From an uncultured Bacteroidota bacterium (GTDB taxonomy: Bacteria > Bacteroidota > Bacteroidia > Flavobacteriales > Flavobacteriaceae), in assembly GCA_902593165.1 (NCBI GenBank), contig CACJHI010000001.1, positions 1-64,000 on the forward strand: 64,000 nucleotides of DNA, read 5' to 3'. The notes beneath the pieces were generated by a model, which saw nothing but the letters and a program-made list of their open reading frames with translations, made no database searches and had not been told where the DNA came from. A program made the position numbers and the translations under genes. Of this stretch, positions 1 to 64,000 are shown in pieces. Position 1 is the first letter of the stretch. Each line of letters opens with the position of its first letter.

Positions 1-419
1 TTGAAATTTCTAGATTCTATAATGTTTACGGTCCAGGAGAAAATATTGACGAAAAATTTGGTAATGTAATTGGTATTTGGATATCACAAATAAAAAAAAA
101 TCAACCAGTCTCAATTGTTGGTGATGGTAAACAAAAAAGAGATTTCATACACATTTTTGATTTGGTGGATGGTCTAATTAAAATAGCAGAAACTAACATA
201 AGTAATGCTGATGCCTGGGAATTGGGAACAGGACTAAACTACAGTATAAATGAGTTATTTGGGTTTTTTAACAAAAAGTTTAAAATAAAGAGTATTTATA
301 TTCCGGACCAACCAGGTAATTACAAAAAAACATTAAGAATTAATGATGATGCATTAAAGTTATTAAATTGGAAACCAAAGGATAGATTAAAAAGCCATAT
401 TGAAAACTTAAATATTTGA
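1..419 (+). CDS. NAD-dependent epimerase/dehydratase (extended SDR), 3' part
   Basis: The reading frame is open from base 3, upstream of the ATG used in the ORF track, so the gene is truncated at the 5' side by the window edge. The extra residues read RFYNVYGPGE and later VGDGKQKRDFIHI, which are the substrate-domain signatures of extended short-chain dehydrogenases such as UDP-glucose 4-epimerase and related sugar-nucleotide epimerases. The Rossmann NAD-binding half lies outside the window, so the exact substrate cannot be assigned. Its TGA stop overlaps the TTG start of the next gene, suggesting translational coupling. A role in surface polysaccharide or LPS sugar synthesis is inferred from the family. 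Confidence 0.85.
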   Translation, partial: EISRFYNVYGPGENIDEKFGNVIGIWISQIKKNQPVSIVGDGKQKRDFIHIFDLVDGLIKIAETNISNADAWELGTGLNYSINELFGFFNKKFKIKSIYIPDQPGNYKKTLRINDDALKLLNWKPKDRLKSHIENLNI

Positions 420-1603
420 AAAAAATTGGTATCATAGGTGGAGGAATATTAGGTTTAAGCCTAGGCTATAACTTAGCACTAAAAAAAAAATACTCAATCC
501 ATATTTATGAAAAAGAAGATGAGTTGGGGAAACACCAATCAGGAAATAATAGCGGTGTACTTCATTGTGGGCTTAGCTATAATCCAGGATCATTAAAAGC
601 AAAATTATCAATGGAAGGCATCTCAAAGATGGTAGCATTCTGTAAAATGCATCACATTGATCATGATATTTGTGGAAAGCTTGTTGTTGCTACCAATGAG
701 GATGAAATCAAATCACTACAAAATTTAGCTAAAAGAGGAGTAATGAATGGACTTAGTGGTTTAAGAATGTTAAATAAAAAAGAGCAAATAAAAAGAGAAC
801 CAAATATTAATTCTTTAAAATCTTTACTTGTCCCCGGAGAAGGGATTGTCAATTTTAATCAAGTAATGAATAAATTATCTGAAATTATTAAGGGTGAGGG
901 GGGGAGTATCTTTTTAAACTCACCAGTAAAAAAAATTATTAATCAAAATAATTCTACAATAATAGTCTCAGATAAAAGTGAACATAATTATGATATAATA
1001 ATTAATTGTACTGGCTTATTTTCTGATAGAACTTATACTTCAATCACAGATCAAAAATCACCAATTAAAATAATCCCTTTTAGAGGTGAGTACTTGAAGA
1101 TTAAGAGTCGATATAAAGATATATTCAATCACTTAATTTACCCTGTTCCTAATTCAGACTATCCTTTCTTAGGAGTCCATTTTACAAGAATGATAAATGG
1201 TGATAAAGAGGTAGGCCCTAATGCTGTTCTTGCCTTTAAAAGGGAAGGTTATAAAAATGTAGATATATCAGTATATGATACTTTAGATAGCATATTCTAC
1301 AAAGGGTTTTTAAATTTTTTAAGAAATAATTTTAATTTTGCAATCGGTGAGTTTTCAAGTTCAATTTTTTTATCATCTTTTGTAAAAAAAGCAAAAAAAT
1401 TAATACCAGAAGTAAAAGCTGAGATGTTTGAAAAAGGAAACTCAGGTGTAAGAGCTCAGGCAATGGACTCAAATGGTGAATTAATCATGGACTTTAAAAT
1501 AATAAAACAAAATAATCAAATTCATATTCTTAATGCCCCTTCACCAGGAGCAACTGCCTCACTGTCTATTGCTGACTATATTATTGAGAATCATCTAAAC
1601 TAA
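416..1603 (+). CDS. lhgO: L-2-hydroxyglutarate oxidase (FAD-dependent)
   Basis: The 395-residue protein has an N-terminal FAD-binding GIIGGGILG motif (residues 5-13) and the family block HQSGNNSGVLHCGL (40-53) typical of LhgO/YgaF enzymes, in the DAO superfamily. The C-terminal GNSGVRAQ and PSPGATAS segments also fit. LhgO oxidises L-2-hydroxyglutarate to 2-oxoglutarate at the membrane. The start is TTG, overlapping the stop of the epimerase as TTGA. The alternative, a generic FAD amino-acid oxidase, is less likely because the HQSG block is specific. Why it follows a sugar epimerase is not obvious. Confidence 0.85.
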   Translation: MKKIGIIGGGILGLSLGYNLALKKKYSIHIYEKEDELGKHQSGNNSGVLHCGLSYNPGSLKAKLSMEGISKMVAFCKMHHIDHDICGKLVVATNEDEIKSLQNLAKRGVMNGLSGLRMLNKKEQIKREPNINSLKSLLVPGEGIVNFNQVMNKLSEIIKGEGGSIFLNSPVKKIINQNNSTIIVSDKSEHNYDIIINCTGLFSDRTYTSITDQKSPIKIIPFRGEYLKIKSRYKDIFNHLIYPVPNSDYPFLGVHFTRMINGDKEVGPNAVLAFKREGYKNVDISVYDTLDSIFYKGFLNFLRNNFNFAIGEFSSSIFLSSFVKKAKKLIPEVKAEMFEKGNSGVRAQAMDSNGELIMDFKIIKQNNQIHILNAPSPGATASLSIADYIIENHLN

Positions 1604-1649
1604 GCTCCTAAATTAACGTCTAAAAGAGAACTATATTAAGCAATAAATA

Positions 1650-1679
1650 TTGCATATTTTAATAATTAGTTTAATTTTG
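1650..1679 (+). promoter_or_regulatory. Bacteroidetes-type promoter for rplU-rpmA
   Basis: ATTG ending at 1652 is followed after 19 nt by TAATTTTG (1672-1679). This matches the Bacteroidetes housekeeping promoter pattern TTTG-N19-TAnnTTTG recognised by the primary sigma factor of this phylum. The rplU ATG lies 17 nt after the -7 element, implying a leader of only about 10 nt. Confidence 0.7.
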
Positions 1680-1696
1680 CAATTCAAAAATTAATA

Positions 1697-2158
1697 ATGT
1701 ACGCAGTAGTTGAAATACAAGGGAGCCAATTCAAAGTTGAAAAAGATCAAAAACTTTTTGTAAACAGAATTGATGCAAAAGAAGGCTCAAATATTTCTTT
1801 TGATAATGTCCTTTTAGTTGATGATGGAAAAAAAGTTCAAGTTGGTAAGCCAAATTTATCTGGCACATCAGTTGAAGCTAAAGTCCTTAACCACAAGAAA
1901 GATGATAAGGTTATTGTTTTTAAAAAGAAAAGACGTAAAGGTTACAAAGTAAAAAACGGTCATAGACAAGCAATAACTGAAATTATTATTCAAGGTATAA
2001 AAGAGAAAAAGACTACTCCAAAAAAAGATTTAGACACTGCAAAGAAGACAACAGCTTCAAAGAAGGCAACAGCTTCAAAGAAGGCAACGGCTGCAAAGAA
2101 GGCAACGGCTGCAAAGAAGACAACGGCTTCAAAGAAAACAACAGCTGCAAAAAAATAA
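1697..2158 (+). CDS. rplU: 50S ribosomal protein L21 with Lys/Ala/Thr repeat tail
   Basis: Residues 1-103 are a standard L21 (MYAVVEIQGSQFKV start, KVIVFKKKRRKGYKVKNGHRQ block). L21 binds 23S rRNA in the large subunit. The protein is 153 residues against about 103 in E. coli. The excess is a low-complexity tail from residue 114, built from hexapeptides of the form A-A/S-K-K-A/T-T. Such a basic tail probably contacts rRNA or is disordered. It is followed after 6 nt by rpmA, the usual L21-L27 pairing, and a good promoter lies just upstream. Confidence 0.97.
   Translation: MYAVVEIQGSQFKVEKDQKLFVNRIDAKEGSNISFDNVLLVDDGKKVQVGKPNLSGTSVEAKVLNHKKDDKVIVFKKKRRKGYKVKNGHRQAITEIIIQGIKEKKTTPKKDLDTAKKTTASKKATASKKATAAKKATAAKKTTASKKTTAAKK
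2036..2155 (+). repeat. 18-bp in-frame tandem repeat in rplU
   Basis: About 6.7 imperfect copies of an 18-bp unit resembling GCTTCAAAGAAGGCAACA encode the hexapeptide repeats at the C terminus of L21. The period is a multiple of three, so copy-number changes keep the frame. Copies differ mainly at A/S and A/T codons. Confidence 0.9.
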
Positions 2159-2164
2159 TTAGTT

Positions 2165-2425
2165 ATGGCACATAAAAAAGGAGTTGGTAGTTCAAAAAAT
2201 GGTAGAGAATCTGAGTCGAAACGACTTGGTGTTAAAATATTTGGTGGACAATTTGCTAAGGCTGGTAATATAATTGTAAGGCAGAGAGGGACTGTCCATA
2301 ACCCTGGAGAAAACGTTTACCTTGGAAAGGATCACACACTTCATGCTAAAATTGATGGTATTGTTACGTTCAAAAAGAAGTCAAACAATAAATCTTTTGT
2401 CTCAATAGAGCCAGTTAAGGCTTAA
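2165..2425 (+). CDS. rpmA: 50S ribosomal protein L27
   Basis: This 86-residue protein starts [24 protein letters not shown], the hallmark of L27, whose N-terminal arm reaches the peptidyl transferase centre. The length is normal. The N terminus is the direct AHKK form, with no Firmicutes-type cleavable extension. It is co-transcribed with rplU. Its TAA stop shares a TTAA palindrome with the stop of convergent ahcY, a 4-bp overlap. Confidence 0.98.
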
Positions 2426-3744
2426 TATCTATAATATTCTGGTTTGTATGGTCCATTAACCTGGACACCAATATATTTAGCTTGATCTTCTGATAAGTCC
2501 TCAAGTTCTACTCCAAGTTTATCTAAATGAAGCTTAGCAACCATTTCGTCTAAGTTCTTAGGTAGCATGTAAACTTTGTTTTCATAGCTTTTAGAGTTAC
2601 TCCATAACTCTATTTGAGCAAGCACTTGGTTTGTAAAAGAGTTACTCATTACAAAGCTTGGATGTCCTGTAGCACAACCTAAATTTACAAGCCTACCCTC
2701 AGCCAATATTATTATTTCTTTATCCTTATTTATCCTGTATGAATCAACTTGAGGTTTAATTGTAGTCTTATTATCACCAAAGTTAGATTCCAACCAATTC
2801 ATGTCTATTTCATTATCAAAATGTCCTATGTTACAGACTATGGTTTTATCTTTCATCTTCATAAAAGAATTTTGATTAACAATATCTTTATTACCTGTAG
2901 CAGTCACAACAATATCTGCATTTGCAACTACATTTTCCAGTCTTTTAACTTCAAATCCATCCATCGATGCCTGAAGTGCACAAATTGGATCTATCTCGGT
3001 AACTGTAACTATTGATCCAGCTCCCCTAAAGGATGCAGCAGTTCCTTTTCCAACATCTCCATATCCACATACAACTACTTTTTTCCCAGCAAGCATGATA
3101 TCAGTTGCTCTTCTAACAGCATCTACTGCACTTTCTTTACAACCATACTTGTTATCAAATTTAGATTTTGTGACAGAATCATTCACATTAATAGCAGGCA
3201 TGGGTAGTGTACCATTTTTCATTCTATCATATAATCTATGAACACCAGTAGTAGTTTCTTCTGAAAGTCCTTTAATACCTGCCACAAGTTCTGGATAATC
3301 ATCTAAAACCATATTAGTTAAATCACCACCATCGTCTAAAATCAGATTAAGTGGCTTCTTTTCTTCTCCAAAAAATAATGTCTGTTCTATACACCAGTTA
3401 AATTCTTCTTCTGTCATTCCCTTCCATGCATAGACAGGTATGCCATTGGCAGCAACTGCAGCAGCAGCATGATCTTGAGTTGAGAAAATATTACAAGAAC
3501 TCCATGTTACTTCTGCACCTAGATCAACAAGTGTTTCAATAAGTACAGCTGTCTGAATTGTCATATGAAGACAACCTGCAATTCTAGCATCTTTAAGTGG
3601 TTTGTCTTTTTTAAACTTTTTTCTTAAAGCCATAAGACCAGGCATTTCAGCCTCAGCTAGCTTAATCTCTTTTCTTCCCCATTCTGCAAGAGAAATATCT
3701 TTAACTTTATATGCAGTATATTTATTATCAGTCTTATTCTTCAT
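2422..3744 (-). CDS. ahcY: Adenosylhomocysteinase (SAH hydrolase)
   Basis: The 440-residue protein shows the S-adenosylhomocysteine hydrolase signatures: [15 protein letters not shown] near residue 82, the NAD-binding [15 protein letters not shown] around 225, GHFDNEID, and the C-terminal [19 protein letters not shown]...YKPEYYRY. It cleaves SAH to adenosine and homocysteine, removing the product inhibitor of methyltransferases in the cytoplasm. The gene has its own strong Bacteroidetes promoter and is convergent with rpmA. No SAH riboswitch is visible in the 47-bp upstream gap. Confidence 0.97.
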
Positions 3745-3760
3745 AATTATATTTATGATG

Positions 3761-3792
3761 CAAAAATAAACTTAAAAATCAATTATATCAAA
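3761..3792 (-). promoter_or_regulatory. Bacteroidetes-type promoter for ahcY
   Basis: On the minus strand TTTG (complement of 3789-3792) is followed after 20 nt by TATTTTTG (complement of 3761-3768), a full match to TTTG-N19/20-TAnnTTTG. The -33 box includes the first base of the divergent 3792 gene's start codon, so the two transcripts start very close together. Confidence 0.7.
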
Positions 3793-4406
3793 TGCCATTT
3801 CTTAAAGATTTCATAATAAATCAGAATACAAAAATTAAGTTATGGGAGGTTCATCTAGGTGAACTGAATTACCAAGGTTTAGATGAGCATGATACTGACC
3901 TTATAAAATTGAAGAAAAATGACCTAGCTAAAGAACAATTTTTGGCTGTAAGGAAGACCTTAGAACTTGAGAACCCAAATTTTAAAATAAGATATGATAA
4001 AACAGGGATGCCCTCAATTAACTCAGATTTAAATATATCAATATCACATTCAAACTTTATGGCAGCTGTTGTTTTTTCAAGTATAAGTAAAACAGGTATT
4101 GATATTGAGCTAAAAGACACTAAAATTGTCAATATTAAAGATAAGTTTCTCAATGAATCTGAAAAGCTAAATGCTGAATATGAAACTAATATTGATTATT
4201 TAACAAAGATATGGACGGCAAAGGAATCTATCTACAAGGCACTTGGAATAAAGGGTATTTCTTTCTCGGACAATATTATAATTAAAAAATTATCAAATAA
4301 TAGAGGCATAGGACATTATATAAACGGAAAAGAAAATGATAAATTTGATTTGATTTTTTTTTCAATAGATGATTATATCCTTTGTTATGCTCAATCAAAC
4401 AATTAA
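3792..4406 (+). CDS. 4'-phosphopantetheinyl transferase (Sfp-like)
   Basis: The 204-residue protein contains ISISHS (82-87), GIDIE (102-106) with the Mg-binding Asp104/Glu106, and WTAKES (141-146). This is the diagnostic set of the Sfp/AcpT phosphopantetheinyl transferase superfamily. It transfers the CoA phosphopantetheine arm to carrier-protein serines, probably fatty-acid ACP. No polyketide or NRPS genes occur in the window, so a housekeeping or accessory ACP target is inferred. It is the first gene of a tightly packed run with the PnuC-like transporter. Confidence 0.88.
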   Translation: MPFLKDFIINQNTKIKLWEVHLGELNYQGLDEHDTDLIKLKKNDLAKEQFLAVRKTLELENPNFKIRYDKTGMPSINSDLNISISHSNFMAAVVFSSISKTGIDIELKDTKIVNIKDKFLNESEKLNAEYETNIDYLTKIWTAKESIYKALGIKGISFSDNIIIKKLSNNRGIGHYINGKENDKFDLIFFSIDDYILCYAQSNN

Positions 4407-4408
4407 TT

Positions 4409-5035
4409 ATGAGTGATATAATTGATTTTTTATTTTCTCAGTACTCAACTTATTCAGATACATTTATTTTTCTTGAAATTTTTGCAGTAGGAATGAACAT
4501 TATTAGCGTTGTATATGCAAAACAAAATAATATTTTGGTATATCCAACAGGACTTATTGGAACAGGAATATTTGTTTATATACTTTTTAATTTCTCTCTT
4601 TTAGGTGATATGATAATTAATGGATACTTCTTTATCATGTCCATCTATGGATGGTATTATTGGTCAAGAAAAAAGGATGAAGTATTTATAAATAATGTTT
4701 CTAGACTTGAAAAAAGGGAATATATACAATTAATCTTTTTAGCTGTAGGAAGCCTTCTTTTCATCTATTTTATATACGTTCAGTTTGATAAATGGAACAG
4801 TTGGACAGCATATGTTGATAATATAACCACTGCTATTTTCTTTGTTGCTATGTGGTTAATGGCTAAGAGGAAAGTTGAAAGTTGGATATTCTGGATTATA
4901 GGAGATTTAATAACAGTTCCTCTTTATTTCTATAAAGGATTGACAATTTCCTCACTTCAGTATATTATTTTTACAGTGTTAGCAATATTAGGCTACATAT
5001 CATGGAAAAAAATCTTACTCAAAACGAATCATTAA
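4409..5035 (+). CDS. pnuC: PnuC-family vitamin-precursor transporter (NMN/nicotinamide riboside, or thiamine-type PnuT)
   Basis: A polytopic protein of about 208 residues with the PnuC family blocks IMSIYGWYYWSRKK and the C-terminal TTAIFFVAMWLMAKRKVESW...GDLITVPLYFYKGL. PnuC proteins are inner-membrane facilitators whose substrate is trapped by a downstream kinase. I chose ATG 4409 (MSDIIDFLF), because the track start at 4382 lies inside the upstream gene and adds nine residues unlike the family. It overlaps the next gene by 34 bp. Family members linked to TPP riboswitches (PnuT) carry thiamine. The riboswitch-controlled receptor downstream makes that substrate plausible here, but sequence alone does not decide. 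Confidence 0.85.
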   Translation: MSDIIDFLFSQYSTYSDTFIFLEIFAVGMNIISVVYAKQNNILVYPTGLIGTGIFVYILFNFSLLGDMIINGYFFIMSIYGWYYWSRKKDEVFINNVSRLEKREYIQLIFLAVGSLLFIYFIYVQFDKWNSWTAYVDNITTAIFFVAMWLMAKRKVESWIFWIIGDLITVPLYFYKGLTISSLQYIIFTVLAILGYISWKKILLKTNH

Positions 5036-5571
5036 TTAAGAGGGTTGTTATTTGTGGTCCTGAATCAACAGGTAAGTCAACTTTGACAGTAAAACTTGCA
5101 TCCTATTTTAAGACTAACTACGTGAGTGAATATGCAAGAGATTATCTTCAAAGTAAATGGGATGATAAAAAAGAAGTATGTAATAAAGAAGATCTAATAA
5201 AGATAGCTAAAGGTCAAGTTGAAAGAGAAAACACTAATATTAACAATTCTAATAAATTACTATTTTGTGATACGAACATTTTAACAACTATTGCATGGTC
5301 AAAAACTCATTTTGATGGATTCTGTGATCCATGGCTTATTAAACAATCAAAATTATTAAAATATGACTATTACCTAATTCTTAATACAGATACTTCATGG
5401 ATAAGAGATGATTTAAGAGATAGACCAAATGATCGTAAAAAAATGTTTTCTGCTCATAAAGAGGAACTTAAGCTATGCCACGTAAAATTTGATATAATTA
5501 CCGGTTCAGATTTTGAAGAAAGATTTCAACAAGCCATAGATCTAATTAAAAAAAAAATTAACTTTGATTAA
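5002..5571 (+). CDS. NadR-like P-loop kinase (ribosylnicotinamide kinase-type domain)
   Basis: The 189-residue ATPase has Walker A GPESTGKST (19-27), SEYARDYL, the GQVERENT segment, a DTNILTT Walker-B-like strand and RPNDRK, as in the C-terminal kinase domain of NadR. The adenylyltransferase half of NadR is absent, and a separate nadD lies at 35340. It overlaps pnuC by 34 bp, so the two are translationally coupled. Known NadR domains phosphorylate nicotinamide riboside. Given the riboswitch neighbour, phosphorylation of another incoming vitamin such as thiamine is an alternative (inference). Confidence 0.75.
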   Translation: MEKNLTQNESLIKRVVICGPESTGKSTLTVKLASYFKTNYVSEYARDYLQSKWDDKKEVCNKEDLIKIAKGQVERENTNINNSNKLLFCDTNILTTIAWSKTHFDGFCDPWLIKQSKLLKYDYYLILNTDTSWIRDDLRDRPNDRKKMFSAHKEELKLCHVKFDIITGSDFEERFQQAIDLIKKKINFD

Positions 5572-5642
5572 AATTGGGGTGCTTAAAGTAAGCTGAGATT
5601 AAACCCATAGAACTTAGACAGGTAATACTGTGAAAGGAATTT
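5571..5642 (+). promoter_or_regulatory. TPP (thiamine pyrophosphate) riboswitch, THI element
   Basis: The segment contains the conserved THI-box parts in order: GGGGTGC (5576-5582), CTGAGA (5593-5598), ACCC (5603-5606), GAACTTA (5610-5616) and GGTAATACTGTG (5621-5632). A short P3 pairs GCTT with AAGC, P5 pairs ACAG with CTGT, and a closing P1 pairs AAATT (5571-5575) with AATTT (5638-5642). The 3' P1 arm borders the AAAGGA ribosome-binding sequence 7 nt before the receptor ATG, so translational control is likely. The 5' arm starts at the last base of the previous stop codon. Confidence 0.92.
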
Positions 5643-5645
5643 ATT

Positions 5646-7802
5646 ATGAAAAAATACTTCTTTTTTGTACTAATTAGTGCAAATATCTACTCACAAAATA
5701 TTCAAAATAATCAATTACTAGATTCAATTGCTGATATTGTTAATCTAGATGAAGTTACTGTAAACTCACTTAGAGCAAAGGATAACTCTCCAGTACCATT
5801 TGTAAATATTTCAAAAAAAGATCTAGAGAACACAAACTTAGCTCAAGACCTACCAACGCTTTTAAAGAACACACCATCAGTATTAACAACTTCTGACTCA
5901 GGCTCAGGTATTGGATACTCTTCAATAAGAGTAAGAGGCTCTGATCAATCAAGAGTTAATGTGACCATAAATGGAGTTCCATATAATGATTCAGAGTCAA
6001 TGAGTGTTTATTGGGTTAATTTACCAGATTTTGCATCTTCAATTGAAAGTATACAAATTCAAAGGGGAGTAGGTACATCAACAAATGGCTCTGCCGCTTT
6101 TGGTGGGAGTATAAATATTCAAACAAATGCAGCATCAGATGTTGCATTATTTGAAATAAATAATTCACTTGGCAGTTTTAACTCTGTAAAAAATTCTGTT
6201 AGTTTTTCAACTGGATTTATAAATGACAAATTTGAATTATCAGGAAGATTATCTAGAATTAAATCTGGAGGTTACATTGATAGATCTGGATCTAAACTTC
6301 GATCCTATTTTTTACAAGGGATCTACAAAGACTCAAATACTTTAATAAAATTATTGAATTTTGCAGGACATGAAATTACAGACCAGGCATGGTTTGGGAT
6401 TGATTCCTCTACTTTAGAATCAAATCGAAGATATAATCCAGCAGGAGAATACTATGATAAAAATGGAAATGTTTTGTATTATGATAATCAGGATGATAAT
6501 TATAAGCAAGATCATTATCAACTACATTGGAACCAAGACTATGAAAATGGATGGATTTCAAATTTTGGACTTCACTATACTTATGGTCGAGGATTTTTTG
6601 AAAATTATAATTTAGCTTTTGATAGCAACTCATCAGATAATATTGATAGAAGATGGTTAGATAATGATTTCTATGGTTTAATATTTAGCTTTAATAATGG
6701 CTCTGATGATTATAATGCAATAATTGGTGGATCATACAATAAGTATGAAGGGGAGCATTTTGGAGAATATTTGTGGAGTGCAGGTTCTAATCAATTAAGC
6801 AATTTTAAAGAAAGATTTTATAGTGATTATGGAAATAAGTCAGAACTTAATTTCTACGCAAAGCTTGATTATTATTTATCTAAAAACTTATCTATATATG
6901 GAGACGTTCAGTATAGAAATATAGATTACAATGCTAGTATTACTCCTTATTCTGTTATCTCAGGGTATGTTGAGCAGGGATATGACAAAATTGATAAAAA
7001 ATTTAATTTTTTTAATCCTAAAATTGGACTTAACTATAATCATAATGAAAATAATCAATTCTATATTTCTTATGCAAGAGCTCAAAGAGAACCAACTCGT
7101 GCAGATTATGCAAATGGAAGTCCAAACCCAGAAAAACTTGATGACTTTGAGTTAGGATGGCGAAGAAACTTTAATAGCTTCTCTATAAATTTAAATGCTT
7201 TTTATATGTTATATGATGACCAGTTAGTATTAACTGGTGAAAGAGATATTAATGGCTATGAAATCAGAACAAATGTTGGTGAATCATATAGATTAGGGCT
7301 AGAGATTGACACTAGATTATTCATCAATTCAAGTCTAGATATCGAGTCAAACCTTTCAATAAGTGAAAACAAAAACAAAAATTTATTTTTCAGTTTCGAC
7401 GGAGAGTTAAAGGACTATGGAAATACAGATATAGCCTACTCCCCTAAGTTTATCGCTAATAATATTATTAATTTTTACCCTAATGATAAAACCTCAGTCT
7501 CATTAAGATCTAATTACATAAGCGAACAGTTTTTTGCACAAACAAATTCTCCTATCTCTAAGTTGGATTCTTTCTTTACAAATGACTTAAATCTTTCACA
7601 TGAAATTTATTTAAATGATTTTGTTGATGAATTAAAAATTAAATTATTGATAAATAACATTTTTGACCTAGAATATACTAGTTACGGGGGGTATTACACA
7701 TATGATGTTCCAGAGGGAAATAGTTTAAAAACATATGAAGGAACTTATTATTATCCTCAATCTGGTATAAACCTTCTATTGGGTATAGATATTAAGTTTT
7801 AA
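5646..7802 (+). CDS. TonB-dependent outer-membrane receptor, probable thiamine transporter
   Basis: The 718-residue protein has a signal peptide (about 1-16, cut near YSQ), a TonB-box-like LDEVTVN (34-40), a plug with IRVRGSDQSRVNVTINGVPYND and IQRGVGTSTNGSAAFGGSINI, and a long beta-rich barrel. It ends with a C-terminal aromatic residue (GIDIKF), as needed for barrel insertion. It imports a small ligand across the outer membrane using TonB/ExbBD energy. A TPP riboswitch immediately upstream identifies the likely ligand as thiamine or a thiamine derivative. A hairpin terminator follows. Confidence 0.93.
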   Translation: MKKYFFFVLISANIYSQNIQNNQLLDSIADIVNLDEVTVNSLRAKDNSPVPFVNISKKDLENTNLAQDLPTLLKNTPSVLTTSDSGSGIGYSSIRVRGSDQSRVNVTINGVPYNDSESMSVYWVNLPDFASSIESIQIQRGVGTSTNGSAAFGGSINIQTNAASDVALFEINNSLGSFNSVKNSVSFSTGFINDKFELSGRLSRIKSGGYIDRSGSKLRSYFLQGIYKDSNTLIKLLNFAGHEITDQAWFGIDSSTLESNRRYNPAGEYYDKNGNVLYYDNQDDNYKQDHYQLHWNQDYENGWISNFGLHYTYGRGFFENYNLAFDSNSSDNIDRRWLDNDFYGLIFSFNNGSDDYNAIIGGSYNKYEGEHFGEYLWSAGSNQLSNFKERFYSDYGNKSELNFYAKLDYYLSKNLSIYGDVQYRNIDYNASITPYSVISGYVEQGYDKIDKKFNFFNPKIGLNYNHNENNQFYISYARAQREPTRADYANGSPNPEKLDDFELGWRRNFNSFSINLNAFYMLYDDQLVLTGERDINGYEIRTNVGESYRLGLEIDTRLFINSSLDIESNLSISENKNKNLFFSFDGELKDYGNTDIAYSPKFIANNIINFYPNDKTSVSLRSNYISEQFFAQTNSPISKLDSFFTNDLNLSHEIYLNDFVDELKIKLLINNIFDLEYTSYGGYYTYDVPEGNSLKTYEGTYYYPQSGINLLLGIDIKF

Positions 7803-7808
7803 ACAAAA

Positions 7809-7823
7809 TATTTTGTAAATTAG
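7809..7823 (+). promoter_or_regulatory. Candidate -7 region upstream of greA
   Basis: TATTTTGTAAATTAG occurs here and, base for base, at 14458-14472 upstream of tadA. TATTTTG resembles the TAnnTTTG -7 element with one base fewer. The weaker fit and the terminator between this site and greA keep confidence low. Confidence 0.3.
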
Positions 7824-7832
7824 TGTTACATG

Positions 7833-7854
7833 TCCCCTTTAATAGGGGATTTTT
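7833..7854 (+). terminator. Rho-independent terminator after the TonB receptor
   Basis: TCCCC (7833-7837) and GGGGA (7845-7849) form a 5-bp GC-rich stem with a 7-nt loop, followed directly by five T residues. In a sequence this AT-rich the stem stands out. It separates the riboswitch-controlled receptor from greA. Confidence 0.7.
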
Positions 7855-7857
7855 GCA

Positions 7858-8337
7858 TTGAATATGGGTAATATTTCATATTATACTGAAAAAGGCTTAA
7901 AAGAGCTCAGAGATAAATTAGCACAGCTTAAAGATGTGGAAAGACCTCGTGCGTCTCAGGCAATTGCTGAGGCAAGAGACAAAGGAGATCTAAGTGAAAA
8001 TGCGGAATATGATGCTGCAAAAGAAGCCCAGGGTATGCTTGAATTAGAGATTTCAAAACTTGAAGAGACGCTTTCAAATGCTAGAATTATTGATGAATCA
8101 AAATTAGACTCTTCAAAAGTACTTGTTCACTCGACAGTAAAGATTAAAAACCTCACTAATTCAGCTATTATGGAATATAAGCTCGTTGCGCAAAGTGAGG
8201 CAAACCTTGCTCAAAGAAAAATATCAGTTGACTCTCCAATTGGTAAAGGGCTATTAGGTAAAAAGACAGGTGATGTTGCAGAGATAGTTATACCAAGTGG
8301 GAATGTTAAATTTGAAATTCTAGAAATTTCAAGATAA
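7858..8337 (+). CDS. greA: Transcription elongation factor GreA
   Basis: The protein opens with ISYYTEKGLKELRDKL and has the coiled-coil tip DKGDLSENAEYDAAKEAQG, whose acidic residues (D44, E47) stimulate RNA polymerase to cleave backtracked RNA. The FKBP-like C-terminal domain has SPIGKGLLGKKTGD. At 157-159 residues the length is normal. The track start is TTG at 7858. ATG 7864 (MGNISYYT) is two codons downstream and is probably the true start. It overlaps the HIT gene by 1 bp as TAATG. Confidence 0.97.
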   Translation: MNMGNISYYTEKGLKELRDKLAQLKDVERPRASQAIAEARDKGDLSENAEYDAAKEAQGMLELEISKLEETLSNARIIDESKLDSSKVLVHSTVKIKNLTNSAIMEYKLVAQSEANLAQRKISVDSPIGKGLLGKKTGDVAEIVIPSGNVKFEILEISR

Positions 8338-8726
8338 TGGCATCAATTTTTTCTAAAATAATATCAGGAGAAATACCATCATTTAAAATTCATGAAGATG
8401 ACAATTTTCTTGCATTCTTGGATATAAATCCAAATGCTTTAGGTCATACTTTATGTATACCCAAAAAAGAAATTGATCAGATATTTGATTTAGATGATGA
8501 AACTTTGTCAGAGTTAATTGTTTTTTCGAAAAAAGTTGCTAACGCAATAAAAAAAGCTGTAGTTTGCGAGAGAGTAGGTATGAGTGTCATTGGACTTGAG
8601 GTTCCCCATGTTCATGTCCATCTTATTCCGATAAATAATATGGATGATATGTCTTTTGATACTAAAATAAGTATGACAGAGAGTCAATTTAATGAAACTA
8701 TGAACAAAATAAAATCTTATATATAA
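8337..8726 (+). CDS. HIT family nucleotide hydrolase (Hint-like)
   Basis: The 129-residue protein carries the histidine triad HVHVHLIP (91-98), with His93 expected to be the nucleophile. It also has the N-terminal SIFSKIISGEIPSFKI and NPNALGHTLCIPK strands of Hint/HinT hydrolases. Family members hydrolyse purine nucleoside phosphoramidates and aminoacyl-AMP adducts in the cytoplasm. It starts at TAATG overlapping greA and is followed in the same way by the DUF3127 gene, so the three form an operon. Confidence 0.92.
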   Translation: MASIFSKIISGEIPSFKIHEDDNFLAFLDINPNALGHTLCIPKKEIDQIFDLDDETLSELIVFSKKVANAIKKAVVCERVGMSVIGLEVPHVHVHLIPINNMDDMSFDTKISMTESQFNETMNKIKSYI

Positions 8727-9094
8727 TGGAATTACTAGGAAAAATAAAACTTATTGGAGATATAAAGACATACGGAGACAATGGCTTTCGTAAAAGAGAA
8801 TTAGTATTAACCACTGAGGACCAATACCCTCAGCACATATTGATTGAATTTGTTCAGAATAATTGTGAGCTTCTTGATAACTTCAGTATTGGACAAACAG
8901 TTAGGATAGGTATAAACATTAGAGGAAGAGAATGGGAAAGCCCAGATCAAGGGACAAAATATTTTAATTCTATCCAGGGATGGAGAATCGAGTCACTAGA
9001 TGATCAAGTTATGGATTCAGCACCAGCTGATTTACCTATGGAACCTGATACAGACTCACCAAGTGATTTAACGGAAGATGACTTACCATTTTAG
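8726..9094 (+). CDS. DUF3127 OB-fold protein with SSB-like C-terminal tip
   Basis: Residues 1-95 match the DUF3127 family of Bacteroidetes (MELLGKIKLIGDIKTYGDNGFRKRELVL...GREWESPDQGTKYFNSIQGWRI), predicted to adopt an OB fold. The last residues are Asp/Pro-rich and end DLTEDDLPF, closely resembling the DDDIPF tip that single-stranded DNA-binding protein uses to recruit repair partners. A ssDNA-binding or SSB-partner-recruiting role is inferred, not shown. It is the last gene of the greA operon, abutting convergent tsf with no spacer. Confidence 0.85.
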   Translation: MELLGKIKLIGDIKTYGDNGFRKRELVLTTEDQYPQHILIEFVQNNCELLDNFSIGQTVRIGINIRGREWESPDQGTKYFNSIQGWRIESLDDQVMDSAPADLPMEPDTDSPSDLTEDDLPF

Positions 9095-9916
9095 TTAGAC
9101 AAGACCTACTCTAGAGAAATCAGTTACTTCAACTGAATCAGAATAACTTTTAAGATACTGTGATATACTTAATTTACTATCTTTTATAAACTGCTGGTTT
9201 ATAAGGGTGTTTTCTTTGAAGAACTTTTTTAGCTTCCCTTTAGCAATGTTCTCTAACATTTCCTCTGGTTTGCCTTCTTGTCTTAATTGATCTTTAGCAA
9301 TTTCAATTTCTTTTGCAATTACATCTTGACTTACTCCATTTTCATCTATTGCAACAGGATTCATAGCTGCTATTTGCATTGATAAATCTTTACCAACATC
9401 AGCTGCATTATCAAATTTTTCTGATAATCCAACAATTGATGCTATTTTGTTTCCTGCATGAATATATGATCCAACAAAGCTAGCTGATATGTACTCAAAA
9501 GAACCTATTTCAATTTTTTCACCAATAACACCAGTCTGTTCTAACAATTTTTCAGAGACTTTCATTCCATCAAAATCAGATCCTAGAAAGGAATCCTTAT
9601 CAGTGAAGTTAAGAGCATGATCAGCTAATTTCTGAGCCAATTGAATATAATCATCATTTTTAGCCACAAAATCAGTTTCACAGTTGAGTGAGATTATAAC
9701 TCCTGAGGTGTTGTCTGAATTAACCTTTGCAAGTACAACACCTTCAGATGATTCCCTATCAGCTCTATTTGCAGCAACTTTTTGACCTTTTTTTCTAAGA
9801 ATTTCTATTGCTTTATCAAAATCTCCATTGGATTCTTCAAGAGCTTTTTTACAATCCATCATTCCAGCGCCAGTAGATTGTCTTAGCTTATTTACATCAG
9901 ATGCAGTAATTTTCAA
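9095..9916 (-). CDS. tsf: Translation elongation factor Ts
   Basis: The 273-residue protein opens with VNKLRQSTGAGMMDCKKALEESNGDFDKAIEILRKKG, the UBA-like EF-Ts N-terminal domain, followed by SLNCETDFVAKND (near 80), which contacts EF-Tu. It exchanges GDP for GTP on EF-Tu. The length is typical. It lies 21 nt downstream of rpsB in the conserved rpsB-tsf arrangement and ends the rplM-rpsI-rpsB-tsf operon. Confidence 0.98.
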   Translation of the reverse strand: MKITASDVNKLRQSTGAGMMDCKKALEESNGDFDKAIEILRKKGQKVAANRADRESSEGVVLAKVNSDNTSGVIISLNCETDFVAKNDDYIQLAQKLADHALNFTDKDSFLGSDFDGMKVSEKLLEQTGVIGEKIEIGSFEYISASFVGSYIHAGNKIASIVGLSEKFDNAADVGKDLSMQIAAMNPVAIDENGVSQDVIAKEIEIAKDQLRQEGKPEEMLENIAKGKLKKFFKENTLINQQFIKDSKLSISQYLKSYSDSVEVTDFSRVGLV

Positions 9917-9937
9917 TTTAGTAAAATTTAGAGGTTA

Positions 9938-10714
9938 TTATTCTTTTTCAGAAGCATCAGTATCTGTAGCTTCAGTTGCTGTTTCAGCTTCTTCTAATTT
10001 TTTTTGTTCAGCAATCTCCTTTTCCTTCTTTCTTTCTTCTAAAGAATCTTGAATTGCATTACATACGATATCTAAGATCTTTTCAATAGACTTTGATGCA
10101 TCATCATTTGAAGGAATAATAAAATCAACTTCATTAGGATCAGAATTAGTATCAACCATTGCAAAAATTGGAATATTTAATTTCTGTGCTTCTTGAACTG
10201 AAATCTTCTCATTTAATGTATCGACGACAAATATAGCTCCTGGTAATCTTGTCATATCAGATATTGAACCAAGATTTTTCTCCAATTTAGCTCTTTGCCT
10301 GTCAACTTGAAGTTTTTCTTTCTTAGAAAGTGTTTCAAATGTACCATCAGCTTTCATTCTATCAATAGCATTCATCTTTTTTACAGCTTTTCTAATTGTA
10401 ACAAAGTTTGTTAGCATTCCACCAGGCCATCTTTCGGTAATGTATGGCATATTAACAGAATCAGCTTTTTGAGCCACGATATCTTTTGCCTGTTTTTTTG
10501 TAGCAACAAAAAGTATCTTTCTCCCTGAAAGAACTATTTTCTTTATTGCATTTACAGACTCCTCAAGCTTAGCAGCAGTTTTATATAAATTAATAATATG
10601 GATACCATTACGCTCCATATAAATGTATGGTGCCATATTAGGATTCCATTTTCTAGTTAAATGTCCAAAGTGAACACCTGCATCCAATAATTCTTTAACG
10701 TCAGTCTTAGCCAT
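9938..10714 (-). CDS. rpsB: 30S ribosomal protein S2
   Basis: The 258-residue protein has the S2 signatures LLDAGVHFGHLTRKWNPNMAPYIY (9-32) and PGAIFVVDTLNEKISVQEA, with NIPIFAMVDTNSDPNEVDFIIPSNDDA. It ends in an acidic/Ala/Thr low-complexity tail after residue 225. S2 assembles late on the small subunit and links to S1-type functions. Only 3 nt separate it from rpsI. Confidence 0.98.
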   Translation of the reverse strand: MAKTDVKELLDAGVHFGHLTRKWNPNMAPYIYMERNGIHIINLYKTAAKLEESVNAIKKIVLSGRKILFVATKKQAKDIVAQKADSVNMPYITERWPGGMLTNFVTIRKAVKKMNAIDRMKADGTFETLSKKEKLQVDRQRAKLEKNLGSISDMTRLPGAIFVVDTLNEKISVQEAQKLNIPIFAMVDTNSDPNEVDFIIPSNDDASKSIEKILDIVCNAIQDSLEERKKEKEIAEQKKLEEAETATEATDTDASEKE

Positions 10715-10717
10715 AAT

Positions 10718-11104
10718 TTATCTTTTTGAGAATTGGAATTTTTTTCTTGCTTTCTTCTGACCAAACTTTTTTCTTTCAACCATTCTAGGATCTCTGGTCA
10801 TTAACCCCTCTGATTTTAATACAGACTTAAATTCCTCATTGAATTCCACTAAAGCCCTTGAAATAGCAAGTCTAATAGCTTCAGCTTGTCCATTTACACC
10901 ACCACCTTTAACACTTACTGATAAGTCGAATTTATCCTTTGTTTCTGTAAGATTGAAAGGCTGAAGAATTTTATATTGTAATGTTGCAGTACTAAAAAAA
11001 TCTGAGTAAGCTTTCTTATTAACCGTAATTTTACCTTTACCCTCAGACATGTACACCCTAGCAACTGATGTCTTCCTTCTTCCTATTTTATGAATTACTT
11101 CCAT
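10718..11104 (-). CDS. rpsI: 30S ribosomal protein S9
   Basis: The 128-residue protein begins EVIHKIGRRKTSVARVYM and ends with the canonical KKARKKFQFSKR tail, whose C-terminal arginine reaches the P-site tRNA. The internal GGGVNGQAEAIRLAISRAL block is also typical. Its start overlaps the rplM stop by one base. Confidence 0.98.
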   Translation of the reverse strand: MEVIHKIGRRKTSVARVYMSEGKGKITVNKKAYSDFFSTATLQYKILQPFNLTETKDKFDLSVSVKGGGVNGQAEAIRLAISRALVEFNEEFKSVLKSEGLMTRDPRMVERKKFGQKKARKKFQFSKR

Positions 11105-11559
11105 TATATTTTACTATTAACGTCAATTACTTTTGGTTTTTGTGCTTCGTGATTATGATCAGATCCTGGAAAAACTTTTAAGTTTCTGTATAATTCAGCA
11201 CCAAGCTTATTTTTTGGAAGCATTCCTTTAACAGCTTTCTCAACAAGCTTAATATTGTTCTTTTGATGAAGCTTTTCAGCAGATATAATTCTTTGCCCTC
11301 CAGGATATCCTGTATGACTTATATATTGCTTCTGGCTCCACTTATCACCTGAGAGTTCAACCTTATTAGCATTAATAACAATAACATTATCACCACAATC
11401 AACATGCGGTGTAAAGTTAGTCTTATGCTTTCCTCTTAGAAGGGTTGCAACTATAGATGCAGTTCTTCCCAATGGAAGTTCGGCAGCATCAACAAGAACC
11501 CATTCCTTATTAACTGTTTTGCTATTAGCTGATATAGTTTTATAACTCGTTTTAGTCAT
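11104..11559 (-). CDS. rplM: 50S ribosomal protein L13
   Basis: The 151-residue protein contains WVLVDAAELPLGRTAS, LRGKHKTNFTPHVDCGDNVIVINA, GYPGGQRI and VKGMLPKNKLG, all standard L13 blocks. It is an early-assembling 23S rRNA-binding protein. It is first in the rplM-rpsI-rpsB-tsf operon, with a -7 element about 20 nt upstream of its start. The 64-bp gap from polA is the only space for operon control. Confidence 0.98.
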   Translation of the reverse strand: MTKTSYKTISANSKTVNKEWVLVDAAELPLGRTASIVATLLRGKHKTNFTPHVDCGDNVIVINANKVELSGDKWSQKQYISHTGYPGGQRIISAEKLHQKNNIKLVEKAVKGMLPKNKLGAELYRNLKVFPGSDHNHEAQKPKVIDVNSKI

Positions 11560-11580
11560 AATAGATTAAATCTAGGCGTG

Positions 11581-11588
11581 CAAATGTA
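11581..11588 (-). promoter_or_regulatory. -7 element for rplM operon
   Basis: The minus strand reads TACATTTG, a full TAnnTTTG match, 21 nt before the rplM ATG. The -33 position about 19 nt further upstream is T-rich without a perfect TTTG. Confidence 0.55.
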
Positions 11589-11623
11589 CAATTATAAAAA
11601 ATTTTAAAAAAACTTTTTTTTAA

Positions 11624-14395
11624 TTAATGTGCCTCTAACCAATTTTTCCCAAATTCTAAATCAATTTTAAGAGGAACAAGCAGCTTAACAGCTGATTCCA
11701 TTGTGTCTTTGACAATAGACTTAACTATATCTTTTTCTGATTTATGGACATCAAAAACAAGTTCATCATGAACCTGAAGTAACATTTTTGATTTTAGAGA
11801 CTGTTCTTTAAACTTTTCATGGACTCTAATCATAGCAATTTTGATAATATCCGCAGCACTTCCTTGAATAGGGGCGTTGATTGCATTTCTTTCGGCACCA
11901 CTTCTTAGCATATTATTCTGTGAGTTAATATTTTGTAAATATCTTCTTCTTCCCATTATAGTTTGAACATATCCATTGTTTCTTGCAAAATCAATTTGAC
12001 TTGACATATAGTCCCTAAGTCCAGGATAATTTTCAAAGTAGCTGTCTATCATAATCTTAGATTCAGATCTAGATAAGTTTGTTTGTTGACTGAGACCAAA
12101 GGCTGAGACACCATATATTATTCCAAAATTGACAGTCTTAGCATTTCCTCTCTGCTCTCTTGAAACATCATCGGGGTCTATATTATAAATTTTAGAAGCA
12201 GTTATAGTATGGATGTCCTGGTTTTTTGTAAATGCATCAACCATATTTTTGTCTTTACTAATTGAAGCTATAACTCTTAATTCAATCTGAGAGTAATCAG
12301 CAGCTAAGAGTTCAAATTCTTCACTTCTAGGAATAAATGCTTCTCTTATTTTTTGACCATTCTGTGTCCTAATTGGAATATTCTGTAAATTAGGATTGTT
12401 ACTACTCAATCGCCCTGTTGTTGTAACAGTCTGATTAAATTTTGTATGAATCCTTCCAGTCCTATTGTTAACTTCATTTGGTAGAGATCTCACATATGTG
12501 TTCTGAAGCTTGTCTAACGATCGCCACTCTAATATATTTCTAATAATCTCGTGTTCACCTGCTAAACTAGACAAAACCTCTTCAGAGGTTGAGTATTGGC
12601 CAGTTTTAGTTTTTTTTGGTTTTGAGACTAACTTTAGCTTTTCAAAGAGTATATCCCCAAGTTGCTTAGGAGAATTAAGGTTAAACTCTTCGCCAGACTT
12701 TTCAAAAATTCCTTTTTTTAATTTATTAAGTTCAATCTCAAACTCTTTATCCAATTTACTTAGGTATGAACTATCTATACTAATTCCTTCTTTCTCCATA
12801 TCTGCAAGTACATTTATAATAGGGATTTCAATATCATTGAAAATATCTTTAACTCCATTATCGTTTAACTCTTTGTCAAAAATTTTTTTTAATTGAAGTG
12901 CAAGATCTGCATCTTCTGAAGCATAATCTGTGACTTCTTCAACTGGCACATCTCTCATTGACCCTTGATTCTTTCCTTTTTTACCTATTAATTTTTCAAT
13001 AGATATTGGGGAATAATTCAAATAAGATTCTGATAATGTATCAAGGTTATGCCTCATGTCAGGATTGATAAGATAGTGAGCTACCATAGTATCATACAAA
13101 GGCCCAGAGACTGAGATATCATATTTAAACAACACCTTAATATCAAACTTCAGATTATGTCCAACCTTAATTATCTGATTGTTTTCAAAAAAAGGTCTTA
13201 GAATATCAAAGTATTCTTTTTGAAGAGATTTATCATTAGCAATAGGTACATAAAAACCTTTATTTTCTGTCCATGAAAATGAAATACCTACTATTTCAGT
13301 ATCTAGTGAGTTTAAACTTTCTGTTTCTGTATCAAATGCCACTACTTTCTGGATTAAAAGCTTTGTCATTAAATATTCTAACTCTTTATTTGAATCAATT
13401 CTTTGATAGTATGAATTACTTCTGATAAGGTCTGACTTATCTTGTGCTAAATCATTACCACTAAATAAGTCACCCTGAATTAGTTCTTGATCTTTCACTT
13501 TAGCCTCATTAAATCCAAAAATTTTAAAAAAAGTTTCTTTTACTCTTTTAAACTCTAATTCATCAAAAATTTTCATGACACTTTTATTATCAGGATCCGA
13601 TAGTTTAAAGTCATTCAATTTATATTCAATGGGGACATCAAGAATTATTCGTGCTAATTTTTTAGATAAAATACCTAGCTCTTTATTATCTGTAATTTTT
13701 TCTCCCAGTTTTCCAGTTATTTCATATGATTTTTCGAGAAGTGTCTCTAAATTTCCATATTGCTTTATAAATTTTTTTGCAGTTTTATCTCCGACGCCAG
13801 GCAGTCCAGGGATATTATCAACAGAATCTCCCATCATGCCTAGATAATCAATTACTTGTTCAGGTGAATCTACTTCAAACTTATCTTTAACTTCATCGAC
13901 TCCCCATATTTCCATGCTATTTCCCATTCTAGCTGGCTTACATAGAAAAATATTATCAGATACAAGCTGAGCAAAATCCTTATCAGGAGTCACCATATAT
14001 ACCTTAAAACTATTGTTCTCAGCGTCTTTAGCAACAGTCCCAATTACATCATCAGCTTCGTAGCCTTCTTTCTCAAGAACCGAAATATTCATTGATTTTA
14101 GAATTTCTTTGATGTAGGGGATTGCAATAAGGATTGGCTCTGGTGTTTTATCTCTGTTGCTTTTATAATCTGTAAACATTTCAGATCTAGTTACTGAACC
14201 TCCCTTATCAAAAGCAACTGCAATGTAATCAGGATCTTGAGTCCTTATTATTTCCAAAAGAGAGTTCATGAATCCTAGTATTGCAGAAGTATCAGTCCCT
14301 TTTGAATTGATCCTAGGATTTTTTATAAAAGCATAATAACCTCTGTATATTAGTGCATAAGCATCAAGTAAAAAAAGCTTCTTTGAACTTTCCAT
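11624..14395 (-). CDS. polA: DNA polymerase I with all three domains
   Basis: The 923-residue protein has a 5' nuclease domain (1-300, DAYALIYRGYYAF and GYEADDVIGT), an apparently active 3'-5' exonuclease (DTETESLN from 355, GHNLKFDIKVL, YASEDADLAL), and a family A polymerase with motif A DYSQIELR (700-707), O-helix RGNAKTVNFGIIYG (749-762) and motif C VHDELVFD (875-882). Retention of the DTE exonuclease residues suggests proofreading. It fills gaps and removes RNA primers in replication and repair. It is divergent from tadA. Confidence 0.98.
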   Translation of the reverse strand: MESSKKLFLLDAYALIYRGYYAFIKNPRINSKGTDTSAILGFMNSLLEIIRTQDPDYIAVAFDKGGSVTRSEMFTDYKSNRDKTPEPILIAIPYIKEILKSMNISVLEKEGYEADDVIGTVAKDAENNSFKVYMVTPDKDFAQLVSDNIFLCKPARMGNSMEIWGVDEVKDKFEVDSPEQVIDYLGMMGDSVDNIPGLPGVGDKTAKKFIKQYGNLETLLEKSYEITGKLGEKITDNKELGILSKKLARIILDVPIEYKLNDFKLSDPDNKSVMKIFDELEFKRVKETFFKIFGFNEAKVKDQELIQGDLFSGNDLAQDKSDLIRSNSYYQRIDSNKELEYLMTKLLIQKVVAFDTETESLNSLDTEIVGISFSWTENKGFYVPIANDKSLQKEYFDILRPFFENNQIIKVGHNLKFDIKVLFKYDISVSGPLYDTMVAHYLINPDMRHNLDTLSESYLNYSPISIEKLIGKKGKNQGSMRDVPVEEVTDYASEDADLALQLKKIFDKELNDNGVKDIFNDIEIPIINVLADMEKEGISIDSSYLSKLDKEFEIELNKLKKGIFEKSGEEFNLNSPKQLGDILFEKLKLVSKPKKTKTGQYSTSEEVLSSLAGEHEIIRNILEWRSLDKLQNTYVRSLPNEVNNRTGRIHTKFNQTVTTTGRLSSNNPNLQNIPIRTQNGQKIREAFIPRSEEFELLAADYSQIELRVIASISKDKNMVDAFTKNQDIHTITASKIYNIDPDDVSREQRGNAKTVNFGIIYGVSAFGLSQQTNLSRSESKIMIDSYFENYPGLRDYMSSQIDFARNNGYVQTIMGRRRYLQNINSQNNMLRSGAERNAINAPIQGSAADIIKIAMIRVHEKFKEQSLKSKMLLQVHDELVFDVHKSEKDIVKSIVKDTMESAVKLLVPLKIDLEFGKNWLEAH

Positions 14396-14457
14396 TAAAA
14401 TTTTGAAAATATTTCTTTGTCAATATACGAAGATATCTATTCGAAAATCAATACACC

Positions 14458-14472
14458 TATTTTGTAAATTAG
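14458..14472 (+). promoter_or_regulatory. Candidate -7 region for tadA
   Basis: TATTTTGTAAATTAG is identical to 7809-7823 upstream of greA and ends 4 nt before the tadA ATG. TATTTTG is a one-base-shorter form of TAnnTTTG. The position implies a very short or absent leader. Confidence 0.4.
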
Positions 14473-14476
14473 CTAG

Positions 14477-14914
14477 ATGAAAAAAGATCATAACTATTTT
14501 ATGAAAAAAGCATTTGAAGAAGCAAAATATGCATTTTACAAAGATGAAGTTCCAGTTGGATGTGTTATAGTTTATGACAATGAAATAATTTCTAAATCAT
14601 CAAACATGGTTGAGTTACTTAATGACTCAACTGCACATGCTGAGCTTATTGCGATTACATCTGCACAAAACTTTTTAAACACAAAGAATCTGAAAAAATG
14701 TATTCTCTACTGCACTCTAGAGCCATGTTTAATGTGTTATGGTGCAATATACTGGTCTAAAATTGACACTATTGTTTATGGAGCGTCAGATAATAAAAGA
14801 GGTTTTACAAGTTATAATTTACAAATGGATAGAAATATTAAAACAATTTCAGGAATTATGGAGAGTGAGTCAAAAGATTTATTAGATAAATTCTTTAAAA
14901 AAATTAGAGATTAA
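14477..14914 (+). CDS. tadA: tRNA(adenine34) deaminase TadA
   Basis: The 145-residue zinc deaminase carries DEVPVGCVIV (23-32), HAE (54-56) with catalytic Glu56, and PCLMC (83-87), the zinc-binding set of TadA. It converts adenosine to inosine at the wobble position of tRNA-Arg(ACG). DEVPVG and MCYGAI favour TadA over guanine or cytosine deaminases. Its stop shares TTAA with the convergent small membrane-protein gene. Confidence 0.93.
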   Translation: MKKDHNYFMKKAFEEAKYAFYKDEVPVGCVIVYDNEIISKSSNMVELLNDSTAHAELIAITSAQNFLNTKNLKKCILYCTLEPCLMCYGAIYWSKIDTIVYGASDNKRGFTSYNLQMDRNIKTISGIMESESKDLLDKFFKKIRD

Positions 14915-15153
14915 AATTCATCAGCTTTTTCTCTCATCTTTTTTAAATTTTCTTCGCTTAGAGTATAATCTTTTAATTTTTTCCCTTTCCATCTATGTGC
15001 AAGGAATAAGGGCATAAACACACAAGTTCCTAGAAGTACAGAGATACCTATAATAATATCACCAATTTGGTCGCCAATAATTTCTTTAATAAATATTCCA
15101 GCAAAGACTCCAACAAAAACCAGGTAAGACAATATTTTAACTAAAATTCTCAA
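14911..15153 (-). CDS. Small two-TM membrane protein, function unknown
   Basis: This 80-residue protein has two predicted hydrophobic helices (about 5-27 and 31-52) followed by a basic cytoplasmic tail (HRWKGKKLKDYTLSEENLKKMREKADEF). It lies 5 nt downstream of aspS on the same strand, so it is probably co-transcribed. It overlaps convergent tadA by 4 bp. I do not recognise a characterised family. Similar small proteins are found near aspS in flavobacteria as far as I recall, but I cannot verify that here. Confidence 0.7.
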   Translation of the reverse strand: MRILVKILSYLVFVGVFAGIFIKEIIGDQIGDIIIGISVLLGTCVFMPLFLAHRWKGKKLKDYTLSEENLKKMREKADEF

Positions 15154-15158
15154 ATATC

Positions 15159-16895
15159 TTAATTTGATAGATCCTTTAATTGTTCTTTAGTTAATTTGGA
15201 TGGTGCGTCAATCATTAGATCTTTACCAGAGTTGTTTTTTGGGAATGCTATAAAATCTCTGATTACATCTTTTCCTTTAAGGACTGCAGCAAGTCTATCA
15301 AGTCCAAAAGCAATTCCCCCATGAGGTGGAGCGCCATACTTTAAAGCATCAATTAAAAATCCAAATTGACTAGTGTATTCTTCCTTACTCATACCTAGAA
15401 GCTCGAATATCTTCATTTGAGTATCAAAATCATGAATTCTTATTGAACCACCACCTATTTCATTTCCATTAAGAACTAAATCATATGCATTTGCAATCAC
15501 TTTATCTGGTTTAGTATCTAGTAAATCTATATGTTCAGGTTTTGCTGATGTGAATGGATGATGCATTGAAAAAAATCTTTTTTCATCTTCATCCCATTCA
15601 AAAAGAGGAAAATCAGTTACCCATATTGGACATATTTTTTCATAATTTATTAACTCAAATCTTTTTGCAAGTTCTATTCTTAAGGAACCCATTTGCATCA
15701 AAGATTCTTTTTTATTTCCTGATATAATAAATAATATATCACCAGGTTTTGATGATGCTCTATTCAAAATTGATTTTAAATCTGCTTCAGAAAAAAACTT
15801 GTCAAATGAAGATTTAATTGTAGAATCTGAATTATGTTTAACCCACAAAAGTCCATTTGCTCCAATTTGTGGTCTTTTAATCCAATCGGTTAAACTGTCA
15901 ATTTCCTTTCTTGTAAGTTCAGACTTATTTTCAACCTTAACACAACATGAAAAATTATTATTATCAAAAACTTGAAAACCTTTACCCTTTGTTTCATTTG
16001 TTACATCATTAATTCTTAAGTCATATCTAAGATCGGGTTTGTCAATTCCATAGTTTTCAATTGCATCATTATAAGTCATCCTTTCAAACTTAACGTTTTC
16101 TTGATTTAAAAATTTAGAGAATAACCTTGACATTAATCCTTCAAACTGTTTAAATATATCTTCTTGATCAACAAAAGACATTTCACAGTCAATTTGCGTA
16201 AATTCAGGCTGTCTATCAGCTCTTAAATCCTCATCTCTAAAACATTTTACAATTTGATAGTATTTATCAATTCCACCTATCATCAATAATTGCTTGAATA
16301 TTTGAGGTGATTGAGGTAAAGCATAATAATGTTCAGGGTTAAGTCTACTAGGAACAATAAAATCTCTTGCACCTTCGGGAGTAGATTTTATTAAACATGG
16401 TGTCTCTATATCAATGAATCCATTTTCAGAAAGAAAATTCCTTACCTCCAATGATAACTCGTGTCTAAATATTAAATTTTCTTTTACCGGTTGTCTTCTA
16501 ATATCAAGATATCTATACTTCATTCTTAACTCCTCACCACCATCAGATTCATCTTCGAGAGTAAAAGGTGGTACAAGAGACTTATTTAAAGTTTCTAGAC
16601 TTGATACAAGAATTTCTATTTCACCTGTACTTATTTTTTCATTAATATTTTTTCTTTCAATTACAGTTCCTTCAATTTCAATTACAAACTCTCTTCCAAG
16701 CTGAGCAGCAGCAGAGAATAATTCCTCACTAGATCTTTCTTTATCAAACACTAATTGTGTAATCCCGTATCTATCTCTCAAGTCAACCCAAATAATAAAT
16801 CCTTTCTCTCTAACCTTATTTACCCAGCCAGTAAGTTTGACATTTTGATTTAAATTAGTTTTTGATAATTCCCCGCAATTGTTTGTTCGATTCAT
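15159..16895 (-). CDS. aspS: Aspartyl-tRNA synthetase
   Basis: The 578-residue class II synthetase has an N-terminal OB anticodon-binding domain (VKLTGWVNKVREKGFIIWVDLRDRYG), motif 2 FRDEDLRADRQPEFTQID (about 217-234), a GAD insertion, and motif 3 GGIAFGLDRLAAVL near the C terminus. The length and insertion match the bacterial-type AspRS. It charges tRNA-Asp. It is followed by the small membrane-protein gene and preceded by the RND pump gene's 3' end 21 nt away, same strand. Confidence 0.98.
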   Translation of the reverse strand: MNRTNNCGELSKTNLNQNVKLTGWVNKVREKGFIIWVDLRDRYGITQLVFDKERSSEELFSAAAQLGREFVIEIEGTVIERKNINEKISTGEIEILVSSLETLNKSLVPPFTLEDESDGGEELRMKYRYLDIRRQPVKENLIFRHELSLEVRNFLSENGFIDIETPCLIKSTPEGARDFIVPSRLNPEHYYALPQSPQIFKQLLMIGGIDKYYQIVKCFRDEDLRADRQPEFTQIDCEMSFVDQEDIFKQFEGLMSRLFSKFLNQENVKFERMTYNDAIENYGIDKPDLRYDLRINDVTNETKGKGFQVFDNNNFSCCVKVENKSELTRKEIDSLTDWIKRPQIGANGLLWVKHNSDSTIKSSFDKFFSEADLKSILNRASSKPGDILFIISGNKKESLMQMGSLRIELAKRFELINYEKICPIWVTDFPLFEWDEDEKRFFSMHHPFTSAKPEHIDLLDTKPDKVIANAYDLVLNGNEIGGGSIRIHDFDTQMKIFELLGMSKEEYTSQFGFLIDALKYGAPPHGGIAFGLDRLAAVLKGKDVIRDFIAFPKNNSGKDLMIDAPSKLTKEQLKDLSN

Positions 16896-16916
16896 ATTAA
16901 TTATATGTAAATATAA

Positions 16917-19900
16917 CTAGATATTTTTTAGTTTGATTCTGCCTAAATGAATCAGGTAATACATTGATGGGACTATTACTAAAGTCAAAAATGTTGCAAA
17001 TGTAATTCCAAATATAACTGTCCATGCTAATGGGCCCCAAAAAATTACATTATCTCCACCGAGGTATATGTTAGGGTTAAAATCAGATAATAATGTGAAG
17101 AAATCAATATTTAGACCAACAGCAAGAGGAACTAGACCAAAAATTGTTGTAATAGCAGTTAAGAGAACTGGCTTGAGTCTTGCTTTTCCTGAAATTTTAA
17201 CTAGTTCAAGAGCTGAACTTTTGTCAATTAATTCGTCTTTAGAAAGATTTAAATCAATTTTTTTTCTTTTAAATAATAGATCTGTATAGTCAATTAATAC
17301 AACGGCATTGTTAACAACAATACCTGCTAATGAGATTATACCTAACATCGTCATTAAAATGCTAAAGGTTAGATTAAAGATTACTATTCCTAGGAAAACA
17401 CCTGTAAAGCTTAATACTATTGATAGTAATACAATTAAAGGTTTGGAAATTGAGTTGAACTGGAAAACTAGTAACAAGACAATTAAAGATATAGCAGTTA
17501 ATAAAGCGGATGAAAGGAACTCTTGGTTTTCGTCTTGTTCTTTTATCTCTCCAGTAAATTTAAAAGAAACACCCTCTTTAGTCTCAAATCCACTTAAGGC
17601 AATTTCGGCTGTATTAACTATCTGATTTGCATTTGACCCTGCTAATATTGATGAATACAGGGTAACAACTCTTTGTAAGTCAATATGCTTTATAGCATTA
17701 AATGATGCTATATTCTTTTCTTCAACTATTGATGCAACTGGTATATCCCTCATCCTACCTGATGATTGGTCTCTAAAAGTTATATTCTGATTTAGAATTG
17801 AGTTAAAGTCATTTTTAAATTCATTATCAAAACGGACATTAATCTCATAGTCTTCTCCATCTTGTTTATAAACTCCAGCTTTTGTTCCAATTATTGAGTT
17901 TCTAATTGTTTGACCAACTAGACCAGCTGGAATCCCTAGTTCTCCAGCCTTCATTTTATCAACATTAAATTCAAGTCCTGGTTTACTTTTAGTTACATCA
18001 ATTTTTAGCTGCTCTATCCCCTCTATGTTTTCTTGATCTAAGAAATTTTTCATAGAGATTGCAGTTTCAATTAGTTCTTCATAATCATCTCCATATATCT
18101 CTATATTGACCGGGTAGCTAGAGGGTGGCCCCTGCGAATCTTTTTCTACAAGTATAGCTATACCGGGAAATTTATCAATTAAATTAAGTTGAATTTCTTT
18201 TCTTAAATCTTCACTTGACATTCCCCTTCTATACTTGAACTCTCTCATGGTCATAGTAATTAAAGATTTATGAGGAGTACCTGATCCTGATGAAGAAACT
18301 GACGCACCTTCTCCAACATTTGTAATTGACGATTCAACAATGAAATTATAACCATTGTCATTATATTCAGGTCTATTAATAACCTTATAGATCTCCTTTT
18401 CAACAAGTTTTGAAGTTTCATTTGTCTTTAAAATATCTGTTCCTTCAGGGTACTCAATTGATACTAATATTTGTTGAGGCTCATTATCAGGAAAAAACTC
18501 AATTTTAGGTGGGAAAATACCCATTAATACAATAGAGAAAATAAAGAGTAAAAAAGTCCCAGACAAGAATATAAATGGTCTTATACCAGATAAAGCATAT
18601 GTCAAGAATTTAGAATAATTGTTTTCTAAAACAGGGAGAACTTTTTCTCTGAATATAAATAGTTGATTTTTTAAAAAATATTTATAAAGCCACAAAAATA
18701 AACATATCAGTAAAAAAATTGATCCAAAGATTCTAGTACTACTAAAAATTATAAAAATTATACCCAGTGTACCTAAAAAATATGTCGCTCTAAATAAAAA
18801 TTTACTTGAAAAATTGTTTTCATCGGTACTCATAAAGCTTGACACTAACATTGAGTTGAAAAAGATTGCCACTATTAATGATGAACCTAATATTGCAGAT
18901 AGTGTTATTGGAAAATAAATCATAAACTCACCAATAATACCTGGCCAAGTGCCAAGTGGAATAAATGCAGCAATTGTTGTAGCAGTTGAAACAATAATTG
19001 GTAGCGCAACCTCACCAATACCTAGTTTTGCAGCCTTAATCCTTGATAGTCCCTCCTCTTTCATCAGCCTGTAAATATTATCGACAACTACGATTCCATT
19101 ATCTACAAGGAGTCCAAGCCCCATAACTAATCCAAATAAAACCATTCTATTTAATGTAAAACCAAATAATGATAGAAAGAACAGAGATAAAAACATTGAC
19201 ATTGGAATAGCAAATCCAACAAAAAGAGCATTTTTAATTCCCAAAAAAAATGTAATAACAGTTACTACTAGTATTATCCCAAAAATTAGATTGTTCATTA
19301 AGTCATTAACTGAGTTTATTGTATAATCTGATGAATCATTTATTACATTGACATCAAGATTATTTGGAAGGAAATCTACCTTAGCCTTATCTATAATATC
19401 TCTTATTGAGTTTGATGCAAAAATTGCATTTTCCCCACCTCTTTTAATTACTTCAAGTCCTATTGTCTTGCTATTATAGTATCTAACAAAAGATGTAGCT
19501 TCTTTCTCTTTAAAAGAAACAGAGGCAATATCTTTTAGATAAACAGGCCCATTGAAATTATTAACTATTATGTTTTCTAATTCTGAGGGTCTAGAAACCT
19601 CACCAACAATTTTTACATTTCGCCTTTGACCGTCTGAGACTATATTACCAGCAGAAATTGTAACATTTTCTTGAGAGATTGCTGATATTATATTACCAAA
19701 ACTTGTGTTCGTAGAATTCATCCTGTATGGATCCACTGCTACTTCAACTTCAAAATCTTGTAATCCCCTGATCTCTACAGATTTAATCTCTGGTAGTCTC
19801 TCTATTCGGAGCTCAAGGTACTCAGCGTAACTTTTTAACTCTTCTACAGTATAGTCTCCAATCAATGTTATATTAAGTACAGGATATCTTTCAGCGAAAT

Positions 19901-20330
19901 CAAATTCTGTTACACTGGGGTCAATTTTTGAATTATTAAAAGTTGGCCAGTCATCTCTTACTGTAACATTGTCTACTAAATCTTTTACTCTTTGTCTGGC
20001 AACTTCAATTGGTACCTCATCGTCAAACTCAACATTAATTACAGACACACCCTCATAAGAGCTTGATTCAACCTCTTCAAGACCTTTTACACCCTTAATC
20101 TCTTCCTCTAATGGATTAGTAACTAATTTTTCTATCTCTTCTGCACTGTTACCTGGAAAAACTGTTGATACAAACACATTTGTAGTATTTATTTCAGGGA
20201 ATGGCTCTCTTGGCATAGTATTATATGCATTAATTCCAGACACTAAAAATATTACCATGAGTATGTATATGATGGTCTTATTCTCAATTGCCCAAGACGA
20301 TAAGAAAAATTCTCTATTCTTTTTATCCAT
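16917..20330 (-). CDS. RND efflux transporter permease (AcrB/HAE1-like)
   Basis: The 1137-residue protein has the RND layout: TM1 near 17-35, a large periplasmic loop, TM2-6 with GLGLLVDNGIVVVDN carrying the proton-relay aspartates near residue 405, a second periplasmic loop, and TM7-12. It pumps drugs, lipophilic compounds or metals out of the cell using the proton gradient, as a trimer with the adaptor and TolC encoded upstream. Substrate is unknown. It ends a TetR-TolC-MFP-RND operon with 1-2 nt gaps. Confidence 0.95.
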   Translation of the reverse strand: MDKKNREFFLSSWAIENKTIIYILMVIFLVSGINAYNTMPREPFPEINTTNVFVSTVFPGNSAEEIEKLVTNPLEEEIKGVKGLEEVESSSYEGVSVINVEFDDEVPIEVARQRVKDLVDNVTVRDDWPTFNNSKIDPSVTEFDFAERYPVLNITLIGDYTVEELKSYAEYLELRIERLPEIKSVEIRGLQDFEVEVAVDPYRMNSTNTSFGNIISAISQENVTISAGNIVSDGQRRNVKIVGEVSRPSELENIIVNNFNGPVYLKDIASVSFKEKEATSFVRYYNSKTIGLEVIKRGGENAIFASNSIRDIIDKAKVDFLPNNLDVNVINDSSDYTINSVNDLMNNLIFGIILVVTVITFFLGIKNALFVGFAIPMSMFLSLFFLSLFGFTLNRMVLFGLVMGLGLLVDNGIVVVDNIYRLMKEEGLSRIKAAKLGIGEVALPIIVSTATTIAAFIPLGTWPGIIGEFMIYFPITLSAILGSSLIVAIFFNSMLVSSFMSTDENNFSSKFLFRATYFLGTLGIIFIIFSSTRIFGSIFLLICLFLWLYKYFLKNQLFIFREKVLPVLENNYSKFLTYALSGIRPFIFLSGTFLLFIFSIVLMGIFPPKIEFFPDNEPQQILVSIEYPEGTDILKTNETSKLVEKEIYKVINRPEYNDNGYNFIVESSITNVGEGASVSSSGSGTPHKSLITMTMREFKYRRGMSSEDLRKEIQLNLIDKFPGIAILVEKDSQGPPSSYPVNIEIYGDDYEELIETAISMKNFLDQENIEGIEQLKIDVTKSKPGLEFNVDKMKAGELGIPAGLVGQTIRNSIIGTKAGVYKQDGEDYEINVRFDNEFKNDFNSILNQNITFRDQSSGRMRDIPVASIVEEKNIASFNAIKHIDLQRVVTLYSSILAGSNANQIVNTAEIALSGFETKEGVSFKFTGEIKEQDENQEFLSSALLTAISLIVLLLVFQFNSISKPLIVLLSIVLSFTGVFLGIVIFNLTFSILMTMLGIISLAGIVVNNAVVLIDYTDLLFKRKKIDLNLSKDELIDKSSALELVKISGKARLKPVLLTAITTIFGLVPLAVGLNIDFFTLLSDFNPNIYLGGDNVIFWGPLAWTVIFGITFATFLTLVIVPSMYYLIHLGRIKLKNI

Positions 20331-20331
20331 T

Positions 20332-21495
20332 TTAATTAATTAGTTTTACCCTTTGAAGATCCTCCACTAAATTTGCACCTTCCAATACAATTATTTCCCC
20401 AAAATTTAAGCCCTCAATTACTTCTGCATCAGTATTACTTTTGTTACCAATTTTTATTACAGCTTTTCTAGTTACATATACACCATCTTTTTTATCTTCA
20501 TCCATTACGTATATATAATTTTTTCCTTCAGCATCTTCTCTAATTATCCTAAGTGGAACAACGACAGCATTATCCTTCTTATATGTATTTATCAAAATCT
20601 TAGCATCTAAATTTTGTTTAATTCTTCTATCAGTATTATCAACGGGGATTTCTATTCTAAAAGTCCTATTATTTGGATCAATAAAGTTCCCTGTCTGTGT
20701 AATTTTAGATTGTATCTCTTTATTTAAAAGAGGAATCTTTACTAATGCCTCTGTGCCATTACTAATACTTGAAATATACTTTTCAGAAACAAATGCCTCT
20801 GCATACACATCATCTAAGTTTACTAGCCTAAGAATATTAGTCACACCTGGAATAAGATTTGATCCTTGGTTAGCTATTATTTCATCAACTACTCCTGTAA
20901 AAGGAGCATAAATTTTTGTCTTTGAGAGCATATCTCTCATCTGATCAACACCTTTTTGAATTGATTCAAAATCTGATTTACTTTTTAGAAATTGAATTTC
21001 TGAACCAATATTGTTTTCCCATAATCTCTGGATTCTTTCATAATTTTCCTTTGCAAAGTCTCTTTGAATTATTAGTTGATCTAACTGTTCTTTGAGCCCT
21101 GAGTCGTTTATTTCAGCTAAAAGCTTCCCTTTTGAGACATTCTGTCCCTCATCTACATATATTTTTTCTAAGGTTCCTTGAAATTCTGGAAGAACTAAAA
21201 TATTTTTTCTTGTTTTTAGATTTGCTTGTGCCTCAATATAACTAGTAAATACTTGTTCTTTTATTTCATATTTTGATACCAGAGTAAGCCTTTCATTCAC
21301 ATCTAAAAACGCAATTCCAGAATTAATTTCATTTAGCTCAACTTTCATAGCATTCATAGCGTTTACATATTCATCCTTCCTTTTTTTAAGTTCATCTAAG
21401 TCTTTATTCTCTATTAGAGATTCAATAGATACATTACCAGAAGAGTTACAGCCAAAAATTACTGTTATTAATAAAATTGTATAAAATTTATTCAT
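20332..21495 (-). CDS. RND periplasmic adaptor (membrane fusion) lipoprotein
   Basis: The 387-residue protein starts with a lipoprotein signal ending IFGC (Cys16), then a coiled-coil segment, a lipoyl-type half with GTLEKIYVDEGQNVSKGKLLAEI, and a second barrel half with YAPFTGVVDEIIANQGSNLIPG. This is the HlyD/AcrA adaptor layout. It bridges the RND pump and the TolC-like channel in the periplasm. It lies one base from the pump gene and two bases from the TolC gene. Confidence 0.93.
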   Translation of the reverse strand: MNKFYTILLITVIFGCNSSGNVSIESLIENKDLDELKKRKDEYVNAMNAMKVELNEINSGIAFLDVNERLTLVSKYEIKEQVFTSYIEAQANLKTRKNILVLPEFQGTLEKIYVDEGQNVSKGKLLAEINDSGLKEQLDQLIIQRDFAKENYERIQRLWENNIGSEIQFLKSKSDFESIQKGVDQMRDMLSKTKIYAPFTGVVDEIIANQGSNLIPGVTNILRLVNLDDVYAEAFVSEKYISSISNGTEALVKIPLLNKEIQSKITQTGNFIDPNNRTFRIEIPVDNTDRRIKQNLDAKILINTYKKDNAVVVPLRIIREDAEGKNYIYVMDEDKKDGVYVTRKAVIKIGNKSNTDAEVIEGLNFGEIIVLEGANLVEDLQRVKLIN

Positions 21496-21497
21496 GA

Positions 21498-22823
21498 TTA
21501 ATTGTTATAAAGTGTTTCTAATTCTGTTTTTATTGAAATCAATTCTAGAACGGAGTTCAAATATTTTTGCTGAGAATCTAGTAATTGAATTTGTGCCTGT
21601 CTTAGTTCAAAAGATGTTACCAAGCCTTCAAAAAACTTCATTGAGTTTTTTTCTTCAATGGATATAGAAAGATTCATGGTCTGCTCGTTAACGTCTAGAG
21701 ATTTGAGAGCTAACTGGTAGTCATTTAATTTTTGTAATACTTCGGCTTGTGTTCTCTCTTGTTGTTCTTCTAGGCTTGTTCTAGCTTTTTCCATTGCAAT
21801 TTTTGCTTTTTGGGATGATACATTCATCCTATTTGCATTAAATAATGGTATTTCAAGATTAACACCTACAACAGAGGAGCCAAACCAATTTTGTGATTTA
21901 TCAGTGAAATTAAACTCATTATTATACCCAGTATATGTTCCGCTTATAAAGCCAGATACTTTTGGCAACTGTTTAGATTTTTCTAATTTGTATTCAATTC
22001 TTTTTGTATCAAACATATTCTGTGAAATCTTTATATCAACATTTCTGTCAGTATTAAAATCCTCAAAAGAATTAGCAAAGACTACATTCTCCCCTATAAA
22101 ATCTTCTACAGAAGTGACAAGTATAAGCTTATCTTTCATGTTGATCCCTAAAACTAATTTTAGTAGATTTAATTGATTGTCACGAGTTTTTCGTGCCTGC
22201 AGCAAAGAGAGTTCTGCTTGAGCCAATGTTATTTTTATTTGCTCAACATTTTCTTCTTCCTGAAATCCATTTTTATATAATTCAGTTACTTCATTAAGAT
22301 CTTTTTTAAAATTATCAAGAGTGTCCTCTAGAATAGAAATTCCCTCATTGAGGGTAGCCACAAGACTATATAGTTTAACAATAGCCTCCCTAACCTCAAG
22401 TAAAGTTTTTTCATAAAAATTTTCGGATGTTGCAAGATATATTCTACTATACTCTAAACCGACTAACCAGGAACCATCAAATAATAATTGTTCCATTCTT
22501 ACAGATCCAATTGCAGATTGTTCTGTGCCAAACTGAATCTCAGAAAAATCTCCTTTGTTACCACCAAAAAATTCAGCAGGAATTAGCGATGTAGGAAGCT
22601 CTAGATTGTTTAGATAGTTTAAATCTAATGAAACGTTTGGTAATCCAATTGCAATTGTTTTCCACCTTTCTTGATATGCCATTTGAATTTCTCTCTCAGC
22701 ATTTTTCAAATTTCTATTGTTCTCAATCCCATATTTTACAGCATCCTCTATATTTAGGCTAATAATGTCTGATTGAGAATAACATAAGTTTGATATTAAT
22801 AATGATAATAAGAGTTTCTTCAT
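21498..22823 (-). CDS. TolC-family outer-membrane efflux protein
   Basis: The 441-residue protein has a signal peptide (MKKLLLSLLISNLCYSQ), then long heptad-rich helices in two repeats (AVKYGIENNRNLKNAEREIQMAYQERWK and the later SQKAKIAMEKARTSLEEQQERTQAEV), as in TolC channels. It forms the outer-membrane duct of the tripartite pump. It starts within the tetR 3' end (ATGA-type 4-bp overlap). Confidence 0.93.
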   Translation of the reverse strand: MKKLLLSLLISNLCYSQSDIISLNIEDAVKYGIENNRNLKNAEREIQMAYQERWKTIAIGLPNVSLDLNYLNNLELPTSLIPAEFFGGNKGDFSEIQFGTEQSAIGSVRMEQLLFDGSWLVGLEYSRIYLATSENFYEKTLLEVREAIVKLYSLVATLNEGISILEDTLDNFKKDLNEVTELYKNGFQEEENVEQIKITLAQAELSLLQARKTRDNQLNLLKLVLGINMKDKLILVTSVEDFIGENVVFANSFEDFNTDRNVDIKISQNMFDTKRIEYKLEKSKQLPKVSGFISGTYTGYNNEFNFTDKSQNWFGSSVVGVNLEIPLFNANRMNVSSQKAKIAMEKARTSLEEQQERTQAEVLQKLNDYQLALKSLDVNEQTMNLSISIEEKNSMKFFEGLVTSFELRQAQIQLLDSQQKYLNSVLELISIKTELETLYNN

Positions 22824-23425
22824 TTTTTAATCATTTTTAATATCCATTCTGGAATTAATTTTTTGCGCTCCTTCATCATTTCATTAAATTCTGTTTTATT
22901 AAATTTTTTCATCTTAATTATTATTGGACTGCTTATAAATGGAAACACAATTAGACTTAAAATATTTGTTACAAAATGTATAGGATCTATTTTTTTATAA
23001 ATTCCTTTTTTAACACCATCATTATATTGATCAACTAGTTTAGATTCCATTATCTGCCCTTTCAAAATCTTTAATATAGAAGACGGATTATTTTTTAATT
23101 CATTTACAACGAATGTAGGCAGGTGAGGCTCTGCAATTATCATATCAATATATTTTGAGCTTGTTAATTCAAGCTTCTCCTCAAGGGAACTTTTTTCGTC
23201 ATTATATACTTCGACCATTTTACTAATAAAATCATAGAATGTCTCAAGCATAATAATTTCAAAAAGTTTCTTTTTACTAGTGAAGTAATAATTTAACAGG
23301 GCAAGATTAATCTCAGACTCTTTAGAAATATCTCGAGTAGTTGTTGCGCTATACCCTTTTTCCAAAAAAAGAGATTTTGCAGCAGTCTTAATTTTTATTT
23401 CAGTTTCAGAATAATCTTTCTTCAT
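22820..23425 (-). CDS. TetR/AcrR-family transcriptional regulator
   Basis: The 201-residue protein has the TetR helix-turn-helix at the N terminus (AAKSLFLEKGYSATTTRDISKESEINLALLNYYFTSKKKLF, about 15-55) and a variable ligand-binding C-terminal half. It is first in the efflux operon and very probably represses it. An 8-2-8 palindrome 40 nt upstream overlaps the candidate -33 box and is the likely binding site. The inducing ligand is unknown. Confidence 0.9.
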   Translation of the reverse strand: MKKDYSETEIKIKTAAKSLFLEKGYSATTTRDISKESEINLALLNYYFTSKKKLFEIIMLETFYDFISKMVEVYNDEKSSLEEKLELTSSKYIDMIIAEPHLPTFVVNELKNNPSSILKILKGQIMESKLVDQYNDGVKKGIYKKIDPIHFVTNILSLIVFPFISSPIIIKMKKFNKTEFNEMMKERKKLIPEWILKMIKK

Positions 23426-23442
23426 CTCAATTAAAATGAGTG

Positions 23443-23474
23443 CAAATTAAATTTAAACAATTGAATTAAACAAA
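23443..23474 (-). promoter_or_regulatory. Candidate promoter of the TetR-efflux operon
   Basis: On the minus strand TTTG (complement of 23471-23474) precedes TAATTTG (complement of 23443-23449) by 21 nt, a near match to the Bacteroidetes promoter pattern with a one-base-shorter -7 box. The TTTG lies inside the palindromic operator candidate. Confidence 0.5.
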
Positions 23475-23482
23475 TGTTTAAT
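23465..23482. promoter_or_regulatory. Palindromic TetR operator candidate
   Basis: ATTAAACA-AA-TGTTTAAT is a perfect inverted repeat with 8-bp arms and a 2-bp spacer, in the intergenic region between the divergent tetR gene and the prenyl synthase gene. It covers the -33 box of the tetR promoter, the position expected for autorepression. Confidence 0.7.
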
Positions 23483-23531
23483 AAAAAATTAACAATAAAT
23501 TAAATAGTATATTTATTTTTTAAATCAGCAA

Positions 23532-24503
23532 ATGATAATGACGGAATACATTAAATTTTTTGAGGATTATTTAAAAAAAGAATTAAAATATAATAAACCA
23601 GAAAGTCTATACGATCCTGTAAAATATATTTTAGAGTCTGGAGGAAAAAGATTAAGACCCCTGATTACTCTATATGTATCAGAGCTATTTAATGGAAAGA
23701 GAACAGCTGCACTTCCAGCAGCAGCAGCTCTAGAAATTTTTCACAACTTTACTTTAGCACACGATGATATAATGGATAATTCTTCCATCAGAAGAGGGAA
23801 AAAAACTATTAATGCAAAATGGGATGATAATACTGGAATTTTATCCGGAGACGTAATGCTTATTATCTCGTATGAGATTCTTCAACAATACGAAGATTCA
23901 AAATATATTCTATTTTCAAAAAAACTAACTGAAATATCAAGACTTGTTTGTGAAGGTCAACAAGCTGACATGGATTTTTCATCTAAAAATGATATTACGG
24001 AAAATGAATATTTTGAGATGATTAAAAATAAAACAGCAGTTCTCATAGCCTCTTCATTTATGTTTGGTGGTATTGTTGCAGAAACAAATATTTCAAATAC
24101 TGATTTATTATATAAAATTGGATTGAATTTAGGTATAGCTTTTCAACTAGAAGATGATTTACTAGACTCCTTTGGAGATCAGAAAAAGTTTGGAAAAAGA
24201 ATAGGAGGGGATATATTAGAGAAGAAGAAAACCTTATTATATCTATTCACGTATTCAAAATTAGAATCTGAAAAGAAATTAGAATTTGAAAATATTTTTA
24301 ATTCTAATGAAATTGAACAGTCTCAAAAAATCAATTCTATTAAATCATTTTATGAAACTTCAGGAGCTTTAGAATATCTCAAAAATAAAGTTAGAGTTTA
24401 CTTCAATGAAGCGGAGATACTAATTGATAAATTAGAACTAGATAACGATACTAAGAAAAAATTAAATCTATTTTGTAAGACTTTATTAAATAGAGAGATT
24501 TGA
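23532..24503 (+). CDS. Polyprenyl diphosphate synthase, probable geranylgeranyl diphosphate synthase
   Basis: The 323-residue trans-prenyltransferase has GGKRLRP (about 38-44), a first aspartate motif DDIMD with no two-residue insertion and a Phe five residues before it, and a second motif EDDLLDSFGD. That arrangement resembles chain-length determination in archaeal-type GGPP synthases, so C20 product is inferred. GGPP feeds carotenoids, which fits the convergent lycopene cyclase gene. The start may be ATG 23532 or ATG 23538 (MTEYIKFF). It overlaps the cyclase 3' end by 18 bp. Confidence 0.85.
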   Translation: MIMTEYIKFFEDYLKKELKYNKPESLYDPVKYILESGGKRLRPLITLYVSELFNGKRTAALPAAAALEIFHNFTLAHDDIMDNSSIRRGKKTINAKWDDNTGILSGDVMLIISYEILQQYEDSKYILFSKKLTEISRLVCEGQQADMDFSSKNDITENEYFEMIKNKTAVLIASSFMFGGIVAETNISNTDLLYKIGLNLGIAFQLEDDLLDSFGDQKKFGKRIGGDILEKKKTLLYLFTYSKLESEKKLEFENIFNSNEIEQSQKINSIKSFYETSGALEYLKNKVRVYFNEAEILIDKLELDNDTKKKLNLFCKTLLNREI

Positions 24504-25622
24504 TATTCTCTTCATTAAAGACCTGACAAATGTCTTTATGTCAACTGATAGAAATATGGAAAGCTCTTCCATTACTGATGTTTTCTCATCTAAAAATTTA
24601 AATATTTTTATTGGATCATTATTTTTAAATAAGTCTGAAAATACCTGAGACCCTTTTCCTTTAGAGGCAATTAAAACATCCAAAAATAAGAGGTCATAAT
24701 ACCAAAATCTATTTTTAAATCTAATTTTTGACAATGGTTTATTTTGTTTTAATGAGTTGATAATAATATCGATTTTTTCGATTGAATTTTTAATAGTGTA
24801 TCCTGTACTTGGCTTAGACCACCCGCCTGCAGTTCCAATTTGGAAATAGGTATCAGTATTATTTTCAAAGAAAGGATAACATGTCATAGGAATCATACCC
24901 TTCTCTTTTTCAACTATTGAATAATTTAGGATATTTTTCTTCTTTAAATATGCTTTAATTTCCTTCTCATATTCATCATCACTAATTATATCACTAGAGA
25001 ATAATGTGTACTCTATTAATGCCTTATTTTTTGAAAATGGCAGTATATACATAAATCTAATCTCATCTTTCTGATCAACACTAAAATCCATAAATGTGAT
25101 TTTGTTATCATCAAAACTTTCATTTTTAGTTTCAATAGTCCAACCAATAAAGTGTTGCTTTAATAACGGATATTTTTTGAAACTAACCTCATTGTAAATA
25201 CTTGAAAAAATTATTGAAGAACTAAATTCTCCATCATTTGTTTTTACTTTGTTATTTACCTGATCAATTTCATTAACAGTGGAATTTAAATATGTAAAAT
25301 TTGAAGCCTTAGAAATTTTATCTCCAATGTATAAATAAAATTCATTTGACTTTATCATTTTATACTTATATGGAGATAGCAAGAAGGAGTTATGTGAATT
25401 AGAATCTCTAAACTCAGCATATTCCCACTCTTTAAAAACTATATTATCAAGAACTGATTCTTTATCATTCCAGAAGCCAAATGTTTTATCATTATCTGTT
25501 TTACTATCTTTTTCTATTATCAGAATCTTTTTATCATTAAAATGCTTATCTGACAATAATGCATTTGAAAGTAATAATCCAGATGCCCCACCACCACAAA
25601 TTATGTAGTCAAATCTTTCCAA
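24486..25622 (-). CDS. crtY: Lycopene beta-cyclase
   Basis: The 378-residue flavoprotein has an N-terminal dinucleotide fold (DYIICGGGASGLLLS, 5-19), FGFW (48-51), QHFIGWTIET with a later FMDF, and GTAGGWSKPSTGYT, all characteristic of CrtY/CrtL lycopene cyclases. It closes both ends of lycopene to beta-carotene, the precursor of zeaxanthin or retinal. The start is TTG (25620-25622), directly at MERFDY. No crtB, crtI, crtZ or rhodopsin gene lies in the window, so the pathway is dispersed. Confidence 0.92.
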   Translation of the reverse strand: MERFDYIICGGGASGLLLSNALLSDKHFNDKKILIIEKDSKTDNDKTFGFWNDKESVLDNIVFKEWEYAEFRDSNSHNSFLLSPYKYKMIKSNEFYLYIGDKISKASNFTYLNSTVNEIDQVNNKVKTNDGEFSSSIIFSSIYNEVSFKKYPLLKQHFIGWTIETKNESFDDNKITFMDFSVDQKDEIRFMYILPFSKNKALIEYTLFSSDIISDDEYEKEIKAYLKKKNILNYSIVEKEKGMIPMTCYPFFENNTDTYFQIGTAGGWSKPSTGYTIKNSIEKIDIIINSLKQNKPLSKIRFKNRFWYYDLLFLDVLIASKGKGSQVFSDLFKNNDPIKIFKFLDEKTSVMEELSIFLSVDIKTFVRSLMKRISNLSI

Positions 25623-25671
25623 GCGTAATTAAATTTTATAGTTTAGCAGAATTGATTTCTAATATACAAAG

Positions 25672-26487
25672 ATGGACCAAATAATTGAATATTTTTCAGG
25701 ATTAAACCCTGTAGTTGGTGCTTTATATGCTACTCTATTTACATGGGGAGTAACCGCTCTGGGAGCTTCAACAGTTTTTTTATTTAAAACAATGAGCAGA
25801 ATGGCCCTAGATGGAATGTTAGGATTTACAGGAGGCGTTATGGTTGCAGCTAGTTTTTGGAGTTTACTATTTCCTGCTATTGAAATGAGTGCAGGAGAAG
25901 GATTTATAAAAGTTATGCCTGCAGCTATCGGTTTTGGTTTAGGTGCATTATTTATATTTGGAATTGATAAAGTTCTACCTCACATTCACATAAATTTTAA
26001 AGAGCCAGAGGGAATTAAGACTCCATGGAGACGAACAACTCTTCTCACACTTGCAGTAACTCTCCACAATATTCCAGAAGGTCTTGCAGTAGGAGTATTG
26101 TTTGGTGGAGTAGCAGCTGGTATTCCAGAAGCATCAATTGCAGGAGCTGTTGTATTAGCATTTGGAATTGGACTTCAAAATTTCCCAGAGGGGATTGCTG
26201 TAGCAATGCCTCTAAGAAGATCAGGATTAAGTAAACGAAAAAGTTTTTGGTATGGACAATTATCTGCAATTGTTGAGCCCATAGCAGGAGTTATTGGTGC
26301 ACTTGCCGTTACCTTTTTTACACCCATACTTCCATATGCTTTAGCATTTGCTGCAGGAGCGATGATTTTTGTTGTTGTAGAAGAAGTAATTCCAGAGACT
26401 CAATTAGATAAATATACCGATATTGCAACTCTTGGTTTTATAGGTGGTTTTATAGTGATGATGACACTTGATGTAGCTTTGGGTTAA
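25672..26487 (+). CDS. ZIP family divalent metal transporter
   Basis: The 271-residue protein has about eight hydrophobic helices and the ZIP metal-site signatures HNIPEGLAVG (helix 4) and NFPEGIAVA (helix 5), with a His-containing loop (HIHINF). It is of the GufA/ZupT type and imports zinc or related divalent metals. No Zur-like operator is obvious in the 49-bp upstream gap. Its stop shares TTAA with convergent thiL. Confidence 0.93.
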   Translation: MDQIIEYFSGLNPVVGALYATLFTWGVTALGASTVFLFKTMSRMALDGMLGFTGGVMVAASFWSLLFPAIEMSAGEGFIKVMPAAIGFGLGALFIFGIDKVLPHIHINFKEPEGIKTPWRRTTLLTLAVTLHNIPEGLAVGVLFGGVAAGIPEASIAGAVVLAFGIGLQNFPEGIAVAMPLRRSGLSKRKSFWYGQLSAIVEPIAGVIGALAVTFFTPILPYALAFAAGAMIFVVVEEVIPETQLDKYTDIATLGFIGGFIVMMTLDVALG

Positions 26488-27536
26488 GCACTACTGCTAA
26501 AGGAATCCCAACCAGAACTATTAATATTAATCTTCTGACCTAAACTTGTGATCATACAATTATCATTCTTTTTATCTATGCAACTTCCTATAACTGATAG
26601 GTGCTGAGACTGTTCAATTTTTTTTAAATTTCTTTTTGAAGTAGTAAATAAAAGCTCATAATCCTCACCACCATTAAGTGAAGCTATGGAGTGATCAATT
26701 TTAAATTCATCACATATAGTTTTTGTATCATCGGATATTGGAATTTGGCTCTCATTTATATGAAATGATAAACCCGAAGACCTAGATAAATGGTTAATCT
26801 CAGTGGATAAACCATCACTTATATCAATCATAGAACTTGGAATAATTTTCAACTCATCTAGATAATTAATAACATCTATCCTCGCCTCAGGTTTTAACTG
26901 TCTTTGAATGCAGTAGGTATATTGACTTAAGTCAGGTTGAGAATTTGGGTTAACTTCAAATACATTCTTTTCTCTCTCTAAAACTTGAAGGCCCATGTAG
27001 GCTGCTCCTAAATCTCCAGATACTACTAGTAAGTCATCAACTCTAGCACCATTTCTTTCTATAATTTTTCTACTTTTTGTATTACCAATGCATGTAACGG
27101 ATATCATTAAACCTTTATTTGAAGATGTAGTATCGCCTCCAATTAGATCAATATTATAATTTGAACAAGCTAATTTGATTCCTTCGTATAATTCTTCAAG
27201 GGCATTTATTTTAAATCTGTTTGAAACTGCAATTGAGACCAAAATGTGTGAAGGCTTTACATTCATCGATATAATATCTGAAATGTTGACTACTACACTT
27301 TTATAACCTAAATGTTTGAGAGGTACATAAGATAAGTCAAAGTGGACGCCTTCTACCAAGATGTCTTGTGAGATGGTTACATTGGTTTTATCAAACTTTA
27401 ACAATGCAGCATCATCGCCAATATCGATAATTGTTGACTTATTACTATTCTTGAAAGATTTAGTAATTCTTTTTATTAGCTCAACTTCGCTAATATTAGA
27501 AAGATCATTTTCTTGTTGATTATTTGTATCATTCAT
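26484..27536 (-). CDS. thiL: Thiamine-monophosphate kinase
   Basis: The 350-residue protein has IDIGDDAALL (about 41-50), SQDILVEGVHFDLSYVPLKHLGYKSVVVNISDI, and later the VSGDLGAAYMGLQ, DISDGLSTEINHL and NGGEDYELLFT blocks of ThiL. It phosphorylates thiamine phosphate to the active cofactor TPP. It stands apart from the riboswitch-controlled uptake locus at 4409-7802 and no riboswitch precedes it. ThiL acts on thiamine monophosphate, so it would finish the route if imported thiamine is first phosphorylated. Confidence 0.95.
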   Translation of the reverse strand: MNDTNNQQENDLSNISEVELIKRITKSFKNSNKSTIIDIGDDAALLKFDKTNVTISQDILVEGVHFDLSYVPLKHLGYKSVVVNISDIISMNVKPSHILVSIAVSNRFKINALEELYEGIKLACSNYNIDLIGGDTTSSNKGLMISVTCIGNTKSRKIIERNGARVDDLLVVSGDLGAAYMGLQVLEREKNVFEVNPNSQPDLSQYTYCIQRQLKPEARIDVINYLDELKIIPSSMIDISDGLSTEINHLSRSSGLSFHINESQIPISDDTKTICDEFKIDHSIASLNGGEDYELLFTTSKRNLKKIEQSQHLSVIGSCIDKKNDNCMITSLGQKININSSGWDSFSSSA

Positions 27537-27640
27537 TATTCAAATTTAAGTCAAATGATCTGTTAAATTAGGGTGTAATTTCTAAGATAATTATAGATTT
27601 ATTAACACTTAAAAATATTTAAAAAACCTTGATTTAATTG

Positions 27641-27648
27641 TATATTTG
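27641..27648 (+). promoter_or_regulatory. -7 element for the suf operon
   Basis: TATATTTG fully matches TAnnTTTG and lies 20 nt before the sufB ATG, in a 132-bp intergenic region that is the largest gap in the window. No clear TTTG occurs at the -33 position, so an activator may be needed. Confidence 0.5.
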
Positions 27649-27668
27649 CGAAAGTTTAAAGGTTATTT

Positions 27669-29114
27669 ATGGCTTATACTGAAGAAGAATTAAAGAAACA
27701 ACTTGAAACGAAAGAATACGAATATGGTTTCTACACAGATATTGACTCTGAAACTTTTCCTGTAGGACTTAGTGAAGAAATTGTAGTTGCTATTTCAAAG
27801 AAAAAGAATGAACCAAAATGGATGACAGAATGGAGATTGGATGCATTCAAAATATGGAAAGAAATGAAAAAACCATCATGGTCAAATCTTAAATATAAAG
27901 AGCCTGATTATCAAGGAATTTCATATTATTCAGCTCCAAAGAAAAAGCCAGACCTCAAATCTTTAGATGAAGTTGATCCAGAGCTTATCAAGACATTCAA
28001 TAAATTAGGGATTTCTATTGATGAACAAAAAAGATTAAGCGGAGTGGCAATGGATGTTGTAGTTGACTCTGTTTCAGTTGCTACCTCTTTTAAAGACACA
28101 TTAGAAGAAAAAGGAATAATTTTTTGCTCAATTTCAGATGCCATAAAAAATCATCCCAAACTTGTTAGAAAGTATATAGGGACAGTAATTCCTAAGAGAG
28201 ACAATTATTTTGCTGCACTTAATTCTGCAGTTTTTTCTGATGGATCATTTTGTTACATTCCCAAAGGAGTAAAGTGTCCAATGGAACTATCTACCTATTT
28301 TAGGATTAATCAAGCTGGAACTGGACAATTTGAAAGAACTTTGCTAATTGCTGACGAATCGAGTTATGTAAGTTATCTTGAAGGTTGTACGGCACCATCA
28401 AGAGATGAAAATCAGCTTCATGCTGCAGTTGTAGAATTAATTGCTTTAGATGATGCTGAGATAAAATATTCAACGGTACAAAATTGGTTTCCTGGTGATA
28501 AAAATGGAAATGGTGGAGTATTTAATTTTGTAACAAAAAGAGGTATTTGCCATGATAGATCAAAAATTTCTTGGACTCAGGTAGAAACTGGTTCTGCTGT
28601 AACCTGGAAATACCCATCCTGTGTTCTAAAAGGAAATGATTCAATCGGAGAGTTTTACTCCATTGCTGTTACAAATAATTTTCAACAGGCTGATACAGGG
28701 ACTAAGATGATACATATCGGAAAGAATACAAAAAGTACGATTATTTCAAAAGGAGTTTCAGCAGGAAAATCACAAAACAGCTATAGGGGGCTAGTAAAAA
28801 TATCACCCATGGCTGAAAATGCTAGAAACTTTTCTCAATGTGATTCACTATTGATGGGTAACGAATGTGGAGCGCATACATTCCCCTATATCGAAGCACA
28901 GAATAAATCTGCTCAGATTGAGCATGAAGCTTCTACAAGTAAAATTGGTGAGGACCAAATTTTTTATTGTAATCAAAGAGGTATCGATACAGAAAAGGCT
29001 ATAGCTCTAATTGTTAACGGATTTAGTAAAGAAGTACTAAATAAACTTCCTATGGAATTTGCTGTTGAGGCTCAAAAACTATTAGAAATATCACTAGAAG
29101 GTTCTGTTGGTTAA
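27669..29114 (+). CDS. sufB: Fe-S cluster assembly scaffold protein SufB
   Basis: The 481-residue protein shows the SufB core: [58 protein letters not shown], and the C-terminal [15 protein letters not shown]...[22 protein letters not shown]. It forms a scaffold with SufC and SufD on which nascent clusters are built. It is first in sufBCDSE plus a SufT-like gene, the only Fe-S assembly system in the window. The length and order are typical of Bacteroidetes. Confidence 0.98.
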
Positions 29115-29123
29115 AAAAAATAT

Positions 29124-29870
29124 ATGTTAGAAATAGATAATTTACATTGTAAGATAGACGGAAAGTCAATTCTAAAAGGAATTAACTTAAAGATTAAAAA
29201 AGGTGAGATACATGCTATAATGGGCCCAAACGGTTCTGGTAAGAGTACTCTTGCAAACGTGATTTCTGGACATGAAGATTATGAAGTTACCAAAGGGACA
29301 ATTTATTTTGATGATAAAGAAATAAATGATCTTGGTGTTGATGAAAGAGCTCATGAGGGTATCTTTATGTCATTTCAATATCCTGTTGAAATACCTGGTG
29401 TTACAGTAACAAATTTTATCAAGACTGCGATTAATGAAACTAGAAAATCTCAAGGGCTTGATGATATGTCATCAAGTGAGATGTTAAAAAAAATTAGAGA
29501 GAAAGCAAATCTGCTTGACATGGATTCAAATTTTTTATCAAGGTCATTAAATGAAGGTTTTTCTGGTGGAGAAAAAAAGAGAAATGAAATTTTTCAAATG
29601 GCAATGATGGAACCAAAATTGGCAGTTCTTGACGAAACTGATTCTGGATTAGATATTGACGCTTTAAAAATAGTTGCAAATGGTGTTGTCAAGTGTAGCA
29701 ATGATGACAATTCTGTACTTGTTATTACACATTATCAAAGGCTCTTAGATTATATAGTGCCTGATAAAGTACATGTAATTATGGATGGCAAAGTAGTTAA
29801 ATCAGGAAATAAAGATCTTGCAAAAAAAATTGAAGTTGTTGGATATGACTGGTTGAAAAAAAGTAATTAA
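29124..29870 (+). CDS. sufC: Fe-S assembly ATPase SufC
   Basis: The 248-residue ABC ATPase has Walker A GPNGSGKST (36-44), an ABC signature GFSGGEKKRNEI (about 147-158), and Walker B LAVLDETDSGLDIDALK, with the SufC-specific FMSFQYPVEIPGV segment. It powers conformational change of the SufBCD scaffold and is soluble, not a transporter. It is 9 nt downstream of sufB. Confidence 0.98.
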   Translation: MLEIDNLHCKIDGKSILKGINLKIKKGEIHAIMGPNGSGKSTLANVISGHEDYEVTKGTIYFDDKEINDLGVDERAHEGIFMSFQYPVEIPGVTVTNFIKTAINETRKSQGLDDMSSSEMLKKIREKANLLDMDSNFLSRSLNEGFSGGEKKRNEIFQMAMMEPKLAVLDETDSGLDIDALKIVANGVVKCSNDDNSVLVITHYQRLLDYIVPDKVHVIMDGKVVKSGNKDLAKKIEVVGYDWLKKSN

Positions 29871-29875
29871 CAAAT

Positions 29876-31192
29876 ATGAGCTTTCAAGATAAATTACTGG
29901 ATTCTTTTATTGCCTTCGAGCAAGTTATAGACCTTGAGAATCCAATACATACCGACAGAAAAAATGCATTAAAGAGATTTGAGAGCAGAGGCTTTCCTAC
30001 AAAAAAAGATGAACTTTGGAAGTATACATCTCTAAAATCAATTACACAAAAAGATTATAGTTTATCCGTTAAAAGCAATCCAAATATTGGATTAAAGGAC
30101 ATAAAAAAATATTCGATTAATGATATTGATTCATTTAAGATAGTATTTGTTGATGGTGTTTTCAACCCCTTCTTATCAAATACAACTCATGACGGGAAGG
30201 ACATATGTGTATTATCTGCTGCTTTAACAAAAAGTAAGTATAAAAAAACAATTAAAAAATACTTTAATAAAATAGTTCCTGACGACCAGAGTTTAGCTTC
30301 ATTAAATACGTCATATACCCAGGAAGGAGCATATATTCGCATACCAAAATCTGTTTTACCAGAGGACCCTGTTCAGATATTGCATTTTTCTTCAGGAAAA
30401 AATAAACCTTTATGGCTTCAGCCAAGGAATTTAATTATAGTTGAAGAAAACGCTAGAGTTGAAATAATAGAAAGACACCAAAGTTTGAAAGCTCATGATG
30501 GAGTTACTAACTCATTGACTGAGATATATGCTGAAAAGAACTCATTTGTTGATTACTACAAAATTCAGAATGATTTAGAAACTTCAAATTTAATTGATAA
30601 TACATTTATTGATCAGCAAAGGGACAGTAACGTGAGGGTTCATACTTTTTCCTTTGGTGGAAAATTAACTAGAAATAATTTAAATTTCTACCATAAAGGT
30701 GAGAACATTCAATCTACATTAAAGGGTCTTACTATACTTGAAAGTGATCAGCATGTAGATCATAATACACTTGTGAACCATGCTCAACCAAATTGTGAAA
30801 GCCACCAGGACTATAAGGGAATTTTTTCTGAAAGATCTGTTGGTGTTTTTAATGGAAAGATACTAGTTGATCAAATTGCACAAAAAACAAATGCATTTCA
30901 GCAAAACAATAATATACTAATTGATAATAAAGCTAAGGTTAACTCAAAACCACAATTAGAAATATTTGCTGATGATGTAAAGTGTTCCCATGGATGTACA
31001 ATTGGACAGCTCGATAAAGAAGCGCTTTTTTATCTAAAATCTAGAGGTATTCCAGAGAAAGAAGCAATTGCCCTATTAACTTACGGATTTGCAAATAGTA
31101 TTCTTAAAAGTGTAAATATCCCTAGTTTAAAGAAAAGAATTAACTCACTAATCTCAAAAAAACTAGGTGTTGACTTAGGATTCGATTTATAA
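29876..31192 (+). CDS. sufD: Fe-S assembly protein SufD
   Basis: The 438-residue protein is SufB-related, with the SufD signatures KDELWKYTSLK near residue 45, HTFSFGGKLTRNNLNF, and the C-terminal DVKCSHGCTIGQLDKEALFYLKSRGIPEKEA. The CSHG cysteine and the downstream basic residues match scaffold residues. It pairs with SufB in the SufBC2D complex. It sits between sufC and sufS with gaps of only a few bases. Confidence 0.97.
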   Translation: MSFQDKLLDSFIAFEQVIDLENPIHTDRKNALKRFESRGFPTKKDELWKYTSLKSITQKDYSLSVKSNPNIGLKDIKKYSINDIDSFKIVFVDGVFNPFLSNTTHDGKDICVLSAALTKSKYKKTIKKYFNKIVPDDQSLASLNTSYTQEGAYIRIPKSVLPEDPVQILHFSSGKNKPLWLQPRNLIIVEENARVEIIERHQSLKAHDGVTNSLTEIYAEKNSFVDYYKIQNDLETSNLIDNTFIDQQRDSNVRVHTFSFGGKLTRNNLNFYHKGENIQSTLKGLTILESDQHVDHNTLVNHAQPNCESHQDYKGIFSERSVGVFNGKILVDQIAQKTNAFQQNNNILIDNKAKVNSKPQLEIFADDVKCSHGCTIGQLDKEALFYLKSRGIPEKEAIALLTYGFANSILKSVNIPSLKKRINSLISKKLGVDLGFDL

Positions 31193-32407
31193 ATGTTGGA
31201 TGTATATAAAATAAGAGAAGACTTTCCAATACTTGGTAAAAAGGTCAATAATACTGACTTAATTTACTTTGATAATGCAGCTACATCCCAAACTCCAAAT
31301 CAAGTTATTGAAGTTATATCAGATTACTATAAACAATATAATTCAAATATTCATAGAGGCTTACATTCACTTAGTGCAGATGCTACCAATAAATATGAAA
31401 ATTCAAGGACAATAATTAAAAATCATTTTGGAGCTTCTCATGAACATGAAATAATTTTTACATCAGGAACCACACATGGAATAAATATTATTTCCTCGGG
31501 TCTTGAAAAACTAATCTCTTCAAAGGATGAATTAATCGTATCAGAGATGGAGCATCACTCCAATATCGTTCCATGGCAAATGCTGTGTGAAAAAACTGGA
31601 TCGAAACTCAAAGTAATACCAATTAATGATGATGGTTCGCTTAATATGGATGAATATAAATCATTACTTACTCCTGCAGTTAAATTTGTTTTCATAAATC
31701 ATGTGTCAAATACTCTAGGTATTGTGAATCCAGTTAAAGAAATTATAGATCTTGCTCATATGAATAACAGTAAAGTTCTGATTGATGGTGCTCAAGGTGC
31801 TGCTCATTTCAAGATTAACCTAAAGGAGTTAGATGTAGACTATTATGTTGCTTCAGCCCATAAATTATGTGGTCCAACTGGAGTTGGATTCTTGTATGGA
31901 AAATCGGAGTTGCTAAACTCACTACCACCATACCAAGGTGGAGGTGAGATGATATCTACTGTAACCTTTAACAAAACCGAGTATGCTGACCTTCCTCATA
32001 AATTTGAAGCAGGAACCCCAAATATTGCAGGTGTTATAGGGTTTGGTGCTGCAATAGAATATATGAACTCAATTGGTTTTGACAATATAGAAGTGTATGA
32101 AAAAGAACTTTTAGATTATGCCACAGAAAATCTAAAAAAAATTGAGAATGTTAAAATATATGGAGATGTAGATGATAAAATATCTGTTATTTCTTTTAAT
32201 GTTGGTAATCACCATCCATCAGATATTGGTTCTATTCTTGATCAATACGGGGTTGCAGTCAGGACAGGACAGCACTGTACGCAGCCTATAATGGATCATT
32301 TCAATATTCCAGGAACAGTTAGAGCCTCCTTCTCTTTTTATAATACCAAAAGTGAAATAGATTTATTTATTGATGCCCTAAAAAAGGCATCAAAAATGTT
32401 GGGATAA
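31193..32407 (+). CDS. sufS: Cysteine desulfurase SufS
   Basis: The 404-residue PLP enzyme contains IYFDNAATSQ, SEMEHHSNIVPW, the PLP-lysine segment DYYVASAHKLCGPTGVGFLYG and the catalytic-cysteine loop VRTGQHCTQPIMDHF. It removes sulfur from cysteine to form an enzyme persulfide. The Cys loop context is that of group II desulfurases (SufS), which hand sulfur to SufE, encoded next. It abuts sufD directly. Confidence 0.97.
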   Translation: MLDVYKIREDFPILGKKVNNTDLIYFDNAATSQTPNQVIEVISDYYKQYNSNIHRGLHSLSADATNKYENSRTIIKNHFGASHEHEIIFTSGTTHGINIISSGLEKLISSKDELIVSEMEHHSNIVPWQMLCEKTGSKLKVIPINDDGSLNMDEYKSLLTPAVKFVFINHVSNTLGIVNPVKEIIDLAHMNNSKVLIDGAQGAAHFKINLKELDVDYYVASAHKLCGPTGVGFLYGKSELLNSLPPYQGGGEMISTVTFNKTEYADLPHKFEAGTPNIAGVIGFGAAIEYMNSIGFDNIEVYEKELLDYATENLKKIENVKIYGDVDDKISVISFNVGNHHPSDIGSILDQYGVAVRTGQHCTQPIMDHFNIPGTVRASFSFYNTKSEIDLFIDALKKASKMLG

Positions 32408-32417
32408 TTGCTTAATT

Positions 32418-32846
32418 TTGACTGTGCAAAGCATTCAACAAATACAGGACCAAATTATTGAAGAGTTTGATTTTTTTCAAGATTGGTCAGAAAAGTATCA
32501 ATATCTAATTGATCTTGGCAAAAATCTACCTGAATTTAATGATAGTAACAGAGTTGATTCTAATCTTATAAAAGGCTGTCAAAGTAAAGTGTGGCTAAAC
32601 TCATCTTTTGATAATAACATTGTTATATTTGAAGCAGATAGTGATGCAATTATCTCTAAAGGAATCATATCTCTTTTAATTAGAGTTTTTTCTGGTCATA
32701 CACCAGATGAAATTATTGCAGCTAATATCGATTTTATTGAGAAAATAGGTTTAAATAGTCATCTTTCACAGACAAGGGCAAACGGTCTACTTTCAATGAT
32801 AAAACAAATCAAAATATATGCTTTAGCGTATCAAGCAAAAAACTAA
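32418..32846 (+). CDS. sufE: Sulfur acceptor SufE
   Basis: The 142-residue protein begins IQQIQDQIIEEFDFFQDWSEKYQYLIDLGKNLPEF and has the catalytic loop LIKGCQSKVWL, where the cysteine accepts persulfide sulfur from SufS. The later RVFSGHTPDEIIAANIDFIEKIGL block is typical. The likely start is TTG at 32418. A GTG two codons later is an alternative. It sits 10 nt after sufS. Confidence 0.95.
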   Translation: MTVQSIQQIQDQIIEEFDFFQDWSEKYQYLIDLGKNLPEFNDSNRVDSNLIKGCQSKVWLNSSFDNNIVIFEADSDAIISKGIISLLIRVFSGHTPDEIIAANIDFIEKIGLNSHLSQTRANGLLSMIKQIKIYALAYQAKN

Positions 32847-32847
32847 A

Positions 32848-33168
32848 ATGACAAAAATGAATACACAAGATTTAGGTGAAAAAATTGTAAAAGAATTAAA
32901 ATCAATATTTGATCCTGAAATACCTGTTGATATTTATGAGTTAGGATTAATCTATGATGTTTTTGTCAATGAAGATAATGAAGTAAAAATTCTTATGACA
33001 CTTACTTCACCAAACTGTCCAGTTGCTGAATCATTACCCCAGGAAGTCGAAGAAAAAATAAGATCAATTGACGAAGTTAAAACTGCAGAGGTTGAAATTA
33101 CGTTTGATCCACCTTGGACAAAAGATTTAATGAGTGAAGAGGCAAAACTTGAATTAGGATTTCTGTAA
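32848..33168 (+). CDS. sufT: DUF59/MIP18-family Fe-S assembly protein (SufT-like)
   Basis: The 106-residue protein has KELKSIFDPEIPVDIYELGLIYDV and MTLTSPNCPVAESLPQEVEEKI followed by VEITFDPPWTKDLMSEEAKLELG, diagnostic of the DUF59/MIP18 fold found in SufT and PaaD. Members act late in Fe-S cluster delivery, and the conserved cysteine (TSPNCP) is present. Position at the end of the suf operon supports the Fe-S role over phenylacetate oxidation. The start could be ATG 32848 or the ATG four codons later. Confidence 0.9.
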   Translation: MTKMNTQDLGEKIVKELKSIFDPEIPVDIYELGLIYDVFVNEDNEVKILMTLTSPNCPVAESLPQEVEEKIRSIDEVKTAEVEITFDPPWTKDLMSEEAKLELGFL

Positions 33169-33175
33169 TCATTTC

Positions 33176-34054
33176 ATGAAACAAAATTTTCTTTTATTTT
33201 TTTTGATATTTTCTATAAATACTTTTTCTCAAGAAGAGGCTAAAAAAGATTCTCTTTGGACAACTAGAGGAAATGTTGCCATTCTTTTAAACCAAACAGG
33301 ATTTAGTGATTGGGTGGGAGGAGGAACAAATAATTTTTCTGGTACACTGAAATTTGACTATGAATGGGAATACAGAGATAAGGGTTGGGACTGGCTGACT
33401 AACTTTGAATCTGCTTATGGATTAGCTAAATATAAAAATGCTCCATTTGCCAGAAAAATTGATGATAGAATTTTAATTCAATCAATAGTTGGTAAAGAAT
33501 TTACTAAAAATTTATCTTTCTCTGCTTTCTTTAACTTCACCTCTCAGCTTGGAAATGGTTATAAATACAAAAAGGATTCAAATAATAATGAGATACGTGA
33601 ATTAACAACTAAAATATTTTCTCCTGCATACTTTCAATTAGGATCAGGATTTCTTTGGAAAAAAGATGAAACATTATGGGTCAATTATTCTCCTATTGCT
33701 ACAAGATTAATTTTAGTTAATAAAAAATTTACTAAAGATTTAACTGGTAATGATACTTATTTTGGTGTATTACCTAATAAATCATCTAGATATGAACTTG
33801 GGGCTAATTTAACTTTCCATTCGGAGGGAAACCTGCTTGAAAATATAAAGTATAAACAAGATTTAAAGCTTTTCTCTAACTATTTGGAGGATGCCTCAAA
33901 CATAGATCTAGATTATCTAGTGCAAATTGAAGTTGATATAAACCCTCTTCTTTCAACTCAACTAATTTTTCAATTAATTTATGATGATAACGCTATTTCA
34001 AGACTTCAAGTAAGAGAAGTTTTTGGCGTTGGGGTTCAACTTAAATTAGATTAG
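33176..34054 (+). CDS. DUF3078 outer-membrane beta-barrel protein
   Basis: The 292-residue protein has a cleavable signal (MKQNFLLFFLIFSINTFSQ) and then repeated aromatic/glycine beta-strand sequence, including LLNQTGFSDWVGGGTNNFSG, matching the Bacteroidetes DUF3078 family. A barrel in the outer membrane is inferred. Its function is unknown. It lies 7 nt after the SufT-like gene, so it is probably in the suf transcript, though no Fe-S link is evident from the sequence. Confidence 0.88.
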   Translation: MKQNFLLFFLIFSINTFSQEEAKKDSLWTTRGNVAILLNQTGFSDWVGGGTNNFSGTLKFDYEWEYRDKGWDWLTNFESAYGLAKYKNAPFARKIDDRILIQSIVGKEFTKNLSFSAFFNFTSQLGNGYKYKKDSNNNEIRELTTKIFSPAYFQLGSGFLWKKDETLWVNYSPIATRLILVNKKFTKDLTGNDTYFGVLPNKSSRYELGANLTFHSEGNLLENIKYKQDLKLFSNYLEDASNIDLDYLVQIEVDINPLLSTQLIFQLIYDDNAISRLQVREVFGVGVQLKLD

Positions 34055-34055
34055 T

Positions 34056-35351
34056 TTGGATAATTTAAATATTTTAATCATCACTTACTACTGGCCACCA
34101 TCTGGGGGTTCAGGAGTTCAAAGATGGATGTTCTTTGCAAAATATCTAAAGCAAATTGGACATAATCCTATAGTTTTGACTGTTGATCCAAAATATGCCT
34201 CTTATAACTTAATCGATAATTCACTCACAGATCAAGTTAAAGATATTAAGACACATAAAACATATAGCTTTGAGATCTTGAAATTATATTCACTATTTAA
34301 GTCGGGAAATAGAACTAAAGCAATACCTCAGTCTTACATTCCGAATCAATCATTTTTTGATAAAATAGCATCATTTATCAGATTAAATTTTTTTATACCG
34401 GATTCAAGAATAGGGTGGAACTATTTTGCATTTAGAAAAGCTAAAAAACTTATAGAAAACAATAATATTAATTGTGTAATTACTACAGGTCCACCGCATT
34501 CAACTCATTTAATTGGTAAAAAAATTACTGAAAAATTTAAATTAAAATGGGTAGTTGATCTAAGAGATCCATGGGCTGAAATTTTTTATTTAAAAGATAA
34601 ATTTAGATTCAAATACGCTAAAAAATTAAATCTAAAATTCGAGGCGGATGTTTTTAATTCTGCTGATTCAATTATAACAACTGTTGGTGACAGATATCAA
34701 AATATCATAAAAGAAAAATTATCAAATTCTAAGAAAATTCATAAAATTTATAATGGATATGATAAATCAGTTTATGATAAAATTAAAGAGATTAAACCAA
34801 CTAGCTTTAATATTGTATTTACTGGTGTTCTTTCTAAAAATCATAATTATCAAGTTTTTTACAAAGTATTAAGTCACTTAAAAGATGAGTTTAATGATCT
34901 AAATATGATTTTCACTTTTGCAGGTAAAATTGACAAAGAAATCAAAAAACTTTATTCAGAAAAAATTCATTTTATTGACAGAGGTTATGTAATTCACGAA
35001 ACAGCAATTGAGATTATAAAGTCATCTCATTTATTAATCAATTTTAATTACTTACATACAGAAAAAACCGATATGGTGTCAGGGAAGCTTATAGAGTATC
35101 TTGCTTCAGGTTCTCCAATTATAAACTTTTCAAATTCGGCTGAAGAATCAAATTCTATTTTGAAAAACTCCACAAAATCTTTTAATGCAGATAGTAATGA
35201 TATAATTAAGGTTGTAAACTTTATAAAGAAAGAATATGACCGTTGGTCAAATGGAAATTATGAAAAAGATATTCCAAAAAATATAGAGTCTTTTTCTAGG
35301 AAAAAATTAACGAATGATTTAGTTGAATTGATAAAAAATTTAGTTGTTTAA
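34056..35351 (+). CDS. Glycosyltransferase, GT4-like family
   Basis: The 431-residue protein has a GT-B fold pattern: an N-terminal ILIITYYWPPSGGSGVQRWMFFAKYL and a C-terminal Rossmann half with FTGVLSKNHNY and SGKLIEYLASGSPII, where nucleotide sugar usually binds. It probably adds a sugar to a surface polysaccharide or lipid. Donor and acceptor are not predictable. The start is TTG, one base after the DUF3078 stop. Its 3' end overlaps convergent nadD by 12 bp. Confidence 0.85.
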   Translation: MDNLNILIITYYWPPSGGSGVQRWMFFAKYLKQIGHNPIVLTVDPKYASYNLIDNSLTDQVKDIKTHKTYSFEILKLYSLFKSGNRTKAIPQSYIPNQSFFDKIASFIRLNFFIPDSRIGWNYFAFRKAKKLIENNNINCVITTGPPHSTHLIGKKITEKFKLKWVVDLRDPWAEIFYLKDKFRFKYAKKLNLKFEADVFNSADSIITTVGDRYQNIIKEKLSNSKKIHKIYNGYDKSVYDKIKEIKPTSFNIVFTGVLSKNHNYQVFYKVLSHLKDEFNDLNMIFTFAGKIDKEIKKLYSEKIHFIDRGYVIHETAIEIIKSSHLLINFNYLHTEKTDMVSGKLIEYLASGSPIINFSNSAEESNSILKNSTKSFNADSNDIIKVVNFIKKEYDRWSNGNYEKDIPKNIESFSRKKLTNDLVELIKNLVV

Positions 35352-35912
35352 TTCAAAGAATTCCAAAACCTCTTGTGGCACCAATGTATCAATCTTTTCT
35401 TTTGACTTGATTAATTCGCGGATATGGCTACTTGAAATTTTTATTTTAGGGGCATCTACCAACTTAATGTTAGAATTAGATAAAATTTCTTCAGGAATTT
35501 TTTGGTCAGTATCTCTTGGGTAGACGTATACTTCAGCAATTTCAATAATTTTTTTATAATCTTTCCACTTATTAAACCCTACTAAATTATCTTCTCCAAT
35601 TAATAGAATCAACTTATTGTACTTGTGTCTTTTTTTAAATTCTTTTAAAGTATCAATTGTAAAATTAGGTTTAGACATTTTAAACTCAATATCTGATACT
35701 CTGACATTATCAAACTTTTTAAATACAGTCTCAGCCATCTTTAGTCTATCTATGTCACTTATTAGTTCATTTCCCTTCTTAAAAGGGCTTTGAGGGCTAA
35801 TAACAACTAACACCTCATCTAGTTCAGATAGTTTTGAAAAATATTCAGCTAAAGTAACGTGACCGTTATGTATAGGGTTAAAAGTTCCTAGGTAAAGACC
35901 TACATTACTCAT
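35340..35912 (-). CDS. nadD: Nicotinate-nucleotide adenylyltransferase
   Basis: The 190-residue protein starts VGLYLGTFNPIHNGHVTLAEYF, the nucleotidyltransferase GxFxPxHxGH motif, and has ISSSHIRELI near the C terminus. It adenylylates nicotinate mononucleotide to deamido-NAD. It is third in yicC-gmk-nadD, overlapping gmk by 8 bp. It is the stand-alone counterpart of the adenylyltransferase half missing from the NadR-like kinase at 5002. Confidence 0.95.
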   Translation of the reverse strand: MSNVGLYLGTFNPIHNGHVTLAEYFSKLSELDEVLVVISPQSPFKKGNELISDIDRLKMAETVFKKFDNVRVSDIEFKMSKPNFTIDTLKEFKKRHKYNKLILLIGEDNLVGFNKWKDYKKIIEIAEVYVYPRDTDQKIPEEILSNSNIKLVDAPKIKISSSHIRELIKSKEKIDTLVPQEVLEFFELNN

Positions 35913-36471
35913 CTATAAATTCTTTTATTAAGGTATGGGCAATTTTTTTTGACTCTTCAAGATCGTTATTAATGATAATATTATCAAATTTTGATGCATA
36001 ATCTAATTCACTTTCAGCCTTTTTAATTCTTACATCAATTTCTTGTTTAGAGACATCACCTCTTTCAATTAATCTTTCACGTAAGATTTCTATACTTGGC
36101 GGCATAACAAATATGGAGAGAGTCTCATCTGGAAACATACCCTTTATATTTGCACCTCCAACAACGTCTATGTCAAAAATTGCTATTTTTTTATCCTTCC
36201 AAATCCTATCTACTTCAGATTTAAGTGTGCCATAATGGTTACCTCCGTAAACTTCCTCATACTCAATAAATTCATCATTTTTAATTCTAGCCTTAAATTC
36301 TTGGTTGCTTAAAAAATAATAATCTTTACCATCTCTCTCTTCACCTCTAGCTTTTCTTGACGTTGCAGAAATTGAAAATTGGATTTCACTAAAAGATTTA
36401 AGTATATACTTTACTAAAGTGGTTTTACCTGCACCTGAAGGGGCTGAGAAAACAATAAGCTTATTAGTCAT
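35905..36471 (-). CDS. gmk: Guanylate kinase
   Basis: The 188-residue protein has the P-loop FSAPSGAGKTTL (8-19), the GMP-binding SATSRKARGEERDGKDYYFLS and EYEEVYGGNHYGT segments, and FVMPPSIEILRERL. It phosphorylates GMP to GDP. It is translationally linked to yicC (1-bp overlap) and nadD (8-bp overlap), the usual yicC-gmk pairing. Confidence 0.97.
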   Translation of the reverse strand: MTNKLIVFSAPSGAGKTTLVKYILKSFSEIQFSISATSRKARGEERDGKDYYFLSNQEFKARIKNDEFIEYEEVYGGNHYGTLKSEVDRIWKDKKIAIFDIDVVGGANIKGMFPDETLSIFVMPPSIEILRERLIERGDVSKQEIDVRIKKAESELDYASKFDNIIINNDLEESKKIAHTLIKEFIDE

Positions 36472-37325
36472 TATGCTATATTAAAAATATTTTGCTTTAT
36501 TTTTTCATTTTCTTCTTTCATATTGACTACCATACTTTGAATCTTAAAATTGTTAGCCTTAGAACCAATTGTATTTATCTCTCTACCTATTTCTTGAGAA
36601 ATGAAAGAGAGTTTCTTTCCTTGTGCATATTCTGAATTAATTTCCGAAATGAAAAATTTTAAATGATTTTTTAATCTAATTATTTCTTCATTAATATCTA
36701 ATTTCTCAATATAGTATATAATTTCCTGTTCAAGTCTGGATTTATCGAACTTATTTTCAAGTTCTTCTAGGTAAGTTTTAATTTTATTCTTCTTATCCTT
36801 AATTCTTGATGATTCTATTGAAGTGATTTCTTTAATATATCTATCTATTTTTGAAATACTTTTTTTAAGGTCTTTGACAATGGCTTTTCCCTCTTTAATT
36901 CTATAATTATTTAGTTTTTCAATAGACATATCTACCATTGACTTAATCTTTTTTATATCATTTTTATTAAGTTTTATTTCTAAGTCTTGAAACTTTTCGC
37001 TAATCAATAAATTTGAGATTATTTGAGATTCATTAATATCAAAATCTTTTTTTAGTTCCTTAATGTACTCTTTAACTTTTTGTCTGTTAAATGGAATGAC
37101 TAATCCTTTATTAGAGTCGTTAATAGTGATGGACATATCAATTTTACCCCTAATGATTTTCTGATTAATTGATTTTCTTAAATATTCATCAATAAATAAG
37201 AGTGAATCATCAATTTTTAAATTTAAATCGAGTGTTTTTGAATTTAGTGATCTAATCTCAATGACTACATTATAATTATTAATAAGCTTTTCCTCTTTCC
37301 CAAAGCCAGTCATTGAATAAATCAT
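36471..37325 (-). CDS. yicC: YicC-family endoribonuclease
   Basis: The 284-residue protein starts MIYSMTGFGKEE and ends with EGKKLSFISQEIGREINTIGSKANNFKIQSMVVNMKEENEKIKQNIFNI, the hallmarks of YicC/YloC ribonucleases. Those proteins cleave small RNAs. It is upstream of gmk in the typical order. It begins 9 nt after the end of the DUF1080 lipoprotein gene on the same strand, so the housekeeping operon may be read through from the keto-sugar genes. Confidence 0.93.
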   Translation of the reverse strand: MIYSMTGFGKEEKLINNYNVVIEIRSLNSKTLDLNLKIDDSLLFIDEYLRKSINQKIIRGKIDMSITINDSNKGLVIPFNRQKVKEYIKELKKDFDINESQIISNLLISEKFQDLEIKLNKNDIKKIKSMVDMSIEKLNNYRIKEGKAIVKDLKKSISKIDRYIKEITSIESSRIKDKKNKIKTYLEELENKFDKSRLEQEIIYYIEKLDINEEIIRLKNHLKFFISEINSEYAQGKKLSFISQEIGREINTIGSKANNFKIQSMVVNMKEENEKIKQNIFNIA

Positions 37326-37334
37326 ATTTGCTAA

Positions 37335-38054
37335 CTATAGTTCTCGAATTTTTATATTCCTGAATTTAACATCTGTACTATGATCTTGTAAGGCTATTTT
37401 TCCAGTTTTAAATTTACCAAAATCAGGAGCATATGTTGCATCTGGGCGATTACTTCCAAGAGCAAACTTTGATTTGGATACAAGTTTATCCCACTCTGGT
37501 CCTGATAGAGGATATGTGAAGGCAAGTTCACCATTAAATTTTACTGTTCCTAAATTATTGACATGATCAATTTTGATAACAACATGATTCCAATTTCCAT
37601 GACCGTTAAATTTTAAATTTGGATTATCTGTTTTAACAAGGTCAAAAAGTGAAGGAGCATATTCAAGGTCAGAGCCGGCATAACCATTAGCATTATCTAA
37701 AATCTGTATTTCAGGACCTGTAGAAAATGCAGAGAATTTAGGAATCTGTTTTACACCATAAAAAATACCACTGTTTCCTCCTTTTGACACATTCCACTCT
37801 AGAGAAAGTTCAAAACTAGTATATTCCTTCTCAGTTAAAATATCATGTCCCGATTCTTTATCATTGTTTGTAAAGATTAATTCTCCATTTTCTATTGACC
37901 ATTGATTTCCTACTGAATCACTATCATATGAATGCCAACCATTAAAAGTTTCTCCATCAAAAATATAGGTCCACTCCTCTTTATTTTTGTCAGAACAACT
38001 AATGAATAAAATGGATAGAGTTAATACAGATAGTATGTATATTAAGTTTTTCAT
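37335..38054 (-). CDS. DUF1080 lipoprotein (3-keto-disaccharide hydrolase family), copy 1
   Basis: I set the start at ATG 38054 (MKNLIYILSVLTLSILFISC), which yields a lipoprotein signal with lipobox FISC. The track start adds 16 residues before it. The body EWTYIFDGETFNGWHSY...SLEWNVSKGGNSGIFYGV...TGPEIQILDN...GNWNHVVIKIDHVNNLGTVKFNGE is the DUF1080 concanavalin-like fold. Pfam names this family 3-keto-disaccharide hydrolase, with members cleaving 3-keto-glycosides. It would act on the outside or periplasmic face. It is closely related to the adjacent copy. Confidence 0.88.
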   Translation of the reverse strand: MKNLIYILSVLTLSILFISCSDKNKEEWTYIFDGETFNGWHSYDSDSVGNQWSIENGELIFTNNDKESGHDILTEKEYTSFELSLEWNVSKGGNSGIFYGVKQIPKFSAFSTGPEIQILDNANGYAGSDLEYAPSLFDLVKTDNPNLKFNGHGNWNHVVIKIDHVNNLGTVKFNGELAFTYPLSGPEWDKLVSKSKFALGSNRPDATYAPDFGKFKTGKIALQDHSTDVKFRNIKIREL

Positions 38055-38163
38055 TCTTAACGATGATAATATTTTACTGTTTTTCATATAATTTTTTATC
38101 ATAATTTATTGATAAATTGTATTAATATAAAAAACTGTATTACTGCATTATTACTGCTTAAAA

Positions 38164-38889
38164 TTATAATTCTCTGATTTTAATATTTCTGTATTTTACT
38201 GTGAATCCATGATCTTGGAGACCTATGCTACCTGTTTTAAATTTTCCAAAAAAAGGTGCATATGTAAAGAAAGGGTGTGCAGGAGTTAAGTTTTCAAAAT
38301 AACTATCACCATTAAATTTAGACCTACTAACCATCTTATCCCATTCTGGACCATGCAAAGGAAAGTCATAAACTTTCTGACCATTAAATGTTATAGAACC
38401 AATATTTTCGTTATGATCAATTCTTAAAACTAAATGATTCCACTCACCATATTTATTATACTTAACTCTTCTTAATGGCTTCAAATCATATAGTGCAGGA
38501 GCCTTATGCCATCTATTTGCTTCAAAATTTTCATTATCTAAAACTTGAATCTCAGGCCCAGTCTTCCATGGAGTATTTACCTCGGGAATTTCAACTACCT
38601 TAAAAAAGATTCCACTGTTACCACCCTTACTAATATTCCACTCTAGTGATAATTCAAAATTTGTAAATGTTTCATCAGTAACAATGTCTTGTCCTCTACT
38701 CTGATTGTCATTTGGTGCAGTAAAAACAAGCTCTCCATCATTAACTGACCAATTCTTGCTTATTCCATCACCATTGTATTCGTGCCATCCATTTAAAGTT
38801 TTTCCATCAAAAAGATAAGTCCACTCAGAGTCTTGAGAAAACCCAATGCATGTTGTTAAAATTAAAAATGTAATTAATATTTGTTTCAT
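38164..38889 (-). CDS. DUF1080 secreted protein (3-keto-disaccharide hydrolase family), copy 2
   Basis: The 241-residue protein has a classical signal peptide (MKQILITFLILTTCIGFSQ), not the lipoprotein form of copy 1. The DUF1080 fold follows: EWTYLFDGKTLNGWHEYNGDG, SKGGNSGIFFKV, TGPEIQVLDNENF, GEWNHLVLRIDH, GKFKTGSIGLQDHG. It shares these blocks with the neighbour, with a longer insertion around residue 195-205. It is 2 nt downstream of the isomerase gene, in the same operon. Two paralogues may cover different aglycones or cell compartments. Confidence 0.9.
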   Translation of the reverse strand: MKQILITFLILTTCIGFSQDSEWTYLFDGKTLNGWHEYNGDGISKNWSVNDGELVFTAPNDNQSRGQDIVTDETFTNFELSLEWNISKGGNSGIFFKVVEIPEVNTPWKTGPEIQVLDNENFEANRWHKAPALYDLKPLRRVKYNKYGEWNHLVLRIDHNENIGSITFNGQKVYDFPLHGPEWDKMVSRSKFNGDSYFENLTPAHPFFTYAPFFGKFKTGSIGLQDHGFTVKYRNIKIREL

Positions 38890-38891
38890 AT

Positions 38892-39944
38892 TTATATATT
38901 TAAAATGTTTCTTAAATCTTCATCATTTGTTTTACCCCCTGCAAAGTCATCAAATTTTTTATCGGTACAATTAATAATTAGATCTTGAATTATTTTTGCA
39001 CCTTCAGTTGCACCTTGTTCAGGACTTTTAATACAACATTCCCACTCTAAAACTGCCCATACATCACATCCATATTGAGTTAATTTGGAGAAGATAGTTT
39101 TAAAATCAATTTGACCATCTCCAAGAGATCTATATCTTCCAGCCCTATCAGCCCAATCAAGGTATCCTCCGAAAGCTCCCTTTTTACCAGTAGGATTAAA
39201 TTCGGCATCTTTTACATGAAAAGATTTAATAAACTCATGATAATGGTCAATGTATGTTATGTAGTCAAGCTGTTGCAAAATAAAATGACTTGGATCGTAT
39301 AATATATTTACTCTTTTATGGTTATTAGTTGCTTTGAGAAATCTTTCAAAAGTTACTCCATCATGAAGATCTTCCCCCGGATGAATTTCATAGCAAACAT
39401 CAACCCCATTCTCATCAAATACATCTAAAATTGGAAGCCATCTTTTTGCCAATTCTTCAAATCCCATTTCAACTAATCCTTTTGGAGCTTGGGGCCATGG
39501 ATGCCATGTATGCCATAGAAGTGCTCCAGAAAAAGTTGCATGAGCCTTTAAACCAAGTCGCCTGCTAGCAATTGCAGCTTTTTTAACTGTCTCCACTGCC
39601 CATTTAGTTCTTCCTTTTGGATTCTTTTTTAAATTATCAGGTGCAAAATTATCAAACATCAAATCATATGCAGGATGAACTGCTACTAGCTGTCCTTGAA
39701 GATGAGTTGATAGTTCAGTTATCTCAAGACCATAGGATCTAACCTTACCAATTAATTCGTCACAGTAATCTTGACTATCAGATGCTTTATCCAAATCAAT
39801 TAGTGAGCTTTCCCATGTAGGTATCTGAATTCCCTTATATCCTAGGCTTGAGGCCCATTTACACATACCGTCAAGAGTATTAAATGGTTCAGATTTATCT
39901 ACAAATTGAGCAAGAAAAACTGCTGGTCCTTTTATTGTCTTCAT
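38892..39944 (-). CDS. TIM-barrel sugar isomerase/epimerase (AP-endonuclease 2 superfamily)
   Basis: The 350-residue protein has the xylose-isomerase-like TIM-barrel metal ligands: VCYEIHPGED, NILYDPSHF, SFHVKDAEF and VLEWECC. It is cytoplasmic because no signal peptide is visible. In oxidative glycoside pathways such isomerases process the keto-sugar product. The specific reaction is unknown. It is grouped with the Gfo/Idh oxidoreductase 6 nt upstream and DUF1080 downstream. Confidence 0.85.
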   Translation of the reverse strand: MKTIKGPAVFLAQFVDKSEPFNTLDGMCKWASSLGYKGIQIPTWESSLIDLDKASDSQDYCDELIGKVRSYGLEITELSTHLQGQLVAVHPAYDLMFDNFAPDNLKKNPKGRTKWAVETVKKAAIASRRLGLKAHATFSGALLWHTWHPWPQAPKGLVEMGFEELAKRWLPILDVFDENGVDVCYEIHPGEDLHDGVTFERFLKATNNHKRVNILYDPSHFILQQLDYITYIDHYHEFIKSFHVKDAEFNPTGKKGAFGGYLDWADRAGRYRSLGDGQIDFKTIFSKLTQYGCDVWAVLEWECCIKSPEQGATEGAKIIQDLIINCTDKKFDDFAGGKTNDEDLRNILNI

Positions 39945-39950
39945 TTTAAA

Positions 39951-41087
39951 TTACTTTAATTTTACCCAAGTGTTACCATTATTGTGAGATTCAACAGCTT
40001 TTTCTATAAATAACATTCCTCTTAAACCATCATTTAAACTAGGGTACTCTCCATCAAATTCTTTCTCTCCTCTGATTTCTCTCGCTACACCGTTATAAAT
40101 ATTAGCCATAGAGTCAAACATACCTTCTGGATGTCCAGGTGGTAATTTGGCAGAAATTTTTGAAAAATTAGAATTATAATCATGACCCGGTTTAAGAACT
40201 TGAAGGGGCTTTGAATCACTCAAGTAGTTAAGATAATTTGGATTTTCTTGTTGCCATTTCAAACCACCTTTTCTTCCATATATAGCAACTGTAAAGCAAT
40301 TTTCTTCACCTGTTGCAATTTGACTAGCTCTAATCACACCTTTTATTTTATCCGAAAACCGAATTAAAATAGTACCATCAACATCCATTGGGTTATCATC
40401 ATAGACATAATTTAAATCAGATAAGAGTTCCTGGACTTCCATTCCAGTTACATATTCTAACATATCAAAAGCATGAGTGCCAATGTCACCAATACAACAA
40501 CTGATTCCTGACTTATCAGGCTGAAGTCTCCATGTCTCTAATCTTTTATTACTATCATGAATTATTGGATTAATCCATCCTTGATAGTATTGAAGATCAA
40601 CTCTCTGAATATCTCCAATTACACCTTCTTTTATCATCTCCTTCATTTGCCTTATCATTGGATATCCTGTGTATGTGTATGTAACAGCAAAAGTTAATTT
40701 TTTAGATTTATAAATTCGTTCTAAATCTAGAGCCTCTTCATAAGTAGTTGTCATAGGCTTTTCACATATAACACTAAAATTATTTTCAAGAAGCTTTTTA
40801 GCCATAGGATAGTGAAGAAAGTTTGGCGTTAATATTGAAACAACTTGCATCCTCTCACTCTCATCCAATTTTAACTCTTCTTCAATCATTTTGACGTAGT
40901 CTTCATAGACTCTCGTTTCATCTAGACCTATTTCTTTTGCAAATTTTAGGTTTTCGGAGTAGTCTGGGTTAAAAACACCACCAATTATAGAGTAGCTATC
41001 ATGCATAGATGAAGCAATCCTGTGAACTATTCCAATTAGAGAATCTCCCCCTCCCCCAAGAATACCTAATCTAATTTTACTTTTCAA
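39951..41087 (-). CDS. Gfo/Idh/MocA-family sugar oxidoreductase
   Basis: The 378-residue protein begins RLGILGGGGDSLIGIVHRIA, a Rossmann NAD(P)-binding loop, has the active-site EKPMTTTYEEALDLE near residue 99, and GDIGTHAFDMLEYVTG near 198, the catalytic Asp/His segment. It reversibly oxidises or reduces sugar hydroxyls, typically at C3 of glycosides or on inositols. It probably reduces the 3-keto-sugar in the cytoplasm. It overlaps the upstream MFS gene by 11 bp. Confidence 0.9.
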   Translation of the reverse strand: MKSKIRLGILGGGGDSLIGIVHRIASSMHDSYSIIGGVFNPDYSENLKFAKEIGLDETRVYEDYVKMIEEELKLDESERMQVVSILTPNFLHYPMAKKLLENNFSVICEKPMTTTYEEALDLERIYKSKKLTFAVTYTYTGYPMIRQMKEMIKEGVIGDIQRVDLQYYQGWINPIIHDSNKRLETWRLQPDKSGISCCIGDIGTHAFDMLEYVTGMEVQELLSDLNYVYDDNPMDVDGTILIRFSDKIKGVIRASQIATGEENCFTVAIYGRKGGLKWQQENPNYLNYLSDSKPLQVLKPGHDYNSNFSKISAKLPPGHPEGMFDSMANIYNGVAREIRGEKEFDGEYPSLNDGLRGMLFIEKAVESHNNGNTWVKLK

Positions 41088-42285
41088 TTTCTATTTTTTC
41101 GTTTTTAAAAGTTAAAATAAATATAACTAAAACTACTGCTGCAAAAATTGCAGGAATAATCCAAATCTGAGTCCAGTCATGGCCAGGGTCAAGCGCAAAT
41201 TGATCAGTTACCCTTCCAGCTAACCTAAACCCAATAAGCATACCCAAACCATATGTTGCAAGGGCAATTAAACCCTGTGCTGCGCTTTTGTATTTTTCAC
41301 CAGCTTTAAAATCTGTGTAAATCTGTCCTGAAACAAAGAAAAAGTCATAACATATACCATGAAGAACAATTCCAAAAATTAGCATCCATATGTTAGAACC
41401 CGTATCACCAAATGCAAACAAAACATACCTTAAACTCCAAGCAAACATACCCACAATTAAAGTTTTCTTTATACCATATTTGTTTAAAAATAGAGGTAAT
41501 AAAAGAATAAATAATGCCTCAGAAATTTGACCTAAAGTCATTACTCCAGCTGCATTTTTCATTCCCAGTTCATTAAGAAATAAATTAGCATCTTGATAAT
41601 AAAAAGCAAGAGGGATACATATGAGTATAGATGAGATAAAGAATATAAGATATCTAGAGTCATTAAGTAGCCTCAATGCATCAAGACCAAGTATTTCTCT
41701 TATACTAGGACTTTCATTTGTAGCTTTGGGTGGTGTTTTAGGTAAACTAAAGCTAAACAAGCCTAGTGCAACAGATACTATAGCTGCAAGATAGAATGTG
41801 TATTCTAATTTTTGACTTGCTTCCCATCCAACACCATAACTTATTACAAGTCCTGCGACAATCCAACCAATAGTTCCCCAAACTCTAATTTTTGGAAACT
41901 CCTTAGACGGATCTTTCATCTGTCTAAATGCTATAGAGTTTACTAATGCTAAAGTTGGCATATATAAAATCATATAAATTAGAATGTATGGGTAGAATTT
42001 ATCAAATCCAAGTGCAATTGAACACATAAATAAAAGTCCTCCACCTACAATATGAATTAATGCAAGAATCTTTTCAGCATCAAAATATCTATCAGCAATA
42101 AGCCCAATTATAAATGGAGCAATTATTGCTCCCCACGATTGAGTTTCATAAGCTAAAGCAATTTCACCTCCAGATGCGCTAAATGCTTGAGTCAAGAATG
42201 TACCCATAGTAACAAACCAACAACCCCAAATAAAAAATTCGAGGAACATCATAATGCTTAGTTTAGTATTTATAATTTTATTCAT
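41077..42285 (-). CDS. MFS permease of the nucleoside:H+ symporter (NupG-like) family
   Basis: The 402-residue protein has about 12 hydrophobic helices and starts KLSIMMFLEFFIWGCWFVTMGTFL, the signature of the NHS family (NupG/XapB). Several members in Bacteroidetes sit in sugar-catabolic clusters and are not proven nucleoside carriers. Its position between two sugar-isomerase-type genes suggests uptake of a sugar or keto-sugar. The start is ATG 42285. It overlaps the oxidoreductase gene by 11 bp. Confidence 0.87.
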   Translation of the reverse strand: MNKIINTKLSIMMFLEFFIWGCWFVTMGTFLTQAFSASGGEIALAYETQSWGAIIAPFIIGLIADRYFDAEKILALIHIVGGGLLFMCSIALGFDKFYPYILIYMILYMPTLALVNSIAFRQMKDPSKEFPKIRVWGTIGWIVAGLVISYGVGWEASQKLEYTFYLAAIVSVALGLFSFSLPKTPPKATNESPSIREILGLDALRLLNDSRYLIFFISSILICIPLAFYYQDANLFLNELGMKNAAGVMTLGQISEALFILLLPLFLNKYGIKKTLIVGMFAWSLRYVLFAFGDTGSNIWMLIFGIVLHGICYDFFFVSGQIYTDFKAGEKYKSAAQGLIALATYGLGMLIGFRLAGRVTDQFALDPGHDWTQIWIIPAIFAAVVLVIFILTFKNEKIEIEK

Positions 42286-42291
42286 AATGAT

Positions 42292-43242
42292 TTAAATAGA
42301 TTGTCCAACTTTTATTAATAAATCTCTAGTAGCAATTATTCCATCTTCTTCAGACAGTCTATCACCTTCATATTCAACTCCAATATAACCAGTGTATCCA
42401 AAGCTTTTCACAATCTTTAACATTCTAGTGTAATCTATAGTTTTTTCATCACCATTTTCATCAAAATCATTAGATTTTGCACTTACAGCGAATGCTTTTG
42501 GCATCATCTCTTCAACCCCTTTGTAAAAGTCATACATGGTTTCGCAAGTCCCATCAAAGACAGATCCATAACCTTCATCAGCCATACAGAAATTTCCAAA
42601 ATCTGGAAGAGTTCCAACATTTTCCATATCTACACCATTTATTGCATTCATAAGCTCAGGAATATTTGAAGTGATTCTTCCATGATTTTCAACTATCACG
42701 TTAAGGCCTGAACCTTTCGCATGCTCTCCTAGCTTACCAAGACTATCTATTGAAAGTGCTTTCCATGTTTCAACATCTTTTGATCCATAAAGATTTAGTC
42801 TTACTGATGAACAATTCATCTCTGCAGCTGCATCAATCCATAATTTATGATTATCGACGGCTTGTAATCTTACACCTTGATTCTCATCTGCGAGATCCCC
42901 TTCCTCATCAATCATAATAAGCACATTCTCTACACCATTATCAGATGCAAGTTGATTACTTTGTTTAATAAAATTTTTAATACTAGATGATTTATCATTA
43001 CTTAACATTACATCATCATATAATTGATTTACATATTCTAGACCGGTAAACCCAAGATTTTTTGATTTTTCAGCAAATAAATAAGGAGATATTTCTCCGC
43101 CTTGAATTGCCTTGTGTAATGACCATTGAGCAAGTGATAACTTAAAAAAAATTTCTTTTTGAGGTTGGCATGAGATATATCCCAAAGAGGATATTCCTAG
43201 TGCTCCTGTTGAAGCTAGTCTGATAAATTCTTTCCTTTTCAT
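42292..43242 (-). CDS. Secreted TIM-barrel sugar isomerase/epimerase lipoprotein (hydroxypyruvate isomerase-like)
   Basis: The 316-residue protein has a Tat-like signal MKRKEFIRLASTGALGIS followed by YISC, so export and lipid attachment are likely. The twin residues are KRK, not RR, so Tat use is uncertain. The barrel carries VLIMIDEEG, NVIVENHGR, LPDFGNF and IGVEYEG metal-ligand segments. It is first in the minus-strand catabolic operon and divergent from the GMC gene. A periplasmic isomerase of keto-sugars is inferred. Confidence 0.82.
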   Translation of the reverse strand: MKRKEFIRLASTGALGISSLGYISCQPQKEIFFKLSLAQWSLHKAIQGGEISPYLFAEKSKNLGFTGLEYVNQLYDDVMLSNDKSSSIKNFIKQSNQLASDNGVENVLIMIDEEGDLADENQGVRLQAVDNHKLWIDAAAEMNCSSVRLNLYGSKDVETWKALSIDSLGKLGEHAKGSGLNVIVENHGRITSNIPELMNAINGVDMENVGTLPDFGNFCMADEGYGSVFDGTCETMYDFYKGVEEMMPKAFAVSAKSNDFDENGDEKTIDYTRMLKIVKSFGYTGYIGVEYEGDRLSEEDGIIATRDLLIKVGQSI

Positions 43243-43311
43243 ATTAAGTGGTTTTATATACTATAAATATAAATTTAAATAATTAATTATGATTTAAATT
43301 ATTTAATGTTA

Positions 43312-43332
43312 AATTAGAATTGATTTCTAATT
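43312..43332. promoter_or_regulatory. Inverted repeat before the GMC dehydrogenase gene
   Basis: AATTAGAA (43312-43319) and TTCTAATT (43325-43332) form perfect 8-bp arms around a TTGAT spacer, ending 7 nt before the GMC start in the 97-bp divergent intergenic region. It may be a dimeric-regulator site or, in RNA, a hairpin over the ribosome-binding region. No regulator gene is adjacent. Confidence 0.4.
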
Positions 43333-43339
43333 AAATAAT

Positions 43340-45052
43340 ATGGATAATACATTTGATGCTATTGTTGTTGGAACAGGTATAAGTGGTGGATGGGCAGCTA
43401 AAGAACTAACTGAAAAAGGACTAAAAACTCTCGTGTTGGAACGTGGAAGAATGATTAATCATATAGATGATTATCATACTGCTAATATGGATCCATGGGA
43501 TTTCAAAGGTGGTGACACTATTACTCAAGATGCTTATAAAAGACAACCAAAGCAGAGTAGGACTGGATATGTAAATAAGGAGTCATCTAGACACTTTTTT
43601 GTTGATGATTTAGAACATCCATATAATGATGAAGAAAATAAATTTAACTGGATAAGAGGTTATCATGTTGGAGGAAGATCTTTAACATGGGGTAGACACA
43701 CATATAGATTAAGTGAATTTGATTTTGAGGCTAATTTAAAAGATGGGGTTGCTGTTGACTGGCCAATAAGATATAAAGATATTTCTCCATGGTATGATTA
43801 TGTTGAGCAATACATTGGAGTTCAAGGACGATATGAGGGCCTACCGCAGTTTCCAGATGGAAAATTTCTAAAACCATTTGAATTAAATGTTTTAGAACAA
43901 CATATGCGTGAGAGTATTTCTAAGAACTTTAATGATGGAAGAATACTTTCAAATGCTCGAACTGCTCACATTACAGAAGGAACAAAACCAGGGCTAGGGA
44001 GAGTTACATGTCAATATAGAAATAGATGTATGCGAGGGTGCCCTTATGGAGCATATTTTAGTAGTAATTCGTCAACATTACCAGCTGCAGAAGCAACAGG
44101 GAATATGACATTGATGCCAAATTCAATTGTTCATGAGATAATTTATGACGAGGATAAAAATAGAGCAAAAGGTGTTAGAGTAATTGATGCTGAAAATAAT
44201 AAATCCTATGAGTATTTTGCCAAAGTAATTTTTTTATGCTCATCAGCAATTGCATCAACATCTATATTAATGCAGTCCAAATCCAATAGATTTCCTAATG
44301 GTATGGGAAATGATTCTGGTGAGCTTGGCCATAATCTTATGGATCACCATTTCCAAACTGGTGCTTACGGAACATTTGAAGGATTTAAAAATAAAACTAC
44401 TTATGGAAGAAAGCCAGCAGGATTCTTTATTCCTAGATTTAGAAATATCGGAGGCAACACTAATAGAAAAGACTTCATCAGAGGATATGGTTATCAAGGT
44501 GGAGCATCAAGAGGCTCAAAAAGTATTGCAAATAGCAAAGAGGAACTCGCAGCATATGGAAAAAGATTTAAGGAAATTATTGTCCAGGAAGGTGAGTGGT
44601 CTGGATCAATGGGTGCTTTTGGTGAAATTTTACCATATCATGATAATCGAATGTCTTTAAATTATGATAAACTTGACAAATGGGGGCTTCCTACGGTTAC
44701 GTTTAATGCAACAATTAGAGAGAACGAAATAGCAATGAGAAAAGATATGAAACAACAAGCAGTTGAAATGCTTGAAAGATCTGGTTTTAAAAATGTAGTT
44801 GGAACAGGGTCTGATGATAACTATGTTTTTGGAAATGGAATTCATGAGATGGGTACTGCTAGAATGGGAAGAGATCCTAAAACATCTGTTTTAAATGGAA
44901 ATAATCAAATTCATAGTGTTAAAAATGTATATGTAACGGATGGCGCATGTATGACATCAGCAGGAAATCAAAATCCTTCAATAACTTATATGGCCTTGAC
45001 AGCAAGAGCTGCAAATCATGCCGTAGAAGAATTAAACAAACAAAATATATAA
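43340..45052 (+). CDS. GMC-family oxidoreductase, probable FAD sugar/glycoside dehydrogenase
   Basis: The 570-residue protein has FDAIVVGTGISGGWAAKELTEKGLKTLVLERG at the N terminus (FAD site), GRSLTWGRHTYR, a cysteine-rich RCMRGCPYGAY segment and the GMC C-terminal block VYVTDGACMTSAGNQNPSITYMAL. This form pairs with small gluconate-2-dehydrogenase-subunit-3-like partners and oxidises sugars, including C3 of glycosides, in Bacteroidetes and Proteobacteria. There is no signal peptide, so it may reach the periplasm by piggy-back export with the Tat-signal partner encoded next. Confidence 0.9.
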   Translation: MDNTFDAIVVGTGISGGWAAKELTEKGLKTLVLERGRMINHIDDYHTANMDPWDFKGGDTITQDAYKRQPKQSRTGYVNKESSRHFFVDDLEHPYNDEENKFNWIRGYHVGGRSLTWGRHTYRLSEFDFEANLKDGVAVDWPIRYKDISPWYDYVEQYIGVQGRYEGLPQFPDGKFLKPFELNVLEQHMRESISKNFNDGRILSNARTAHITEGTKPGLGRVTCQYRNRCMRGCPYGAYFSSNSSTLPAAEATGNMTLMPNSIVHEIIYDEDKNRAKGVRVIDAENNKSYEYFAKVIFLCSSAIASTSILMQSKSNRFPNGMGNDSGELGHNLMDHHFQTGAYGTFEGFKNKTTYGRKPAGFFIPRFRNIGGNTNRKDFIRGYGYQGGASRGSKSIANSKEELAAYGKRFKEIIVQEGEWSGSMGAFGEILPYHDNRMSLNYDKLDKWGLPTVTFNATIRENEIAMRKDMKQQAVEMLERSGFKNVVGTGSDDNYVFGNGIHEMGTARMGRDPKTSVLNGNNQIHSVKNVYVTDGACMTSAGNQNPSITYMALTARAANHAVEELNKQNI

Positions 45053-45054
45053 AT

Positions 45055-45600
45055 ATGAATAGAAGAGAGGCAATAAAAAACATCAGTATTTCTTTTGGTT
45101 CAATAACTCTGTCAACAGGTGTATTGAGTATGATTCAGTCATGTCAAACAGACAATATTGATTGGTCTCCTGATTACTTCAAAAAAAATCAAATCAATTT
45201 TATAGATAGGATATTTGAAATAATTATTCCAGAGACTGATACACCAGGTGCTATTTCATTAAATCTTTCAAGATTTGTAGATGCCTATATTTCTAGAAAT
45301 GTTCCAAAAGAAAATCAAAATGAATTGAATGCAGGAATAAATGAATTTATTGATGTGATATTAAAAAATGAGAATAAAAGAAGAATTAATGAAATAGATA
45401 GTGTTTCACTTGAGAAACATTTATCTAATCATTTAGATTCTGAAAGCTATATAGATTCTGATGGAAATAATTATTCTCAGCTTTGTGGTTTATTCAGAGA
45501 AATGTCTGTAAGAGCATATAAGTTATCTGAATATGTAATGACAAATAAGCTAGGTTATGTCCCAATACCTGGATATTATGATGGAAATGTTGATGTTTAA
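45055..45600 (+). CDS. Gluconate 2-dehydrogenase subunit 3-family Tat lipoprotein
   Basis: ATG 45055 gives an 181-residue protein starting MNRREAIKNISISFGS, a twin-arginine signal, then a lipobox near SMIQSC. The track start at 44947 lies within the GMC gene and is rejected. The mature part has the family motif FEIIIPETDTPGA, where the GMC subunit docks. It is 2 nt after the GMC gene, an obligate-looking pair. It probably carries the dehydrogenase through the Tat system and anchors it. No haem motif is present. Confidence 0.9.
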   Translation: MNRREAIKNISISFGSITLSTGVLSMIQSCQTDNIDWSPDYFKKNQINFIDRIFEIIIPETDTPGAISLNLSRFVDAYISRNVPKENQNELNAGINEFIDVILKNENKRRINEIDSVSLEKHLSNHLDSESYIDSDGNNYSQLCGLFREMSVRAYKLSEYVMTNKLGYVPIPGYYDGNVDV

Positions 45601-46094
45601 GTTACTATAAACTCACCCATCATTAGTTGATAATGACCTGGAAAAGAACATATAAAAACATAAGTACCAGGTTCAGGGGCGTCAAAAGTAATTGTATCAC
45701 TTTCACCACCACCTAGCATTTTGGTGTAGGCTATCTCATTATCACCTTCAGGAATATATTCAGAGTTTCTTGCACCTGCTGCTCTTAGTGCATACTCATT
45801 TACATCAACATCTTTTTTTATTAATACAAAATTATGACCCATTGAGCTGGCTGGGAACCTTCCATTATGGTTGAGTGTAAGTGTTACTTTTTGATTAGCA
45901 TTTACTCTAATAATTTTTTTATCAAATTTCATTTGATCATTTGAATTAAGAATAACATTATTAGACATTGTATTACTTTGGACAGAAGTAGCCTCTTCTT
46001 TTACTCTTTCGTATTGAAATTTTTCTTTTGTATTATTTGAATTATTACATGACATTATGAATAATGACAAAAATAAAATCGATTTGATCCTCAT
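45597..46094 (-). CDS. azu: Azurin-like blue-copper lipoprotein
   Basis: The 165-residue protein has a lipoprotein signal (FIMSC, Cys16) and a plastocyanin/azurin domain with copper ligands His87 (GHNF), Cys149, His154 and Met158. The spacing is CSFPGHYQLM, the azurin C-x4-H-x3-M. It carries single electrons in the periplasm. It is convergent with the GMC pair and overlaps it by 4 bp (TTAA). It is a candidate electron acceptor for the GMC dehydrogenase (inference from position only). Confidence 0.93.
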   Translation of the reverse strand: MRIKSILFLSLFIMSCNNSNNTKEKFQYERVKEEATSVQSNTMSNNVILNSNDQMKFDKKIIRVNANQKVTLTLNHNGRFPASSMGHNFVLIKKDVDVNEYALRAAGARNSEYIPEGDNEIAYTKMLGGGESDTITFDAPEPGTYVFICSFPGHYQLMMGEFIVT

Positions 46095-46109
46095 GGTTTA
46101 AGATTTTTC

Positions 46110-46117
46110 CAAATTTA
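46110..46117 (-). promoter_or_regulatory. -7 element for the azurin gene
   Basis: The minus strand reads TAAATTTG, a full TAnnTTTG match, 15 nt before the azurin ATG. The -33 region lacks a clear TTTG. Confidence 0.45.
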
Positions 46118-46170
46118 TTACAGAAAATTTAAAATCACTATAATATTTTATTATTATTTGTTATTGATGA

Positions 46171-47061
46171 TTAGGCATTCTTATTCTTCATCGAGACTAA
46201 GTATACTCCAATAAATACGAGAATACACGATAGAATTTTGGTAGTGTCAAGTGTGTCATTACCCGTAATTAAGGCAAAAATTATTGTAATTATAGGCTGA
46301 AGATAGATAAATGAACCAACTGTAGTCGGGGATAAAGTCTTTAATGCATAAATATTAAATAAATACGTCAAGAAAGTAGTGCCAATTACTACATACATCA
46401 TTCTCCAAATAGCAAACCAGGGAAGGTCAGACCAATTAACTTCTAAAAATTGATTATAAGTAATTGGAGCTGATAGAATTAATCCAATTAAGAATAACCA
46501 CTTCATTATAGTAAAAATATTATACTTATTTATTAAAGGCTTAAGAATTACAAGATATCCTGCATATGCTGATGCATTTAAAAGAAAAAGAGAGTTTCCT
46601 AGTGGAATATTTGGAGCATTTATTCCAGTTTTACTACTATTTAATATCAAAAAAATTGCACCAGAAAAACCAATACAAATTCCAATTATTTTCTTTAGAG
46701 TGACTCTCTCCTTTAAGAAAAAATAGGACAGGATTAAAACTAAAACTGGAGAAAGTGTAATTATAACTCCACTATTTATAGGAGTTGATAGTTCAAGACC
46801 TCTAAAAAAGGCTAACATATTTGTACACATACCCAATATTGAAGCAAATACAATCTTTATAAAATCTTTTGATTCAATTTTTTCACTTGGTGTGAATAGA
46901 CTAATTAACCAGAATATTGAAGTAGCCCCTAGTAGTCTTAACATTATAAATCCAGATGATCCAATATAGATCGGCATTACCTCTTTAGCTACAGTATGAT
47001 TAATTCCATATATACTTGTTGCTAAGAATGCTGCAATTAGAGCTAAATATCTTTTATCCAT
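46171..47061 (-). CDS. EamA/DMT-superfamily transporter
   Basis: I set the start at ATG 47061 (MDKRYLALIAAFLATSIYGIN), giving 296 residues with about ten helices in two EamA repeats (first near LELSTPINSGVIITLSPVLVLILSYFFLKERVT, second near SPTTVGSFIYLQPIITIIFALITG). The track start would overlap the divergent methionine gene. Members export amino acids or metabolites, and the substrate is unknown. It shares its upstream region with the cystathionine gamma-synthase gene. Confidence 0.85.
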   Translation of the reverse strand: MDKRYLALIAAFLATSIYGINHTVAKEVMPIYIGSSGFIMLRLLGATSIFWLISLFTPSEKIESKDFIKIVFASILGMCTNMLAFFRGLELSTPINSGVIITLSPVLVLILSYFFLKERVTLKKIIGICIGFSGAIFLILNSSKTGINAPNIPLGNSLFLLNASAYAGYLVILKPLINKYNIFTIMKWLFLIGLILSAPITYNQFLEVNWSDLPWFAIWRMMYVVIGTTFLTYLFNIYALKTLSPTTVGSFIYLQPIITIIFALITGNDTLDTTKILSCILVFIGVYLVSMKNKNA

Positions 47062-47124
47062 TTCTAAATTATCCAACAAAGAAAATGATTTTAAAAGAAT
47101 CATAAAGCTAATTCCGAATATCTT

Positions 47125-47132
47125 TATCTTTG
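47125..47132 (+). promoter_or_regulatory. -7 element for the cystathionine gamma-synthase gene
   Basis: TATCTTTG fully matches TAnnTTTG. It lies 5 nt before ATG 47138 but 17 nt before ATG 47150, the spacing seen at rplU (17 nt), which favours the later start. Confidence 0.5.
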
Positions 47133-47149
47133 CACTAATGAAGAAAAAA

Positions 47150-48289
47150 ATGAAGTTTAATACCAAGGCAATACATGGAGGTCAGATTCTGGATCCTGCA
47201 TATGGATCTGTAATGACTCCAATATATCAAACATCAACTTATGCTCAGTCGTCTCCAGGTAAGCATAAAGGTTATGAGTACAGTAGAACTCATAATCCTA
47301 CAAGAACAAATTTTGAAAGAGCTATTGCTTCTCTAGAAAATGCTGAACATGGCTTAGCATTTGCATCAGGTCTAGCCGCTATCGATGCTATTATAAAGAC
47401 TTTGAGCCCAGGTGATGAAATAATTTCTACCAATGATCTATATGGAGGAAGCTACAGACTATTCAAGCAAATTTTCGAGAAGTATGAGTTGAAATTTCAT
47501 TTTGTAAATATGGAAGATTTAACTTCTGTTGAAGAAAAGATAAATTCTAAAACTAAACTTATATGGGTTGAAACTCCAACCAATCCAATGATGAATGTAG
47601 TTGATATCAAATCGATGTCAACTTTAGCTAAGAAAAATAATATTTTACTTTGTGTTGATAATACTTTTGCTACTCCATATATTCAGAGGCCACTAGATTT
47701 AGGAGCTGATATAGTAATGCATTCTGCAACAAAATATATTGCAGGTCATAGTGATGTTGTAATTGGGGCATTGGCTTTAAATGATGAAAATCTTTATAAA
47801 AAATTATCCTTTATTCAAAATGCTTCAGGGGCAACTCCAGGACCAATGGACTGCTTTCTTACTTTAAGAGGAATAAAAACTCTTCATCTAAGAATGCAAA
47901 GACATTCTGAAAATGCAGAAAGGATAGCAATGTTTCTAAAAGGCCATAATAAAATTTCAAATGTATTCTGGGCAGGATTTAAAGATCATAAAAATTATAA
48001 TATTGCGAAAAGTCAGATGAATGGTTTCGGTGGAATGGTCTCATTTATTCCTATTGATAATACTTTTGAAACATCAAGAAAAATAGCTGAAAATCTTAAA
48101 TTGTTTACACTTGCTGAGTCCCTTGGTGGAGTAGAAAGCTTGTGTTGTCATCCTGCTAGTATGACACATGCATCTATACCTCCAGAGGAAAGAAAAAAAT
48201 CAGGATTAGTTGAATCGCTTCTTAGACTTAGTGTTGGTATCGAAGATGTAGATGACTTAATTGATGATTTAAATAATGCTATAGGATAA
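47150..48289 (+). CDS. Cystathionine gamma-synthase/lyase (Cys/Met PLP enzyme)
   Basis: The product is about 379 residues from ATG 47150 (MKFNTKAIHGGQ). It has TPIYQTSTYAQSSPGKHKGYEYSRTHNPTR, the PLP-lysine segment MHSATKYIAGHSDVVIG, and EDVDDLIDDL near the end. The family condenses cysteine with activated homoserine to cystathionine or cleaves cystathionine. Synthase and lyase roles are not separable by sequence here. The track start 47138 adds MKKK and sits too close to the -7 element. Transcription runs on into lpxH with a 5-nt gap. Confidence 0.92.
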   Translation: MKFNTKAIHGGQILDPAYGSVMTPIYQTSTYAQSSPGKHKGYEYSRTHNPTRTNFERAIASLENAEHGLAFASGLAAIDAIIKTLSPGDEIISTNDLYGGSYRLFKQIFEKYELKFHFVNMEDLTSVEEKINSKTKLIWVETPTNPMMNVVDIKSMSTLAKKNNILLCVDNTFATPYIQRPLDLGADIVMHSATKYIAGHSDVVIGALALNDENLYKKLSFIQNASGATPGPMDCFLTLRGIKTLHLRMQRHSENAERIAMFLKGHNKISNVFWAGFKDHKNYNIAKSQMNGFGGMVSFIPIDNTFETSRKIAENLKLFTLAESLGGVESLCCHPASMTHASIPPEERKKSGLVESLLRLSVGIEDVDDLIDDLNNAIG

Positions 48290-48294
48290 TATTC

Positions 48295-49062
48295 ATGGAG
48301 ATCCCAAAAGACAAAAAAATATATTTTAGTTCAGATAATCATCTTGGATTACCTTCACTAAAGGAAAGTCATGATAGAGAAAAGATTTTTGTCAAATGGC
48401 TAGACTCAATTAAGCATGACGCTGAGATTATTTTTTTATTAGGAGACTTATTTGACTTTTGGTTTGAATATAAAGAGGCCGTTCCTAGGGGTTTTACTCG
48501 TTCTTTGGGAAAACTAGCTGAATTATCAGATATGGGAATAAAAATATATTTTTTTGTAGGTAATCATGACTATTGGATGACTGACTATTTTGAAGAGGAA
48601 CTAAATATTAAGGTTTTTAAATCACCTGAGCTTTTTATTTTTAATTCGAAATCTTTTTTTATTGGTCATGGAGATGGGCTAGGACCAGGTGACTATGGAT
48701 ATAAAAGAATGAAATTTATTCTTTCAAATCCTTTTTTCATATGGTTATACAGATTAATACACCCAGATATTGGGATTAAACTTGGAAAATATTTATCTCA
48801 ACAGAATAAACTTATTTCAGGTTCAGAGGATATTGACTTCAGAGGAGAGGATAAGGAGTGGCTAATACAATATTGTCTAAAAAAATTATCAAAAGAACAC
48901 ATTGATTACTTCATCTTTGGTCATCGTCATTTGCCAATTGTCCATCAACTTAAAACAAAGTCAAAATACATAAATTTAGGTGATTGGATCACTCACTTCA
49001 CATACGGTGTTTTTGATGGTAAAACTTTTACTTTAAGAAATTTTTTAAAAAAAAATGATTGA
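48295..49062 (+). CDS. lpxH: UDP-2,3-diacylglucosamine diphosphatase
   Basis: The 255-residue metallophosphoesterase has FSSDNHLG (D-x-H), LLGDLFDFW, VGNHDYW, IGHGDGLGPGD and FGHRH, the five blocks of LpxH. It hydrolyses UDP-2,3-diacyl-GlcN to lipid X in lipid A synthesis at the inner membrane. The length is normal. It overlaps hflX by 8 bp. Confidence 0.93.
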   Translation: MEIPKDKKIYFSSDNHLGLPSLKESHDREKIFVKWLDSIKHDAEIIFLLGDLFDFWFEYKEAVPRGFTRSLGKLAELSDMGIKIYFFVGNHDYWMTDYFEEELNIKVFKSPELFIFNSKSFFIGHGDGLGPGDYGYKRMKFILSNPFFIWLYRLIHPDIGIKLGKYLSQQNKLISGSEDIDFRGEDKEWLIQYCLKKLSKEHIDYFIFGHRHLPIVHQLKTKSKYINLGDWITHFTYGVFDGKTFTLRNFLKKND

Positions 49063-50251
49063 GTCACAAAAATCAAATTTTGAAAGAACTGTTCTTGTAG
49101 GTGTAATTAATGATTCTCAAAGCGAGGAAAAACTTAATGAGTTTCTCAAGGAATTAGAATTTTTATCTGTTACAGCTGGGGGTAAAGTATTAAGAAAATT
49201 TAAACAAAGAATAAAAACACCTAATCCAAAGACATTTATTGGAAAAGGAAAAATTGATGAAATTCAAAACTACATTAAAGAAAATGATGTCTCTATTGTC
49301 GTTTTTGATGATGAACTTTCACCTACACAACAATCAAATATTGAAAGACTTCTAAAGTGTAAAATCCTAGATAGAACTGCACTCATTCTTGATATTTTTG
49401 CACAAAGAGCTAAGACAAGTTATGCTAAGACTCAAGTTGAATTAGCTCAATATGAATACCTTCTCCCTAGACTTAAAGGACTTTGGACCCACCTCGAAAG
49501 ACAAAAGGGGGGGATTGGAATGAGAGGTCCTGGTGAAACTGAAATTGAGACTGATAGAAGAATAGTTAGAGATAAAATTTCTCTATTAAAAAAGAAAATT
49601 TCTACTATTGATAAGCAAATGAAAGTTCAAAGAGGAAACCGAGGGTCTCTAGTACGAGTTGCTTTGGTTGGATATACTAACGTAGGAAAATCAACAATTA
49701 TGAATATGCTCTCAAAAAGTAAAGTTTTTGCAGAAGATAAGTTATTTGCAACTTTAGATACCACAGTTAGAAAGGTTGTTATTAACACATTACCTTTCCT
49801 TCTTACTGACACTGTTGGTTTTATAAGAAAACTTCCAACTCAGCTTATTGAATCGTTTAAAAGTACATTAGAGGAAGTAAAAGACGCAGACATACTTTTA
49901 CATATAGTGGACATCTCTCATCCTAGTTTTGAGGATCATATATTATCTGTAGATAAAATTTTAAGTGAAATTAATTGTCACAACAAGTATAACTTGATGA
50001 TATTTAATAAAATTGATAATTATAAAAAAAGTGATTTTAATGATTCTTCTTCAAATAATGGTCACTTTTCCTTGATGCAATGGAGAAATACGTGGATGAA
50101 TAAAACAAATGGTAAAGCATTATTCATTTCTGCAAAAAATAAAACTAACTTTGATAATCTTAGGAAGGAAATATATGAAATAGTAAAAAATGTTGATATG
50201 AGTCACTATCCTAAAAACGACTATTTATACCCCGAATATTTTTCTAAGTGA
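49055..50251 (+). CDS. hflX: Ribosome-associated GTPase HflX
   Basis: The 398-residue protein has the HflX-specific domain (RTALILDIFAQRAKTSYAKTQVELAQYEYLLPRLKGLW, near 108-145), a Gly-rich linker GGIGMRGPGETEIETDRR, and a GTPase domain with VALVGYTNVGKST (P-loop), DTVGF and FNKID. It splits stalled or stressed ribosomes. The C terminus is short compared with E. coli HflX. It is coupled to lpxH. Confidence 0.95.
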   Translation: MIESQKSNFERTVLVGVINDSQSEEKLNEFLKELEFLSVTAGGKVLRKFKQRIKTPNPKTFIGKGKIDEIQNYIKENDVSIVVFDDELSPTQQSNIERLLKCKILDRTALILDIFAQRAKTSYAKTQVELAQYEYLLPRLKGLWTHLERQKGGIGMRGPGETEIETDRRIVRDKISLLKKKISTIDKQMKVQRGNRGSLVRVALVGYTNVGKSTIMNMLSKSKVFAEDKLFATLDTTVRKVVINTLPFLLTDTVGFIRKLPTQLIESFKSTLEEVKDADILLHIVDISHPSFEDHILSVDKILSEINCHNKYNLMIFNKIDNYKKSDFNDSSSNNGHFSLMQWRNTWMNKTNGKALFISAKNKTNFDNLRKEIYEIVKNVDMSHYPKNDYLYPEYFSK

Positions 50252-50337
50252 AATTTTGACTTACCCCCAATTTAACCAATTATTAACAGGGTTTTTACTA
50301 ATAAATTTTGAAATTTGAATAAATCAATTCAGTAATC

Positions 50338-51342
50338 ATGAGCGATACAAAAAAAAATGTGGATTTAAATAAAAAAGACGAATTAATAAAACAAGAAAGT
50401 GCTTTTGTTGATCTTCTATCAATGGAGATAAATAAAAAAATCATTGGTCAGAAAAAAATGATTGAAAGATTGCTCATTGGGCTTCTTGGAAAGGGACATA
50501 TATTACTTGAAGGTGTGCCGGGCTTGGCTAAAACTTTAGCCATAAATAGTTTAAGTAGCGCAGTTAAAGGATCTTTTAGTAGAATTCAATTTACACCTGA
50601 TTTACTACCAGCAGATGTTATTGGGACTATGATATATAATATGAAAGAAGGAAATTTCTCAATTAAGAAGGGTCCAGTTTTTGCAAATTTTGTTTTAGCT
50701 GATGAGATAAACCGTGCTCCTGCTAAAGTACAGTCTGCATTGCTTGAGGCTATGCAAGAGAAACAAGTGACTATTGGGGATAAAACATTTAAACTTGCGG
50801 ACCCATTTTTAGTAATGGCTACACAAAACCCAGTAGAACAAGAAGGTACATATCCACTTCCAGAAGCACAGGTAGATAGATTTATGTTAAAGGTAGTGGT
50901 TGACTACCCAGAGTTAGAGGAGGAGCAAAAAATTATTAATATGAATCTCTCATCTTCTCAAGATAAAATTAAACCAGTAGTTACAACTGCTCAAATTACA
51001 AAGGCACAAGGAGTTGTCAATGATGTTTATATGGATGAGAAAATTGAAAAATATATCTTGGATTTAATCTTCTGCACTAGATATCCTGAAAAATATGGTT
51101 TAAAGAACCTATCTCCACTTATTTCTTTTGGAGCTTCTCCGCGTGGAAGTATAAATTTAGCCCTAGCATCAAAATGTTATGCTTTTATTAAACATAGAGG
51201 GTTTGTTATACCTGAGGATGTTAGAGAAGTTATTACCGATGTATTAAGACATAGAATTGGTTTAACATATGAGGCTGAAGCTGAAAGTGTAACAACTGAG
51301 GACATAATAAAACAAATTGTAAACACTGTTGAAGTACCATAA
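50338..51342 (+). CDS. MoxR-family AAA+ ATPase
   Basis: The 334-residue protein has Walker A GVPGLAKT (59-66), Walker B ADEINRAP and sensor segment MATQNPVEQEGTYPLPEAQ, the MoxR signature. MoxR ATPases act as chaperones for VWA-domain partners. It starts the moxR-DUF58-batA-E operon, the Bacteroides aerotolerance (Bat) arrangement. Gene spacing through the operon is near zero from here to 59024. The 86-bp upstream gap is AT-rich, with no perfect -7 box. Confidence 0.95.
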   Translation: MSDTKKNVDLNKKDELIKQESAFVDLLSMEINKKIIGQKKMIERLLIGLLGKGHILLEGVPGLAKTLAINSLSSAVKGSFSRIQFTPDLLPADVIGTMIYNMKEGNFSIKKGPVFANFVLADEINRAPAKVQSALLEAMQEKQVTIGDKTFKLADPFLVMATQNPVEQEGTYPLPEAQVDRFMLKVVVDYPELEEEQKIINMNLSSSQDKIKPVVTTAQITKAQGVVNDVYMDEKIEKYILDLIFCTRYPEKYGLKNLSPLISFGASPRGSINLALASKCYAFIKHRGFVIPEDVREVITDVLRHRIGLTYEAEAESVTTEDIIKQIVNTVEVP

Positions 51343-51345
51343 TAA

Positions 51346-52212
51346 ATGGATTCTAAAGAGTTACTAAAAAAGGTAAGACAAGTTGAAATAAAAAGTAGGA
51401 GGTTAAGCGACAATGTTTTCGGTGGGGAATACCTTAGTACTTTTAAGGGTAGAGGTATGACCTTCAGTGAAGTACGTAAGTATGAATTTGGTGATGATAT
51501 AAGATCAATTGATTGGAATGTTACAGCAAGGTATAACGAACCGTTTATTAAGATTTTTGAGGAGGAAAGGGAATTAACTTTGATGTTATTAATAGATGTT
51601 AGTGGTTCAAAAAACTTTGCTACCAGGAATAAACTTAAAAAAGAAATAGTCACAGAAATAGCTGCAACACTTGCATTCTCTGCGTTAAAAAACAATGATA
51701 AGGTTGGGGCGATATTATTCACAGATAGTATAGAATTATTTATTCCTCCAAACAAAGGCAAGAAACACATTCTGAGAATTATTAGGGAACTACTTGAATT
51801 TAAACCAAAGAGTGCAAGAACGAGTATAGATTCATCACTTAAATTTTTATTGAGTGTTATTCAAAAAAAAGCGATAGTTTTTATTTTATCCGATTTTATT
51901 GATGATAACTACGATAAGTCATTAAAGCTTGCAGCAAAAAAATATGACTTAACAGGTATAAGAATTTTTGATCAAATGGAGACTAAAATTCCTAAGCTTG
52001 GTTTTGTTCCAATGATTGATGCTGAAACAAATGAGTTAGTTTGGGTTGATACTTTCTCAAAAAAAATCAGAGATGGCTACTCTTCCAATTATACTTCATC
52101 AATAAAAAAATTTGAAACTTTATTTAATAAAAATGGAGCTGGTGTAATAAATTGTATGGTTGATGAAAGCTATGTTAAGAAACTTCTTGGATATTTTAAA
52201 CACAGAGCATAA
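51346..52212 (+). CDS. DUF58 protein of the Bat operon
   Basis: The 288-residue protein has the DUF58 signature FGDDIRSIDWNVTARYNEPFIKIFEEERELTLMLLIDVSGS, followed by a VWA-like fold. It is soluble, without TM segments. DUF58 proteins accompany MoxR ATPases almost always and may recruit membrane VWA partners. It is 3 nt after moxR and overlaps the next gene by one base. Confidence 0.93.
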   Translation: MDSKELLKKVRQVEIKSRRLSDNVFGGEYLSTFKGRGMTFSEVRKYEFGDDIRSIDWNVTARYNEPFIKIFEEERELTLMLLIDVSGSKNFATRNKLKKEIVTEIAATLAFSALKNNDKVGAILFTDSIELFIPPNKGKKHILRIIRELLEFKPKSARTSIDSSLKFLLSVIQKKAIVFILSDFIDDNYDKSLKLAAKKYDLTGIRIFDQMETKIPKLGFVPMIDAETNELVWVDTFSKKIRDGYSSNYTSSIKKFETLFNKNGAGVINCMVDESYVKKLLGYFKHRA

Positions 52213-53783
52213 TGAGATATATATTTATTTTCCTATGGTTTTATTCTGTATCATTTATTAATGCACAGTCTGCAAGCTTTGACCCTGATATTATCATCAA
52301 AAGTTCAATTGATACTACAAATGTCAAAATTGGAGAAGAAATTATTTATACAATTGATATAGAATCAAAAAACAAATACAATATTCGCTTTGATGAAAAA
52401 CCAAACTTTATTCCTTTTGAAATACTAGATTCTTACCCTTACGACTCAATTATTGAATCCTCAAATATTTCAAAAAAATATTCATTAATTAACTTCGAAC
52501 CAGGGGAATTCTGGATTCCTCCTCAAAAAGTATATTTTAATCAATCTATAAAATTTACAGATTCACTTTTAGTAGTTGTTAATGATGTTGAGGTAGACAC
52601 TCTTAAGCAGAATCTATTTGATATAAAGCCCATTATTCCGGTAAAAAGAAATTATCAAAAACTAATTATAAGATTGATCTCAATTTTTACAATAATGGCT
52701 CTTGCTTATTTACTTTATAAATATTATTTAAAAAATAGTAGAGAAAACACAAAGGTTATTTCAAGATCTCTTTATGAAATAGCATTTGACAAATTAGAAA
52801 AGCTTGATAATCTTAATCCAAATTCACAAATTGAGTTCAAAGAATATTATACAATTTTAATTGACATATTTAGAGAGTATTTGGAATCTCAAGTTAAAAT
52901 CCCAGCGATGGAGAGTACCTCTAGAGAGCTAATAATTAGAATAAATATGTTAAAGGATAGTGATAATTATAATTTTGAAAAAAATCAGATAGATAAACTT
53001 GAGGAATTATTCACTAAATCAGATTTAATAAAATTTGCTAAATCACTTCCAACAAAAGGTGATTTAAACATTGACCTAGTTACAATTAAAGATTTTATTT
53101 CTTCAACTGAAAAAATTTACAATGAGAAGTTTGAAAAGATTGATCAACCTGAGATAAAAGATGACGATAATAATTTTACAGAAAATTTAAAAACCTTTTT
53201 TAAATACTCTTTAGTTACAGCTACAACTGCTTTAGTACTTTGTATTGTTATTTTTGGCTATTATCCAGTTAGAGATACTATACTCTTAAACCCTACAAAA
53301 AAACTGCTTGATAAAGAGTGGTTCACCAGTCAATATGGTTCTCCACCAGTTGAGTTAAGCTCACCATTGATACTTGAAAGAGTTCTAGACAGTGCTGATT
53401 TAAACAAATTTCAGATGGGGAGTATTTCTGACAAGTTCTTTTTATCCTTAGATTTTAAGGATGTTATTCAAACTGAAAATCCATCTAATCTAGATTTAAT
53501 AAAAAATGAACTTATTAATGAATTCCAAGAATCAGGATCTAAAAATATTTTAGTGAAAGACGACCAGTTTACTGTAAAATCTGGAGATACTGGATTAAGA
53601 CTATTTGGAAGCTTAGATGTTGAGATTAACAATGATCTTTACAGATCAAATTTTACATCAGTTATTTTACCATATGATAAAAAAACCATAAGACTGATAG
53701 TTGTCTATAGAGATAACGACAGATATGCTGGTGATATCGAGCAAAGAATCCTGAAAAGTTTTGATATAATAAAAGAATTGTAA
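52212..53783 (+). CDS. Two-TM Bat-operon protein with DUF4381-like middle, function unknown
   Basis: The 523-residue protein has a signal peptide (1-19), a periplasmic beta-rich part (about 20-145), a TM helix at 150-172, and a cytoplasmic segment with EFKEYYTILIDIFREYLESQVKIPAMESTSRELI that resembles DUF4381. A second TM near 335-355 is followed by a C-terminal domain of about 170 residues that I cannot place. It overlaps both neighbours by one base (ATG sharing). The first part resembles BatD in character. The C-terminal domain is unassigned. Confidence 0.75.
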   Translation: MRYIFIFLWFYSVSFINAQSASFDPDIIIKSSIDTTNVKIGEEIIYTIDIESKNKYNIRFDEKPNFIPFEILDSYPYDSIIESSNISKKYSLINFEPGEFWIPPQKVYFNQSIKFTDSLLVVVNDVEVDTLKQNLFDIKPIIPVKRNYQKLIIRLISIFTIMALAYLLYKYYLKNSRENTKVISRSLYEIAFDKLEKLDNLNPNSQIEFKEYYTILIDIFREYLESQVKIPAMESTSRELIIRINMLKDSDNYNFEKNQIDKLEELFTKSDLIKFAKSLPTKGDLNIDLVTIKDFISSTEKIYNEKFEKIDQPEIKDDDNNFTENLKTFFKYSLVTATTALVLCIVIFGYYPVRDTILLNPTKKLLDKEWFTSQYGSPPVELSSPLILERVLDSADLNKFQMGSISDKFFLSLDFKDVIQTENPSNLDLIKNELINEFQESGSKNILVKDDQFTVKSGDTGLRLFGSLDVEINNDLYRSNFTSVILPYDKKTIRLIVVYRDNDRYAGDIEQRILKSFDIIKEL

Positions 53784-54787
53784 TGTTTAAAGATTTATAT
53801 TTTGCAGATCCTGAATATTTTATACTTGTTATACTAATCCCTGTAGTATTATTCTTTTGGTATAGATTTGGTAAGTTAACACAAGCAACTTTAAAGCAGT
53901 CTTCCTTATCATTATTAAAATTTAATAGATCTTTTATTGCAAGGCTTAGACCATTTCTATATGCAATTAGAATAATTGTGATACTGCTTCTAATCACAGC
54001 TATATCTAGACCTCAATCTAAGTCAACATCAAAAAGAATAAAATCATCTAGGGGTATAGATATTGTTATGGTTATAGATATTTCTTCAAGTATGTTATCA
54101 AAAGATCTAAAACCAGACAGATTAACAGCTTTAAAGAACGTTGCTTCTAACTTTATTGATGATAGACCTAATGATAGAATTGGTTTAGTTGTTTATGCTG
54201 CTGAGAGTTATACAAAAACACCAGTTACTACTGATAAGTTGATTTTAAAACAATCATTATCAGATATTAATTATGAGTCTCTTCTAGAGGATGGGACAGC
54301 TATTGGAATGGGATTATCAACTGCAGTAAACAGACTAAAAGAGAGTACAGCAAAAAGTAAAGTAATTATCCTTCTAACGGATGGTGTTAATAATTCGGGT
54401 TTTATTGATCCAAGAATTGCAGCAGAGCTTGCGGCAGAATATGAGATAAAGACATACACCATTGGTCTTGGAACAAATGGAAGAGCATTAGCCCCAGTTT
54501 CAATTCTTCCAAATGGAGATTTTCAATTTAGATTAACAAAAGTTGAAATTGATGAGGACCTTTTAAGATATATATCTGAAAAAACATCAGGTATATATTT
54601 TAGAGCAACAGATAATTTAGAACTTCAAAAAATTTATGATGAAATAAATAAATTGGAGAAAACAGAAATTACTGAAACTATTTTTACAAATATTTCGGAG
54701 AAATATAGGCCTATTGTTTTGTTAGCTTTTATACTTTATATAATAGAAATAATTTCAAGAAAATCAATATTTAAGAGTTTTATATAA
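53783..54787 (+). CDS. batA: BatA-like VWA membrane protein
   Basis: The 334-residue protein has two TM helices at the N side (about 12-28 and 57-75), a von Willebrand factor A domain with the MIDAS DISSS (99-103), LLTDGVNNSG, and a C-terminal TM (near 308-325). VWA domains bind divalent metal and partner proteins. The operon order moxR-DUF58-x-VWA-VWA-TPR-BatD-TPR is the known Bat set, linked in Bacteroides to oxygen tolerance. It overlaps the next gene by one base. Confidence 0.92.
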   Translation: MFKDLYFADPEYFILVILIPVVLFFWYRFGKLTQATLKQSSLSLLKFNRSFIARLRPFLYAIRIIVILLLITAISRPQSKSTSKRIKSSRGIDIVMVIDISSSMLSKDLKPDRLTALKNVASNFIDDRPNDRIGLVVYAAESYTKTPVTTDKLILKQSLSDINYESLLEDGTAIGMGLSTAVNRLKESTAKSKVIILLTDGVNNSGFIDPRIAAELAAEYEIKTYTIGLGTNGRALAPVSILPNGDFQFRLTKVEIDEDLLRYISEKTSGIYFRATDNLELQKIYDEINKLEKTEITETIFTNISEKYRPIVLLAFILYIIEIISRKSIFKSFI

Positions 54788-55827
54788 TGTATCAATTTGA
54801 CAATCCACATTTCCTATACCTAGCACTAATAATACCTTTTTTAGTTATTATGAACTGGATATATATGTCTTGGAGAAAAAAGATTCAAGACTCTTATTCA
54901 GATTCAGAATTACTTAACGTTATCAGTCCTAATCGATCAAATTTTAAGCTTAATTTAAAATTGATTATAGAGTGTCTTGCAGTATTATTTTTATCAATAG
55001 GCTTGGCAAATCCAAAAATAGGAACAGAATTAAAGTCTATCAATAGAGAAGGGGTAGATATAGTCTTTGCTGTAGATGTCTCTAAAAGTATGCTTGCCGA
55101 AGATGTTGCTCCAAATAGACTCTTAAGGTCAAAAAGAATAATTTCAGAGATTATTAATTCATTAAGTAGTGATCGAGTGGGGATAGTTGCATATGCTGCT
55201 CAAGCGATCCCTCAGGTTCCTTTAACTACTGACTTTGCATCTGTAAAAAATTTCTTACAAATTATCGATACTGATATGTTATCATCGCAAGGTACATCCA
55301 TTGATGCTGCCCTAAATCTCTCTGCAAACTTTTTTGATCAAAATTCAGAAACCAATAGGGTTCTTATATTACTTTCTGATGGTGAAGATCATGACGATAT
55401 CCCAGAGAGCTTAATAAATTTAATAATTGAGAATAATATAAATCTTATTTCAATTGGTGTTGGGCAAGATAGCGGTTCAACAATTCCAATAAAAATTAAT
55501 GGTACCGTAGATTCTTACAAAAAGGATAATAACGGTGAAGTCGTTATTACCAAAAGAAATAGTGAAATTTTAAATAAAATAGCAAGTTCTTCTGGTGGAG
55601 TGTATATTGATGGAAACATAACTGAAGAAACACTAGAATCTGTTAAAACTAAGCTTGATGAAATTGATAAATCTGAATTTGAGACTTCTCAATTTGTTGA
55701 GTATAAGCAGCAATTTCAAATTTTTATACTAATAGCCCTTTTGTTTATAATTGCGGATATTTTTATATTTCAAACTAAAACAAAATGGATCCAGAATCTA
55801 AATTTATTTAATGAAAACGAGCAATAG
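54787..55827 (+). CDS. batB: BatB-like VWA membrane protein
   Basis: The 346-residue paralogue of batA has TM segments (about 9-27 and 57-75), VWA MIDAS DVSKS (97-101), DMLSSQGTSIDAAL and LLSDGEDHDD, and a C-terminal TM. The tandem VWA pair probably acts as a heteromer with the MoxR ATPase. It overlaps batC by 17 bp. Confidence 0.92.
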   Translation: MYQFDNPHFLYLALIIPFLVIMNWIYMSWRKKIQDSYSDSELLNVISPNRSNFKLNLKLIIECLAVLFLSIGLANPKIGTELKSINREGVDIVFAVDVSKSMLAEDVAPNRLLRSKRIISEIINSLSSDRVGIVAYAAQAIPQVPLTTDFASVKNFLQIIDTDMLSSQGTSIDAALNLSANFFDQNSETNRVLILLSDGEDHDDIPESLINLIIENNINLISIGVGQDSGSTIPIKINGTVDSYKKDNNGEVVITKRNSEILNKIASSSGGVYIDGNITEETLESVKTKLDEIDKSEFETSQFVEYKQQFQIFILIALLFIIADIFIFQTKTKWIQNLNLFNENEQ

Positions 55828-56548
55828 TTATATTATACATTTACTCTTTTTGACTTTTACAGTCTCTCTTAACTGTCAGAGTGATCCGAATAATCGAGTA
55901 TTTAATGGTAATAAAGAATCAATTAAACAAAATTTCACTGGGGCAGAAGTTGAGTATAGAAAAGCTATATCTAAAAATGAAAATCAAACTACTGCTTCTC
56001 ATAATCTTGGAAACCTACTTTTTGAAAACAGCAACTATGATGAAGCAATTCAAGAGTACTTTAAAACTCAAAAAAATTCTCAAATAGATCTTGAGAAGCA
56101 TTCTGCATTCCATAATCTAGGAAATTCATATATGAAAAAGAAAGATTATGCTCAGGCTGTGGAAGCTTATAAAAATGCTTTAAGAAACAATTCAGAAGAT
56201 GACGAAACTCGATACAATTATGCCTTAGCAAAAAAATTCCTAGAGGGAGATAAACGACAAAACAATCAAAATAGTGAGGATTCAGAAGAAGAGAAAAATG
56301 ATAAATCTGAGGATAAAAAAGAGAATGAAGATCAAGATCAAAACAGTGATCAGGATTCAGATTCAGAAAAGGAAAAACCAAATGATCCAGAGAAAGATAA
56401 GAATCAAGATGAAGGAGGAGGCTTGTCTAAACAACAGATGGAGAATCTGCTAGAAGCAGTTAATAATATTGAGAAAGATTTAAATCAGAAGATAAAATCC
56501 GGTAAAAAGAAAGTTCAAACATCAAAAAAAGCTGAAAAAGATTGGTAA
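55811..56548 (+). CDS. batC: BatC-like TPR protein with acidic low-complexity region
   Basis: The 245-residue protein has a signal peptide (about 1-24), two to three TPR units (TASHNLGNLLFENSNYDEAIQEY, HSAFHNLGNSYMKKKDYAQAVEAY, about 56-145), and then a Glu/Asp/Lys/Asn-rich spacer (about 155-200) before a short helical end. The TPRs probably contact BatA/BatB. It overlaps batB by 17 bp and batD by 7 bp. Confidence 0.9.
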   Translation: MKTSNSYIIHLLFLTFTVSLNCQSDPNNRVFNGNKESIKQNFTGAEVEYRKAISKNENQTTASHNLGNLLFENSNYDEAIQEYFKTQKNSQIDLEKHSAFHNLGNSYMKKKDYAQAVEAYKNALRNNSEDDETRYNYALAKKFLEGDKRQNNQNSEDSEEEKNDKSEDKKENEDQDQNSDQDSDSEKEKPNDPEKDKNQDEGGGLSKQQMENLLEAVNNIEKDLNQKIKSGKKKVQTSKKAEKDW

Positions 56549-58284
56549 GAAAATTATTTACAATACTATTAATATTTAAATCATTTATTCTTTTTTCCCA
56601 GATTAAGTTTGATGCATCTGTAAGTAAATCAAAACTTGGTCTTAATGAAAGACTTAGGATTGACTTTGTAATGAATCAAAACGGAGATAATTTTTCTCCT
56701 CCAAATTTTGAAAATTTCCAAATAATTGGAGGCCCAAATCAGTCTATTAAAACTTCTTATGTAAATGGAGAAAGAAGTTTCTCAAAAACATACTCATATT
56801 TTCTCAAACCCCTAAAAAAAGGAAATTTAAAAATAAGTCAAGCGTCAATTGAGATAGATGGTGAAACATATAAGTCTCTCCCAATTGAAGTTTTAATTAC
56901 AGATTCTGTAAGTCAACCATCTGATTCAGTAACTCAGTACTACAGTGATGATGATATTGAGTTAAGAGCATTGATCTCAAAAGGATCTCCATACTTAAAT
57001 GAACCAATAACAATTATTTATAAACTTTACTATAAGGCCCCGATTAATATATCTGATGCAAGAGAGACAGAGACACCTAATTATAAAGATTTTTGGAGTC
57101 AGACAATAAAAATTCCTCAATTAAAGGTGCAGAGGGAAGTCTACAGGGGTCAAAATTATAATGTTGTAGAATGGAGGAAAGTTGTACTCTATCCTCAGAA
57201 ACCAGGAGAATTGGAGATATCACCTTTATCTTTAAATTTAGTTCTTGATGTTCCTACTGATAAACGAGATTTTTTTGGTAATGTAATATACGATCAGACT
57301 TCTCAATTTATTTCAACTGGCATGAGGAAAATCAATGTAAGAGATCTTCCTGAAAATGGTAAACCAGATAGTTTTACTGGAGCAGTTGGGCAATTTGAAT
57401 TTGATGTTATTTTAAATAAAAAATCCTTAAGAGCTACTGAATCATTTCAAGCAGAACTAAAAGTAAAAGGTAGTGGTAATCTCAAGTTATTTGATTTACC
57501 TAATATGTTAGTCCCAAATTCAATGGAGCTTTTTGAGCCAGAGAGAGAAGAATCAATAAACACCAATTTATCAGGTATGAGTGGTACAGTATCAAAAAAT
57601 TTTACTATCATTCCGAGATTTCAAGGAAATTTCCCTATTGAAGAAGTTGAATTTTCATATTTTGACCCAACCACTGAAAGATATAAAATTTTAAAGTCTC
57701 CAAGACTTACAATTGATGTCTTTGATGGTCCTTCTTATAACAATCCTTCTACAACAAATGAATCAAATGTCATTACATCGGGTGATTCATTTAGATTCAT
57801 CAAATTAAAAGGTAATTTAAATGAGTTTGATGATTATAAATTTTTTGAGTCAGAACTTTTTTATATTCTATCTTCTACCCCTTTTGTGCTTTCTATAGCA
57901 TTGATTGCTTTTACAGCCTTTAAAAGAAACAGAAAAAAGTCATACTCGGAGACAATTAAGAATGAAGAGAAAAGAATATATAATATGATTGATACTGCAA
58001 AAAAATTAACAAATGAAAAAAATCAATTCTATGATATAATTGAAAAATCAATTATTAAAAGCCTAATGGTGAAGTTTTCAATAAGAATGGAAAGCCTAAA
58101 TAAGGAAAAAATTCAAGAGATAACACAAAATAAGGGCTTATCTACTGAACATATTTCACAGATTATTAATCTGATTGAAAATTGTGAAAAGGCTAAATAC
58201 TCAAGATCCTCTGATTCAGTTATGAATAAAGATCTAGAAAATGCAAAAAAAGTTGTTGGTATAATAATGAAGACTAAATCATGA
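56542..58284 (+). CDS. batD: BatD-like oxygen-tolerance protein
   Basis: The 580-residue protein has a signal peptide (LFTILLIFKSFILFSQ), beta-rich BatD repeats (SVSKSKLGLNERLRIDFVMNQNGDNFSPPNFENFQIIGGP), a TM near 435-455 and a cytoplasmic helical tail. The start is TTG, overlapping batC by 7 bp. An alternative ATG start would lose the signal peptide. Molecular role is unknown beyond the operon's link to stress and oxygen tolerance. Confidence 0.9.
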   Translation: MVRKLFTILLIFKSFILFSQIKFDASVSKSKLGLNERLRIDFVMNQNGDNFSPPNFENFQIIGGPNQSIKTSYVNGERSFSKTYSYFLKPLKKGNLKISQASIEIDGETYKSLPIEVLITDSVSQPSDSVTQYYSDDDIELRALISKGSPYLNEPITIIYKLYYKAPINISDARETETPNYKDFWSQTIKIPQLKVQREVYRGQNYNVVEWRKVVLYPQKPGELEISPLSLNLVLDVPTDKRDFFGNVIYDQTSQFISTGMRKINVRDLPENGKPDSFTGAVGQFEFDVILNKKSLRATESFQAELKVKGSGNLKLFDLPNMLVPNSMELFEPEREESINTNLSGMSGTVSKNFTIIPRFQGNFPIEEVEFSYFDPTTERYKILKSPRLTIDVFDGPSYNNPSTTNESNVITSGDSFRFIKLKGNLNEFDDYKFFESELFYILSSTPFVLSIALIAFTAFKRNRKKSYSETIKNEEKRIYNMIDTAKKLTNEKNQFYDIIEKSIIKSLMVKFSIRMESLNKEKIQEITQNKGLSTEHISQIINLIENCEKAKYSRSSDSVMNKDLENAKKVVGIIMKTKS

Positions 58285-59024
58285 AAATATATTTAATAAT
58301 CTTATCGATACTTCTTTCAAATAATCAACAAGTAGATGAAATTTTCAAACAATCAAATGATTATTACACTAATGGAAATTATGAGGCTGCAGTTGACGGA
58401 TATCTCGAAATTATAAACTCTGGTTTTGAAAGTGCTGAGTTATACTTCAATATTGGGAATTCTTTTTATAAGTTAAATAATATTCCAGAGAGCAATTTTT
58501 ACTTTGAAAAAGCTTTAACCCTTTCTCCAAATGACATAGATATAATAACTAATCTATCATTTGCTCAAAATTTAAGAATTGATAAAATAGAGAACCTTCC
58601 GATGACTCAAATTCAAAATATTAAGATTTCTGCTCTTGACTTATTCTCAGAGAAAGGCTGGGCATATTCTTTTGTGATTTCAGTTTGGCTTTTTTGTATT
58701 TCATTGATACTGTATATACTTCTGAAAGATTCTAGGCTAAAGAGAATCTTTTTTACTCTATCAATATTTATTGCAGTAATCTCATTATCATCACTGTATC
58801 TTAACTATGAAAAGAAAGAACTGAATAACATTAAATTCGCAATTATTTTTGATAAGGAAGTCGAAGTCTGGTCAGAACCAAATAAAATTTCTGAATTGAA
58901 ATTTCTTCTTCATGAAGGAACAAAAGTCAAGCAAGTAGACTTAATTGAAGATTGGGTAAACATTCAACTAGATAATGGAACCCTGGGTTGGATTGAAGCC
59001 TCAAGCTTAAGATTTTTAAATTAA
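58281..59024 (+). CDS. batE: BatE-like TPR/SH3 membrane protein
   Basis: The 247-residue protein has a signal (ILLSNNQQ), TPR repeats (QSNDYYTNGNYEAAVDGYLEI, AELYFNIGNSFYKLNNIPESNFYFEKAL), two TM helices (about 130-148 and 155-172), and a C-terminal bacterial SH3 fold (EVWSEPNKISELKFLLHEGTKVKQVDLIEDWVNIQLDNGTLGWI). It ends the Bat operon and overlaps convergent cvpA by 9 bp. Confidence 0.9.
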   Translation: MKIYLIILSILLSNNQQVDEIFKQSNDYYTNGNYEAAVDGYLEIINSGFESAELYFNIGNSFYKLNNIPESNFYFEKALTLSPNDIDIITNLSFAQNLRIDKIENLPMTQIQNIKISALDLFSEKGWAYSFVISVWLFCISLILYILLKDSRLKRIFFTLSIFIAVISLSSLYLNYEKKELNNIKFAIIFDKEVEVWSEPNKISELKFLLHEGTKVKQVDLIEDWVNIQLDNGTLGWIEASSLRFLN

Positions 59025-59513
59025 TTTTTCTGAATAAATTTCTTGGCTTAGTTCAAATGAATTAAATAGAATTTCAGAGAGAATATGTAGTTGAATAATT
59101 ATTGATGATTCAGAAATTATATTGTTTGACAATAGATTTAAAGAGAATATAATTTTTACAACAATTAAGAGTATTAAAAGTAATTTCAATCCTCCAAAAA
59201 CCCCTCCTAATAAACTGTTTAGAAGCCCTAAATAGACAACCTTTGCTAACTTTGTAAATCCTTTTGCAACATATATAATAAGCACATAGCTTAAAATAAA
59301 AATTAAAATAAAACAGATAGTATTTATAAAATCAATATTAGCACTAGTAAAAGAAGATACTCTTTCAGATAATACATTGTCAACATTACCTGCAATAAAA
59401 AAAGCAATAAATATTCCAAAAAAACTGGATAACTCTATAATTAAGCCTTTTGAATATCCTCTAATTATTCCAAATCCAATTATTGCAATTATTATTAAAT
59501 CAATTAAATTCAT
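59016..59513 (-). CDS. CvpA-family membrane protein
   Basis: The 165-residue protein has four predicted TM helices and starts NLIDLIIIAIIGFGIIRGYSKGLIIELSSFFGIFIAFFIA, the CvpA/colicin V production family. The function in flavobacteria is unknown. It is convergent with batE (9-bp overlap) and divergent from pheS. Confidence 0.88.
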   Translation of the reverse strand: MNLIDLIIIAIIGFGIIRGYSKGLIIELSSFFGIFIAFFIAGNVDNVLSERVSSFTSANIDFINTICFILIFILSYVLIIYVAKGFTKLAKVVYLGLLNSLLGGVFGGLKLLLILLIVVKIIFSLNLLSNNIISESSIIIQLHILSEILFNSFELSQEIYSEKLI

Positions 59514-59524
59514 AAAACTTAATT

Positions 59525-59532
59525 TATATTTG
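59525..59532 (+). promoter_or_regulatory. -7 element for pheS
   Basis: TATATTTG fully matches TAnnTTTG, 50 nt before the pheS ATG, leaving a leader of about 45 nt. No attenuator hairpin or Phe-rich leader peptide is visible in that stretch. Confidence 0.45.
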
Positions 59533-59582
59533 CAATATACAGAAGGTTAATTACAGACTTTTAATTTTCTTAAAAAAAAATA

Positions 59583-60587
59583 ATGATAAAAAAACTAGAG
59601 GAATATATTTTATACATAAATACTTTTGATTCACAAGACATAGAAGAGATTGAATCTATGAAAATAAAGTTTCTTGGTAGAAAAGGCTTAATCAATGAAT
59701 TATTTTCAGACTTTAAGAATGTTCCTGATGATCAAAAAAAAGAATATGGTCAAAAGATTAATGATTTAAAAAATCTAGCATCAGATAAATATGAAAAATT
59801 GAAATTAGGAATAAAAAAGTCTAGTAAATCAATAACTGAGGATTACACGAAACCTGGCTTTCCAATTTCATCAGGTTCACTTCATCCTATAACATTAATT
59901 AAAAATAGAATTATTGATATTTTTTCTAAAGTTGGTTTTGAATTATCCGAGGGACCAGAGATAGAAGACGATTGGCATAATTTTACAGCTCTTAATTTAC
60001 CAAAAGATCACCCTGCTAGAGATATGCAAGACACTTTTTTTATACAACAGGATCCTGATATTTTATTAAGAACTCATACCTCCTCTGTTCAGGTAAGATA
60101 TTTAGAAGATAATCCTCCTCCATTAAAGATTATATCTCCTGGAAGAGTATACCGAAACGAGGCAATATCACCTAGATCACACTGTATATTCCATCAAATA
60201 GAAGGAATATATGTCGACGAAAATGTTTCTTTTGCAGATTTAAAACAAATGATACTCTATTTTACAAAATCCATGTTTGGTAAATCAAAATTAAGATTTA
60301 GACCTTCGTTCTTCCCCTTTACTGAACCTAGTGCTGAAGTAGATATATATTGGGGATTAGAGACTGAAACTGATTACAGAATTACAAAAGGTACTGGATG
60401 GCTTGAAATTATGGGCTGTGGAATGGTTGACCCAAATGTTCTACAAAATTGTAATATTGACTCAGAGAAATACACTGGATATGCTTTTGGGTTAGGCATT
60501 GAAAGAATAGCAATGTTAATTTATCAAATACCAGATATAAGGCTGTTTTTCGAAAATGACGTTAGGTTTCTTAACCAGTTTAAGTAG
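59583..60587 (+). CDS. pheS: Phenylalanyl-tRNA synthetase alpha subunit
   Basis: The 334-residue protein has the N-terminal coiled coil, MKIKFLGRKGLINELF, then class II motifs HPARDMQDTFFI, RTHTSSVQ, PGRVYRNEAISPRSHCIFHQIEG, and GYAFGLGIERIAML near 307-320. It binds tRNA-Phe with PheT to form the alpha2beta2 enzyme. pheT is not adjacent. The next gene is convergent, so the subunit genes are unlinked. Confidence 0.97.
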   Translation: MIKKLEEYILYINTFDSQDIEEIESMKIKFLGRKGLINELFSDFKNVPDDQKKEYGQKINDLKNLASDKYEKLKLGIKKSSKSITEDYTKPGFPISSGSLHPITLIKNRIIDIFSKVGFELSEGPEIEDDWHNFTALNLPKDHPARDMQDTFFIQQDPDILLRTHTSSVQVRYLEDNPPPLKIISPGRVYRNEAISPRSHCIFHQIEGIYVDENVSFADLKQMILYFTKSMFGKSKLRFRPSFFPFTEPSAEVDIYWGLETETDYRITKGTGWLEIMGCGMVDPNVLQNCNIDSEKYTGYAFGLGIERIAMLIYQIPDIRLFFENDVRFLNQFK

Positions 60588-60592
60588 AACTA

Positions 60593-62131
60593 CTAGTTAA
60601 TATCAAATTTTATTCCCTGCGCTAATGGCAGTTCAGATGAAAAATTAATTGTATTAGTCTGCCTTCTCATATATACTTTCCAAGCATCAGAGCCACTTTC
60701 TCTTCCACCACCAGTATCTTTTTCACCACCAAATGCACCTCCAATTTCAGCACCAGATGTACCAATATTAACATTGGCAATTCCACAATCACTTCCCCAA
60801 TGAGAGAGAAATAATTCTGCTTCCTTTAAATTATTGGTCATAATAGCAGATGATAATCCTTGATCAACTTCATTTTGAATATCTATTGCGTTTTTAATTT
60901 TTCCCTTATATTTAATAAGATACAAGATTGGAGCAAATGTTTCTTGATGAACAATTTCAAGTGAATGATTAACCTCTGCAATTGCTGGTTTTACATAGCA
61001 ACCACTAGAATATTCTTCTCCATTCAGAGTCCCGCCTTCAACTAACCAACTACCTCCTTGCTCATCTACCTTAGAAATAGCACTCTTGTATGCTTCAACA
61101 GCATTAATATCTATAAGTGGACCAACGTGATTATCTGAATCAAGAGGATCTCCAATTTTGATTTGATTATAGGCTTTTACTAATGAATCTTTTACATTCT
61201 CATAGACATCTTCATGGACAATTAGTCGTCTTGTTGAAGTACATCGCTGTCCACACGTACCAACTGCACCAAATACTGTACCCATGATTGTCATTTTTAA
61301 ATCGGCATCTGGGGTAACAATTATTGCATTATTACCTCCTAATTCAAGTAATGTTTTTCCTAATCTAGCACCAACTTTCTCAGCAACAATTTTTCCCATC
61401 CTTGTTGAGCCAGTTGCAGATACAAGTGGAATATCTTTACTTTGAGATATCATTTCACCAATTTTATAATCACCATTTATAAGACATGAGACCCCTTCAG
61501 GAATATTATTCTCTTTGAAAACTTCCCCAATAATTTTTTGACATACAAGACTGCATAACGGTGTTTTTTCACTAGGTTTCCATATTGTAACGTTACCACA
61601 AACCCATGCAAGTGCTACATTCCAGCTCCAAACTGCAACTGGAAAATTAAATGCTGAAATTATTCCTACTATTCCTAAAGGATGGTACTGCTCATACATT
61701 CTATGAGTTGGCCTTTCGGAATGCATTGTAAATCCATGCAATTGCCTTGATAGTCCTACAGCAAAATCACAGATGTCAATCATTTCTTGAACTTCTCCTA
61801 ATCCTTCCTGATACGATTTACCCATTTCATACGATACAAGTGTTCCTAAAAGTTCTTTTTCCTCCCTTAATTTATTTCCGAATTGGCGAACTAGCTCGCC
61901 TCTTTTAGGAGCAGGTATTTGCCTAAACTCCTTGAATGCCTTTTTGGAATTTTTTATTATCTCATCAAAGTCAGTTTTTGAACCAGAATTTATCGTCCCA
62001 ATCAATTTTCCATCTACCGGAGAAAAGCTTTCAATTTTTTCTCCTGAACCAAACCAATTATTTCCAGTAGAGCATCCACTGATTGATCCATTTAATTCAT
62101 ATCTGTTTAATAATTGATCTATATTTTTCAT
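60593..62131 (-). CDS. ALDH7-type aldehyde dehydrogenase (aminoadipate semialdehyde/piperideine-6-carboxylate)
   Basis: The 512-residue protein has YEQYHPLGIVGIISAFNFPVAVWSWNVALAWVCGNVTIWKPSEKTP, LELGGNNAII with the general-base Glu, and GTCGQRCTSTRRLIV with the catalytic Cys, as in antiquitin (ALDH7). That family oxidises alpha-aminoadipate semialdehyde from lysine. The substrate is inferred from family only. No other lysine degradation genes are in the window. It ends 5 nt from pheS and begins 2 nt from pyk. Confidence 0.9.
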   Translation of the reverse strand: MKNIDQLLNRYELNGSISGCSTGNNWFGSGEKIESFSPVDGKLIGTINSGSKTDFDEIIKNSKKAFKEFRQIPAPKRGELVRQFGNKLREEKELLGTLVSYEMGKSYQEGLGEVQEMIDICDFAVGLSRQLHGFTMHSERPTHRMYEQYHPLGIVGIISAFNFPVAVWSWNVALAWVCGNVTIWKPSEKTPLCSLVCQKIIGEVFKENNIPEGVSCLINGDYKIGEMISQSKDIPLVSATGSTRMGKIVAEKVGARLGKTLLELGGNNAIIVTPDADLKMTIMGTVFGAVGTCGQRCTSTRRLIVHEDVYENVKDSLVKAYNQIKIGDPLDSDNHVGPLIDINAVEAYKSAISKVDEQGGSWLVEGGTLNGEEYSSGCYVKPAIAEVNHSLEIVHQETFAPILYLIKYKGKIKNAIDIQNEVDQGLSSAIMTNNLKEAELFLSHWGSDCGIANVNIGTSGAEIGGAFGGEKDTGGGRESGSDAWKVYMRRQTNTINFSSELPLAQGIKFDIN

Positions 62132-62133
62132 AT

Positions 62134-63564
62134 TCAGATTTTTGAAACTCTAAGTGTATTAACCATACCTTTTTTATCAATTGGCATAGAAGTTAAATTA
62201 ATTACTTTATCGTCTTTTTGTAGATAATTATTTTCAACAGCAATTCTATTTATTTCCTCAACTGTCCTATCTGTGCTTTCTGTTCCATCATAAAAAAATG
62301 CTTTCACACCCCATAAAAGGTTAAGTTGAGTTAGAATTTTTTTATTTGATGTAAATACTAATACATGCGTCTTAGGTCTCCAAGAAGATATTTGATATGC
62401 CGTATAACCACTATTTGTCAGTGTGCTTATTGCCTTAGCATTAGTATCATTAGCAACTTTTGCAGCGTAATAGCAAACTGATTTTGTTATAAATCTTTCA
62501 GAGTCATAGTCTCTAGGATGTTTATGTTTAAGTGCAATTAAACTTGAATTTTCAACTTTGCTGATAATTTTTGAAATTGTTTGAACAACTTCTATTGGAT
62601 GGCTTCCTACGGAAGTTTCTCCTGATAACATAACTGCATCTGCTCCATCCATTACAGAGTTTGCAACATCATTGACTTCAGCTCTGTTTGGATTTAGGCT
62701 TTCCATCATGCTCTCCATCATTTGAGTTGCAATTATTACAGGTATTCTTGCTTTTTTTGCCTTATCCACAAGTTTTTTTTGGATCAATGGTACTTCTGCA
62801 GCATTAATCTCTACTCCAAGATCTCCTCTAGCGACCATAATTCCACTTGCATGTTTCATTATATCATCAATATTTTTAACTCCCTCAGGCTTCTCAATCT
62901 TTGCAATCACAGGAATTCTATGATCTGTATTGTCTTCTATAAGCTTAATTAATGATTTTATATCTGATTCATGTCTTACAAATGAAAGAGCAATCCAGTC
63001 AACACTTTGTTCAATCGAAAAAATAGCATCTTTTATGTCTTTATCTGTAAGTGCCGGTTGAGAAATATTTGTATTAGGTAGGTTAAAACCCTTTCGTGAA
63101 GATAAATCACCACCTTGAATTACTTCAGTAGAAATCTTATTCTTCTTATTAGTCTCAAGAACTTTAAGTATTATTTTCCCATCATCAATTAATATTTTTT
63201 CTCCTACATTAACATCAATTGGTAAGCTTTTATAGTCAACATAAATCTTATTTTCATCTCCAACGAATTCTTTACCAGTCTCAATTTCAATTTCATTCCC
63301 ATCGCTAAGAGACGTATCTGCCTTAACTTCACCAATTCTAAGCTTTGGGCCTTGAAGATCAGCAAGTATTGAAGTATTTGTATTTAACTCTTCATTAATT
63401 TTTCTTATGTCATTGATAAGTGACTTAGCTTCTTTATGAGTAGAGTGTGAAAAATTTATCCTTAATACATCCGCACCTTCTTTAATTAGCATCTCAATAC
63501 TATCTCTAGATGATGATGATGGGCCTAGTGTAGCAATAATTTTTGTTTTTTTTATCCTCCTCAT
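62134..63564 (-). CDS. pyk: Pyruvate kinase
   Basis: The 476-residue protein has RRIKKTKIIATLGPSS, LRINFSHSTHKEA, LADLQGPKLRIGE, IAKIEKPEGVKNIDDI, GIMVARGDLGVEI and ATQMMESMM, all pyruvate kinase signatures, plus the C-terminal regulatory domain. It makes ATP from phosphoenolpyruvate at the end of glycolysis. It overlaps the upstream IPExxxVDY gene by 4 bp, the usual pairing in flavobacteria. Confidence 0.98.
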   Translation of the reverse strand: MRRIKKTKIIATLGPSSSSRDSIEMLIKEGADVLRINFSHSTHKEAKSLINDIRKINEELNTNTSILADLQGPKLRIGEVKADTSLSDGNEIEIETGKEFVGDENKIYVDYKSLPIDVNVGEKILIDDGKIILKVLETNKKNKISTEVIQGGDLSSRKGFNLPNTNISQPALTDKDIKDAIFSIEQSVDWIALSFVRHESDIKSLIKLIEDNTDHRIPVIAKIEKPEGVKNIDDIMKHASGIMVARGDLGVEINAAEVPLIQKKLVDKAKKARIPVIIATQMMESMMESLNPNRAEVNDVANSVMDGADAVMLSGETSVGSHPIEVVQTISKIISKVENSSLIALKHKHPRDYDSERFITKSVCYYAAKVANDTNAKAISTLTNSGYTAYQISSWRPKTHVLVFTSNKKILTQLNLLWGVKAFFYDGTESTDRTVEEINRIAVENNYLQKDDKVINLTSMPIDKKGMVNTLRVSKI

Positions 63565-64000
63565 AAATCAAAATTAAAGTTTTCTGTAAGTTCATTAGTT
63601 GGAACTCTATAAATAAGCGAAATGTTTTGAATTTTTGACATCTTTTCAATCAAATTTGATGTTGAAAAAAAACAATTTTGTTTAATAAAGAAATCAACTT
63701 CTTTATGTGATTCTATCAAAGATAACTCTTTTGAAATTGACAAACTAAAAAGAGAATCCTTTAGTCCAGAATCTTTATCTTTAACAATAAACTTATTCTC
63801 AAAAAGCTCAAAGCTTATCCCTTTTTTTTCATTATTCCAGTTGAAAAGGGGTATCATAAATTTATTATCTACTTTTAAATCATCATTTGATCTTACAAAC
63901 TCAGTAAAACAGTACTTATTTAGTTGATATACAAGTGAGAATATTGATATGTTAGAATGAATTGCTATTAGCTTGTAGTTCTCAATGTGGGATAAATCTA
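63561..64000 (-). CDS. IPExxxVDY-type protein, 5' end beyond the window
   Basis: Reading upstream of the ATG at 63857 the minus-strand frame stays open to the window end and encodes IENYKLIAIHSNISIFSLVYQLNKY, the family-typical start region. So the real gene is longer than the track's 98 residues and its start lies outside. The family is a small cytoplasmic protein of unknown function, often next to pyk in Bacteroidetes. Its stop overlaps pyk by 4 bp, so the two are co-translated. A regulatory link to glycolysis is speculative. Confidence 0.75.
   Translation of the reverse strand, partial: DLSHIENYKLIAIHSNISIFSLVYQLNKYCFTEFVRSNDDLKVDNKFMIPLFNWNNEKKGISFELFENKFIVKDKDSGLKDSLFSLSISKELSLIESHKEVDFFIKQNCFFSTSNLIEKMSKIQNISLIYRVPTNELTENFNFDL

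Follow-up and report, generated by a model that had tools for sequence, protein, structure and literature searches.

A candidate locus for thiamine uptake and trapping

In the window (the whole stretch of DNA that was analysed, 64,000 nt), we confirmed a locus in which genes for a PnuC-family transporter and a lone NadR-type kinase precede a TonB receptor gene with a TPP riboswitch. Building on the aptamer, the gene identities, the conserved linkage and the pathway gaps, all of which were observed directly, we propose with a probability of about 70 % that the locus serves thiamine uptake and trapping. In this reading, the TonB receptor would carry thiamine through the outer membrane, the PnuC-family protein would equilibrate it across the inner membrane, and the lone kinase would trap it by phosphorylation to thiamine monophosphate (TMP), which ThiL, encoded away from the locus, would convert to TPP. 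TPP would also bind the aptamer just before the receptor start codon and so lower receptor synthesis. Somewhat less firmly, we consider it probable that the lone kinase is a new non-orthologous thiamine kinase, which together with ThiL replaces thiamine pyrophosphokinase (TPK) in most Flavobacteriales and part of Cytophagales, and that hundreds of enzymes and transporters named for nicotinamide riboside (NR) are misannotated.

Organisation of the locus

The pnuC, kinase and receptor genes are tightly packed head-to-tail on the plus strand. The pnuC ORF (4409-5035, +) starts 2 nt past the stop codon of an ORF of the 4'-phosphopantetheinyl transferase superfamily (3792-4406, +; Pfam ACPS, E 2.8e-9), which is a conserved neighbour of pnuC in relatives too; it is likely the first gene of the transcript and is probably functionally unrelated to the rest of the locus. 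The kinase ORF (5002-5571, +) shares its first 34 nt with the end of pnuC and has its stop codon (5569-5571) within the aptamer match (5565-5655, +), which extends into the start codon of the receptor ORF (5646-7802, +). The gapless, co-directional arrangement of transporter and kinase before the receptor, reported in a preliminary description of this DNA, is correct. A terminator-like hairpin with a T-rich tail (7832-7850, +) would close the transcript; four terminator-like sites were found in the region against 1.2 expected from shuffling.

The ThiL gene, encoding thiamine-monophosphate kinase and proposed to provide the last step to TPP, lies on the minus strand (frame bounds 26484-27539, profile match 26499-27488). 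Its product is a TIGR01379 equivalog (291.6 bits, cut-off 184.15), as the preliminary description had assumed for position 26484, and was also matched by E. coli ThiL with 112 bits. The source genome, 75 % complete and comprising 1.23 Mb on 28 contigs, shows one PnuC and one TPP riboswitch.

The TPP riboswitch and the receptor

The cmscan search placed the TPP model (RF00059) at 5565-5655 on the plus strand with 57.3 bits, above the gathering score of 54.3, and this was the sole Rfam match within the window. The conserved THI box is present, and the three riboswitch parts noticed earlier ahead of the receptor were all located within 5576-5628 (GGGGTGC at 5576-5582, CTGAGA at 5593-5598 and GGTAATAC at 5621-5628). 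Simple MFE folding of the aptamer stretch was no better than that of shuffles (z -0.17); the predicted riboswitch rests on the covariance model and homologues, not on MFE folding. As pnuC and the kinase gene lie upstream of the aptamer, they are outside its direct control, a caveat already raised from the gene order and in agreement with the coordinates. Direct control by the aptamer is limited to the receptor gene, and its mode is a prediction from sequence.

The receptor has the TonB plug and barrel domains (Pfam Plug and TonB_dep_Rec_b-barrel), and its orthologues come after the TPP riboswitch in relatives. A search by sequence returned no matching solved structure for it. We propose that it is an OMthi/Omr1-like receptor, the substrate of which is probably thiamine.

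The PnuC-family transporter

The PnuC protein matched Pfam NMN_transporter (E 1.6e-51, 175.2 bits, cut-off 27.3) and TIGR01528. In the PnuC tree it grouped with TPP-riboswitch-controlled PnuC proteins (support 100/97), while five NR references formed a separate group (support 92/94); NadR-linked, phage and E. coli PnuC proteins likewise fell elsewhere. The thiamine side of this tree is defined by TPP-riboswitch linkage, in a set without a biochemically proven PnuT. The AU tests of the separation from the NR transporters gave p 0.045 with one set and p 0.115-0.203 with two others, so that the apparent split has good branch support and marginal AU support. The earlier suspicion that the NR-transporter annotation may be wrong is in line with the position of the protein outside the NR references, at an AU support that is marginal or not significant. 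Inclusion in PnuT proper would have the gene itself under a TPP riboswitch, and here pnuC is located upstream of the only one in the genome. A scan of viral contigs with PnuC gave no matches. We regard the protein as a PnuT-like inner-membrane transporter with thiamine as its putative substrate.

The lone NadR-type kinase

The kinase (189 aa) has a P-loop kinase domain of the NadR type, resembling ribosylnicotinamide kinases (Pfam AAA_28, E 1.4e-36). It matched the NadR models (TIGR01526) only in their C-terminal kinase part, and a profile search found no NMNAT domain on 5002-5571. The AF2 model (pLDDT 93) has NadR 8x7f as its closest solved fold (TM 0.84, 31 % identity), which confirms the NadR-type fold and does not tell the substrate. 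Three NMNAT-fused kinase domains are interspersed with the lone kinases in the kinase tree, so the family also includes likely NR kinases. A residue signature separating the lone kinases from NadR was sought as well; the few differing columns divide the NadR set itself, because three of its members, those fused to NMNAT, look like the lone kinases. Plasmid matches to the kinase were NadR or AAA ATPases. From the linkage to the riboswitch and the complementarity with TPK described below, we infer that the kinase acts on thiamine, forming TMP.

Conserved linkage of the kinase and the riboswitch

All 46 loci with both the kinase and a TPP riboswitch, found in several families of Flavobacteriales and in some Cytophagales (including Hymenobacter and Pontibacter), have the two on the same strand with the riboswitch downstream, at gaps from -6 to 9085 nt, and with a receptor downstream of both on that strand. 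The gene order expected to be shared by flavobacterial homologues, kinase, TPP riboswitch and receptor, was thus recovered in 46/46 loci. In six genomes pnuC is elsewhere and the kinase gene still abuts the riboswitch. Genome G040 shows the order TPP-TonB-PnuC-TPK, with TPK occupying the place of the kinase, and three genomes (0.6 Mb) have kept the orthologous pnuC and TPK and are without the kinase, ThiL and ThiC.

Gaps in the thiamine pathway

The main comparison comprised 84 relatives at least 90 % complete. TPK was present in 0/68 kinase-positive and 11/16 kinase-negative genomes, counts that lack phylogenetic independence. Both TPK and ThiE are missing from 58 of the 84 relatives; the kinase is encoded in 57 of them and ThiL in 54. 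The single exception is a 0.3 Mb genome without the kinase, ThiL and PnuC, and apart from it every kinase-negative genome carries TPK or ThiE. TPK (PF04263) had no match in the source genome (75 % complete) or in the listed members of its genus.

In an even sample of the phylum (class or nearer), TPK was found in 23/86 kinase-positive versus 19/20 kinase-negative genomes among those listed, and without the Flavobacterium-like genus g78 the figures were 3/66 and 14/15, respectively. Genus g78 has TPK in 25/25 genomes and the kinase also in 20 of them, which rules out strict mutual exclusion of the two enzymes. ThiL is also retained in genomes with TPK, for example G040.

One genome of the same genus as the source (G017, 1.23 Mb, 87 % complete) was read entirely. 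It encodes ThiL and a TPP-dependent SucA, and homology searches found no E. coli-like ThiC, D, E, F, G, H, K or M. Since ThiL persists in genomes with neither ThiE nor TPK, TMP needs another source. The preliminary description had suggested that the locus imports and phosphorylates thiamine with ThiL finishing to TPP; the occurrence of the kinase in 57 of the 58 genomes lacking TPK and ThiE supports this, with thiamine as the presumed substrate of the kinase.

Alternative explanations

The PnuC protein and the kinase could instead form an NR salvage pair that merely adjoins a separate TPP-controlled thiamine receptor, with NMN passing to NAD via PncC, NadD and NadE. The database names of both proteins, NadR as the closest solved fold and the NMNAT-fused relatives within the kinase tree all agree with it. 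Moreover, NadA is absent from 25/25 genomes of the genus, and G017, the one same-genus genome read for NAD genes, has NadD, NadE and PncC and no detectable NadA, NadC or PncB, so that salvage of NR to NAD is possible there. However, with G017 at 87 % completeness, PncB may be missing only from the assembly, and the kinase tracks the absence of NadA only weakly (24/68 versus 10/16, p 0.054). Salvage of NR also leaves unexplained why only genomes with TPK or ThiE have lost the kinase and why the kinase stays by the riboswitch when pnuC relocates, and it gives no origin of TMP for ThiL. Genome G025, finally, has a separate operon of TonB, PnuC and bifunctional NadR, with no TPP riboswitch, yet retains the lone kinase locus. 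We consider this explanation unlikely. Much the same low likelihood, if anything a little lower, applies to dual use, in which the transporter and kinase take both thiamine and NR and one locus feeds TPP and NAD in a streamlined genome. Dual use would join the thiamine evidence with the NAD precursor routes missing in G017 and with the kinship of the kinase to NR kinases, but no sequence feature at the locus indicates dual specificity, and the characterised Pnu transporters are described, in work cited by PMC7749635, as specific for one vitamin each.

The association of the kinase with DUF4301 raises a further possibility, that PnuC and the receptor carry thiamine and the kinase serves another pathway, for instance together with this nucleotidyltransferase-like protein. 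DUF4301 is fused to the kinase or encoded after it in many Flavobacteriaceae, in most of them as the very next gene, and its fold matches UDP-sugar pyrophosphorylases (model confidence only 71), which hints at a possible nucleotidyl step; the kinase is also kept beside TPK in g78. However, DUF4301 is absent from the source contig and from G017, it was not found adjoining the kinase in several families in which the kinase abuts the riboswitch, and a kinase of another pathway would leave TMP in 57 genomes without a known source. We regard this as very improbable.

Comparison with known systems

The thiamine reading has its closest parallel in the thiamine uptake system of Bacteroides, OMthi/Omr1-PnuT-Tnr3 (BT2390, BT2396-BT2397; PMC5613172), which likewise has a TonB receptor behind a TPP riboswitch, together with an inner-membrane transporter of the PnuC family and an enzyme dedicated to phosphorylation. 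In contrast to that system, our locus is without TPK (Tnr3) and has the NadR-type kinase in its place, ThiL would finish the conversion, and pnuC and the kinase gene lie upstream of the riboswitch, not under it. With PnuC and bifunctional NadR for NR, the locus shares the transporter family, the kinase fold and trapping by phosphorylation; it differs in the kinase without NMNAT, the position of PnuC outside the NR group and the linked TPP riboswitch. The proposed two-step phosphorylation, with ThiL second, resembles E. coli ThiK and ThiL (thiamine to TMP to TPP), although no ThiK homologue was found in G017 and the candidate for the first step is an enzyme with the NadR kinase fold.

The omr1 and pnuC genes of marine Bacteroidetes from the Baltic Sea have been treated as B1 uptake genes (PMC12442306); the part of that paper covered here uses pnuC as a vitamin B1 uptake marker and does not mention the kinase beside it. 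The OMthi-PnuT-Tnr3 system is already known, while in the part of the literature covered by our search there was no thiamine kinase of the NadR type and no report of a swap of the kinase for TPK.

Implications

Most sampled Flavobacteriales are without thiamine biosynthesis and TPK, which leaves an apparent gap at the enzyme activating imported vitamin B1, and one candidate gene, that of the lone NadR-type kinase, fits this gap. The comparisons suggest that the missing first step from imported vitamin B1 to its active form in many Flavobacteriales may be carried out by this kinase, the annotation of which points to vitamin B3. If true, a recurrent vitamin B3 annotation would be corrected, the predictions of vitamin B1 and B3 for ocean bacteria would change, and the nicotinamide riboside kinase fold would prove to be employed for thiamine.

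Organisation and conservation of the locus

After ahcY (2422-3744, minus strand), the plus strand carries a phosphopantetheinyl transferase gene (3792-4406), pnuC (4409-5035), the gene for a 189-aa NadR-type kinase without NMNAT domain (5002-5571), a TPP aptamer (5565-5655) and the TonB receptor gene (5646-7802), with a terminator-like hairpin 3′ of the receptor (7832-7850). Because the genes overlap or abut, they are likely expressed as a single transcript. Both the stop codon of the kinase and the start codon of the receptor fall inside the span of the aptamer match, and the TPP-bound aptamer could shut off the receptor start, leaving pnuC and the kinase unaffected.

The preliminary description proposed a thiamine uptake-and-trapping locus and asked whether flavobacterial homologues share its gene order. 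They do: the order from ahcY on the opposite strand to the receptor is common across Flavobacteriaceae, with insertions, and is partly kept in other families. The kinase and the TPP riboswitch are on the same strand, with the riboswitch downstream, in all 46 loci having both. Where pnuC is located elsewhere, as in families f8 and f14 and some members of f7, the kinase is still immediately 5′ of the riboswitch. Hymenobacter loci have pnuC, kinase, riboswitch and receptor; Pontibacter loci have the last three and no pnuC nearby. One genome, G041, retains the kinase but has nothing at the usual pnuC site; a PnuC from a different clade is encoded 3′ of its riboswitch-controlled receptor. The displaced, missing and replaced pnuC genes thus show the kinase to be tied more tightly to the thiamine receptor than to pnuC.

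Phylogeny of PnuC

Five nicotinamide riboside (NR) references went into the PnuC tree: the E. coli protein, two Bacteroidota proteins linked to NadR, and those of two Vibrio phages in which pnuC adjoins a gene for an NMN adenylyltransferase or a putative cytidylyltransferase. These formed a single group (support 92/94). The window PnuC, whose annotation as an NR transporter had been questioned, did not cluster firmly with them and was placed inside a 42-member group containing PnuC genes directly behind TPP riboswitches (100/97). Forcing its clade together with the NR group was rejected only marginally (p 0.045), and was not rejected in two earlier sequence sets (p 0.203 and 0.115). Raw identity was uninformative (28-32% to PnuC directly behind riboswitches versus 21-30% to NR references).

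Other PnuC contexts were also recovered. In L063, L064, L066 and L067, PnuC directly behind a TPP riboswitch is followed by a protein of ~340 aa resembling acyl-CoA dehydrogenases or flavin monooxygenases, and these PnuC form one clade (100/100). Another clade is linked to a 2OG-Fe(II) oxygenase (L072:7933-9290, L076:8321-9597, L077:6696-8083); in L076 both genes lie 3′ of a TPP-riboswitch-controlled receptor. The second PnuC of G057 (L071:6594-8055) adjoins a 5′-nucleotidase family gene, which suggests a nucleoside-type substrate.

Thiamine and NAD genes

The window's genome (1.23 Mb, 75% complete) contains one PnuC and one TPP riboswitch. ThiC, ThiE, TPK (thiamine pyrophosphokinase) and NadA had no match in it or in the members of its genus listed, the sole ThiE match within the genus (G006) being weak and under the cut-off. 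Each of the 25 genomes in the genus contains ThiL. Using E. coli-derived queries on the entire available sequence of one genome of this streamlined genus (G017, 87% complete; L181-L238, L243-L248), we detected ThiL, SucA, NadD, NadE and PncC, and did not detect ThiC, ThiD, ThiE, ThiF, ThiG, ThiH, ThiK, ThiM, NadA, NadC or PncB. The organism therefore requires TPP, has no known thiamine synthesis route and carries ThiL without a known source of thiamine monophosphate (TMP).

Among 84 relatives, each at least 90% complete, TPK was present in none of the 68 kinase-positive and in 11 of the 16 kinase-negative genomes (Fisher p 2e-10, which overstates the evidence as the genomes are related). The kinase-negative genomes represent ten genera in seven families; five of these genera have TPK, four have ThiE alone, and the last is that of G087. 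All of these genomes have TPK or ThiE except G087, which is 0.3 Mb in size and has neither ThiL nor PnuC. Where both TPK and ThiE are missing (58 genomes), the kinase occurs in 57 and ThiL in 54. When the phylum was sampled evenly (class or nearer), TPK was found in 19 of the 20 kinase-negative genomes listed, there being at least 20, versus 23 of 86 kinase-positive ones. The Flavobacterium-like genus g78, with TPK in 25/25 genomes and the kinase lost from five, accounts for 20 of these 23, which rules out strict mutual exclusion. Kinase loss is instead confined to genomes with another source of TMP or TPP.

Three genomes of 0.6 Mb, G098 (L079), G107 (L080) and G115, keep orthologous pnuC and TPK and have no kinase, ThiC or true ThiL; ThiL and the kinase are lost in the first two. 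G040 has a TPP riboswitch, TonB receptor, PnuC and TPK (confirmed by TIGR01378), an arrangement matching that known from gut Bacteroidetes (PMC5613172).

Substrate of the kinase and relation to known systems

The aptamer, gene identities, linkage and pathway gaps were shown here and fit a thiamine uptake-and-trapping route in which every substrate is inferred. The chief competing reading is use of NR, alone or alongside thiamine, and the lack of an obvious NAD precursor route in G017 (87% complete) speaks for it. The AlphaFold2 model of the kinase is confident (pLDDT 93), and the closest solved structures are NadR proteins, at 31% identity and with a TM-score of 0.84 on the query. Kinase sequence does not settle the substrate, because three NMNAT-fused kinases group with the lone ones. 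In G025, a TonB receptor, PnuC and a bifunctional NadR form an operon that has no TPP riboswitch, and a complete lone-kinase locus is found elsewhere, so this genome carries two separate systems. The operon (L069:7812-11426) is a candidate outer-membrane uptake system for NR or NMN.

In many Flavobacteriaceae a DUF4301 gene is directly 3′ of the kinase or fused to it (L151:8001-10115, L240:9266-11401, L148:2076-3632). Its predicted fold resembles UDP-sugar pyrophosphorylases (Foldseek E about 1e-9; moderate-confidence model, pLDDT 71), and this partner hints at a nucleotidyl step. In the species having it, the linkage weighs seriously against reading the kinase as a simple thiamine kinase; neither G017 nor the window's contig contains DUF4301.

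The plan of the thiamine route is given by the Bacteroides system (TPP riboswitch, TonB receptor, PnuT and Tnr3), and pnuC of marine Bacteroidetes has already been classed with B1 uptake genes (PMC12442306). Unlike the Bacteroides system, the window locus has a NadR-type kinase in place of TPK, with ThiL as the proposed second enzyme. Thiamine would pass from the receptor to PnuC, then to the NadR-type thiamine kinase and finally to ThiL. A literature search of partial coverage returned no report stating this replacement, and the use of a NadR-type kinase followed by ThiL instead of TPK seems to be new.
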